A stretch of 40,923 nucleotides of DNA, from contig CANRNU010000020.1 of the NCBI GenBank assembly GCA_947632005.1, forward strand, positions 1-40,923, written 5' to 3'. A model generated the notes under the pieces. The model was given only the letters and a program-made list of their open reading frames with translations, was not told the DNA's origin and searched no databases. How positions within the stretch are numbered: the first letter of the stretch is position 1; the number at the start of each line of letters is the position of its first letter. The translations under genes were made by a program, and so were the position numbers. The stretch comes from an uncultured Oscillospiraceae bacterium. Its GTDB lineage: Bacteria; Bacillota; Clostridia; Oscillospirales; Oscillospiraceae. Shown piece after piece: positions 1 through 40,923 of this stretch.

Positions 1-816
1 ATTCTGATCTCCGTGGCCCTGGCGGAAGCAAAGAGCAGCTATGACGACAAGCACGACACCACGACCTTTGTCAAGAATATCATTTCTGACAACATCCTGC
101 CCGGGGATGTGTATGTCCGGGCGAAGGAACTGGGCTTCAACGCGGAGATGCCCCGGGGCGTATTCGTCGTGCGTCAGAGCGCCGGGGCGGAAATGGCGGT
201 GTTGGAGTACCTTCAGAACCTCTATCCCGCCCGGGACAAGGATTTTGTCCTGTCCATGAGCGAGACCGACATCGTCATCATCCGGGAGCTCCAGCCGGGG
301 TTTGACGCCAGTGAGCTGGAGCGCACTGCCCAGCAGATCCAGCGCAGCCTGGAGCAGGATATGGGCATCCACTGTGTGGTGGGCATCGGTTCGCCGGTGC
401 TGCACCTGCGGGAGCTGGCCGACCGGTACAAGGAGGCCCAGACTGCCATCGAGGTGGGCAAGGTCTTTGAGAACGACCAGACCGTCATCAGCTACGAGAG
501 CCTGGGCATCGGGCGCATCATCTATCAGCTGCCCACCACTCTGTGCGAGATGTTCCTGAACGAGGTCTTCAAAAAGAGCCCCATCGAGAGCCTGGACCAG
601 GAGACGCTGTACACCATCAACAAGTTCTTCGAGAACAACCTGAACGTCTCGGAGACCAGCCGGAAGCTGTTCGTCCACCGGAATACCCTGGTGTACCGGC
701 TGGAGAAGATCAAGAAGCTCACCGGCCTGGACCTGCGGGAGTTCGACCACGCGATCGTGTTCAAGGTGGCCCTGATGGTCAAGCAGTATCTGGATTCCCA
801 GACGACACGTTACTGA
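1..816 (+). CDS. PucR/CdaR-family transcriptional regulator, 5' partial
   Basis: The reading frame is open from base 1, so the gene begins before the window; an internal GTG at 13 is not a convincing start. The visible 271 residues match the C-terminal half of PucR/CdaR (sugar-diacid type) regulators: a middle GGDEF-like region (roughly residues 60-160 of the visible part) and a C-terminal helix-turn-helix around NVSETSRKLFVHRNTLVYRL, typical of the HTH_30 family. These proteins bind DNA through the C-terminal helix-turn-helix and sense a small molecule through the N-terminal part, which is not visible here. The stop is 24 bases before ftsE, so it may be cotranscribed with the division genes. 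The ligand cannot be predicted. Confidence 0.85.
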   Translation: MLISVALAEAKSSYDDKHDTTTFVKNIISDNILPGDVYVRAKELGFNAEMPRGVFVVRQSAGAEMAVLEYLQNLYPARDKDFVLSMSETDIVIIRELQPGFDASELERTAQQIQRSLEQDMGIHCVVGIGSPVLHLRELADRYKEAQTAIEVGKVFENDQTVISYESLGIGRIIYQLPTTLCEMFLNEVFKKSPIESLDQETLYTINKFFENNLNVSETSRKLFVHRNTLVYRLEKIKKLTGLDLREFDHAIVFKVALMVKQYLDSQTTRY

Positions 817-840
817 TTATCTTCGGAGGACCCCTATCCC

Positions 841-1539
841 ATGGTCATATTTGAAAACGTATCCATGACCTATCCCGGCGGAGACGTGCCGGCCATCGAC
901 GATATGAGCTTCACCATTGACGACGGGGAGTTCGTGTTTCTGGTCGGCCCCTCCGGCAGCGGGAAGACATCCATCATCAAGCTCATCACCGGCGAGGTGA
1001 TGGCCGACAGCGGCATTTTGAACGTCAACGGCTATGACCTGCGCCACATCCGGCGGCGGAAGCTGCCCCTTATGCGCCGGACCATCGGCGTCATCTTCCA
1101 GGATTACCGCCTCATTGAGGACATGACCATCTATGACAACGTGGCTTTTGCCATGCACATCGTTGGTGCCAGCAACCGGGAGATCCGGCAGCGGGTGCCG
1201 TATGTGCTTGACCTTGTGGGCCTCAGCGGGCGGGAAAAACGCTATCCCCGGGAGGTGTCCGGCGGCGAACAGCAGCGCACCGCCGTGGCCCGGGCCATCG
1301 TCAACAGCCCGCAGCTGCTCATTGCCGATGAGCCCACCGGCAACCTGGACCCGGCCCGCAGTCTGGAGCTCATGCTCCTCATGGACCGCATCAACGACAA
1401 TGAGATCGGCACCACGGTGCTGGTGGTGACCCACGAAAAGGAACTGGTCAACTCCTTCTCCAAGCGGGTCATTGCCATCGAGGACGGTCAGGTCATCTCC
1501 GACGGAATGGACGGGTATTACAGCTATGAGATCCAGTAA
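841..1539 (+). CDS. ftsE: Cell division ATP-binding protein FtsE
   Basis: ABC-type ATPase of 232 residues, the normal length for FtsE. The Walker A motif GPSGSGKT is at residues 36-43, the ABC signature VSGGEQQR near 139-146, Walker B LLIADEP near 160-166 and the switch histidine in VVTHEKE near 197. FtsE pairs with FtsX at the division septum, where ATP hydrolysis is transmitted through the membrane to activate a peptidoglycan hydrolase. The ATG at 841 is preceded by GGAGG at 826-830. The last 14 bases overlap ftsX, which implies translational coupling and equal dosage. The order ftsE, ftsX, M23 hydrolase, S41 protease supports the assignment. Confidence 0.97.
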   Translation: MVIFENVSMTYPGGDVPAIDDMSFTIDDGEFVFLVGPSGSGKTSIIKLITGEVMADSGILNVNGYDLRHIRRRKLPLMRRTIGVIFQDYRLIEDMTIYDNVAFAMHIVGASNREIRQRVPYVLDLVGLSGREKRYPREVSGGEQQRTAVARAIVNSPQLLIADEPTGNLDPARSLELMLLMDRINDNEIGTTVLVVTHEKELVNSFSKRVIAIEDGQVISDGMDGYYSYEIQ

Positions 1540-2413
1540 GATCGGTTACCTCATCAACGAGGGCTTCAAAAGTATTCTCACCCACGGATTCATGTCCTTC
1601 GCGTCGGTGACCATCGTGGTGGCCTGCCTGGTGATCATGGGCAGCTTCACCCTCATCGCCGTGAACGTGGACTCCATGCTGGACGATCTGGAAGCCCAGA
1701 ACCAGGTGGTGGCCTATGTGGAGGAGACCTTCACAGAGGACCAGGCCCGGGCGCTCCAGCCGGAGATCGAGTACATATCCAACATCCGCTCCTGCCAGTT
1801 CGTGCCCCGGGAGCAGGCCATGGAGGAGTTCGCCTCTCAGCAGGAGAACCAGACTCTGTTCCAGGACCTGCCCACCAATGTGCTCCGGGACCGGTATGTC
1901 ATCTATCTGGAGGACATCTCGCTCATGGGCCAGACCCAGGAGGAACTGGAGAACATCATCGGCATCGCCTGGGTGCGGGCCGATCTGGAGGTGGCGGAGG
2001 GCTTTGTCACCGTGCGGAACGTGGTCAGTGCCATCAGCCTGATTTTGGTGGTGGTATTGGTCATCGTCAGCGTGTTCATCATGTCCAACACCGTGAAGCT
2101 GGCCACCCTGAGCCGGCGGGACGAGATCGCCATCATGAAGATGGTAGGCGCGTCCAACTGGTTCATCCGGTTCCCCTTCGTGGTGGAGGGCTTGGTGCTG
2201 GGACTGTTGGGCGGCGCGCTGGCCTTTTTGCTGGAGTGGGCGGTCTATGACGTGGTGGCCACCCGCATCATGACCGGCATGATGGGCAACCTGATCACGG
2301 TCATCCCCTTTGCGTCGGTCAGCGCCGTGGTAATGGCGGTATACATGGCCGTGGGACTGGTGGTCGGCGTGTTCGGCAGTTCCATCGCCATCCGCAATTA
2401 TCTGCAGGTCTGA
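1526..2413 (+). CDS. ftsX: Cell division protein FtsX
   Basis: Membrane subunit of the FtsEX complex, 295 residues. I place the start at ATG 1526 (MRSSKIGYLINEGF), because the longer frame would add an unrelated N-terminus read out of ftsE. A transmembrane segment near residues 22-44 is followed by an extracytoplasmic domain (about 45-165) and three further membrane segments (about 170-195, 215-240 and 262-288), the FtsX layout. The loop SRRDEIAIMKMVGAS after the second segment is the typical cytoplasmic coupling region of FtsX/MacB permeases. The gene overlaps ftsE by 14 bases. The likely partner hydrolase is encoded 15 bases downstream. Confidence 0.96.
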   Translation: MRSSKIGYLINEGFKSILTHGFMSFASVTIVVACLVIMGSFTLIAVNVDSMLDDLEAQNQVVAYVEETFTEDQARALQPEIEYISNIRSCQFVPREQAMEEFASQQENQTLFQDLPTNVLRDRYVIYLEDISLMGQTQEELENIIGIAWVRADLEVAEGFVTVRNVVSAISLILVVVLVIVSVFIMSNTVKLATLSRRDEIAIMKMVGASNWFIRFPFVVEGLVLGLLGGALAFLLEWAVYDVVATRIMTGMMGNLITVIPFASVSAVVMAVYMAVGLVVGVFGSSIAIRNYLQV

Positions 2414-2428
2414 GGAGATATACTATCC

Positions 2429-3808
2429 ATGAGAAACCGCAAGAGATTTATTCAAATCGTATGCATCATCCTGGTCTTGCTGATGCTGCTATCCATCTCG
2501 GTGATGGTCATCGCCCCGACGGTGTATGCCAGCAGCGAGGAGATCCAGAATGAGATCGACAGCCTGAGCTATCAGCAGAGCGAGATCCAGGGCAGGATGG
2601 ACCAACTCCAGGCGGAGATCGACAGCCTGGACTTTGAGAAGGCCAACACCCTGGAGAAGAAGGAGTATCTGGACCAGAAGAACATGCTGGCCCAGGAGGA
2701 ACTGAACGTCATCCAGGAGCAGATCGACATCATCGACGGCAAGATCGCCACGATCCAGAATGACCTGTCAAAAGCCCGGGAGGAGGAGCAGGCCCAGGAG
2801 AAGCAGTGGCTGGCCCGGCTGCGGGCCATGGAGGAGAGCTCCGGCATCGGCTATATGGACGTGCTGTTCGACGCCACCAGCTTTTCCGACCTGCTGACCC
2901 GGCTGGACATGGTCAATGAGGTCATGGCCTACGACGAGGAGCTGGAGAACGAGTACATCGCTGCCCGGGAGAACGTGGAGACCTTGGAGGCCGAGGCTGA
3001 GGTCATGTTCCGGGAGAACGCGGACCGCCGGGCAGAGCTGGAGACGAAGAAGGGCCAGCTGGAGACCGACATCACCGCGGCCTGTGCGCTCATCGAGCAG
3101 ATGGACCAGAACACAGACGAATATGAGGAGATTCTGGAGCAGGAGGCGGCGACTCAGGCCCAGATCACGGCGCTGATCGTCCAGAAAGAGGACGAATTGG
3201 CCCAGGCCCGGGCCGTGGAGGAGGCCGCCCGGCAGGCGGCGCTGGCCGCCCAGCAGGCGGAGGCCCAGCAGCAAGGTCAGCAGGCTCCGCCCAGCGCGGA
3301 CGGCGAGGGGGATGACTCCTCTTCCGGCAGCGGGGATAGCAGCTCCTCTGACAGCGGCAGTTCCAATTCCGGCAGCAGCTCTTCCAGCAGCGGCAATTCC
3401 AGTTCCGGGACCTGGATGATGTGGCCCAGCTATACCCGGTATCTGACCGACCATTACGGCCCCCGGCCCGTGCACCCTGTCACGGGAAAATCTACGTTCC
3501 ATGACGGCGTGGACATCGGCGCCAGCTATGGCACCAGCATCTATGCCGCCGCCAGCGGCAAGGTGATCCTGGCCAGCACCTATGGCGGCTATGGCAACTG
3601 CGTGATGGTCAACCACGGAAACGGGTATACTACCCTCTACGGACACATGTCCTCCATCTCTGTGACCAATGGGCAGAGCGTGAGCCAGGGGCAGGTCCTG
3701 GGTCTGGTGGGCGCCACCGGCGTGGCCAGCGGCCCGCACCTGCACTTTGAGGTCCGTTCCAGCGCCAGCGGCACCCCCATGGACCCCATGAGCTTCACGT
3801 ATTTCTGA
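2429..3808 (+). CDS. Secreted coiled-coil M23 peptidase (FtsEX-activated murein hydrolase candidate)
   Basis: 459 residues. An N-terminal signal peptide or anchor (about 1-35, basic then hydrophobic, with an AxA-like VYA end) precedes a long Glu/Gln/Ala-rich coiled coil (about 36-280) and a Ser/Gly-rich low-complexity linker (about 290-330). The C-terminal domain (about 345-455) is M23/LytM type, with zinc ligands in HDGVDIG (H358, D362) and HLHFE (H437, H439). All expected ligands are present, so it is probably an active endopeptidase rather than an EnvC-like activator. PcsB and CwlO-type hydrolases controlled by FtsEX have the same coiled-coil plus hydrolase layout, and the gene directly follows ftsX. 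FtsEX control is inferred from position. Confidence 0.92.
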   Translation: MRNRKRFIQIVCIILVLLMLLSISVMVIAPTVYASSEEIQNEIDSLSYQQSEIQGRMDQLQAEIDSLDFEKANTLEKKEYLDQKNMLAQEELNVIQEQIDIIDGKIATIQNDLSKAREEEQAQEKQWLARLRAMEESSGIGYMDVLFDATSFSDLLTRLDMVNEVMAYDEELENEYIAARENVETLEAEAEVMFRENADRRAELETKKGQLETDITAACALIEQMDQNTDEYEEILEQEAATQAQITALIVQKEDELAQARAVEEAARQAALAAQQAEAQQQGQQAPPSADGEGDDSSSGSGDSSSSDSGSSNSGSSSSSSGNSSSGTWMMWPSYTRYLTDHYGPRPVHPVTGKSTFHDGVDIGASYGTSIYAAASGKVILASTYGGYGNCVMVNHGNGYTTLYGHMSSISVTNGQSVSQGQVLGLVGATGVASGPHLHFEVRSSASGTPMDPMSFTYF

Positions 3809-3828
3809 TATGAGATGAAAACCGACGG

Positions 3829-3857
3829 ACCGGGCGACCGATGTCGCCCGGTTTTTT
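3829..3857 (+). terminator. Rho-independent terminator after the M23 gene
   Basis: The perfect 10-bp stem ACCGGGCGAC / GTCGCCCGGT with a CGAT loop is followed by six T. It ends the ftsEX - M23 transcript and sits only about 50 bases before the S41 peptidase, so that gene needs readthrough or its own promoter. Confidence 0.9.
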
Positions 3858-3907
3858 AGGGGGAGATAGCAACGGGACAGGAGAAAAGACAGCTTCTCAA
3901 AGGCATT

Positions 3908-5047
3908 TTGTGCGCTTCGTGCGGCGTTCTGGCCGCGTTTGCGGTGGTCATCCTGGGCTTCGGCGGCTTCAAGGGATTTGCCCGGGCGGCCAAATTCGCG
4001 TCGGTGCTGCGCATCATCCGCACCCAGTTCGTGGGGGAGAGCGACCTGGACGATGTGACCGATGCCGCCCTGGCCAACGCCATCGCGAGCCTGGATGACG
4101 ACTGGAGCTATTATATGGACGCGGAGAGCTATTCCGCGTATCAGGACTACTCCGCCAATCTCTACCAGGGCATCGGCGTCACCGTGACCCAGGACAAGGA
4201 GACCGGCGGGTTTGCCATCGTGCTGCTCACCAAGGACGGTCCCGCCCAGCTGGCGGGGCTGGAGGTGGGAGACATCATCCTGGCTGTAGACGGCGTCTCC
4301 GTGCAGAACGGCACGGTGGAGGATATGCGGGCGCTCATCCAGGCCGATTACGGCAAGCAGGCCATGCTCACGGTCCAGCGGGCTTCCGGGGAGCAGTGGC
4401 AGGTGGCCGTGTCCTGTGAGGAGATCTATACGAGTCCGGTGCGCTATGAGATGCTGGACGGGAACGTGGGCTATATCGCCATCGCCAACTTCCGCCAGGG
4501 GGCCGGAGAGGAGTCCATCGCCGCGGTGGACGCGCTCATGGAGCAGGGGGCGGAGAGCCTGGTGTTCGATGTGCGCAGCAATCCAGGCGGACAGGTGAAT
4601 GAGATGGTCGCCATCCTGGACTATCTGTTGCCGGAGGGAGACGTGTTCATCCGGGCGGACAAAAAAGGGCACGAGGCGGTGGAGTCCTCAGACGCGGACT
4701 GCATAGAGATGCCCATGGCCGTGGTCGTCAACCGGGACAGCTACAGTGCGGCGGAGTTTTTTGCCGCGGCCCTGCGGGACTATGATTGGGCGAAGGTGGC
4801 GGGTGAGGCCACCACCGGCAAGGGCCGCAGCCAGGTCACGTATTCCCTGTGGGACGGCAGCGCGGTGCATCTGTCCAAGTACTCCTATCTCACACCCAGC
4901 CGAACGGATCTGTATGAGGCCGGGGGCCTAGCACCAGATGTGGAGGCGCTGCTTTCCGAGGAGGAGACGACCCTGTATCAGACGGGCTGGCTGGAGCCGG
5001 CAGACGATCCCCAGGTCCAGGCGGCGGTCGGCCTTCTTGGACCTTGA
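3908..5047 (+). CDS. S41 family C-terminal processing peptidase (CtpA/CtpB-like)
   Basis: Serine protease of about 379 residues with an N-terminal membrane anchor (about 4-24), a PDZ domain (about 75-165, including GLEVGDIILAVDG) and an S41 catalytic domain. The catalytic dyad is visible: Ser280 in RDSYSAAEFF and Lys305 in TTGKG, 25 residues apart as in CtpB-type enzymes. These proteases act outside the membrane and often trim cell-wall or sporulation factors; a ctpB-like gene next to ftsEX is also known in Bacillus. The start is uncertain. No ATG or GTG precedes the anchor. TTG 3908 has an AAAGG site four bases upstream, but the frame stays open to 3860 and encodes a basic stretch (GQEKRQLLKG) that would suit the cytoplasmic side of the anchor. 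Confidence 0.93.
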   Translation: MCASCGVLAAFAVVILGFGGFKGFARAAKFASVLRIIRTQFVGESDLDDVTDAALANAIASLDDDWSYYMDAESYSAYQDYSANLYQGIGVTVTQDKETGGFAIVLLTKDGPAQLAGLEVGDIILAVDGVSVQNGTVEDMRALIQADYGKQAMLTVQRASGEQWQVAVSCEEIYTSPVRYEMLDGNVGYIAIANFRQGAGEESIAAVDALMEQGAESLVFDVRSNPGGQVNEMVAILDYLLPEGDVFIRADKKGHEAVESSDADCIEMPMAVVVNRDSYSAAEFFAAALRDYDWAKVAGEATTGKGRSQVTYSLWDGSAVHLSKYSYLTPSRTDLYEAGGLAPDVEALLSEEETTLYQTGWLEPADDPQVQAAVGLLGP

Positions 5048-5072
5048 CAGGAACATTTTGGTTCACTATAAT
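5044..5072 (+). promoter_or_regulatory. Consensus sigma-A promoter for greA
   Basis: TTGACA (5044-5049) and TATAAT (5067-5072) are separated by exactly 17 bases, a perfect consensus. The -35 overlaps the stop of the S41 gene. The predicted start is near 5079, giving greA a leader of about 147 bases that contains the first copy of a two-hairpin repeat. Confidence 0.88.
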
Positions 5073-5167
5073 GATTATCCAATGGCGAAACGCCGCAAGG
5101 TGTTGCGCCAGCCGTTTTGCGGCTGAAGTAAAAAGCAGCGCTGTTTTGCCGGATACTCATTGCAATG
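5070..5167 (+). repeat. Two-hairpin dispersed repeat, copy 1 (greA leader)
   Basis: About 98 bases, closely similar to copy 2 at 5701-5798; both contain ATGGCGAAACGCCGCAAGG. The first hairpin pairs GCCGCAA with TTGCGGC; the second lies around CAGCGCTG. An AUG at 5082 opens a 14-codon frame (MAKRRKVLRQPFCG) ending at 5126. The element lies wholly or almost wholly in the predicted greA mRNA leader. Confidence 0.75.
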
Positions 5168-5225
5168 AACATCGCGGAAATCATGTTAATATGTTGTCAC
5201 GAATAATAAGCGGGAGGTATAAGCC

Positions 5226-5699
5226 ATGGCGGACAACAAGTACAAGATGAGCCGGGAGCGGTACGAGGAACTCCAGAAGGAGCTGGATTACCTGCAGACC
5301 GTCCGGGAGAAAGAGGTCTCCGAGCTGATCAAGGAGGCCAGAAGCTACGGCGACCTTAGCGAGAACAGCGAGTACGACGAGGCCAAGACCGAGCAGGGCA
5401 AGCTCTATTCCAAGATCGCGGAGTACAAAAACCTGCTGGAGAACGCCGAGATCGTGGAGCATACACACCGGGCCGGCGTCATCGGCATCGGCAGCCGGGT
5501 CAAGGTGCTGGACGTGGAGTTCGGCGAGGAGAGCGAGTACCAGATCGTGGGCAGCCAGGAGGCCAACCCCATGTCCGGCCGCATCTCCGACGACTCCCCC
5601 TTCGGCAAAGGTCTGATCGGCCACAAGATCGGCGAGACCGTCACCATCGAGGCCCCCGCCGGAGAACTGCAGTTTGAGATACTGAACGTCACCTACTGA
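5226..5699 (+). CDS. greA: Transcription elongation factor GreA
   Basis: 157 residues, the standard GreA length. The N-terminal coiled coil carries the acidic tip motif DLSENSEYDEAK (about residues 38-49) that reaches through the polymerase secondary channel to stimulate cleavage of backtracked RNA. The C-terminal FKBP-like domain follows (about 80-157) with SPFGKGLIGHKIGE. ATG 5226 has a GGGAGG site at 5211-5216. The gene has a perfect promoter upstream and no clear terminator before lysS, so the two are probably cotranscribed through the second copy of the hairpin repeat. Confidence 0.97.
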   Translation: MADNKYKMSRERYEELQKELDYLQTVREKEVSELIKEARSYGDLSENSEYDEAKTEQGKLYSKIAEYKNLLENAEIVEHTHRAGVIGIGSRVKVLDVEFGEESEYQIVGSQEANPMSGRISDDSPFGKGLIGHKIGETVTIEAPAGELQFEILNVTY

Positions 5700-5700
5700 T

Positions 5701-5798
5701 AACGATCATCTGATGGCGAAACGCCGCAAGGCGTTGCGGCTGGCCGCTTTGCGGCGCAGAAAAACAGCCGCGCTGTTTTGTCATATATTCGTGCGATG
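5701..5798 (+). repeat. Two-hairpin dispersed repeat, copy 2 (greA-lysS gap)
   Basis: This copy starts right after the greA stop. CGCCGCAA (5719 onward) pairs with TTGCGGCG, and AAAACAGC-CGC-GCTGTTTT forms a perfect second hairpin. It shares sequence with copy 1 from AACGATCATC to the ATATTC end. An AUG at 5713 opens a 30-codon frame starting MAKRRKALR, like copy 1. It would form part of the lysS leader. Confidence 0.75.
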
Positions 5799-5825
5799 CG
5801 CATGATAAGAAAGGAAGAAGATACC

Positions 5826-7325
5826 ATGTTCCAATACGCGCCGGGGTACCGGACGGAGCCGGAGGGCCTGTCCGATGAGATGCGGGTGCGCCGGGAGAAG
5901 CTGTTCAAGCTCCAGGACGCCCAGCATGACCCGTACCAGATCACCAAGTTCACCCGCAGCCACTTTTCCCAGCAGATCAAAGACAACTATGACGAGCTGG
6001 AGGGGAAGGACGTGCAGGTGGCCGGGCGCATCATGGCAAAGCGCGTCCAGGGCAAAGCGGGCTTTATGGACCTGCAGGACGACCGGGGCCGTATCCAGCT
6101 GTATGTGAGCGTCAACGAGCTGGGCCCGGAAGGCCTGGCGGAGGTGAAGACCTGGGATGTGGGCGACATCGTGGGCGCCTCCGGCTTTGTGTTCAAGACC
6201 CGCACGGAGGCCATCTCCGTGCATGTGAAGCAGATCACGCTCCTGGCCAAGAGCCTGCGGCCCCTGCCGGAGAAATATCACGGCCTGACTGACACCGACC
6301 AGCGTTACCGCCGCCGTTACTTAGATCTGATCACCAATGAGGAATCCCGCCGGGTATTCGAGCTTCGGACCCGGTTCATCAGCCATGTCCGGCGGTATCT
6401 GGATGAGAGGGGCTACCTGGAGGTGGAGACCCCTGTGCTGGGCACCATCCAGGGGGGCGCCACGGCCCGGCCCTTCGTCACCCACCACAACACCCTGGAC
6501 CTGGACATGTATATGCGCATCGCCACGGAGCTGAACCTGAAGCGGCTCATCGTGGGGGGCATGGAGCGGGTCTATGAGATCGGCCGCATCTTCCGCAACG
6601 AGGGCATGGACACCAAGCACAATCCGGAGTTCACCACCCTGGAGATGTATGAGAGCTATGCCAACTTTGAGACCATGATGGACTATGTGGAGGGGATGCT
6701 GTCCTCCGCGGCCCTGGAGCTGCGGGGCACCTATCACCTGACCTGGGGCGGCAATGAGATCGATATGTCTCCCGGCTGGCGGCGGATGACCATGATCGAG
6801 GCCGTGCGGGAGTATGCCGGGGTGGACTTCGGCGCCGTCTCTGACGACGCCGGTGCTGTGGCCGCGGCCAAAGGGGTCGGAGTAGACATGGACGGGAAGG
6901 AACCCACCTGGGGACATGCCCTCTATGAGACCTTCGACCAGAAAGTGGAGGAAAAGCTCATCCAACCCACCTTTATCACCATGTACCCGGTGGAGGTGTC
7001 GCCCCTTGCCAAGCGCAGCCCGGACGACGACCGGCTCACGGAGCGGTTTGAGGCATTTATCAACGCCTGCGAGATGGGCAACGCCTTTTCCGAACTGAAC
7101 GACCCTCTGGACCAGCGGCTGCGGTTCGAGGCGCAGATGGCCCTGAAGGCCAAGGGTGACGACGAGGCCAGCGATATGGACGTGGACTACTGCGAGGCGC
7201 TGGAATACGGCATGCCGCCCACCGGCGGCCTGGGCGTGGGCATCGACCGCGCTGTCATGCTCCTGGCCGGCGTGGACACCATCCGGGACGTGATCCTGTT
7301 CCCCACGATGAAGCCGACCGATTGA
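5826..7325 (+). CDS. lysS: Lysine--tRNA ligase, class II
   Basis: 499 residues. An N-terminal OB-fold anticodon-binding domain (about 55-160, with GFMDLQDDRGRIQLYV) is followed by the class II catalytic core. Motif 2 lies in the region GRIFRNEGMDTKHNPEFT, and motif 3 is GGLGVGIDRAVMLL near the C-terminus. It charges tRNA-Lys with lysine. I chose ATG 5826 because AAGGAAG at 5811-5817 is well placed and the sequence before it does not look like LysRS. It follows greA by 126 bases, largely filled by a hairpin repeat; the greA-lysS pairing is common in Firmicutes. No T-box is visible upstream. Confidence 0.97.
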   Translation: MFQYAPGYRTEPEGLSDEMRVRREKLFKLQDAQHDPYQITKFTRSHFSQQIKDNYDELEGKDVQVAGRIMAKRVQGKAGFMDLQDDRGRIQLYVSVNELGPEGLAEVKTWDVGDIVGASGFVFKTRTEAISVHVKQITLLAKSLRPLPEKYHGLTDTDQRYRRRYLDLITNEESRRVFELRTRFISHVRRYLDERGYLEVETPVLGTIQGGATARPFVTHHNTLDLDMYMRIATELNLKRLIVGGMERVYEIGRIFRNEGMDTKHNPEFTTLEMYESYANFETMMDYVEGMLSSAALELRGTYHLTWGGNEIDMSPGWRRMTMIEAVREYAGVDFGAVSDDAGAVAAAKGVGVDMDGKEPTWGHALYETFDQKVEEKLIQPTFITMYPVEVSPLAKRSPDDDRLTERFEAFINACEMGNAFSELNDPLDQRLRFEAQMALKAKGDDEASDMDVDYCEALEYGMPPTGGLGVGIDRAVMLLAGVDTIRDVILFPTMKPTD

Positions 7326-7438
7326 CAAAATGCCCTGTTTGCAGGCGTTACAGGGCTTGCAGACCGTCAAAAACCGGGGATGGGGAAATCCCGGGGAAAT
7401 AAACTGCAAAAAATCCGAAAGTAAACAACGACGACAAA

Positions 7439-7480
7439 GGCAGCTGCTGAGGTTTCTCAGCGGCTGCCTCTGTCTTTATC
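7439..7480 (+). terminator. Rho-independent terminator downstream of lysS
   Basis: GGCAGCTGCTGAG / CTCAGCGGCTGCC pairs over 13 bases with one G-U type wobble and a GTTT loop, followed by the T-rich TCTGTCTTTATC. It closes the core greA-lysS unit; accessory DNA follows. The 113 bases between lysS and this stem hold only a small CCCTGT/ACAGGG hairpin (about 7333-7354). Confidence 0.8.
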
Positions 7481-7514
7481 ATCCAGGTGTGTTTCTCGAA
7501 TCTTATACAGAGAC

Positions 7515-7772
7515 ATGGGGGTGTTCAGCATATGGGACAACCATTCCGGGACCGCGGCACATGAGTGGTCTGAACAGGCATACCAGTACAATCTCCAAGT
7601 GGAGCGATACTGTCAGGAGCAAGGGCTTACACTGGCGCAGTATGAGAAGCAATGCTTCTGGGCGGATCGCGGGTACGGGGAATATCCAGAGCCAGAAGGC
7701 AGAAACCCAGACAGGGATAGGGAACAGGAGAGAGGGCTAGAGCCTGACGATAGAGGGGAAAGAGAGCGATAA
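7515..7772 (+). CDS. Small hypothetical protein, possibly a remnant
   Basis: An 85-codon frame starting MGVFSIWDNHSG. The middle contains an orderly hydrophilic stretch (EQAYQYNLQVERYCQEQGLT, then LAQYEKQC), and the C-terminus is low-complexity Arg/Glu/Asp. I do not recognise a family. It resembles small ORFs carried on integrative elements, but that is only an impression. There is no strong ribosome site before ATG 7515, and the frame remains open upstream toward the lysS terminator, so it could be the 3' end of a broken gene. A longer overlapping frame from 7330 has no protein-like character. Confidence 0.4.
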   Translation: MGVFSIWDNHSGTAAHEWSEQAYQYNLQVERYCQEQGLTLAQYEKQCFWADRGYGEYPEPEGRNPDRDREQERGLEPDDRGERER

Positions 7773-7778
7773 TGTCCG

Positions 7779-7822
7779 AACGACGTCCACCGGAACACTT
7801 TGTGTGTCCTGTGGACGTCGTT
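7779..7822. repeat. Long near-perfect hairpin
   Basis: The arms AACGACGTCCAC (7779-7790) and GTGGACGTCGTT (7811-7822) are perfectly complementary over 12 bp. Most of the 20-base interior also pairs (GGAACAC against GTGTGTCC). There is no T-run, so it is not a typical terminator. It stands at the left border of the AT-richer YdeI segment. Confidence 0.65.
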
Positions 7823-7890
7823 GACTTTGGAGGTTGGTTGTGCTACTATTGCGGAAGGGCAAATCGGGATTTAGCGAGGCCAAGTAAGTA

Positions 7891-8463
7891 ATGGAGTATA
7901 AAAATATTTTACAAGTCGATTGCCGCAAATCATTTCGTGAATGGCTCAGCGTTTATTCAGAACAAGAGACAGAATGCTGGGTTAATGTAAAACGTGGGAA
8001 GCCTGTTGATGACACCCACTTTTGGTATATTGATGCTGTGGAAGAAGCGCTTTGCTATGGTTGGATAGACAGCACCCACCGAATCATTGACGGAAAGAGG
8101 TTGCAGCGCTTTACACCCCGTAAAAAGGGGAGCAAGTGGACAGAACTCAACAAGGAGCGTGTTCGCAGACTGGACGCTTTAGGTCTGATGACTGATGCGG
8201 GAAGAGCAGTCCTCCCTGCTATGGGAGTTCGCAGTTTTCAAATCGACCCTGATATTGAGGTGGCGCTGAAGGCTGCACGGGCGTGGTCGAAGTTCAGATC
8301 ATTTCCTCCTTTATACCAAAGGGTACGAGCGGGAAATATAGCCTTCTATAAGAAACGAAACCCAGAGATGTACGACCAAATGTTGGCGCACTTAATCGAG
8401 GAGACCAGACAAGGTAAAATGTTTGGCGAATGGAATGACTATGGCAGACTGTTAGATTATTAA
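7891..8463 (+). CDS. YdeI/OmpD-associated family protein
   Basis: 190 residues. The core pattern of the YdeI family is present: a W-containing start (REWLSVYSEQETECWVNV), then YIDAVEEALCYGWIDSTH, then FTPRKKGSKWTELNKERV with a Leu/Gly-rich helix after it. Members are widespread small cytoplasmic proteins, some linked to resistance to peptides or bacteriocins; the biochemical role is not established. The coding sequence is clearly more AT-rich than the core genes around it, and its codon choice (AAA, GAA, TTT) differs, suggesting acquisition by transfer. ATG 7891 is the first in frame; the upstream ribosome site is weak. It stands alone. Confidence 0.8.
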   Translation: MEYKNILQVDCRKSFREWLSVYSEQETECWVNVKRGKPVDDTHFWYIDAVEEALCYGWIDSTHRIIDGKRLQRFTPRKKGSKWTELNKERVRRLDALGLMTDAGRAVLPAMGVRSFQIDPDIEVALKAARAWSKFRSFPPLYQRVRAGNIAFYKKRNPEMYDQMLAHLIEETRQGKMFGEWNDYGRLLDY

Positions 8464-8837
8464 ATTCCCGTTTGTCGCTCTGGCTGTTGTTAAGCGTCGG
8501 TTTTGAAACACCTTATTTTGACCATGAGAACAGCAGACAACTAACAGAGAAAAACCGTCCCAAATTCGGCAGGATTGATCCTGTTTTGCATCTATGACGG
8601 GTCGGACGCTGGGCGAAGATAAAAACAACCATGCGGAAATTCGTATAAATTCGTATAACAACAAGATGGAGAGAGCGGGAAAATGCTGTTATATAAGGGA
8701 GAATTGGTCTTGTTAAGTTTTCCCACCATGAAGCCACAGGACTGAGTAACAGATAAAAACATAACTGCCGCTGCACATGGTCTTGTGTGCGGCGGTGTTT
8801 GTACGGTTTGGAATATGCGCGTATCGGGAGTTGTTTT
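8464..8837. other. AT-rich intergenic segment before the transporter
   Basis: No convincing gene here. It contains a short tandem direct repeat (AAATTCGTATA then AATTCGTATA near 8638-8660). It also holds a hairpin CCGCTGCACA (8768-8777) / TGTGCGGCGG (8786-8795) followed by TGTTTGT, which may be a weak terminator or leader structure for the EamA gene. The composition matches the YdeI segment to its left, so the transferred block probably ends here. Confidence 0.5.
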
Positions 8838-9713
8838 ATGAGAGAGAGACAGGCGTCCGGCCACCTGATGGCCTTGGTGTGTGTGGTGGTCTGGGGCTCC
8901 ACTTTCGTGGTCAGCAAGAGCCTGCTGGAGCACCTGCAGCCCATCCAGCTGATGCTCCTGCGATTCACCCTGGCCTACATAGCCCTGTGGATCATCCACC
9001 CCAAGTGGTATTTTCGCTGGAAAGAGGAGTGGCGGTTTCTGCTGATGGCGCTGTTTGCCAACACCCTGTATTGCTGGGCGGAGAACACCGCCATCACCCT
9101 GACCCAGACCACCAACGTGAGCATCCTGGTGTCCACGACACCCATCATCACGGCGGTGGTCATGGCAGTTTTTCACAGGGATGAGCGGTTGAGCCGGGGC
9201 CAGGCCCTGGGTTTTGGCATCGCCTTTTGTGGTGTGGTATTGGTGGTGTTCAACGGGGCGGTGGCGCTGCATGTGCGCCCGGCAGGCGATCTTCTGGCGC
9301 TGTTGGCCGCCGCATCCTGGTCGGCCTACGGCATGCTGCTGCGGCGCTGGTCCGGGGAGTATGACAGCGTGCTCATCACCAGAAAGCTCATGTTTTATGG
9401 GGCTCTGACCGTGCTGCCCATGGTGCTGGCGACCGGCCTGCCGGAGGATGTGACGGGCCTTTTGACCTGGGCCAATGCCGCGAAACTGGGATATCTGGGC
9501 TTTGTGGGCAGCGCGCTCTGCTACCTCTTCTGGGGCAGAGCAGTCCAGCGGCTGGGCGTGCTGAAGGCCAATCTCTATATCTATATGGTCCCGCTGGTCA
9601 CGCTGCTGGTGGGGGCCGTGGTGCTGCATGAGCGGGTCACGCTCATGGGAGCGGCGGGCATCGCGCTGGTCATCGGCGGGATGGTCCTGGGGACTTTGCG
9701 GAGCGGCGGATGA
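8838..9713 (+). CDS. EamA/DMT family transporter
   Basis: 291 residues with about ten hydrophobic segments arranged as two EamA repeats. The N-terminal signature LMALVCVVVWGSTFVVSK is typical of drug/metabolite transporter (RhaT/YdcZ-like) proteins, and a second repeat begins near residue 150 (GDLLALLAAASWSAYGMLL). Such carriers export amino acids, metabolites or toxic compounds; the substrate cannot be read from sequence. ATG 8838 has a CGGGAG site seven bases upstream. An earlier GTG at 8787 would add an unrelated N-terminus and lies inside a hairpin. The stop overlaps the MATE gene as ATGA, so the two exporters are coupled. Confidence 0.92.
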   Translation: MRERQASGHLMALVCVVVWGSTFVVSKSLLEHLQPIQLMLLRFTLAYIALWIIHPKWYFRWKEEWRFLLMALFANTLYCWAENTAITLTQTTNVSILVSTTPIITAVVMAVFHRDERLSRGQALGFGIAFCGVVLVVFNGAVALHVRPAGDLLALLAAASWSAYGMLLRRWSGEYDSVLITRKLMFYGALTVLPMVLATGLPEDVTGLLTWANAAKLGYLGFVGSALCYLFWGRAVQRLGVLKANLYIYMVPLVTLLVGAVVLHERVTLMGAAGIALVIGGMVLGTLRSGG

Positions 9714-11140
9714 GAGAACGTGCACTGAAAAACGACGTGGCTGCGGCCCCGTTCCCGTGGGGGCCGTTTCTGAAGAAGCTGGCGGCTGTTGCCATTCCGG
9801 TGGCGCTGCAGAACCTGCTGACCACCACGGCCAGCATGGTGGACACCATGATGGTGGCGCCCCTGGGCGAGCTGTCTGTGGGGGCGCTGGGCCTGTGTGC
9901 CCAGTTTTCCTCGCTGCTGTTCTCCGGCTACTGGGGCTTCGTGGGCGGCGGCATGCTGTTCTTCTCCCAGTATTGGGGCGCCGGAGACGAGGAGGGCCTG
10001 GAGCGCAGCTACGGCATGACGTGGGTGTGCATGATGACGGTGGCCACTGTGTTCGGCTGCCTGGCCATTTTTGCGCCGGAGATGGTCATGCGGGTCTATA
10101 CGGACAAACAGACCATCCGGGACATCGGGGTCCAGTATCTTCACATCGTGGGCTTTGCCTACATCATGCAGGTGTTCTCCATGGCGATGAGCAGTCTGCT
10201 GCGCTCCACGGAGCGGGTGCGTATCCCCATGGCGGCGTCCATCGCCTCGGTGGGGACGAATCTCTTTCTGAACTGGGTGTTCATCTACGGCCATCTGGGA
10301 AGCCCTGCTATGGGCATCCGGGGCGCGGCCCTGGCCACCACCTGCGCCGCGGCGGTGAATCTGCTGGCCATCTACGGCATGGCCCGGCTGACGAAGTATC
10401 CCTACCTCTTTCGGGTCCGCGGCCATTTTCGGTGGACCCGGGCACATCTCCGGGAGTACTTTCTCAAGTGCTTTCCCATCATCTGCAACGAGGTGCTCAT
10501 CGGCGTGGGGAACATGCTCATCAACGTGACCCTGGGCCGTCAGCCGGAAGAGGTGATCGCGGCCATCGCGGTGTTCCGGACGCTGGAGGGACTCATCATC
10601 GGCTTTTTCGCCGGCTTTTCCAACGCGGCCTCCATCCTGGTGGGCACCTGCGTGGGGGCGGGGGAGCTGGATACTGCCTACGAGCGGGCCAAGCGGCTGA
10701 TCTATCTTTGCAGCGGCTTCATCCTGCTGGTGGGACTGGGCGTGCTGGCGCTGCACCGGCCCATCCTGACGGGCATGAGCCTTTCAGGGACATCCTTCAC
10801 GGCGGGGGTACGGCTTTTGAGCATCTACGTCGCCGTGTCGGTCATCCGCATGGGCAATTGGATCCAAAACGACACCTATCGGGCCTCCGGCGACGCGGTG
10901 ACCGGCACGGTGTTGGAGATCGTGTTCATGTACGCGATGGTGCTGCCCTGCGTGCTGGTGTCCGGTTTTGTGCTGGAGCTGCCCTATTGGGCCATCTTCC
11001 TGTGCTGTTACATCGACGAGCCGATCCGTTACGTGCTCATGCAGCGGCATTTTTACTCCGGCAGGTGGATCCGGCCGGTGACGGACCAGGGGAAGGCGGC
11101 CCTGGACGGGTTCCGTGCCCGGCGGGGCTGGCGCGGATAG
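9710..11140 (+). CDS. MATE family efflux transporter
   Basis: 476 residues with twelve predicted membrane segments in two homologous halves. The N-half begins KLAAVAIPVALQNLLTTTAS and continues MVDTMMVAPLGE, typical of the MATE fold; the C-half repeats the pattern around FPIICNEVLIGVGNMLINVT. MATE proteins are Na+- or H+-coupled exporters of organic cations and drugs. ATG 9710 overlaps the stop of the EamA gene by four bases. The hydrophilic N-terminus (MRERALKNDVAA) is ordinary. Substrate unknown; the tandem arrangement with EamA suggests a small export module. Confidence 0.94.
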   Translation: MRERALKNDVAAAPFPWGPFLKKLAAVAIPVALQNLLTTTASMVDTMMVAPLGELSVGALGLCAQFSSLLFSGYWGFVGGGMLFFSQYWGAGDEEGLERSYGMTWVCMMTVATVFGCLAIFAPEMVMRVYTDKQTIRDIGVQYLHIVGFAYIMQVFSMAMSSLLRSTERVRIPMAASIASVGTNLFLNWVFIYGHLGSPAMGIRGAALATTCAAAVNLLAIYGMARLTKYPYLFRVRGHFRWTRAHLREYFLKCFPIICNEVLIGVGNMLINVTLGRQPEEVIAAIAVFRTLEGLIIGFFAGFSNAASILVGTCVGAGELDTAYERAKRLIYLCSGFILLVGLGVLALHRPILTGMSLSGTSFTAGVRLLSIYVAVSVIRMGNWIQNDTYRASGDAVTGTVLEIVFMYAMVLPCVLVSGFVLELPYWAIFLCCYIDEPIRYVLMQRHFYSGRWIRPVTDQGKAALDGFRARRGWRG

Positions 11141-11190
11141 ATATCGCCTGACAGCAGGCGCATCAATCTCACAAGTGGAGGTGCTTGGAT

Positions 11191-12267
11191 ATGGAGAAAA
11201 CGGAGTCGCGCAACTATGGCATCGACGCCATGCGTATATGCTCCATGCTGATGGTGGTGCAGCTGCATGTACTTTTGCGCGGCGGTATTCTCGATATCAC
11301 CGATGTCCTGAGCCGGGGCGGCCTGACAGAAAAGTATATGCTGGCGTGGTTTTTGGAGACGGCGGCAATTTGTGCGGTAAACTGCTACGCGCTCATCTCG
11401 GGATATGTGGGCGTGGGGTCGAAATACCGGCTGTCCAATTTGGCAGAGCTTTGGCTCCGGGTCGTATTTTATACAGTGGGCATCACGACGCTGTTTTCCA
11501 TTTTTCAGCCCGGCTCAGTGGAGACAAGGATGTGGATCAAGGCTTTTTTCCCTCTTTGTACAAAATACTATTGGTACTTTACCGCCTATGCCGGCCTGTT
11601 CCTGTTTATTCCCATTTTGAATATTGCTATCGAGCGGTTGGAAAAAAGACAGATCCAGCTCCTGATCGCAGGTTTTGTGGTGTTTTTTTCATGTGCTCCG
11701 ATACTTTTTGGCAGAGATATCTTTGGAACAGGTTCCGGGTATAGCGCTTGGTGGCTGATGATCTTGTATATCATGGGGGGGTATATTCGGAAGTATGGTC
11801 TTTTCCAGGGCCGGGGCCCGGGGTGGATGTTTGCAGGTTACTTTGGCATGGTGGTGCTGACCTGGGCCGTCAAGATGGCGTTGCAGGCGGGACTGCTCCC
11901 CCAGAGGGAAGGGCCGTCGCTGCTCTCCTATATTTCTCCCACGATGTTGGCGGCAGGGGTATTTCTGCTGCTGGGGTTTGAACGGCTGAAACTGCCGAAA
12001 ACGGCATGCAAGGTGATACGATTTCTTTCGCCGATGGCGTTCAGCGTCTATGTGATCCATGTGGAGAATCAGATTTGGAAATACCTGGATAAACGGTTCG
12101 CTGCCTATGTGTTTTTGCCGCCGCTGAAGGAGGCGGCGGCCATCGTGGGGACAGTTCTGGCGATCTATGTGATATGCACGGCGATCGACTACTTCCGGGA
12201 GAAGCTGTTTGCCGCCCTCAAGGTGAGACAGCGTCTGCGTGCGTGGGAGGAGAGACTCCTGCCGTGA
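11191..12267 (+). CDS. Membrane acyltransferase, acyltransferase-3 (OafA/WecH-like) family
   Basis: 358 residues with about ten membrane segments. The N-terminal motif NYGIDAMRICSMLMVVQLHV contains the conserved R and H of acyltransferase-3 proteins, which O-acylate cell-surface sugars or glycolipids using cytoplasmic acyl donors. The C-terminal segment MAFSVYVIHVENQIW matches the usual final repeat. I prefer ATG 11191 to TTG 11185, since GGAGGTG ends eight bases before the ATG. It is followed by a terminator, so it forms its own unit or the end of the exporter unit 50 bases upstream. The acceptor is unknown. Confidence 0.88.
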   Translation: MEKTESRNYGIDAMRICSMLMVVQLHVLLRGGILDITDVLSRGGLTEKYMLAWFLETAAICAVNCYALISGYVGVGSKYRLSNLAELWLRVVFYTVGITTLFSIFQPGSVETRMWIKAFFPLCTKYYWYFTAYAGLFLFIPILNIAIERLEKRQIQLLIAGFVVFFSCAPILFGRDIFGTGSGYSAWWLMILYIMGGYIRKYGLFQGRGPGWMFAGYFGMVVLTWAVKMALQAGLLPQREGPSLLSYISPTMLAAGVFLLLGFERLKLPKTACKVIRFLSPMAFSVYVIHVENQIWKYLDKRFAAYVFLPPLKEAAAIVGTVLAIYVICTAIDYFREKLFAALKVRQRLRAWEERLLP

Positions 12268-12278
12268 AGAAGAGAAAA

Positions 12279-12305
12279 GCGGACGGGTGGGCCGTCCGTT
12301 TTTCC
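12279..12305 (+). terminator. Rho-independent terminator after the acyltransferase
   Basis: The CGGACGG / CCGTCCG stem with a five-base loop is followed by TTTTTCC. It ends the accessory block just before the strong promoter of the next core operon. Confidence 0.85.
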
Positions 12306-12317
12306 TTTGGCGGGAAA

Positions 12318-12346
12318 TTGACAAGGGCCCGGGAAGGCTCTATACT
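12318..12346 (+). promoter_or_regulatory. Sigma-A promoter for the RNA methyltransferase-dprA-topA operon
   Basis: TTGACA (12318-12323), a 17-base spacer, and TATACT (12341-12346). The predicted start is near 12353, about 27 bases before the methyltransferase ATG. Confidence 0.85.
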
Positions 12347-12379
12347 GTACGGTATAAAAAACGGAAAGCGTTGGAGACG

Positions 12380-13114
12380 ATGGAAGCGATACGGTCACGG
12401 CAAAATGAATTGGTGAAGCGGTTCATCGCCCTGGGCACGGACCGGTCGGCCCGGCAGGAGGCAGGAGAGTATGTCTGCGCCGGGCAGACGCTCCTGGAGG
12501 AGGCGGTCTCATCCGGCGCGGAGGTGACATGCGTGCTGGCGCAGGAGGACATCCCCGGTCTTCCGGTGCGGCTGGTGACGCCGGAGATATTGAAGGCCGT
12601 GTCGCCTCTGCAAAACAGCCCCGGCCCGGTCTTCACCGTGAAGATGCGGCCTCTGCCCCCGGCGGAGACGCTGCGGCGGGTCATCGTGCTGGAAAATGTC
12701 CAGGACCCGGGGAACGTGGGCACGGTGCTGCGGACGGCGGCGGCCTTCGGGATGGATATGGTGGCGCTCTGCGGGAGCTGTGCGGACCCCTACAATCCCA
12801 AGACTGTCCGGGCCTCCATGGGGGCCATCTTCCGTCAGAGCGTGGTGAGGACGGACTTGGCCGACCTTCCGCAGGCGCTCCGCGGTCTGCCCCTGTACGG
12901 GGCGGCTCTGGCCCCCGGGGGGAGAGATGTGCGGGACCTGCCTGCCGGGCCTCTGGCGGTGGCTGTGGGCAATGAGGGCAAGGGACTCACGGCGGGGCTT
13001 CTGGCCCAATGCGCCGGGACGGTGCGCATCCCCATGCGGCCCGGGACAGAGAGCCTCAACGCCGGCATAGCCGCGGCGGTGGCGATGTGGGAGATGGTGA
13101 GAGCGGAGATATGA
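12380..13114 (+). CDS. TrmH/SpoU family RNA 2'-O-methyltransferase
   Basis: 244 residues. An N-terminal substrate-binding domain (about 1-90, starting MEAIRSRQNELVKRF) precedes a SPOUT knotted methyltransferase domain. The three family motifs are present: ENVQDPGNVGTVLRTAAA, AVGNEGKG and IPMRPGTESLNAGIAAAVA. These enzymes use S-adenosylmethionine to methylate ribose in rRNA or tRNA; the exact target is not predictable. ATG 12380 (METMEAIRS frame) fits the promoter at 12318-12346; GGAG lies only three bases upstream, rather close. The longer upstream frame would run through the terminator and promoter and is rejected. The stop overlaps a short candidate ORF leading to dprA. Confidence 0.93.
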   Translation: MEAIRSRQNELVKRFIALGTDRSARQEAGEYVCAGQTLLEEAVSSGAEVTCVLAQEDIPGLPVRLVTPEILKAVSPLQNSPGPVFTVKMRPLPPAETLRRVIVLENVQDPGNVGTVLRTAAAFGMDMVALCGSCADPYNPKTVRASMGAIFRQSVVRTDLADLPQALRGLPLYGAALAPGGRDVRDLPAGPLAVAVGNEGKGLTAGLLAQCAGTVRIPMRPGTESLNAGIAAAVAMWEMVRAEI

Positions 13115-13293
13115 CGTGCCGGAGATGTGACACGCAGGGGGAGCTCGAGGGGGCGGGAGCCCGCCTCGAATGGGATCGGCGCCCGCCGGGCTGTGCCCGG
13201 GGAGCAAAGCGACGTTTTTCGCAGGCAGAATGCCCAGGAAAACACGGCGCCTTGTGGGAGATGGCAAAGGGGGACTTACCGTGGCCAGACTGA
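13111..13293 (+). CDS. Candidate 60-codon Cys-rich ORF between methyltransferase and dprA
   Basis: ATG 13111 overlaps the methyltransferase stop as ATGA, and the frame ends 13 bases into dprA, so it fills the gap exactly as coupled operon genes do. A ribosome-like GCGGAG lies just upstream. The product begins MTCRRCDTQGELEG and has four Cys in all, but no recognisable fold. Against it: the gap has hairpins (for example around CGGGCTGTGCCCG) and a low-complexity start, so the frame could be chance. A domain hit or conservation in relatives would decide. Confidence 0.3.
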   Translation: MTCRRCDTQGELEGAGARLEWDRRPPGCARGAKRRFSQAECPGKHGALWEMAKGDLPWPD

Positions 13294-14432
13294 AATACTG
13301 GGTGTGGCTCAGCTGCGTGAGCGGCGTGCGTCCCCTGATCAAGTACCGTCTGGCCGAGGCCATGGGCGGGCCGGAAAAGCTCTTCTTTGCAAAAAAGGAG
13401 GAGCTCCTGGCCGCCGAGCCGCTGCTCCAGCCCCATGAGGCGGACAAGCTCATGGACAAGAGCATGGAGCTGCCCGCGAAGGCGCTTGGCTTCTGTGATG
13501 AGCACCACATCGACATCATCACCATGCAGGACGCGGCCTATCCCGAGCGGCTGCGGCATATTCCCGATCCGCCTGCCGTACTGTATGTCTGGGGCAAGCT
13601 CCCGCCGGTGGACGAACGTCTGCTCCTGGCGGTGGTGGGCACCCGAAAGGCCACACCCTACGGCGTCCGCATGGCGGAAAAGACCGGCCGGGAGATCGCC
13701 CAGGGCGGCGGGATCGTGGTATCCGGTCTGGCGGAGGGCTGCGACTGCATCGCCATGGAGGCGGCCCTCCGGGCCGGCGGAACCGTCATCGGCGTGCTGG
13801 GCACGGCCATCGACCAGGTGTACCCGGCCAAAAACCGGGAGCTGTTTGAGAGCGTGAAGGCCAACGGCGCTTTGGTCAGCGAGTATGCGCCTGGCCAGCG
13901 GACCTATCCGGCGGACTTCAAGGCCAGAAACCGCATCATCACGGGGCTGAGTCTTGGGGTCGCGGTAGTGGAGGCGCCCCGGAAGAGCGGCACCCGCTCC
14001 ACCGCGGACCACGCCCTGGAGCAGGGACGGGATGTGTTCGCCGTGCCCGGCAGCGTGGATGCATACAACAGCGAGGGATGTAACGAGCTGATCGCGCAGG
14101 GCGCTGTCCCCATTGCCGGCGGAAAGGACATTTTGCGGGCCTATGCGGGGCGAAATGACCTTTTGCGGCAGGAAGCTGCACCCATACATATTAAAAAAGA
14201 GATTGACAAGCCCAAAGACATAGTTTATATTGACGCTACGGACAGGAGCATAGATCTTCCTGAGACACAGCGGAAGGTCCTGTCCGCCATGACCCGGCCT
14301 GATATGCTTGCCGATGAGATCACTGAGGCGGCGGAATTGCCCGCGTCGGAGACGCTGGCGGCGCTGACCATGCTCCAGATCGGCGGCTATGTGGTCCAGG
14401 GGGTCGGGAAGCGGTACACCCGCAAACTTTGA
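13281..14432 (+). CDS. dprA: DNA-processing protein DprA
   Basis: 383 residues from GTG 13281, chosen because AAAGGGGGA ends six bases before it and the protein then begins MARLKYWVWLS as usual. An N-terminal SAM-like helical region (about 1-95) precedes a Rossmann-fold DNA_processg domain with AVVGTRKATPYG, VSGLAEGCDCIA and PGQRTYPADFKARNRII, then a C-terminal winged helix (about 315-380). DprA protects incoming single-stranded DNA and loads RecA during natural transformation; it is also kept in many bacteria not known to be competent. The order dprA-topA-trmFO is conserved in Firmicutes. Confidence 0.95.
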   Translation: MARLKYWVWLSCVSGVRPLIKYRLAEAMGGPEKLFFAKKEELLAAEPLLQPHEADKLMDKSMELPAKALGFCDEHHIDIITMQDAAYPERLRHIPDPPAVLYVWGKLPPVDERLLLAVVGTRKATPYGVRMAEKTGREIAQGGGIVVSGLAEGCDCIAMEAALRAGGTVIGVLGTAIDQVYPAKNRELFESVKANGALVSEYAPGQRTYPADFKARNRIITGLSLGVAVVEAPRKSGTRSTADHALEQGRDVFAVPGSVDAYNSEGCNELIAQGAVPIAGGKDILRAYAGRNDLLRQEAAPIHIKKEIDKPKDIVYIDATDRSIDLPETQRKVLSAMTRPDMLADEITEAAELPASETLAALTMLQIGGYVVQGVGKRYTRKL

Positions 14433-14448
14433 ATGAGTGAGGCACGAT

Positions 14449-16724
<2,276 letters not shown>

Positions 16725-16728
<4 letters not shown>

Positions 16729-18047
16729 TGGCGGACATATCCGTGGTGGGCGCGGGCCTGGCCGGCAGCGAGGCCGCCTGGCAGCTGGCCCAGCGGGGGA
16801 TGAAGGTCCGGCTTTACGAGATGAAGCCGGAGAAGATGACCCCGGCCCACACATCGCCCCTTTTTTCAGAGCTGGTCTGTTCCAATTCCCTGCGGGGGGA
16901 CGACCTCTCCAACGCCGTGGGCCTCCTGAAGGAGGAGTTGCGCAGGCTGGGGAGCCTGATGATGATGAGCGCGGAGAAGCACCGGGTCCCGGCGGGGGGC
17001 GCTCTCGCGGTGGACCGGGTGGCCTTCGCCCAGACCATCACCGACGCCGTCCGCAGTCATCCCAACATCGAGATCGTGGAACAGGAGCTGACGGATTTTC
17101 CCCAGGGGGAGTGCATCGTCGCCACCGGTCCGCTGACCAGCGACGGGCTCATCCCGGCCATCGCGGATGCCTGCGGCCAGGCAGATTTTCTCCACTTCTT
17201 CGACGCCGCCGCGCCCCTGATCGCCTTCGACAGCATCGACATGACGAAGGCATGGTTCGGCTCCCGGTACGGCAAGGGTACGGATGATTATGTAAACTGT
17301 CCTATGGACAAGGAGCAGTATGACGCCTTTGTGACCGAGCTGGCCAGGGCCCAGGAGGCCCCGGTCCACGGCTTTGAGGACGCGGGGGTGTTCGAGGGGT
17401 GCATGCCTGTGGAGGTCATGGCCCGGCGGGGACATGACACCCTTCGGTATGGGCCTCTGAAGCCGGTGGGGCTGCGGAACCCCGAGACGGGGGAGAGCTA
17501 TTACGCCGTGGTACAGCTGCGGCGGGACAACGACGAGGGCTCCGTCTATAACCTGGTGGGCTTTCAGACCCACCTGACCTTCCCGGAGCAGCGGCGGGTG
17601 TTCGGCATGATCCCGGCCCTGGCCAACGCGGAGTATCTCCGCTACGGGAAGATGCACCGGAACACATTTCTGAACGGGCCGGAACTGCTGGATCGGTACT
17701 ACCGGCTCCGGAGCGAGCCCCGCATCGGCTTTGCCGGCCAGGTGACCGGCGTGGAGGGCTATGTGGAGTCCTGTGCCTCCGGCATGCTGGCGGCGCTGGA
17801 GGCGGCCCGGCGGTTCAAGGGCCTGCCGCCCCTGGATTTTCCCCGGACCACGGCCATCGGCGCGCTGGCGCTGTATGTGTCCGGCGGGAGCGCCAGCGGG
17901 GATTTCCAGCCCATGAACGTGAACTTTGGTATCATCGAGCCGGCCGGGGAGCGCATCCGCAATAAGCGGGAGCGGAACCTGCAGGTGGCCCAGCGGGCCC
18001 TGGCGGACTTGGACAAGATCATCGAAAGAGAGAAGGCGGGCATATGA
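16725..18047 (+). CDS. trmFO: Methylenetetrahydrofolate--tRNA-(uracil-5-)-methyltransferase TrmFO
   Basis: 440 residues. The N-terminal FAD-binding motif VVGAGLAGSEAA is followed by the family segment SELVCSNSLRGDDL with Cys52 and later FEGCMPVEVMA with Cys226, matching the two conserved cysteines of the enzyme. A second family block (TAIGALALYVSG) sits near the C-terminus. It makes ribothymidine at position 54 of tRNA, using methylenetetrahydrofolate and FADH2. Two adjacent ATGs (16725 and 16728) are possible; AAGGAG at 16714-16719 suits either. It overlaps topA and plsX by four bases each, so it is translationally coupled to both. Confidence 0.96.
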
Positions 18048-19072
18048 AGATCATTCTGGACGCCATGGGCGGCGACAATGCCCCCCAGGCCATCGTCTCC
18101 GGCGGGGTGAAGGCCGCCCGGGAGCTGGACACGGATATCGTGCTGGTGGGCCGGGAGGATGAGGTGTGCCGGTGCCTGGCCGCCTGCGGTGGGGAGAACG
18201 AACCCCGCGTCACGGTGGTGGGCGCCCCGGACGTGATCACCATGGAGGACGAGGCGGGCATGGCCTGCTACAACAAGCGCAAGTCCTCCATGACCGTGGC
18301 CCTGACCATGCTGAAAAAGGGCGAGGGAGACGCGGTCATCTCCGCCGGCAGCACGGGAGCGCTTTTGGGCGGCGCCACCCAGTTCGTCAAGCGTATCAAG
18401 GGTATCCGCCGGGCGGCCCTGGGCCCGGTGCTCCCCAACGGGGACAAGGGCGTGCTCCTCATCGACTGCGGCGCCAACGTGGACTCCACGCCGGAGTATC
18501 TGCTGCAATTCGCCTACATGGGCTCCTTCTACGCCCAGCGGATGATGGGCATCGAAGCGCCCCGGGTGGCCCTTTTGAACGTGGGCACCGAGGACACCAA
18601 GGGCGGCGCCCTGCAAAAGGCGGCTTTTGCCCTGCTGAAAGAGGCCCATGAACAGGGACGCATCAATTTTGTGGGCAACGCCGAGGGCAGCGACATGTTC
18701 GCCGGGAAGATGGATGTGCTGGTGACGGACGGCCTGGCGGGCAATGTGATGCTCAAGACGGTGGAGGGCCTGGCAAAATTCATGTTCAAAGAGCTCAAGA
18801 AGGTCATGTACAGCAGTACGAAGACCAAGGTGGGCGCCCTTCTCATCAAAAAGGACCTGTATGGCATGAAGGCCATGCTGGACCCGGCCGAGGTGGGGGG
18901 AACGGCCCTGCTGGGCATCTCCAAGCCCGTGATCAAAGCACATGGAAGCTCGGATGACCGGGCCATCTTCAACGCCGTGCGTCAGGCCGTCGCCTGCGTC
19001 GAGGCGGATGTGGCCGGGGCCATCGAAGCAAATATCGACTATATGAAAATGGAAAAACCAAAGGAGACGTAA
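18044..19072 (+). CDS. plsX: Phosphate acyltransferase PlsX
   Basis: 342 residues, full length. The N-terminus MKIILDAMGGDNAP and the segments SAGSTGALLGGAT and VTDGLAGNVMLKT are diagnostic. PlsX converts acyl-ACP to acyl-phosphate for the PlsY step of phospholipid synthesis, working peripherally at the membrane. ATG 18044 overlaps the trmFO stop. acpP, encoding the carrier of its substrate, follows four bases after the stop; FapR/fabD genes, often present in Bacillus at this point, are absent here. Confidence 0.96.
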   Translation: MKIILDAMGGDNAPQAIVSGGVKAARELDTDIVLVGREDEVCRCLAACGGENEPRVTVVGAPDVITMEDEAGMACYNKRKSSMTVALTMLKKGEGDAVISAGSTGALLGGATQFVKRIKGIRRAALGPVLPNGDKGVLLIDCGANVDSTPEYLLQFAYMGSFYAQRMMGIEAPRVALLNVGTEDTKGGALQKAAFALLKEAHEQGRINFVGNAEGSDMFAGKMDVLVTDGLAGNVMLKTVEGLAKFMFKELKKVMYSSTKTKVGALLIKKDLYGMKAMLDPAEVGGTALLGISKPVIKAHGSSDDRAIFNAVRQAVACVEADVAGAIEANIDYMKMEKPKET

Positions 19073-19076
19073 GAAA

Positions 19077-19310
19077 ATGGTGTACGACAGAATTATCGAG
19101 ATGATCTGCGAGCAGTTCGACATGGATCCGTCGAAGCTCAACGAGAATACCAGCTTCGACGACATGGACTTTGACTCCATAGACGTGGTGGAGCTGGTGG
19201 CGGATATCGAAGACGAGTTCGGTCTGGACGAGATCCCCGAGGTGGAGCTCCTGGAGATGCACACCATCGGCGATCTGGTGGCCTACGTCAGCGCCCGCAC
19301 CGGGGAGTAA
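19077..19310 (+). CDS. acpP: Acyl carrier protein
   Basis: 77 acidic residues. The phosphopantetheine attachment site is Ser34 in MDFDSIDVVELV; most bacterial ACPs have DSLD, so Ile here is a mild variant. The helix II region DIEDEFGLDEIP is standard. It carries growing acyl chains for fatty acid synthesis and supplies PlsX. It sits between plsX and rnc as in many Firmicutes. AGGAGACG before the ATG is the ribosome site, and the TAA stop shares a base with the rnc ATG. Confidence 0.95.
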   Translation: MVYDRIIEMICEQFDMDPSKLNENTSFDDMDFDSIDVVELVADIEDEFGLDEIPEVELLEMHTIGDLVAYVSARTGE

Positions 19311-19984
19311 TGGAGCAGCTGGAGAAGCGGCTGGGGTATACCTTCTCTGACCGCTCAAAGCTGGAGACCGCCCTGACCCACAGTTCCTACGCCAATGAGA
19401 GCCCCCGCACGAGACACAGCAACGAGCGCCTGGAATTTCTGGGCGATGCGGTGCTGGGGTTTTGCGCGGCCAAAACGGTGTGCCGTCTGTTTCCGGATAT
19501 GCCGGAGGGCGGTCTGACCCGCCTGCGGGCGGAGCTGGTGTGTGAGGCCAGCCTCCACCAGGTGGCCCTGGCGCTGGGGCTGGGGGACTATATTCGCCTG
19601 GGGAAGAACGAGCAGTGCAACGGCGGGCGGACCCGCACGTCCATCCTGGCCGACTGCGTGGAGGCTGTCATCGCGGCCATCTACCTGGACGGGGGCCTGG
19701 AGGCGGCGGAGCGGTTCATCGAGAGCCACATCCTGGACGATATCCGGGCGGGCCGCCGTCCGGTCAGGACGGATTATAAGACCCAGCTGCAGGAACTGCT
19801 GCAGCGGTCCGGGGGCGCGGCGCCGGTGTATACCATCGTGGGGGAGACAGGGCCGGACCATGACAAGACCTTTACCGCAAGCGTGGCCCTCCACGACGGG
19901 GCTGCTGCCCGGGGCGAGGGAAAGAGCAAAAAGGAAGCGGAACAGGCGGCTGCCAAGGCCGCCCTGGAGCTGCTGCAAAACTGA
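19310..19984 (+). CDS. rnc: Ribonuclease III
   Basis: 224 residues. The signature NERLEFLGDAVLG carries the metal-binding acidic residues, a second acidic site is DCVEAVIAAIYLDGG, and a double-stranded RNA-binding domain occupies about 153-222 (DYKTQLQELLQ to the end). It cleaves double-stranded RNA in rRNA precursors and some mRNAs. Start and stop overlap the neighbours by one base (TAATG, TGATG), implying tight coupling in the plsX-acpP-rnc-radical SAM chain. Confidence 0.97.
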   Translation: MEQLEKRLGYTFSDRSKLETALTHSSYANESPRTRHSNERLEFLGDAVLGFCAAKTVCRLFPDMPEGGLTRLRAELVCEASLHQVALALGLGDYIRLGKNEQCNGGRTRTSILADCVEAVIAAIYLDGGLEAAERFIESHILDDIRAGRRPVRTDYKTQLQELLQRSGGAAPVYTIVGETGPDHDKTFTASVALHDGAAARGEGKSKKEAEQAAAKAALELLQN

Positions 19985-20991
19985 TGGCGAGAGCGAGGAT
20001 ACTTCCCATTTTCGTCCCGCACCTGGGCTGCCCGAACGACTGCGTCTTCTGCGACCAGAAGCGCATCTCCGGCAGCCCTTTGCCCGCTTCTGGACGGGAC
20101 GTGACCGCCGCGCTGGATCGGGCGGCGGCGGAGGGCCTTTCCGGCCTGGAACTGGCCTTTTACGGGGGCAGCTTCACGGCGGTGAGCCCCGCCTTGCAGC
20201 GGGAGCTGCTGGAGGCCGCCCAGCCCTATCTCGCGGACGGGACGGTCAGTGCCGTCCGGCTGTCCACCCGGCCTGACGCGGTGGACGAGGAGAGCTTGGT
20301 GTTTTTGAAGAAGTACGGCGTGCGGACCGTGGAGCTGGGGGCCCAGTCCATGGACGACGGCGTGCTGGCCGCCTCGGGCCGGGGACATACCGCCGGGGAC
20401 ACCGTTCGCGCGGCGAAGCTGGTCCGGGCGGCAGGGCTTCAGCTCATTTTGCAGATGATGACGGGCCTGCCGGAGTCCAGCCGGGATAAGGACGTGCAGA
20501 CGGCCCGGCGCATCGCCGCGCTGGAGCCGGATGGGGTGCGGATATACCCCACGGTCATCGTGAAGAACACCCCCCTGGAGACCATGTGGCGGGCCTGTGA
20601 ATACAGGGAGCACACCCTGGCCGACGCGGTGGCGGTGTGCGCGGATATCCTGCCCATCTTCGACGAGGCGGGCATCCCCGTGATCCGCCTGGGGCTCAAT
20701 CCCACGGCGGAACTGTCCGGCGGCGGGGCGGTGGGCGGCGCCTATCACCCGGCCCTGGGGGAGATGGTCCGCTCAGAGGTGCTGCGGCGGCGGGCCGCGG
20801 CGCTGCTGCGGGACGTGCCGGGGGGAACGTCCGCGGTGACATTGGGGGTGGCCCCGAAACGGGTCAGCGCCATGATCGGCCGGCATCGGAGCAATCTCCG
20901 GGCGCTGTCGGATGAATTCGGCGTGACAGTGACCGTAAAGCCGGTGGAGGGCGCAGGGGAGGAGATTCTCCTGGTTGACGCAGGACGATGA
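19984..20991 (+). CDS. Radical SAM protein (Elp3-like)
   Basis: 335 residues. The iron-sulfur motif CxxxCxxC is GCPNDCVFC (Cys16, 20, 23), followed by the glycine-rich AFYGGSFTAV that binds S-adenosylmethionine and MMTGLPESSRDKD later in the barrel. This Elp3/HemN-like family is regularly found between rnc and smc in Clostridia; its reaction is unproven. There is no acetyltransferase domain as in true Elp3; the C-terminal ~80 residues (from about 250) look like a small, partly disordered domain of unknown role. The smc promoter lies inside its last codons. Confidence 0.88.
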   Translation: MARARILPIFVPHLGCPNDCVFCDQKRISGSPLPASGRDVTAALDRAAAEGLSGLELAFYGGSFTAVSPALQRELLEAAQPYLADGTVSAVRLSTRPDAVDEESLVFLKKYGVRTVELGAQSMDDGVLAASGRGHTAGDTVRAAKLVRAAGLQLILQMMTGLPESSRDKDVQTARRIAALEPDGVRIYPTVIVKNTPLETMWRACEYREHTLADAVAVCADILPIFDEAGIPVIRLGLNPTAELSGGGAVGGAYHPALGEMVRSEVLRRRAAALLRDVPGGTSAVTLGVAPKRVSAMIGRHRSNLRALSDEFGVTVTVKPVEGAGEEILLVDAGR

Positions 20992-21003
20992 ATTTGCTAT
21001 ACT
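20975..21003 (+). promoter_or_regulatory. Promoter for smc-ftsY inside the 3' end of the radical SAM gene
   Basis: TTGACG (20975-20980), a 17-base spacer, and TATACT (20998-21003). The predicted start near 21010 gives a 42-base leader with AGGAG at 21038-21042. It allows smc to be transcribed independently of rnc. Confidence 0.75.
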
Positions 21004-21051
21004 ATATCTTGTGTCATTGTGAGCAGAAAACAGGCATAGGAGTATAAGATT

Positions 21052-24000
21052 TTGTATTTACGCGCACTTGAGATCCAGGGCTTCAAGTCCTTCCCGGATA
21101 AGACCACCATCGTCTTTGACAAGGATGTGACCATGATCGTCGGGCCCAACGGGTCCGGCAAGTCCAACATATCCGACGCGGTGCTGTGGGTCATGGGCGA
21201 ACAGCGGACCCGAGCCCTCCGGGGCGGCAAGATGGAGGACGTGATCTTCGGCGGGACGGAGAAGCGGGGCCGTCTGGGCTTTGCCCAGGTGACGCTCATC
21301 CTGGACAACACCGCCCGTATCTTTCCCGTGGACAGCGATGAGCTGGCCATCTCCCGCCGGTATTACCGCAGCGGGGACAGCGAATACTACATAAACAAAG
21401 AATCGGTCCGGCTCCGGGATGTGAACGAGCTTCTGATGGACACGGGTCTGGGCCGGGACGGCTATTCCATCATCGGCCAGGGGCGCATCAGCGAGATCGT
21501 CTCGGCCAAGAGCACCGACCGCCGGGAGATATTCGAGCAGGCGGCGGGCATCTCCCGCTACCGCTTCCGGAAGGAGGAGGCGGAGCGGAAGCTCTCTGCC
21601 ACCGACGACGCCCTTTTGCGGGTGGGGGACAAGATCGAGGAGCTGCAGCTGCAGCTGGAGCCCCTGCGCAAGCAGGCCATTGCCGCGGAGCGGTACCTGC
21701 AATTGAAGGACGAACTGAAGACTGTGGAGGTCTCCGCCTGGATGGAGAGCCTGGACAAGCTCGCCGGCCAGACCGCGTCCATCCGCACCAGTCAGGAGGC
21801 CGCCAAGGCGGAATTGGAGCGGCTGCGGGGCGCGGTGAATGAGAACTATCAGCGCACCGAGGCCATCTCCCAGCGGATGCGGGAGAAGGACCTGGAGATG
21901 GAGGCCATCCGGGACCGGCTCACGGACAAGGAGGCCGCCATCGGCGAGAACAAGCAGGCGGCGGCGGTGCTGGCCGCGGAGAAGAAGAGCAATCTGGACA
22001 GCATGGACCGGCTCCGCAGCGATATGTCGGCTGACACAGGACGCATCCGGGCCCTGGATGAGCAGATCGCCCAGCTCCGGGAGCGGGTGGATGCCACCCA
22101 GGCGGAGAGCGAGGGCCTCGCCGAGCGGGTCCGGCAGCTTTCCAATGTGGTCAATGGACACCGGATGAAGATGTCTGGCCGGGAGAGCCGGGTATCCGCC
22201 CTGCGGGACCAGGTGACCCGCCTGACCGTGGATGGCCGGACCATGGACAGCCGCATCAACATGCTCTCGGAGATGGAGAAGGACTATGAGGGCTTCAACC
22301 GGGCGGTGAAGACGGTCATGCAGGCCAGAGCCCGGGACACCCTCCGGGGCATCCACGGGCCTGTGGCCAATCTGGTCCGGACAGAGGACCGGTATGCCCT
22401 GGCCATCGAGACGGCCCTGGGGGCCGCGGCCCAGAACATCGTGGTGGACGCGCGTTCGGACGGCCAGGCCGCCATCGAGTATCTGAAACGCCGGGACGGG
22501 GGCCGGGGCACCTTCCTGCCCCTGGACGCCATCCGGGGCAGCGTGCTGAAGCAGGTCCCCCAGGGGGAGGCGGGCTGTCTGGGCCTGGCCCTGGACCTGG
22601 TGAGATTTGACGGGCGCTACCGGAACATCTTTGAAAATCTCCTGGGCCGGACGGTCGTGGCCGAGACCCTGGCCGACGCGGTGGCCATCGCCCGGCGGCA
22701 CCAGGACCAGTTCCGCATCGTGTCTCTGGACGGACAGATGATCCACGCGGGGGGCTCCATGACCGGCGGCAGCGCCGCCAAGGGTACGGGCGTTCTCAGC
22801 CGGGCCAATGAGCTGAAACGCCTGCGCACCGAGCGGGTGGCGCTTTTGAAGCGGCAGCAGGAGCAGACGGCGGCGCTGGAAAATGCCGAGCGGGAGCTGG
22901 CCGCGGCCCGGTACGACATGGACGTGGCGGGCCAGGAGCTGACCCAGGTCCAGAGCCAGGCCGCGTCGCTCCAGGCAGAGCGGGACGCCAAGGCGGCCAG
23001 TGCCAAACAGCTGGAGGACGTGAAGGAGGCCATGACCGCGGGCGGGACCCAGCGGCAGGCCCTGCTGGACGAGTACGGGAAGAAAAACGCCGCCATCGAC
23101 GGGCGGCTGCGGGAGAACGAGGCCCGCGGCCTGGAGCTGGCGGAGCAGGCGGAGGCCATGCGGGAGCAGCTTCGGACCATCACCGGCCAGAAATTCGAGC
23201 TGGAGGCCAGCCGCACCCAGGCGGATAAGGACGCTCAGCGGCAGAACGAGGCCCTCATCGAACAGGAGCGGCTGGTGGCCTCCATCGAGCGGCAGACCCT
23301 GGCCGCGGAGATGGAGGAAAAGCAGATCGTGGACCGGCTCTGGGACACCTATGAGCTGACCCGCACCGCGGCCCAGGCCCAGCGGCAGCCGGTGGAGAGC
23401 CTCACCGCCGCCAACCGGCGTATCGCGGAGCTGCGCCGGCAGATCCGGGAGCTGGGGACCCCCAACCTGGGGGCCATCGAGGAGAGCAAGCGGGTGGGGG
23501 AGCGGTACGACTACCTCTCCGAGCAGCGGGACGATATCGCCAAGGCCAAGGCGGAACTGCTGGGCATCATCGCCGACATCACCCGGCAGATGGAGGAGAT
23601 CTTCACCCGGGAGTTTGCCGCCATCAGCGAGAGCTTCCGCTCCACGTTCCTGGAGCTGTTCGGCGGCGGCAAGGCCAGCCTGCGGCTGGAGGACGAGAAG
23701 GACGTGCTGAACTGCGGCATCGAGATCAAGGTCCAGCCTCCCGGCAAGGCGGTCAGCAACATCAGTCTGCTGTCCGGCGGCGAGAAGGCCTTCGTGGCCA
23801 TCGCCCTGTACTTCTCCATTTTGAAGATCAAGCCCACGCCCTTCTGCGTCATGGACGAGATCGAGGCGGCCCTGGACGAGGAGAACGTGCTGCGGTTCGC
23901 GGAGTACCTGCACCGGCTCACCAAGACCCAGTTCGTGGTCATCACCCACCGCCGGGGCACCATGGAGAAGGCGGACGTGCTCCTGGGGGTGACCATGCAG

Positions 24001-24066
24001 GAGAAGGGCGTGTCCCGGGTCATCGAGCTGGACCTGGCCGAGGCACAGAAAACGGCGGAAAACTAA
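21052..24066 (+). CDS. smc: Chromosome segregation ATPase Smc, short-armed
   Basis: 1004 residues from a TTG start (MYLRALEIQGFKSFPDK, with AGGAG nine bases upstream). Walker A GPNGSGKS is at 31-38. A coiled-coil arm (about 170-405) leads to the hinge (about 411-565), starting YEGFNRAVKTVMQAR. The returning arm (to about 890) is followed by the signature LLSGGEKAF at about 906-914 and Walker B VMDEIEA with Asp935/Glu936. Smc dimers, with ScpA/ScpB, extrude DNA loops and resolve sister chromosomes. Both heads and the hinge are intact, but each arm is roughly 85-95 residues shorter than in the ~1186-residue Bacillus protein, so the shortening is symmetrical rather than a truncation. Confidence 0.97.
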   Translation: MYLRALEIQGFKSFPDKTTIVFDKDVTMIVGPNGSGKSNISDAVLWVMGEQRTRALRGGKMEDVIFGGTEKRGRLGFAQVTLILDNTARIFPVDSDELAISRRYYRSGDSEYYINKESVRLRDVNELLMDTGLGRDGYSIIGQGRISEIVSAKSTDRREIFEQAAGISRYRFRKEEAERKLSATDDALLRVGDKIEELQLQLEPLRKQAIAAERYLQLKDELKTVEVSAWMESLDKLAGQTASIRTSQEAAKAELERLRGAVNENYQRTEAISQRMREKDLEMEAIRDRLTDKEAAIGENKQAAAVLAAEKKSNLDSMDRLRSDMSADTGRIRALDEQIAQLRERVDATQAESEGLAERVRQLSNVVNGHRMKMSGRESRVSALRDQVTRLTVDGRTMDSRINMLSEMEKDYEGFNRAVKTVMQARARDTLRGIHGPVANLVRTEDRYALAIETALGAAAQNIVVDARSDGQAAIEYLKRRDGGRGTFLPLDAIRGSVLKQVPQGEAGCLGLALDLVRFDGRYRNIFENLLGRTVVAETLADAVAIARRHQDQFRIVSLDGQMIHAGGSMTGGSAAKGTGVLSRANELKRLRTERVALLKRQQEQTAALENAERELAAARYDMDVAGQELTQVQSQAASLQAERDAKAASAKQLEDVKEAMTAGGTQRQALLDEYGKKNAAIDGRLRENEARGLELAEQAEAMREQLRTITGQKFELEASRTQADKDAQRQNEALIEQERLVASIERQTLAAEMEEKQIVDRLWDTYELTRTAAQAQRQPVESLTAANRRIAELRRQIRELGTPNLGAIEESKRVGERYDYLSEQRDDIAKAKAELLGIIADITRQMEEIFTREFAAISESFRSTFLELFGGGKASLRLEDEKDVLNCGIEIKVQPPGKAVSNISLLSGGEKAFVAIALYFSILKIKPTPFCVMDEIEAALDEENVLRFAEYLHRLTKTQFVVITHRRGTMEKADVLLGVTMQEKGVSRVIELDLAEAQKTAEN

Positions 24067-24082
24067 AAACAACAGGTTTGAA

Positions 24083-24204
24083 CGCCTCCCCAGTGCAAGG
24101 GGAGGTGCCGAGCGGAGCGAGGCGGAGGGGTTGTGCGCACGATCCCCCAGTCACGCTTATCGCGTGACAGCCCCCTTTACAAGGGGGCCGAAGCGGAGGG
24201 GGAT
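24083..24204 (+). repeat. Tandem hairpin repeats of gut-Firmicutes type
   Basis: Unit A (24083-24135) has the stem CCTCCCC / GGGGAGG (24085-24105), then GCCGAGCGGAGCGAGGCGGA. Unit B (24141-24204) is bounded by ATCCCCC and GGGGGAT and holds two perfect hairpins, GTCACGC/GCGTGAC and GCCCCCTT/AAGGGGGC, followed by CCGAAGCGGAGGGGGAT. The two units are related and in the same orientation. Elements of this style are dispersed in many Oscillospiraceae genomes. The last GGAGGGGG serves as the ftsY ribosome site. Confidence 0.75.
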
Positions 24205-24207
24205 AAT

Positions 24208-25077
24208 ATGGCATTATTCAAAGAAAAGAAAAAAGGCCTGCTGGGTGGGCTGTTCGCCGCCTTTTCGGGGGTGGACGAGGACTTCCTGGACGAGCTGGAG
24301 GAGCGGCTGATCCTGGCGGACACCGGCGTGGAGACGGCGGAAGCCGCCGTGGAGGCTCTGCGGCAGAGCAAGGGGCTGAAGGGCGCGGACGTACAGGCTA
24401 GGCTGGCGGACATCCTGACGGCGGAGATGGAAAAGGCCGGGTCTCCGGCGCTGCATCTTGCCACCAAGCCCGCCGTCATCATCATGGTGGGTGTGAACGG
24501 CGTGGGCAAGACCACCACCATCGGAAAGCTGGCGAAGCTCTTCGGGGCACAGGGGAAGAAGGTCCTGCTGTGCGCGGCGGATACATTCCGGGCAGCGGCG
24601 GCGGAGCAGCTGGGCATCTGGGCCCAGCGCACCGGCGCGGACATCGTCCGCCACGGAGAGGGCGGCGACCCCGGCGCGGTGGTGTTCGACGCCTGCAGCG
24701 CTGCCAAGGCCAGAGGCTCCGACCTCATCATCGTGGACACCGCCGGGCGGCTGCACAACAAGCAGAACCTCATGAACGAGCTGACCAAGCTCACCAAGAT
24801 CGTGGGCCGGGAACTGCCCGGGGCCGACTGTGAGATATTGCTGGTGCTGGACGCCACCACCGGCCAGAACGGACTCATCCAGGCGGAGCAGTTCGCCAAG
24901 GCCGCCGGGGTCACCGGCATCGTGCTCACCAAGCTGGACGGCACCGCCAAGGGCGGCGTGGTGTTCTCCATCGCCCAGCGGCTGGGCGTGCCCGTCAAGT
25001 TTGCCGGGGTGGGCGAGGGCGCGGATGATCTGCGGCCCTTTGACGCCCGGGAATTCGCGGAGGCGATGGTACAATGA
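24208..25077 (+). CDS. ftsY: Signal recognition particle receptor FtsY
   Basis: 289 residues. A short N domain (about 1-85, MALFKEKKKGLLGGL, with no long acidic extension) precedes the SRP GTPase G domain: G1 GVNGVGKTTTIGKLAK near 95-110, DTAGRLHNKQNLMNEL, TKLDGTAKGG, and the closing GVGEGADDLRPFD. FtsY binds the SRP-ribosome complex at the membrane and hands it to the translocon; the matching SRP RNA is at 38176-38450. ATG 24208 has GGAGGGGG five bases upstream, inside a dispersed repeat. An in-frame GTG at 24133 would read through the repeat and is rejected. The stop overlaps rdgB. Confidence 0.97.
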   Translation: MALFKEKKKGLLGGLFAAFSGVDEDFLDELEERLILADTGVETAEAAVEALRQSKGLKGADVQARLADILTAEMEKAGSPALHLATKPAVIIMVGVNGVGKTTTIGKLAKLFGAQGKKVLLCAADTFRAAAAEQLGIWAQRTGADIVRHGEGGDPGAVVFDACSAAKARGSDLIIVDTAGRLHNKQNLMNELTKLTKIVGRELPGADCEILLVLDATTGQNGLIQAEQFAKAAGVTGIVLTKLDGTAKGGVVFSIAQRLGVPVKFAGVGEGADDLRPFDAREFAEAMVQ

Positions 25078-25667
25078 AACTGATCTTGGCTTCCGGCAAC
25101 AAGGGAAAGCTCCGGGAGTTCCGGGAGATACTGGAGCCCCTGGGCGTCGATATCGTGTCCCAGAAGGAGGCCGGCTTCGATCTGGATGTGGACGAGACCG
25201 GCGAGACCTTTGAGGAAAACGCCTGGCTGAAGGCCTCCGCCATCTGCGCGGCCTCCGGTCTGCCCGCCGTGGCGGACGACTCGGGACTGTGCGTGAAGGC
25301 CCTGGACGGGGCCCCGGGGGTCCATTCCGCCCGGTTCGGGGGCGGCAAGGCCTGGACGGACCAGCAGAAGTACATGTATCTGCTGGAAAAGCTGGAGGGC
25401 GTCTCCGACCGGGCAGCCGGGTTCGTCAGCTGCATCTGCTGCGTGTTCCCCAACGGGGACGTGCTCCGGGCCCGGGGAGAGTGTCCTGGCCGCATCCTGG
25501 AGGCCCCGGAGGGGGACGGCGGCTTCGGCTATGACCCGGTGTTCGCCCCGGAGGGCTATGACGCCTCATTCGCCAGCCTGGGCCAGGAGGTCAAAAACAG
25601 GATATCCCACCGGGCCAGGGCACTGGCCGCGTTTCGCAAGGAGTTGGAAGAGTATGCTGACAGGTAA
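25074..25667 (+). CDS. rdgB: XTP/dITP diphosphatase (RdgB/HAM1 family)
   Basis: 197 residues. It starts MKLILASGNKGKLREF, with the nucleotide-binding SGNKGK loop. Further conserved parts are TFEENAWLKA, VADDSGLCVKALDGAPGVHS and GGFGYDPVF, then the C-terminal HRARALAAF. It hydrolyses non-canonical purine triphosphates (dITP, XTP) to monophosphates, keeping them out of DNA and RNA. The ATG overlaps the ftsY stop, and the end overlaps yhbY by 14 bases. Confidence 0.96.
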   Translation: MKLILASGNKGKLREFREILEPLGVDIVSQKEAGFDLDVDETGETFEENAWLKASAICAASGLPAVADDSGLCVKALDGAPGVHSARFGGGKAWTDQQKYMYLLEKLEGVSDRAAGFVSCICCVFPNGDVLRARGECPGRILEAPEGDGGFGYDPVFAPEGYDASFASLGQEVKNRISHRARALAAFRKELEEYADR

Positions 25668-25950
25668 ACAGCGGGCCTTCCTGCGCTCTCTGGCGCAGAA
25701 GGAGGAGGCCATTTTATACGTGGGCAAGGCGGGGGTGACGGAGCCTGTGATCGCCCAGGCCAAGGAGGCCCTGGCCGCCCGAGAGCTGGTGAAGGGCCGG
25801 GTCCAGGAGAACTGCCTTTACACCGCCGGGGAGGTCCAGCAGCTTTTATGCCAGGCCTGCGAAGCCGAGGGCGTGCAGGTCATCGGCAAGGTGTTCGTGC
25901 TGTATAAAAAGCGCCCGGACGGGGCGAAAATACAGTTGCCCAAGGGCTGA
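25654..25950 (+). CDS. yhbY: YhbY family ribosome-associated RNA-binding protein
   Basis: 98 residues, a complete CRM (CRS1/YhbY) domain: LTGKQRAFLRSLAQK, the GKAGVTEPVIAQAKEAL region and a C-terminal KVFVLYKKRPD strand. Family members associate with pre-50S ribosomal particles. The start at ATG 25654 gives the usual N-terminus; the longer frame would lie on top of rdgB. It is followed three bases later by nadD, as yqeI-nadD-yqeK-rsfS is arranged in Bacillus. Confidence 0.94.
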   Translation: MLTGKQRAFLRSLAQKEEAILYVGKAGVTEPVIAQAKEALAARELVKGRVQENCLYTAGEVQQLLCQACEAEGVQVIGKVFVLYKKRPDGAKIQLPKG

Positions 25951-25953
25951 AAG

Positions 25954-27180
25954 ATGCGGATATTACTGTATGGGGGCAGCTTCAACCCGCCGCATTTGGG
26001 CCACATCCGCTCGGTGCAGACCGCGGCGGCGGCCTTGAAGCCCGATAAAATATATCTCATCCCGGCCAGCTTTCCGCCCCACAAGCCTTTGCCGGCGGGC
26101 ACTCCCGCCCAGCTGCACCGGCTCGCCATGACCCGGCTGGCGGCGGAGGACGCCCCCGGCTGTGAGGTGTCGACCGTGGAGCTGGACCGGCAGGGACCCA
26201 GCTATACGTCCGACACCCTCCGGGAGATGAAGAGACAGTACCCCGGCGCGGAGCTGGTGTTTCTCATGGGCACGGATATGTTCCTGAGCCTGGAGACCTG
26301 GCATGAGCCGGAGGTCATCCTGTCGGACGCTTCGCTGGCCGTATTCGCCCGGGAGACAGGCCGGGAGGAGGAGATACGCGCCCAGACGGCCCATCTGCGG
26401 GAGAAGTACGGGGCGAGGGTATACCTGCTGGAGGGACAGCCGGTAACGGTGTCCTCCACCCAGATACGGGCGCTGCTGCCCCGGCGGCGGGGCCGGGAGT
26501 GGCTGTCCGACGGCGTGTACGGTCACATCATCCGGTACCGGCTCTACGGGGCCAGGCCGGAATTTGACTGGCTGCGGGAAAAGGCTTACGCCTACCTGAA
26601 GCCCAAGCGGGTGGCCCATGTGCAGGGCACGGAGGCGGAGGCCCGGAAGCTGGCGGCGCGGTGGGGCGAGGACGAGGCCGACGCGGCGGAGGCCGCCATC
26701 GTCCACGATATCACGAAAAAACTCACCCTTCCGGAACAATTGCATCTGTGCGATAAATATGATATCATGACGGATGAACGGGACATCGCCAACGATAAGC
26801 TGCTCCATGCCAGAACGGGCGCGGCCTTCGCGGCGGAGCTGTTCGGCATCCCGGAGCACATATACCAGGCGGTGCGCTGGCATACCACCGGTCGGCCCGG
26901 CATGACCCGGCTGGAAAAGATCATCTATCTGGCCGACTACATCGAGCCGAACCGGAGCGGTTTCTCCGGGTTGGAGGAGCTGCGCAAAGCGGCCTATGAG
27001 GACCTGGACGCGGCCATGGAGCTGGGTCTTCGGATGAGTCTGGATGACATCCGGAGCCGGGGAGAGGAACCTTTTGAGGACACCGTGAAGGCCCAGGCGT
27101 GGTTTTTGGAGAGACTGAAAGAAAGAGGCGTCAGACCCGTGCCCTGGGCGGCGCCGGAACAAGAAACGGGGGAGAGATAA
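25954..27180 (+). CDS. nadD: Fused nicotinate-nucleotide adenylyltransferase (NadD) and HD-domain YqeK-like hydrolase
   Basis: 408 residues encoding two proteins that are separate in Bacillus. Residues 1-~200 are NadD: nucleotidyl-transferase motif GGSFNPPHLGH (7-17) and VSSTQIRALL near 167-176, making deamido-NAD from nicotinate mononucleotide and ATP. Residues ~205-395 are a YqeK-type HD domain: His222, H251-D252 in IVHDITKK, HARTG, RWHTTGR and YLADYIEPNRSG, the metal-site pattern of enzymes that cleave diadenosine tetraphosphate. There is no stop or ribosome site between them, and the linker is short. The rest of the order (yhbY before, rsfS after) is unchanged, supporting in-place fusion. 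An unfused nadD or yqeK elsewhere cannot be excluded. Confidence 0.94.
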   Translation: MRILLYGGSFNPPHLGHIRSVQTAAAALKPDKIYLIPASFPPHKPLPAGTPAQLHRLAMTRLAAEDAPGCEVSTVELDRQGPSYTSDTLREMKRQYPGAELVFLMGTDMFLSLETWHEPEVILSDASLAVFARETGREEEIRAQTAHLREKYGARVYLLEGQPVTVSSTQIRALLPRRRGREWLSDGVYGHIIRYRLYGARPEFDWLREKAYAYLKPKRVAHVQGTEAEARKLAARWGEDEADAAEAAIVHDITKKLTLPEQLHLCDKYDIMTDERDIANDKLLHARTGAAFAAELFGIPEHIYQAVRWHTTGRPGMTRLEKIIYLADYIEPNRSGFSGLEELRKAAYEDLDAAMELGLRMSLDDIRSRGEEPFEDTVKAQAWFLERLKERGVRPVPWAAPEQETGER

Positions 27181-27182
27181 GC

Positions 27183-27539
27183 ATGGAACCTTTTGAAGCT
27201 GCAAAGCTGGCGACAAAGGCCCTGTCCGATAAACAGGCCACGGACATCCGCCTTTTGAAGACCACGGATCTGACTGTGCTGGCGGACTATTTCCTCATCT
27301 GCACGGCCAACTCCACGCCCCATGTGCGCACCCTTTACGACGAGGTGGACAAGGTCCTGTCCCAGGCGGGGATGCCCCCGCTGCGCCGGGAGGGCAGTCG
27401 TAACAGCACCTGGCTGCTGCTGGACTTCGGGTGCCTGGTGGTGCACATCTTCCAGCGGGAGACGCGGGAATTTTACAGCCTGGAGCGCCTTTGGAACGAC
27501 GCCCAGGAGCTTGATATCAACGAGATAGTAGAGGCATAG
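27183..27539 (+). CDS. rsfS: Ribosomal silencing factor RsfS
   Basis: 118 residues. Family features are the N-terminal [18 protein letters not shown], the [15 protein letters not shown] strand-turn and [15 protein letters not shown], then the C-terminal [10 protein letters not shown]. RsfS binds ribosomal protein uL14 and prevents 30S-50S joining during nutrient limitation. ATG 27183 lies two bases after the nadD-yqeK stop with a GGGGGAGAG site; the longer frame from 27099 lies in the preceding gene. leuS follows after seven bases. Confidence 0.95.
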
Positions 27540-27546
27540 GAAAGTC

Positions 27547-29958
27547 ATGGCATACGAATTTGACCGCATCGAGAAAAAATGGCAGGGCATCTGGGAAAAG
27601 GAGAAGCCCTATGCCGCCAAGACCGGCGACCCCCGCCCCAAGTGGTACGGACTGATCGAATTCCCCTATCCCTCCGGCCAGGGTCTGCATGTGGGCCATC
27701 CTCGGCCCTATACCGCCATGGATATCGTGGCGAGAAAGCGCCGGATGCAGGGCTATAACGTGCTGTTCCCCATCGGCTACGACGCCTTTGGCCTGCCCAC
27801 GGAGAACTACGCCATCAAAAACCATATGCACCCCCGGGAAGTCACCAGGCGCAATGTGAAGAACTTTACCGACCAGCTCAAGATGCTGGGCTTTGGGTTC
27901 GACTGGGACCGGATGGTGGATACCACGGATCCTACATATTATAAGTGGACCCAGTGGATATTCCTGCAGCTGTGGAAGAAGGGCCTGGCCTACAAGGCCA
28001 CCATGCCCGTGAACTGGTGCACCTCCTGCAAGTGCGTGCTGGCCAACGAGGAGGTGGTGGAGGGCGTGTGCGAGCGGTGCGGCTCGCCGGTGGTCCAGAA
28101 GGAGAAGAGCCAGTGGATGCTCCGCATCACGGCCTATGCCCAGCGGCTCATCGACGACCTGGACGATGTGGATTACATCGAGCGGGTCAAGATCCAGCAG
28201 CGCAACTGGATCGGCCGCAGCGAGGGCGCGGAGGTGGACTTTGACACCACCGCCGGGGACAAGATGCGCATCTTCACCACCCGGTGCGATACGCTCTTCG
28301 GGGTGACCTACATGGTCATGGCCCCGGAGCATGCCCTCATCGCCAAGTGGATGCCCCTGCTGAAAAACGCCGACGCGGTCCGGGCCTATCAGGACGCGGC
28401 GGCCCACAAGTCCGAGCTGGAGCGCACGGAGCTTGCCAAGGACAAGACCGGCGTGCGTCTGGAGGGTGTGGCGGCCATCAACCCGGTGAACGGGGAGCAG
28501 ATCCCCATCTTCATCTCCGACTACGTCCTGGCTACCTACGGCACCGGCGCCATCATGGCCGTGCCCGGCCACGACAGCCGTGACTGGGATTTTGCCAAGG
28601 CCTTCGACCTGCCCATCATCGAGGTGGTGGCCGGCGGCAACGTGGACGAGGCCGCCTATACCGACTGCGAGACCGGCATCCTGGTCAACTCCGGCTTCAT
28701 CACCGGCCTGCCCGTGGAGGAGGCCAAGGAGAAGATGATCGCCTGGCTGGAGGAAAAGGGCGTGGGCCAGCGGAAGGTCAACTACAAGCTCCGGGACTGG
28801 GTCTTCTCCCGTCAGCGGTACTGGGGCGAGCCCATCCCTATGGTGAACTGCCCCAAGTGCGGGTGGGTGCCCGTGCCGGAGGAGGAGCTGCCGGTGCTGC
28901 TTCCCGAGGTGGAGAGCTACGAGCCCACCGACACCGGGGAGAGTCCCCTTTCCAAGATGCGGGACTGGGTGGAGTGCAAGTGCCCCCAGTGCGGCGGCCC
29001 CGCCGAGCGGGAGACCGACACCATGCCCCAGTGGGCCGGGTCCAGCTGGTATTTTCTGCGGTACATGGACCCCCATGACCCGGACGCCCTGGCGTCGAAG
29101 GAGGCCCTGGACTACTGGTCCCCGGTGGACTGGTACAACGGCGGCATGGAGCACACCACCTTGCACCTGCTCTACTCCCGGTTCTGGCACAAGTTCCTCT
29201 ATGACATCGGTGTGGTGCCCACCAAGGAGCCCTATGCCAAGCGCACCAGCCACGGCATGATCCTGGGCGAGGGCGGCGTGAAGATGAGCAAGAGCCGGGG
29301 GAACGTGGTCAATCCCAACGACGTGGTGGCCAAGTACGGGGCGGACACCCTGCGGCTTTACACCATGTTCATCGGCGACTTTGAGAAGGCCGCCGCTTGG
29401 TCCGACGAGGCTGTGAAGGGCTGCAAGAAGTTCCTGGACCGGGTGTGGGCCCTGGCGGAGGCCGGCCCCACGGGGGACGCGGTGAGCGCTGCCAATGAAG
29501 TCAGCATCCACCGGACCATCAAGAAGGTCTCCGAGGACATCGAGGAGATGAAGTTCAACACCGCCATCGCCGCCATGATGACCCTGGTGAACGAGATGTA
29601 TAAGTCCAAGCCCTCCAAGGGCGACATGCGCATCCTCCTGGAGCTGCTGAGCCCCTTCGCGCCCCATGTGACGGAGGAGATGTGGGAGATGCTGGGCTTT
29701 GAGGGCCGGGCCATGAGCCAGAGCTGGCCGGAGTACGACGAGGCCAAGATGGTGGAGCAGACCAAGGAGCTGGCCGTGCAGGTCAACGGCAAGCTCAAGA
29801 CGACCATCACCGTCCCCGCGGACGCGGATGACGCCGCCGTGGTGGAGACGGCCAAGGCGGACGCCAAGGTGGCCCGGGCCATGGAGGGCATGGAGATCGT
29901 CAAGACCATCGTGGTGAAGAATCGGCTGGTCAATTTGATTTTGAAGCCGAAAAAATAA
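27547..29958 (+). CDS. leuS: Leucine--tRNA ligase
   Basis: 803 residues, class I. The HIGH-type motif is HVGHP (48-52), and KMSKS is exact at about 579-583. A zinc-binding insert ([20 protein letters not shown]) follows the first catalytic part. The CP1 editing domain (about 220-410) contains [15 protein letters not shown] with the conserved Asp. A C-terminal anticodon-binding helix domain and small tRNA-contact domain close the protein. It charges tRNA-Leu and hydrolyses misacylated products. AGGAAAG is the ribosome site. No T-box is visible upstream, so expression depends on the long operon. Confidence 0.97.
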
Positions 29959-29966
29959 GGATTTTC

Positions 29967-29995
29967 TTGACAACCCTGCGCAAAACCTTTATAAT
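29967..29995 (+). promoter_or_regulatory. Perfect consensus promoter for rpsU
   Basis: TTGACA (29967-29972), a 17-base spacer, and TATAAT (29990-29995): all twelve consensus bases. The predicted start near 30002 leaves a ~63-base leader ending in GGAGGGAGGG. Confidence 0.9.
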
Positions 29996-30064
29996 ATGCA
30001 AGGTCCGCAGGAGAAAGCACATAAAAAGCACTGAAGAGGCGTATTCGGAGGGAGGGAAAACAGA

Positions 30065-30250
30065 ATGTCGGAAATCTATGTCAAGGAGAACGAATCTCTC
30101 GATAACGCGCTCAAACGGTTCAAGCGCAGCTGCGCGAAGGCTGGCGTCATGAACGACCTCCGCCGCAAGGAGTACTATCAGAGCCCCAGCGTCAAGCGCC
30201 GGAAGAAGTCCGAAGCGGCTCGCAAGAACAAACATAAGCGGTACTATTAA
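30065..30250 (+). CDS. rpsU: 30S ribosomal protein bS21
   Basis: 61 residues, very basic; it starts [19 protein letters not shown] and ends in a Lys/Arg/Tyr tail, as S21 does. It binds near the anti-Shine-Dalgarno end of 16S rRNA and supports initiation. It is monocistronic: the strongest promoter in the window before it and a clear terminator after it. The ribosome site is GGAGGGAGGG at 30047-30056. Confidence 0.96.
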
Positions 30251-30255
30251 AAGCC

Positions 30256-30292
30256 AAAAAGCGCCCCTCAGTGTACCTGGGGGGCGCTTTTG
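30256..30292 (+). terminator. Terminator after rpsU
   Basis: AAAAAGCGCCCCTCAG pairs with CTGGGGGGCGCTTTT around a short loop (TGTAC). The stem is GC-rich with A/T-rich flanks. Confidence 0.88.
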
Positions 30293-30311
30293 ACTTGGTG
30301 AAGGAAAGAAA

Positions 30312-30362
30312 ATGGAGACTCGAAGCGACAGCGCCATAGAATGGGTATCCAAAGCTATATGA
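30312..30362 (+). CDS. 16-codon ORF coupled to the small membrane protein
   Basis: ATG 30312 has a good AAGGAAAG site (30301-30308). It encodes METRSDSAIEWVSKAI and stops with TGA at 30360-30362, which overlaps the ATG of the next gene (30359) as ATGA. The downstream gene has no ribosome site of its own, so ribosomes probably reach it from this ORF. It could be a small protein or simply a coupling leader; it is too short to assign. Confidence 0.5.
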   Translation: METRSDSAIEWVSKAI

Positions 30363-30550
30363 CGACGTGGGACAAGTTCTATGTTGCCGTGGGTATCATC
30401 GCGAGCATCGGCGTCTTTGCCGTATGCAGCGTGGCGGCGGAGAATCTGGAGGGCTGGATCAAAGTCCTTGTCACCGTGCTGGCCTGCCTGAACCTGATGG
30501 GTGTTATCGGCCTGGCCCAGAGCGTGAAAAACAAGGGCAGAAAGAAGTAA
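30359..30550 (+). CDS. Small membrane protein of unknown function
   Basis: 63 residues from ATG 30359 (MTTWDKFYVAVG). Two hydrophobic segments (about 7-25 and 34-53) are separated by AAENLEGW, and the tail is basic (KNKGRKK), predicting a hairpin membrane protein with both ends inside. An in-frame ATG at 30341 would give 69 residues but lies within the preceding ORF and has no ribosome site. No family recognised. It sits between the rpsU terminator and a bidirectional terminator, so it must have its own weak promoter or readthrough. Confidence 0.6.
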   Translation: MTTWDKFYVAVGIIASIGVFAVCSVAAENLEGWIKVLVTVLACLNLMGVIGLAQSVKNKGRKK

Positions 30551-30570
30551 AGCAGTTGTCCCGGACAGGA

Positions 30571-30612
30571 CAGCAAAAAAGCCGTGCGGCGTGACCGCAC
30601 GGGTTTTTGCTG
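30571..30612. terminator. Bidirectional terminator between small membrane protein and dinB
   Basis: CAGCAAAAAAGCCGTGCGG pairs with CCGCACGGGTTTTTGCTG. The A-run and T-run flanks allow it to stop transcription from both sides: the small gene on + and the polymerase gene on -. Confidence 0.85.
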
Positions 30613-30623
30613 CCGAAGATGGC

Positions 30624-31844
30624 TCACCGGTCCGCAAAGGAGCATTTCTCCCGGGGCATCTCCTCGGCTTTGGCCGCGCCCATATAGCGGATGGCCTTTT
30701 GACCGTATTTGGCGCGGATGGCATCTACGGCGGCGTCGATGCGGCGCAGGCCGTCCCGCCGGACATAGTCGGTGAACATGTCCGTCTGCTCCGGGGCGTT
30801 CGCGGGACTGAGGGAGGCCAGCCGGAGCCCCAGGCCCCGTAGCGGCGCAGGCCAGGCGTGCAGTTCCCGGAACAGGGCCATGGCCCGCAGGTAGAGCTCC
30901 CGGGTCAGGTCTGTGGGCCGGTCCAGATGGACCTGATGTCCGGTCCAGTGAAGGGTGCCCGCATCCCGGATGGCTACCTCGATGAGCTGGGTCCGGAGTT
31001 TGGCCTCCCGGAGCCGGCCGCCCACTTCCTCGGCCAGAGCCAGCATCACCGCCCGCACATCTCCCTCACAGACCATGTCCCGGGGTGGGGTGGTGGAGTT
31101 GCCGATGCTCTTGGCAGGGGGAAGGCAGTCAAAGCGCCGGACGGGGCTGTCGTCCCAGCCGTTGGCATAGCGGTACAGCATGAGGCCGCTTTTGCCCATC
31201 CGCAGACGAAGCATCTCCGGGTCCGCCGCGGCCAGCTCCCCGATGGTGCGGATGCCCATGGCGCCCAGGGTCCGGGTGGAGGCAGGGCCTACGAACAGCA
31301 GGGCGTTCACCGGCAGGGGCCAGACCGTGTTCCGGAAATTGGTCCGGTCAAAGACCGTCACTGCGTCGGGTTTACGATAGTCGGACCCCAGTTTGGCAAA
31401 GGGCTTGTTCCAGCTGACCCCCACGCTCACCGTGAGCCCCAGTTCCCGGCGGATGCACCGCCGGATGTCCTCCGCCGCCAGATACCCATCCTTATGGGCG
31501 TGGCAGCCGGTGATGTCCAGCCAGCTCTCGTCCAGACCAAAGGGTTCCTGCAGGTCTGTATACCGGCTGTAGATGGCCCGGCAGGCGTGGGAGTAGCGCT
31601 CGTATTTCTCATAGTGAGGCCGCAGGACGATCAGTTCCGGACACAGCTGCCTGGCCTGCCACAGCACCATGCCGGTCTTCACGCCACAGCGCTTGGCCTC
31701 TTCGCTCTTTGCGAGAATGATGCCGTGGCGGGCCTGAACATCCCCGCCCACCGCCACGGGCTTTCCCCGCAGGTCGGGCCGCTCCAAAAGCTCGATGCTC
31801 ACATAGCAGGCGTTGATATCCGAATGTAGTATCGTCCGTTCCAT
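30624..31844 (-). CDS. dinB: Y-family DNA polymerase (DinB/Pol IV-like)
   Basis: 406 residues. Catalytic carboxylates are Asp9 in ILHSDINACYVS and Asp105-Glu106 in FGLDESWLDITG, the same spacing as in E. coli DinB. Tyr14 occupies the steric-gate position that excludes ribonucleotides. Palm and fingers are followed by the HhH-containing thumb (GASTRTLGAMGIRT-like region, here PASTRTLGAMG) and the little-finger domain. It copies past damaged bases at low fidelity. Downstream of its catalytic core no clear beta-clamp motif stands out. It is divergent from a LexA/HdiR-like repressor with shared operator-like sites, suggesting damage-induced expression. Confidence 0.93.
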   Translation of the reverse strand: MERTILHSDINACYVSIELLERPDLRGKPVAVGGDVQARHGIILAKSEEAKRCGVKTGMVLWQARQLCPELIVLRPHYEKYERYSHACRAIYSRYTDLQEPFGLDESWLDITGCHAHKDGYLAAEDIRRCIRRELGLTVSVGVSWNKPFAKLGSDYRKPDAVTVFDRTNFRNTVWPLPVNALLFVGPASTRTLGAMGIRTIGELAAADPEMLRLRMGKSGLMLYRYANGWDDSPVRRFDCLPPAKSIGNSTTPPRDMVCEGDVRAVMLALAEEVGGRLREAKLRTQLIEVAIRDAGTLHWTGHQVHLDRPTDLTRELYLRAMALFRELHAWPAPLRGLGLRLASLSPANAPEQTDMFTDYVRRDGLRRIDAAVDAIRAKYGQKAIRYMGAAKAEEMPREKCSFADR

Positions 31845-31850
31845 GATCCT

Positions 31851-31879
31851 ATTATAAATCTCCTGATTGGAGAAGTAAA
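31851..31879 (-). promoter_or_regulatory. Predicted dinB promoter
   Basis: On the minus strand, TTTACT (31879-31874), a 17-base spacer and TATAAT (31856-31851). The spacer contains operator-like site 1 (31859-31873). The -10 ends seven bases before the ATG, so the transcript would begin at or next to the start codon (leaderless). Confidence 0.65.
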
Positions 31880-31953
31880 TAGAAAATTTCTCCTATTAAG
31901 AGGAAACTATTGCAAATATTCTCGCTGTGCTATATACTTCTCTTAAAAGGAGG
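31859..31953. promoter_or_regulatory. Three 15-bp operator-like sites between dinB and its likely repressor
   Basis: Site 1 TCTCCTGATTGGAGA (31859-31873) is a near-perfect palindrome. Site 2 TCTCCTATTAAGAGG (31889-31903) and site 3 TCTCTTAAAAGGAGG (31939-31953) fit the same TCTCYT-N4-RGAGR pattern. Centre distances are 30 and 50 bases. Site 1 fills the dinB promoter spacer; site 3 overlaps the repressor start point and ribosome site; site 2 lies just upstream of the repressor -35. Confidence 0.65.
31910..31938 (+). promoter_or_regulatory. Predicted promoter of the LexA-like repressor gene
   Basis: TTGCAA (31910-31915), a 17-base spacer, and TATACT (31933-31938). The start near 31945 falls inside operator-like site 3, giving an ~18-base leader with AAAGGAGG. 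Confidence 0.7.
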
Positions 31954-31962
31954 GCGACGGTC

Positions 31963-32637
31963 ATGTATGACGATATCGGCGGGAAGATCGCGGCGCTGCG
32001 GCGGCAGGCGGGCCTTTCCCAGAAGGAACTGGCCCAGAGGCTCACGGAGCTGGGAGAGCCTTTGTCCGACAAGGCGCTCTCCAAATGGGAGAAGGGGGCT
32101 ACGCTGCCCTCCGCCCGGCAGTTTCTCATGACGTGCTACGCGCTGGAGGTGTGGGACGTGTCGGGGGAATTCATGGGTACGGGCCTGGCCCGGGGGCTGG
32201 ACGCCGCCGGGCGGCGAAAGCTCCAGGAATATGCGGACCTCCTGCGGCGCAGCGGGCTGTATGAGGCCAGGCCGCAGAAGGGGAGAGCCATCCGGCTGTA
32301 TACATTGGCGGCCAGCGCCGGCCCCGGTCAGTTCCTGGACGATGGGGATTTCCAGTGGATGGATGCGGCCGACGCGCCCCGGCAGGCGGATTTTGCCGTC
32401 CGGGTGGCGGGGGACAGCATGGAGCCGAAGTATCACGACGGACAAGTGGTGTATGTGAAGGCGTCGCCGACGGTGCAGGACGGAGAGATCGGGCTGTTCT
32501 CCTGGCAGGGCAGCGGCTATATCAAAAAGCTTCACGACCGGCCGGATGGGGTGTTTTTGCACAGCCTGAATCCGGCCTATGCCGACATCCCAGTCTCAGA
32601 GGCGGGACAGCTCCGGGTGTTCGGCCGGGTACTGTAA
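31963..32637 (+). CDS. LexA/HdiR-like repressor (XRE helix-turn-helix plus S24 self-cleavage domain)
   Basis: 224 residues. The N-terminal XRE helix-turn-helix (about 7-62, LSQKELAQRLTELGEPLSDK) is joined to a C-terminal S24/LexA peptidase domain. The self-cleavage site is Ala119-Gly120 (LAASAGPG), the nucleophile Ser152 (AGDSMEPKYHDG), and the base Lys189 (GYIKKLH); the 37-residue Ser-Lys spacing matches LexA. XRE-plus-S24 proteins such as HdiR and phage CI cleave themselves when RecA is activated by DNA damage. ATG 31963 follows AAAGGAGG. It is divergent from dinB with three candidate operators, so autoregulation and dinB control are likely. AI-2E permease follows after 15 bases, likely in the same transcript. 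Confidence 0.9.
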   Translation: MYDDIGGKIAALRRQAGLSQKELAQRLTELGEPLSDKALSKWEKGATLPSARQFLMTCYALEVWDVSGEFMGTGLARGLDAAGRRKLQEYADLLRRSGLYEARPQKGRAIRLYTLAASAGPGQFLDDGDFQWMDAADAPRQADFAVRVAGDSMEPKYHDGQVVYVKASPTVQDGEIGLFSWQGSGYIKKLHDRPDGVFLHSLNPAYADIPVSEAGQLRVFGRVL

Positions 32638-32652
32638 AGGAGGAGTTGAAGG

Positions 32653-33786
32653 ATGCAGATCAAGAAAAAGACCTGCCTGCGGTTGTGCGTATCGGCGTTT
32701 TTGCTGTTTTTGGCCATCTATTACTGGGAGGCGGCGTCGCGGTTTTTGGGCCTGCTGGCAGGGGCGTGCGTACCGCTGATCCTGGGGGCGGCCATCGCCT
32801 ATGTGATCAACGTGCTGATGGATTTTTACGAGCGGCACTATTTCCCGAAAAAGACGGCTGGACTGGCGGCCAAGAGCCGGCGGCCGGTGTGTATGCTGGG
32901 CGCGGTGCTGACGGTGGTGCTGCTGCTGTTCCTGGTGGCGCGCCTGGTGGTGCCGGAGTTCCTCTCCTGCGTCAATGCCCTGGTGCGGCAGGCGCCCCGG
33001 GCGGTGAACAAGCTGCTGGCGAATCCCACGGTCAAAAAGCTCATCCCGGCGGATATCGGGCAGAAGCTGGCCTCTCTGAACTGGGTCGAGCTGGTCGCGC
33101 AGGTGCGGCAGGTGCTTTTGAGCGGCTTCAGCGGCGCGGCCGACGCGGTCAGCTCCATCTTCTCCGGCGCGGTGACGGCGCTGTTTGCCCTCATCTTTGC
33201 GGTATACCTGCTATTGGGGAAAGACACGCTGAGCCGTCAGTGCAACCGGGTCATGGAGTGCTATCTGCCTGAGCTGTGGCAGAAACGGGTCCGCCATGCC
33301 CTGAGACTGCTGAACAGCAGCTTTCGTAAGTTCGTGGTAGGCCAGTGCACCGAGGCGGTGATCCTGGGGAGCCTGTGCATCGGGGGGATGATGCTCTTCC
33401 GCTTCCCCTATGCTACCATGATCGGCACGCTGGTGGGCGTCACGGCGCTGATCCCGGTGGCCGGCGCCTATATCGGCGCGGGGGTGGGGGCTTTCATGAT
33501 CCTGTCCGTGTCCCCGGAGAAGGCCCTGTGGTTTTTGGTGTTCATCGTGGTGCTACAGCAGCTGGAGGGGAACCTCATCTATCCCCGGGTGGTGGGCTCC
33601 TCCATCGGCCTGCCGGGCATGTTCGTGCTGGCAGCGGTCACGGTGGGCGGCGCCATGTTTGGCGTGCTGGGGATGCTGGTGGGCGTACCGGTGGTGGCGG
33701 CCCTCTATCAGGCCCTGCGGGAGGATGTGGACCGCCGGGAAAAGCTGGACATCGCCCCGCCGGACCTGAACATCATGGAAGAATAA
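32653..33786 (+). CDS. AI-2E family transporter
   Basis: 377 residues with about eight membrane segments: an N-terminal pair (about 7-55), a soluble region (about 110-180) and a C-terminal group containing ALIPVAGAYIGAGVGAFMIL and the family-typical QQLEGNLIYPRVVG with SSIGLPGMFVLAA. Members are diverse permeases (ion or small-molecule exchange); the AI-2 name reflects one E. coli member, so substrate is open. It is 15 bases behind the LexA-like gene with AGGAGG between, so it may be damage-regulated too. A terminator follows. Confidence 0.9.
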   Translation: MQIKKKTCLRLCVSAFLLFLAIYYWEAASRFLGLLAGACVPLILGAAIAYVINVLMDFYERHYFPKKTAGLAAKSRRPVCMLGAVLTVVLLLFLVARLVVPEFLSCVNALVRQAPRAVNKLLANPTVKKLIPADIGQKLASLNWVELVAQVRQVLLSGFSGAADAVSSIFSGAVTALFALIFAVYLLLGKDTLSRQCNRVMECYLPELWQKRVRHALRLLNSSFRKFVVGQCTEAVILGSLCIGGMMLFRFPYATMIGTLVGVTALIPVAGAYIGAGVGAFMILSVSPEKALWFLVFIVVLQQLEGNLIYPRVVGSSIGLPGMFVLAAVTVGGAMFGVLGMLVGVPVVAALYQALREDVDRREKLDIAPPDLNIMEE

Positions 33787-33788
33787 AA

Positions 33789-33824
33789 CAAAAGAGAGAC
33801 GGGCGCTCGCCCGTCTCTCTTTGT
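33789..33824. terminator. Bidirectional terminator
   Basis: CAAAAGAGAGACGGGC pairs with GCCCGTCTCTCTTTG around a GCTC-type loop. It serves the AI-2E gene on + and the SPFH-RHH unit on -. Confidence 0.85.
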
Positions 33825-33826
33825 GT

Positions 33827-34009
33827 CTATGTTTCCTCTTTCGGCACATAGCGCCCCGATCTCTTCCGTCCTTTGACACACTGGGTCAGCAGGTACTCGA
33901 TCTGTCCGTTCACGGAGCGGAAGTCGTCCTCGGCCCAGGCGGCCAGCTCCTCATAGAGCTTGCCCGATATGCGCAGCAGGAGCTGCTTTTTTTCGTTTGG
34001 GGATGCCAT
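33827..34009 (-). CDS. Ribbon-helix-helix (Arc/CopG-like) DNA-binding protein
   Basis: 60 residues. The N-terminal strand [16 protein letters not shown] and helices [22 protein letters not shown] match the Arc-type fold, with a basic tail ([14 protein letters not shown]). Such proteins dimerise and insert the strand into the major groove at short tandem sites. It is nine bases downstream of the SPFH gene without its own ribosome site, so it is probably coupled. A periodic TGATATCA array lies over the promoter of this unit and is the natural candidate target, making it an autoregulator (inference). Confidence 0.85.
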
Positions 34010-34018
34010 GTTTATCAG

Positions 34019-35080
34019 TTAATACAGGCTCCCGGAGTTGACGATGGGCTGGGCGTCCTTGTTGCCGCAGAGCACCACCAGCAGGTTGGAGACCATGGCG
34101 GCCTTGCGCTCCTCGTCCAGGTCCACCATGCCGCCCTTGTTGAGCCGGTCCAAGGCCATCTCCACCATGCCCACGGCCCCGTCCACGATCATCTTCCGGG
34201 CGTCGATGATGGCGCTGGCCTGCTGCCGCTGGAGCATCACCGCGGCGATCTCCGGCGCGTAGGCGAGATAGGTGATCCGCGCCTCCAGGATCTCCAGTCC
34301 GGCCACGTCCACCTTGCCCTGGATCTCCTTGCGGATGCGCTCGGCCACCACCTCGCTGGAGCCCCGGAGAGAGCCCTCGTCCGCAACCCCGTCCCCGGTG
34401 GTATCCACGTTGGGGGACACGTCGTAGGGGTACAGGCGCACCACGTTGCGAAGCGCGCTGTCCGTCTGGATGGAGAGGAACTCCACGTAGTTGTCCACGT
34501 TGAACACGGCCTTGGCGGTGTTCACGATGCGCCAGATGACCACGATGCCGATCTCCACGGGGTTGCCAAGGCAGTCGTTGATCTTCTGCTTGTTGTTGTC
34601 CAGGGTCATGACTTTCATGCTCAGTTTTTTGTTGGCGAGGCCGCCGGTGTCCAGATTGATGTTCACATTGGTCTCGCCGCCGCTGCCGGCCAGGAGCTTG
34701 GCAAGGCCGCTCCCGCCAGAGGAGCTGGTGCTGCCGGTGCTGGGCTTGGTGCCTGCGGCGGGATTCACGGCGGAGCAGAAGGGATTGACCCAGTAAAAGC
34801 CCTCGCCCTTCAGCGTGCCGATGTACTTGCCGAACAATGTCAGCACCAGGGCCTCCTGGGGCTTCAGGATCTTCAGCCCGCACAGCAGTATCCAGCCCAA
34901 GGCGCACCAGCCGATGCAAACTACCAGCACGATCACCAGCGCGGGGCCCTGCACCTCCGCCACCGCGGCGGCGATGATGCCTGCCACCGCCGCCACATAC
35001 AGTGCCAGCACCAGCAAAAGCATGGGCATGCCGTTTTTCCGCTTGCCCAGAACGATCTCCTCGGTATATTTCTTTTCCAT
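34019..35080 (-). CDS. SPFH/Band-7 domain membrane protein
   Basis: 353 residues from ATG 35080, which has GGGAGGTC nearby; a longer upstream frame is not protein-like. Two membrane segments near 18-45 and 48-68 precede an SPFH domain starting [20 protein letters not shown] with [12 protein letters not shown] Ser/Gly-rich insertion of about 40 residues ([16 protein letters not shown] onward) interrupts the domain before [21 protein letters not shown] helical C-terminal region rich in Ala/Glu/Arg follows ([20 protein letters not shown]). SPFH proteins form oligomeric membrane scaffolds. The role here is unknown. The RHH protein gene follows, apparently coupled. Confidence 0.9.
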
Positions 35081-35104
35081 AGGTGAGACCTCCCTTGTGT
35101 TTGA

Positions 35105-35135
35105 TGATATCATAATGATATCACGGTGATAATAC
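35105..35135. promoter_or_regulatory. Periodic TGATATCA operator-like array
   Basis: Three copies with an exact 11-base period: TGATATCAT (35105), TGATATCAC (35116) and TGATAATAC (35127). They also form a perfect palindrome GATATCAT-A-ATGATATC (35106-35122) and TATCAC-G-GTGATA (35119-35131). The array covers the -10 and spacer of the SPFH promoter; tandem repeats one helical turn apart are typical ribbon-helix-helix sites. Confidence 0.65.
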
Positions 35136-35143
35136 GATGTCAA
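35115..35143 (-). promoter_or_regulatory. Promoter for the SPFH-RHH unit
   Basis: On the minus strand, TTGACA (35143-35138), a 17-base spacer and TATCAT (35120-35115). It is overlapped by the TGATATCA array. Confidence 0.8.
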
Positions 35144-35144
35144 G

Positions 35145-35175
35145 AAAAATCCGGCGTGCCGCGAAAGCACGCCGG
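35145..35175 (-). terminator. Terminator of the dnaX-ybaB-zinc ribbon operon
   Basis: CCGGCGTGC (35151-35159) and GCACGCCGG (35167-35175) form a perfect 9-bp stem; on the minus strand it is followed by TTTTT. It abuts the next promoter -35. Confidence 0.88.
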
Positions 35176-35193
35176 ACGATGTGTTTTGTTGTC

Positions 35194-35877
35194 TCAGACG
35201 TCGGGCTTGATGCCATAGGAGGTGAGCTGGTCCTGAAGGATCTTGATCTGACGCTGGTGGTACAGCCGCCGGTTGCGGATGGTCAGCTCGCCGGTGATAT
35301 ACAGCAGGATGAGCAGCCCCAGGCAGATGAGGGTGAAGGGGTTGCAGTGGCTCGCCACCTGACCGCCCTTGAGCAGGGCCTTGACCTTCAGATAGACGCT
35401 GGACACCAGATAGGGGGTGGCGTAGCACCCGGCGATGAGCAGAGTCATGAGCTTGGGGATGATAAGGGGACGGCGGCGGTTGGCATACTTCTTGAACAGC
35501 GGGACCATGCAAAAGATGATGGACACCACGCACTCGGCGATGAGGGCATATGTAAGATAAGGAGCCGCGTTCCGGCACAGCTCGAACATGGAGTAAAGGG
35601 TGATGGAGCTGGCACTGGCCGCGCTGGTGACCTGGATGGATGGCAGGAACCAGAAGGCGATGAGCGCGCCGTTGGCGGCGATGGCCAACAGGCAGAACAG
35701 CACGATGAACACCCGGGTCGCGGTGAGCTTGTCTTTCTTCACCGGGGGGCGACCGCCCTGAGAGGGGGGCGCGACTACGACGGTGGGAACGGCGAGAGCG
35801 CCGGGGACAGGGGTACCGCAGGTAGGGCAGACCCGCGCCAGGGGATTGAGTTCATGCTTGCAATTGGAACAGACCAT
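35194..35877 (-). CDS. Zinc-ribbon membrane protein of unknown function
   Basis: 227 residues. An N-terminal zinc ribbon (MVCSNCKHELNPLARVCPTC, four Cys at 3, 6, 17 and 20) and a Pro/Ala/Val linker precede four hydrophobic segments (about 53-75, 105-125, 140-165, 182-200). A basic amphipathic tail (RNRRLYHQRQIKILQDQL) closes it. The zinc ribbon would be cytoplasmic. The family is not recognised beyond the general zinc-ribbon membrane class. AAGGAGG is the ribosome site. It is the last gene after dnaX and ybaB, where Firmicutes usually have recR, so it may have been inserted at this point. Confidence 0.75.
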   Translation of the reverse strand: MVCSNCKHELNPLARVCPTCGTPVPGALAVPTVVVAPPSQGGRPPVKKDKLTATRVFIVLFCLLAIAANGALIAFWFLPSIQVTSAASASSITLYSMFELCRNAAPYLTYALIAECVVSIIFCMVPLFKKYANRRRPLIIPKLMTLLIAGCYATPYLVSSVYLKVKALLKGGQVASHCNPFTLICLGLLILLYITGELTIRNRRLYHQRQIKILQDQLTSYGIKPDV

Positions 35878-35920
35878 CAGTCAAACCTCCTTGAACTGAG
35901 ACAGTAGAGCGCCGGAAATG

Positions 35921-36265
35921 TCAGAACAGACCACCCAGGCCGCCGGTCAGACGGCTCATGGACTGGGCGGATGCCTCCTCCGCCTTGCGCAGGGCCTCGT
36001 TGACAGCGGCGATGATCATATCCTGGAGCATGTCCACGTCGTCCGGGTCCACAGCTTCCGGGTCGATGACGAGCTCCGTCACCTCCCGCTTGCCGGATAC
36101 GGTGGCCTTGACCACGCCGCCGCCGGCGGAAGCGGTATAGGACTGCTGCTCCAGGTCCTCCTGCATCTGCATCAGGTCCCGCTGCATCTTCTGTGCCTGC
36201 TTCATCATCGCGGCCTGGTTCATGCCGCCAAATCCGCCGCCGCGGAAAGAGCCTCCTCTAGCCAT
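35921..36265 (-). CDS. ybaB: YbaB/EbfC nucleoid-associated protein
   Basis: 114 residues. A Gly/Arg-rich N-terminus (MARGGSFRGGGFGG) precedes the helical core MKQAQKMQRDLMQMQEDLEQ and the strand segment VKATVSGKREVTELVIDPEA, the standard YbaB fold. YbaB dimers bind DNA and help shape the nucleoid. The gene lies 29 bases after dnaX, as in most bacteria; CAGGAGA upstream is the ribosome site. The normal companion recR is not in this window. Confidence 0.93.
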   Translation of the reverse strand: MARGGSFRGGGFGGMNQAAMMKQAQKMQRDLMQMQEDLEQQSYTASAGGGVVKATVSGKREVTELVIDPEAVDPDDVDMLQDMIIAAVNEALRKAEEASAQSMSRLTGGLGGLF

Positions 36266-36294
36266 AATACATATCTCCTGTACTTTAAAGATTG

Positions 36295-38007
36295 TTACTC
36301 GAATTTGATGTTGCCGAACCGGCCCAGAGCGTCCAGTTTCTCCATGTTGGGCTTGGGCGTCTCAGCCGGAGGCCGGTCAATGAAGGCGACGTGGCCGCTC
36401 TTGCCGGTCACCGCCTGCAATTCCTGCTGGAACAGCGCCTGATTGGTGGGATTGTCCAGCATCATCTTGGCGATGGGCGTGGCAAAGACCACGGAGAGCG
36501 TGTCCCCGTCATAGGAGCCGGTCACTTGGGTGGGGGTCATCAAAATGGCATAGGCCCCCATGTCCAGCTTGCCGTTCAGGCCCCGGACCAGCGCGTCCCA
36601 GACCGCGCCGCCGTCCGGGGCGGGGGAAGCGGGGGAGGGGCGCTCCGGCGGCTTAGGCTCCTGCTTTGCAGGAGGTTCCGGGTCGTGGGCCGGAGGCAGA
36701 ATGTCGTCCGTGTCTTCGGGAGGCGCATCTGCGTCCGTATACCAGGGGGCTTCGTCCTCCTGCTGCGGGGGCTCCGGGGGAGCAGGCGCGGGGGCAGGTC
36801 CCGCTGCCGGTTCAGCTGCCGGTATTGGTTCAGGAACAGGGACCGCTGCCGGGGCCGGGATGGCCGCGCCGCTTTTCAGGGCGGCTTCCAGCCGGGAGAC
36901 CCGGGTCTTGAGACCGGCAAGAGTATCGCCGGTCTCCGGTACGCACAGCCGAACCAGGCACATCTCCGCTGCCCGGCGGGGGTCGGTGCCGCCCACGTTG
37001 GCGGCGCGAATGGCGCTCATGCCGTCCATGAGCTGGGAGCCGGTGAGCTGGGAGGCAAAGCGGCGGAGCGTCTGGGTCTCATAGATGCCGGACAGGAGCG
37101 CCTCGCCGTTCCGGGGGGCCACTTGCAGCAGCAGCACATCCCGCATGAGCCCGCCCAGCTCATTCAAAATGCCGGCTGGCTCCTTGCCTCCCTGCCAGAG
37201 CCGGGAGAAAAGAGTCAGGGCCTTTTCCGCGTCCCCTGCGCCGATCGCGTCCAGGAGCTCCACGGTCCGACGGCTGCCGGCCAGGCCCATGGCGGAGAGG
37301 ACCTCCGCGGTGCCGATATGTTCGGAGGCGGAACACTGGTCCAGAAGACTCAGCGCGTCCCGCAGACCGCCGTCCGCCAGCCGGGACAGCAGTTCTGCCG
37401 CCTCCGGCTCCAGTTCGATGCCCTCCTGGCCGGCCACATAGCGCAGCCGCTCTGCGATGGCCGCCGGCTCGATGCGGGTAAAGCTGTGGCGCTGGCAGCG
37501 GGAGACGATGGTGGGGGGCAGCTTCTGGGGGTCCGTGGTGCACAGGATGAAGATCACGTGCTCAGGCGGCTCCTCCAGGATCTTCAGAAGGGCATTGAAG
37601 GACATGGACGAGGAGGCCAGCGCGTGGGCCTCGTCGATGATGTACACGCGTTTTTTCACCGAGGCGGGGGAGAACACGGCCTCCTCCCGCAGCGCACGCA
37701 CATCGTCCACGCCGCTGTGAGAGGCGGCGTCCATCTCCACCACGTCCATCACGCTCTCGTCCAGGATGCCCCGGCAGGAGGCGCACTGGTTGCATGGGTC
37801 GCCGTTTACGGGGTGCTCACAGTTCACGGCCCGGGCCAGGATACGGGCACAGGTGGTCTTGCCGGTGCCCCGGGTGCCGCTGAAAAGGTAGGCGTGGGAG
37901 AGCCGGCCTGTCTGCACCTGCCGCTTGAGGGTGGAGGTGATATGTTCCTGTCCGACCACGTCCTCAAAGGTCAGCGGCCGGTATTTTCTGTATAACGCCT
38001 GATACAT
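36295..38007 (-). CDS. dnaX: DNA polymerase III subunit gamma/tau
   Basis: 570 residues starting MYQALYRKYRPLTFEDVVGQ at ATG 38007; a longer frame to 38163 reads through hairpins and is rejected. Walker A GTRGTGKT is at 44-51, the zinc site has Cys63, 72, 75 and 78, Walker B is YIIDEAHAL, and the sensor region ends with domain III. A Pro/Ala/Glu-rich linker (about 395-460) leads to a C-terminal domain that may hold the tau part. DnaX assembles the clamp loader and ties it to the polymerase core. The SRP RNA gene lies directly upstream on the same strand, a conserved Firmicutes order. Confidence 0.96.
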   Translation of the reverse strand: MYQALYRKYRPLTFEDVVGQEHITSTLKRQVQTGRLSHAYLFSGTRGTGKTTCARILARAVNCEHPVNGDPCNQCASCRGILDESVMDVVEMDAASHSGVDDVRALREEAVFSPASVKKRVYIIDEAHALASSSMSFNALLKILEEPPEHVIFILCTTDPQKLPPTIVSRCQRHSFTRIEPAAIAERLRYVAGQEGIELEPEAAELLSRLADGGLRDALSLLDQCSASEHIGTAEVLSAMGLAGSRRTVELLDAIGAGDAEKALTLFSRLWQGGKEPAGILNELGGLMRDVLLLQVAPRNGEALLSGIYETQTLRRFASQLTGSQLMDGMSAIRAANVGGTDPRRAAEMCLVRLCVPETGDTLAGLKTRVSRLEAALKSGAAIPAPAAVPVPEPIPAAEPAAGPAPAPAPPEPPQQEDEAPWYTDADAPPEDTDDILPPAHDPEPPAKQEPKPPERPSPASPAPDGGAVWDALVRGLNGKLDMGAYAILMTPTQVTGSYDGDTLSVVFATPIAKMMLDNPTNQALFQQELQAVTGKSGHVAFIDRPPAETPKPNMEKLDALGRFGNIKFE

Positions 38008-38020
38008 TTGCCTCGCACAG

Positions 38021-38170
38021 TCCGCCGCCGCAGCGGCGGATAAAATGGGATGATGATTTCCGGGGACATGTGCCTCGGAAATCATTCTTTGCGGCTCACG
38101 AAGTGTGCGAGCGCAGCGAGTGCGCGTATGTGAGCCGAGACCTACTCGTTGAAATGCGCGCATTTCAACG
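38021..38170. repeat. Cluster of four inverted repeats between SRP RNA and dnaX
   Basis: TCCGCCGC/GCGGCGGA (38021-38040); ATGATTTCCG...CGGAAATCAT (about 38052-38083); CGGCTCAC...GTGAGCCG (about 38087-38136, with GTGCGAGCGCAGCGAG inside); and a perfect 24-bp palindrome with arms CGTTGAAATGCG and CGCATTTCAACG (38147-38170). Together they cover most of the gap. The layout suggests a dispersed hairpin element (inference); some arms could add termination behind the SRP RNA. Confidence 0.7.
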
Positions 38171-38175
38171 AAATA

Positions 38176-38450
38176 AAAAAGCTGTACACCTGCCTTTGTC
38201 TACCCGACATGTCCGTTACCGTGGCAGTTGGCTCAGACCCAGCGACCTCGCGGCACACGGAGGGTCCCGCTTAATGCTGCTCGGTTCCCCGCCTGACATG
38301 GTTCACAGGTCTCCGTTGCGTGAGACCAGGCCTTCAACGCCACTTACCGCGGCCAGACGACACATCGAAGTATCCGGGGGCAGGAATTCGTCCCCGCTAT
38401 AGCGGATTGCGGGTACAGGGCACCGCTGGCTCCCCGACTAGTACAGCTCC
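38176..38450 (-). ncRNA. ffs: Large signal recognition particle RNA
   Basis: About 275 bases, minus strand. The helix 8 core is explicit: GTGAACCATGTCAGG, then CGG-GGAA-CCG (tetraloop GGAA, plus-strand 38282-38291), then AGCAGCATTAAG. The Alu part near the 5' end reads GGTGCCCTGTACCC. The 5' AGCTGTAC and 3' GTACAGCT ends pair perfectly, and the 3' end runs into TTTTTT (38180-38175). A promoter fits at 38457-38485. This RNA binds Ffh and works with FtsY (24208-25077) in membrane protein targeting. Its length and Alu domain match Bacillus/Clostridium-type large SRP RNA. Confidence 0.95.
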
Positions 38451-38456
38451 TGGGCT

Positions 38457-38485
38457 ATTATACGCCACCGGGGGATTTTTATCAA
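38457..38485 (-). promoter_or_regulatory. Promoter of the SRP RNA gene
   Basis: On the minus strand, TTGATA (38485-38480), a 17-base spacer and TATAAT (38462-38457), predicting a start at about 38450, exactly the folded 5' end. Confidence 0.85.
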
Positions 38486-38492
38486 GTGGGAC

Positions 38493-38520
38493 TTTACAAA
38501 TCGGGAAATTGTGTTATAAT
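38493..38520 (+). promoter_or_regulatory. Promoter of the tRNA-Ala gene
   Basis: TTTACA (38493-38498), a 16-base spacer, and TATAAT (38515-38520), 17 bases before the mature tRNA. Its -35 is seven bases from the -35 of the divergent SRP RNA promoter. Confidence 0.8.
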
Positions 38521-38537
38521 ACCCTAGCAGCATGTTT

Positions 38538-38613
38538 GGGGGCGTAGCTCAGCTGGGAGAGCGTTCGGTTCGCATCCGAGAGGTCGAGGGTTCGAATCCC
38601 TTCGTCTCCACCA
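38538..38613 (+). tRNA. tRNA-Ala (anticodon CGC)
   Basis: 76 bases with encoded CCA. The acceptor stem GGGGGCG/CGTCTCC has the G3:U70 pair that specifies alanine. The D arm is GCTC...GAGC; the anticodon stem TTCGG/CCGAG encloses loop TTCGCAT with anticodon CGC at 38571-38573; the T arm is GAGGG-TTCGAAT-CCCTT. It reads the GCG alanine codon, common in GC-rich genomes. Confidence 0.95.
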
Positions 38614-38615
38614 TC

Positions 38616-38660
38616 TTGCAAAAACCTGCTGAATTGCAATGATTCAGCAGGTTTTTGCAA
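38616..38660. terminator. Terminator after tRNA-Ala
   Basis: A perfect 19-bp inverted repeat, TTGCAAAAACCTGCTGAAT and its complement, with a TGCAATG loop. The T-run is within the 3' arm (GTTTTTGC), so it can act on both strands. Confidence 0.85.
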
Positions 38661-38959
38661 CTATCGGGATGATTTGCTGGGGTAATTTCCAATTTTCAGG
38701 AAAATTATCCTTCGTCATATTTCATAGAATATCCGCCCCTTTCTTGTAAAAATGAGAATTCCCCCGCCTGAGCTACGCCCCCCTGACTGTATATTTACCG
38801 CGATTTGCTTCATATCCGGGGATGTAGAGGATATTGAGTGTGAGCGGTGTATGTGGATTTGCTTCGGGATGCGAATCGGACGCTGGGTATGGGCGTTACA
38901 CTCTGAATTTTCGGGATGCGAATCGGAAGCCTGGCATTGGAGGTACATCCAAGTATTAT
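38661..38959. other. Gap between tRNA-Ala terminator and recombinase, with direct repeats
   Basis: No gene seen. Two identical 18-bp copies of TTCGGGATGCGAATCGGA lie at 38863-38880 and 38910-38927, 47 bases apart; after each the sequence stays partly similar (CGCTGG, AGCCTGG). An imperfect inverted repeat around CCAATTTTCAGGAAAATT lies near 38690. These could be recombinase binding sites or an element end. Confidence 0.55.
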
Positions 38960-40507
38960 TTATGACGAGGGGCTGAAGTTGTATTGTATCTCAACCTTGG
39001 AGGTCTGATAGACGGTAATGCGCTTTACCAGAAGCCGAATCAGGTCGATAATGGCATACGGTTCTTCGCCACTGAGCGTCTCCAACAATACCGGGACATC
39101 TACGACCGTCTTGCGCAAAAGCTTTTGCCGGTATTCCAAGTCCTGAATTGCCTTATCAAGCGACTTTATGTACTGCTCTTCTGTGGAACACTTGCGTTTG
39201 ATATGCTCTGCTGTTCCCTGAAGGACTGACAGAGTCAACGGACTTTCTTTCCGAAGGGCCTTGAGGATCTCAGTATGAAGATCTTCAAGGTTCTTTTCCA
39301 GCCTTCCACGCCGCCGCTCTGCTTCCTGCCGCTGGCTGTGGATGCTGTCGATCTGTTCCAGCAGCTTCTGCCAGCACTCTTTCACAAATTCCGGGGATCT
39401 GAGAGCAAACAGAGTATCATATATCTTGTTGATCACCGTTTCCTCCAGCAGCTTCACGGAGTAGCCAGCAGGACCGTTGCAGCGGTCATGGTGACACTGC
39501 CGTTTACCGCATATGTACCGCTGCCGCGTCTCCCTGATCACATTCCCGTCCGGCCCCTTTCCTATGCGCCCGCTGGTGCCCCGGCCAAGCCGTTTCCCGC
39601 AGTGGCCGCAGTAGGCGATGCCAAGCAGCAGCATGGGTTCCCGGTCGCCCTGATAAAGCCGCCTTACGGCGTAGTCGTGCTGATATGCCTCCCGCTGTAT
39701 GGCAGCCTTTTCAAACAATTCATTGTCAATGATCTGAAGCTGGGGCAGATGTCCGGACACGGCGGTACCCTTCACGATATGGCCGGTATATATGCGGCGC
39801 TTGAGGATCTGGGCCACGGTGCCGCAGTGCCAGTGGTCCTCATTGGGACTTGGCACGCCGAGCTCTGTAAGGTACTTGGCGAGACGATATGTTCCCATTC
39901 CCTCATTGGCATATTTCCGATAGATGAGCCGCACTACCTCCGCTTCCTGGGTATTTACGACCAGGTCGTACACCTCCCGGTTGTGCCGATTTCTACGGCC
40001 GTTGCGGACAAGTCGGTAGCCATAGGGAGCATTGCCGCCGGTATAAAGCCCCTCCCGTGTGAGCTGTTCTATGCGCGTGCGCGTTCGGATAGAGGTCTTT
40101 ATACTCTCGCCGGACGCCTGCCAGAACTGGATGTAATTGAGCAGCTTGTCGATGTGGTTGTCAAAGCGCTGCTCGCCCTCCTTGACGCTCCAGACAGCGA
40201 TGCCGTTGCGGACGAACCATTCCACCACGAAAGGCGTCTCGTCGTCCCGGCGGCCCAGCCGATCGAACATGAACACCAGTAGGATGTCGAAGGCCTTCTG
40301 CATGGCGGCGTTCTTGATGGACTGGATGGCGTCCCGGTCGTTGGCGGAGACGGAAAAACCGGACACGCCCCGCTCGTAATATTCCTTTTCGATACACCAG
40401 CCTTTCTCTGCGGCAAAGGCCGTGCATGCTTGCCGCTGCATAGGGATGTCGGCCCCGTCGACTTGCTTCATGGTGGACACACGGTAGAGACAATACACTC
40501 GTTTCAT
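38960..40507 (-). CDS. Large serine recombinase
   Basis: 515 residues from ATG 40507, preceded by AAAGGAGG. The N-terminal resolvase domain (about 3-145) has nucleophile Ser11 in LYRVSTMKQ and VFMFDRLGRRDDE. The Recombinase domain (about 155-275) has TGGNAPYGYRL and ILKRRIYTGHIVKG. A zinc-ribbon domain (Cys300, 303, 333, 338/343) and a coiled coil (about 385-460) complete the standard layout. These enzymes integrate and excise phages, ICEs and similar elements, or invert DNA, at short att sites. No other phage or conjugation gene is visible in the window, so it is either at the edge of an element continuing to the right or a lone remnant. Confidence 0.94.
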   Translation of the reverse strand: MKRVYCLYRVSTMKQVDGADIPMQRQACTAFAAEKGWCIEKEYYERGVSGFSVSANDRDAIQSIKNAAMQKAFDILLVFMFDRLGRRDDETPFVVEWFVRNGIAVWSVKEGEQRFDNHIDKLLNYIQFWQASGESIKTSIRTRTRIEQLTREGLYTGGNAPYGYRLVRNGRRNRHNREVYDLVVNTQEAEVVRLIYRKYANEGMGTYRLAKYLTELGVPSPNEDHWHCGTVAQILKRRIYTGHIVKGTAVSGHLPQLQIIDNELFEKAAIQREAYQHDYAVRRLYQGDREPMLLLGIAYCGHCGKRLGRGTSGRIGKGPDGNVIRETRQRYICGKRQCHHDRCNGPAGYSVKLLEETVINKIYDTLFALRSPEFVKECWQKLLEQIDSIHSQRQEAERRRGRLEKNLEDLHTEILKALRKESPLTLSVLQGTAEHIKRKCSTEEQYIKSLDKAIQDLEYRQKLLRKTVVDVPVLLETLSGEEPYAIIDLIRLLVKRITVYQTSKVEIQYNFSPSS

Positions 40508-40590
40508 TGGGATACCTCCTTTAATTACGATGTATCTGCATGGTACCATGGGAAACAAAAAGTGCGCCTCAAAAGAGACACAAAAGGATG

Positions 40591-40637
40591 TTGACAATAT
40601 ATAGGATAAACCCTACTACCACGCAGTAGTTTAGTAG
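40591..40637 (+). promoter_or_regulatory. Inverted repeat with promoter-like element upstream of recombinase
   Basis: TTGACA (40591-40596), 17 bases, then a poor -10 TACTAC (40614-40619), overlapped by ACTAC-N6-GTAGT (40615-40630) and CTACTA...TAGTAG (40613-40637). It may be an operator between the divergent recombinase and RNA genes. The target regulator is unknown. Confidence 0.4.
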
Positions 40638-40659
40638 AAAGCTTTTTCCTCCTTTATAT

Positions 40660-40687
40660 TTGCAAAAACAGCGCGGTATGCTATAAT
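40660..40687 (+). promoter_or_regulatory. Promoter of the right-edge small RNA
   Basis: TTGCAA (40660-40665), a 16-base spacer, and TATAAT (40682-40687); predicted start about 40694, matching the first paired base of the RNA. Confidence 0.75.
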
Positions 40688-40693
40688 CTAGGA

Positions 40694-40847
40694 GGGAAAC
40701 GGGGGCTTAAGACGTCTTGTCTTGATTCTACCTCACGGTATGATCGCGCAACCAACAGCTATATGGCTATGCCACTGGTATTACTGCAAGACTACCATGG
40801 TCTGCGGTTCTGTGCAGTGTTCTTAAGAAGTCCCCGGTTTCCTTTTT
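40694..40847 (+). ncRNA. Structured small RNA, possibly 6S RNA
   Basis: About 154 bases. The ends pair in a long closing stem: GGAAAC (40695-40700) with GTTTCC, GGGG with CCCC (40832-40835), CTTAAGA (40706-40712) with TCTTAAG (40821-40827), then TTTTT. The interior holds ACTGC...GCAGT, AGAC...GTCT, and an ACCA/TGGT hairpin, with long unpaired flanks and CTGCGGTTC on the 3' side. A long closing stem, open centre and CUGCGG near the 3' side recall 6S RNA, the RNA polymerase decoy, but it is shorter than the usual ~185-200 bases. No coding frame runs through it. It might also be a mobile-element RNA. Confidence 0.6.
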
Positions 40848-40887
40848 GAAAGACTAACTATTAGATGTCAAGCCTGAATTAAGGGAA

Positions 40888-40923
40888 ATGGGCGAAAGGA
40901 AGAGAATCCGCAAGAAGGTAAAA
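40888..40923 (+). CDS. Possible start of a gene cut by the window edge
   Basis: ATG 40888 begins MGERKRIRKKVK and is open to the last base. AAGGG lies upstream but only about two bases from the ATG, so the start is weak. The very basic N-terminus gives no family clue. Confidence 0.25.
   Translation, partial: MGERKRIRKKVK

Follow-up and report, generated by a model that had tools for sequence, protein, structure and literature searches.

Operators predicted between dinB and a divergent LexA/HdiR-like repressor in uncultured Oscillospiraceae

The dinB-repressor locus and its predicted operators

The window, the whole 40,923-nucleotide stretch analyzed here, represents contig C20 of a 77.6%-complete draft genome (2.32 Mb, 90 contigs) whose close relatives are uncultured Oscillospiraceae MAGs. 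Within it, dinB (30624..31844, minus strand), encoding a Y-family DNA polymerase of 406 aa (Pfam IMS 6.7e-39, IMS_C 1.9e-21), is divergent across a 118-bp gap from a gene for a 224-aa XRE-S24 (LexA/HdiR-like) repressor (31963..32637, plus strand; Peptidase_S24 1.1e-23, HTH_3 1.4e-06). An AI-2E family permease gene (32653..33786, plus strand; Pfam 2.3e-47) lies 15 bp past the repressor stop and is followed by a terminator-like hairpin (33791..33822), with a 14-pair match plus T tail on the minus strand and a weaker one on the plus strand. Among 35 genomes of the genus, a full repressor orthologue (76-100% identity) was found in 24, the window counted, and G034 harbors only a piece of it at a contig end; a dinB orthologue (76-100% identity) occurs in the same 25 genomes. 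The remaining 10 have neither orthologue, their dinB matches being weak, with a 41% fragment in G007 as the best. The gap measures 117-132 bp in the 25 genus loci.

In the original prediction, the permease also appeared to belong to the circuit. Where the contig extends past the repressor, the permease follows it in 23 of 24 genus loci (in L058 the contig ends inside the repressor), and it is probably carried on the repressor's transcript in this genus. In L051, however, the repressor is followed by a terminator-like hairpin and a different gene, and the DNA downstream of 57 distant loci (L141-L197), some with little of it, yielded no permease match; membership of the permease in the operon thus appears to be confined to this genus and to be incomplete even there.

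Our promoter hexamers agree with those proposed originally for both genes: TTTACT-17-TATAAT for dinB (31851..31879, minus strand), with the -10 ending 6 nt before the ATG in the window, and TTGCAA-17-TATACT for the repressor (31910..31938, plus strand), with a 17-bp spacer in 25/25 genus loci. Four dinB promoters with a TTTACA -35 were missed by the strict pattern and were taken from the alignment. Superimposed on these promoters are two predicted operators, O1 (31859..31873), within the dinB promoter spacer and reading TCKC-N7-GAGA in all 25 genus loci, and O2 (31889..31903), just 5' of the repressor -35 and reading TCKC-N7-GAGR in all 25; the window O2 ends in GAGG, is therefore missed by a strict GAGA pattern and was taken from the gap alignment. 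These correspond to sites 1 and 2 of the original prediction, which had placed them in the same promoter positions. A third element, missed at the time, is the predicted half-site O3 (31920..31934) within the repressor promoter spacer, where a YCKC left arm (23 TCKC, 2 CCKC) lies exactly 31 bp from O2 in 25/25 genus loci, with looser half-site words also matching at +29 and +33 (8 loci each) and +27 (one locus). The right arm of O3 is TATA/GATA-like and overlaps the repressor -10; given its weak score as a full site (8.2 down to -13.2 across the genus loci, -9.0 in the window), we call it a putative half-site. With O1 and O2 separated by 30 bp in 23 loci and 31 bp in 2, the O1/O2/O3 spacing of 30 and 31 bp is near three helical turns, and predicted operators are shared by the polymerase gene (O1) and the repressor's own gene (O2/O3) in 25/25 genus loci.

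The original prediction had instead put its third operator at 31939..31953, covering the repressor start point, with center spacings of 30 and 50 bp. In its favor, this site has a window score of 14.8, which approaches that of O2 (16.7) and greatly exceeds that of O3 (-9.0) by the same matrix. Yet its scores fall to -2.5 to -48.9 in the 24 other loci, it is missing in 24/24 relatives including the 91%-identical L031, and its right arm is the Shine-Dalgarno sequence of the repressor, whereas O3 is kept in 25/25; we therefore rejected it as a conserved operator, along with the 50-bp spacing, and consider it very unlikely that O1, O2 and this site are the working set. Site 3 may be due to chance or to a gain in the window's lineage, the latter being conceivable because of its high score relative to O3, and it might add to binding there.

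The pattern from which those sites were drawn, TCTCYT-N4-RGAGR, has 4 matches in the window vs. 0.17 expected, with 0/100 shuffles reaching 4, a statistic that is post hoc since the pattern came from the same window sites. Across the draft genome it has 40 strand-matches vs. 5 for the reversed pattern, with two perfect palindromes counted on both strands. Because of these 40 matches, the 15-mer string alone does not mark a regulon; the more informative test is conservation, which O1 and O2 show at the gene pair.

Catalytic residues, LexA and the reach of the operator in the genus

With an XRE/HTH_3 N-terminus joined to a Peptidase_S24 C-terminus, the repressor has the architecture of LexA-like S24 repressors of the COG2932 type, including the Ala-Gly bond and the Ser-Lys residues. 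A119, G120, S152 and K188 show no variation in 24/24 genus rows, nor in any of the 50 rows of a wider count (9 genus, 41 others; L182 and L183 left out). The first three residues had been named correctly, but the lysine had been placed at 189, a position that varies; it is K188 that faces the first Lys of UmuD 'VKKL' in the alignment, which we take to be UmuD K97. The sites, their spacing and conservation, the gene linkage and the intact catalytic residues can be read from the sequences themselves.

The repressor is not a full-length LexA by the TIGR00498 model, scoring 32.5 bits against a cut-off of 110.95 and matching only profile positions 112-195. In the genus, none of 35 genomes (13 of them at least 90% complete) has a protein passing this cut-off, and no listed match reaches the LexA N-terminus. 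Among 27 relatives, three passed and eight had a match including the N-terminus, and LexA is therefore patchy in the family. RecA is found in the window genome at 534 bits. Ten genus genomes (G012-G015, G017-G019, G022, G023, G030; L060-L067 and others) harbor a further S24 protein whose match to the LexA model, at 87-107 bits, is confined to the C-terminal part; it was not found in the window's draft genome.

The circuit had been called compact, and the genus data are in line with this. A model built from 30 O1/O2 sites and run on the 35 genus genomes, with 150 candidates scored per genome, placed every listed match better than E 0.38 in the dinB-repressor gap, bearing in mind that these sites match by construction and that weak sites could be missed. 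No match in the 10 repressor-less genomes was better than E 0.43, with six of them lacking any up to E 5. Across these searches for a wider regulon in the window's genome or genus, with the 15-mer, a two-mismatch consensus and the model over 35 genomes, nothing outside the gap stood out. A site-like match inside dinB (31702-31717) was dropped, as it varies at synonymous positions among relatives.

Related operators, dinB leaders and repressors across the family

A match at E 1e-45 or better occurs in 39 of 300 Oscillospiraceae genomes, representing 19 of 106 genera. From the best 80 of 205 confirmed relatives, 23 (L118-L140) belong to the same genus and the other 57 (L141-L197) were examined. 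Eleven of these, at 49-52% identity, have a divergent dinB (L141, 142, 147, 148, 150, 153, 159, 166, 169, 170, 171; L170 and L171 are near-copies), and each carries three sites: O0, positioned over the dinB Shine-Dalgarno, O1 and O2, mostly of the form T[AC]TC-N7-GA[TG]A, although looser O1 arms (ACGC, TCTA) had to be allowed in four of the eleven and a TGTC arm of O2 in one. Site spacing in these loci is 30-32 bp, except for an O0-O1 distance of 41 bp in L141. We summarize the relatives' operator as TMTC-N7-GAKA with the 30-32 bp spacing kept. At three dinB-adjacent loci with 31-38% identity (L183, L185, L190) no such operator was seen. Over L141-L181, whose rows are related and not independent, an operator precedes the repressor -35 in 29 of 41 loci and is absent from 12 by the rule used; a half-site is found at +31 in 18 of the 29, all other offsets from 20 to 44 together accounting for 6, and the distance from O2 to the -35 varies from 2 to 9 bp.

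The operator was also found in trans. Among 20 genomes having no dinB beside the repressor, nine carry it at the promoter of an unlinked Y-family polymerase: seven by pattern, each inside a promoter-like match (G042, G046, G048, G050, G051, G052, G054), as in TTGATT-TTATCTTATTAAGATAG-TATACT, together with G044 and G039; shuffled regions contained 0.01-0.07 operator sites each. Outside these nine, G049 has a TGTC operator variant at its Y-polymerase, recognized by eye only. No operator was found by pattern at the Y-polymerase of seven genomes (G035, G037, G038, G040, G043, G047, G053), and G036, G041 and G045 had no Y-family polymerase match to the query. IMS domains are present in both unlinked polymerases tested. 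In G042 (L264 2227-2600), the unlinked polymerase is followed by a small gene without a Pfam match that, we presume, resembles YolD-like proteins.

A second model, built from 39 relatives' sites and run on 25 genomes, placed all but eight of its matches at repressor, divergent-dinB or Y-polymerase promoters, as judged from the match list, many of the matched sites having built the model; three of the 25 genomes (G038, G049, G061) had no match. Five of the eight outliers are single sites, and one outlier, G064:C9, is located ~390 bp 5' of a Y-polymerase. The remaining two are pairs of operator-like sites, each pair with a spacing of 31 bp. One pair, in G058:C27 (L255/L275), adjoins a small HTH-like ORF and an integrase gene of phage type, and the repressor may also touch a mobile element there. 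The other sits in a long gap in G062:C19 (L261/L276), upstream of what we take to be a glutamate dehydrogenase gene. Separately, a three-site ladder in G047 (L174/L274, 2237-2491) faces an 84-aa protein without a Pfam match and not dinB.

Could these repeats simply reflect promoters and Shine-Dalgarno sequences within a gap that is short and conserved, and not be bound by the repressor at all? The arms do resemble Shine-Dalgarno sequences, some arm columns overlap the -35 and -10 hexamers, and the same-genus gaps are short and closely related. However, several features argue against this explanation, which we regard as highly improbable: 1) conservation of the arms extends outside the hexamers; 2) the dyad recurs with other arm bases at 43-53% identity; 3) neighboring sites remain 30-32 bp apart even though their distance to the -35 changes; 4) the dyad recurs at unlinked polymerase promoters.

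The relatives also differ from the genus in the dinB leader. Within the genus, the -10 stops 6 nt short of the dinB ATG in 22 loci and 7 nt short of it in 3 (window 31844-31856), and the expected start point would therefore be at or adjoining the ATG, which makes a leaderless dinB mRNA probable. Outside the genus, the 11 divergent loci have their dinB -10 about 28-40 nt out (20 or 29 in L147) and a Shine-Dalgarno-like motif that begins 10-16 nt 5' of the start codon. Codons 2-11 of dinB show unusually little variation in the genus, at a mean of 1.64 bits vs. 0.33 for codons 41-119, and CAT, TCG and GAT (codons 6-10, 31815-31828) are each synonymously fixed in 25/25 loci of this GC-rich gene. 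The first 36 nt of dinB fold more weakly than synonymous random versions in 25/25 loci (mean z 2.1), with a GC of 0.44 vs. 0.70 beyond codon 20, while the same comparison at the repressor gene start gave z 0.69 (19/24). Since the three codons are also common, though not fixed, in leadered relatives as judged by eye, they are not tied to leaderlessness alone; this conserved stretch at the beginning of dinB has no second exact copy in the draft genome. Weak RNA structure at the dinB start appears to be the better reading of the fixed codons.

Repressor residues 36-37, which we take to be in the recognition helix, are D-K in 24/24 genus rows; in the others, position 36 is N in 39/41 and position 37 is Q in 40/41. 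Neither TATC nor GATA arms occur in the O1 and O2 of D-K loci, whereas N-Q loci mix TATC/GATA with TCTC/GAGA arms. A strict operator switch between NQ and DK was rejected, given that TCTC/GAGA sites are also found with the NQ repressors of L142, L168 and L177. Because N-Q loci carry both arm types and D-K loci only one, the operator of the genus appears to have become narrower on a single branch, and not to have been exchanged for another. In a tree of 52 repressors, with 9 forks open and some branches very long, the dinB-adjacent ones are spread, with 8 changes vs. a shuffled mean of 16.5, which fits an old repressor-dinB pair with repeated losses. Elsewhere, dinB-like genes (45-47% identity) are divergent from distant S24 repressors (32-39%) in G020:C7:8857-10860 and L208, one of them with an internal stop, and such related pairs may move around.

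Taking these data together, we tentatively propose, as a possibility short of an even chance, that Oscillospiraceae have their own LexA-independent translesion regulon, comprising one repressor lineage and three-turn TMTC-N7-GAKA ladders that act in cis and in trans on the promoters of Y-family polymerases. Within the window's genus, this regulon would have shrunk to one locus, with the operator narrowed to TCKC/GAGA together with the two recognition-helix residues (NQ to DK), and the dinB leader lost with the operator over its Shine-Dalgarno, such that the polymerase would be made from a leaderless mRNA that could be translated without a Shine-Dalgarno under stress.

A proposed switch and its known counterparts

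For the locus itself, we consider it probable that O1-O3 form a LexA-independent, self-limiting local damage switch acting on dinB and the repressor; binding, cooperativity, RecA-driven cleavage and induction by DNA damage are what we infer in this proposal. Dimers of the XRE-S24 repressor would bind operators about three helical turns apart, with O1 occupancy blocking dinB, and O2 and the weaker O3 conferring autorepression, perhaps aided by contacts along one DNA face. Upon DNA damage, RecA on single-stranded DNA would trigger cleavage at A119-G120 by S152/K188, thereby opening both promoters and allowing the polymerase to be made, until newly made repressor shuts the switch once more. The switch would serve the dinB-repressor locus only in the window's genus, while in other Oscillospiraceae the same operator would also act at unlinked Y-family polymerase promoters.

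A repressor could control dinB and itself via O1-O3 with a trigger other than RecA or DNA damage, e.g. as a co-opted phage-type repressor that answers another signal or mainly keeps the locus off. The best PHROGs match of the protein is indeed a phage-type transcriptional repressor, the operon permease has no known link to repair, and IrvR of Streptococcus mutans, a LexA-like S24 relative, is reported not to need RecA and to lie outside the RecA paradigm (PMC7101444). However, the invariance of the cleavage site and Ser-Lys pair in 50/50 rows, the choice of translesion polymerases as targets in cis and in trans, and the reported response of the similar HdiR and FddR circuits to DNA damage (PMC8565304, PMC13148647) make such a trigger unlikely in our view, and we favor the damage switch.

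We found no description of the control of error-prone polymerases in LexA-lacking gut Clostridia in the open-licence literature, nor a treatment of the SOS response and LexA together with Oscillospiraceae, a bile-salt paper joining LexA, the SOS regulon and Ruminococcaceae. The locus supplies a named operator, a spacing and repressor residues that lend themselves to direct tests in relatives that have been cultured. It is also a natural example of a repressor and its operator changing along one branch, and its stress-polymerase gene is probably leaderless although the relatives of that gene have a normal leader.

Canonical LexA shares with the window repressor the S24 domain, the Ala-Gly cleavage bond, the Ser-Lys residues and damage-gene targets, but the N-terminus here is XRE-type and not the LexA winged helix. 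The operator also differs, in that the conserved dyad at the promoter is TCKC-N7-GAGA and not the SOS box CTGT-N8-ACAG of Escherichia coli (PMC8565304); that the operator is unlike the usual LexA box, as originally claimed, extends to the published HdiR and FddR motifs. UmuDAb of Acinetobacter, a genus without LexA, is likewise an S24 repressor of error-prone polymerases, but it differs in its unusual DNA-binding part, its corepressor DdrR and its core-centered operator (PMC11332147). The non-canonical LexA of Bacteroidetes, with a CI-like N-terminus and an S24 domain, regulates dinB/umuC genes, one tested regulator facing an error-prone polymerase; S24 domain and polymerase targets are thus alike, whereas its CTAA-N5-TTAG operators and variants differ from the dyad conserved here, and its regulons are wider (PMC8565304).

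FddR of Francisella, in Gammaproteobacteria, is an autoregulated S24 repressor with HTH_3 (PF01381) that is related to lambdoid repressors and is divergent from dinB in two species, with binding shown (PMC13148647). The S24 plus HTH_3 repressor facing dinB is common to both systems, but the FddR operator, GTG-N11-CAC, is not the dyad found here. HdiR of Lactococcus and Streptococcus, bacteria without LexA, is a self-cleaving XRE-S24 protein that represses its own gene and that of a UmuC-type polymerase (PMC8565304, PMC1592510), and thus resembles the present system in repressor type, in targets and in the absence of LexA. In contrast, its operator consensus is tttATCAGtTtttCTGATaaa (PMC1592510) as opposed to TCKC-N7-GAGA, and the window sites, compared by eye, do not have the ATCAG..CTGAT of HdiR proper; the TATC/GATA arms of the relatives resemble the HdiR outer bases, but the spacing differs. 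Streptococcus loci among the relatives are only 25-31% identical, and the portions of the HdiR accounts at hand make no mention of a three-turn ladder (PMC8565304, PMC1592510). Although the original prediction was wrong about site 3, about the spacing of that site and about which lysine is catalytic, it was right in kind: judged from sequence comparison, the system is of the HdiR/FddR kind, conserved and local, with a predicted operator and three-turn ladder of its own.
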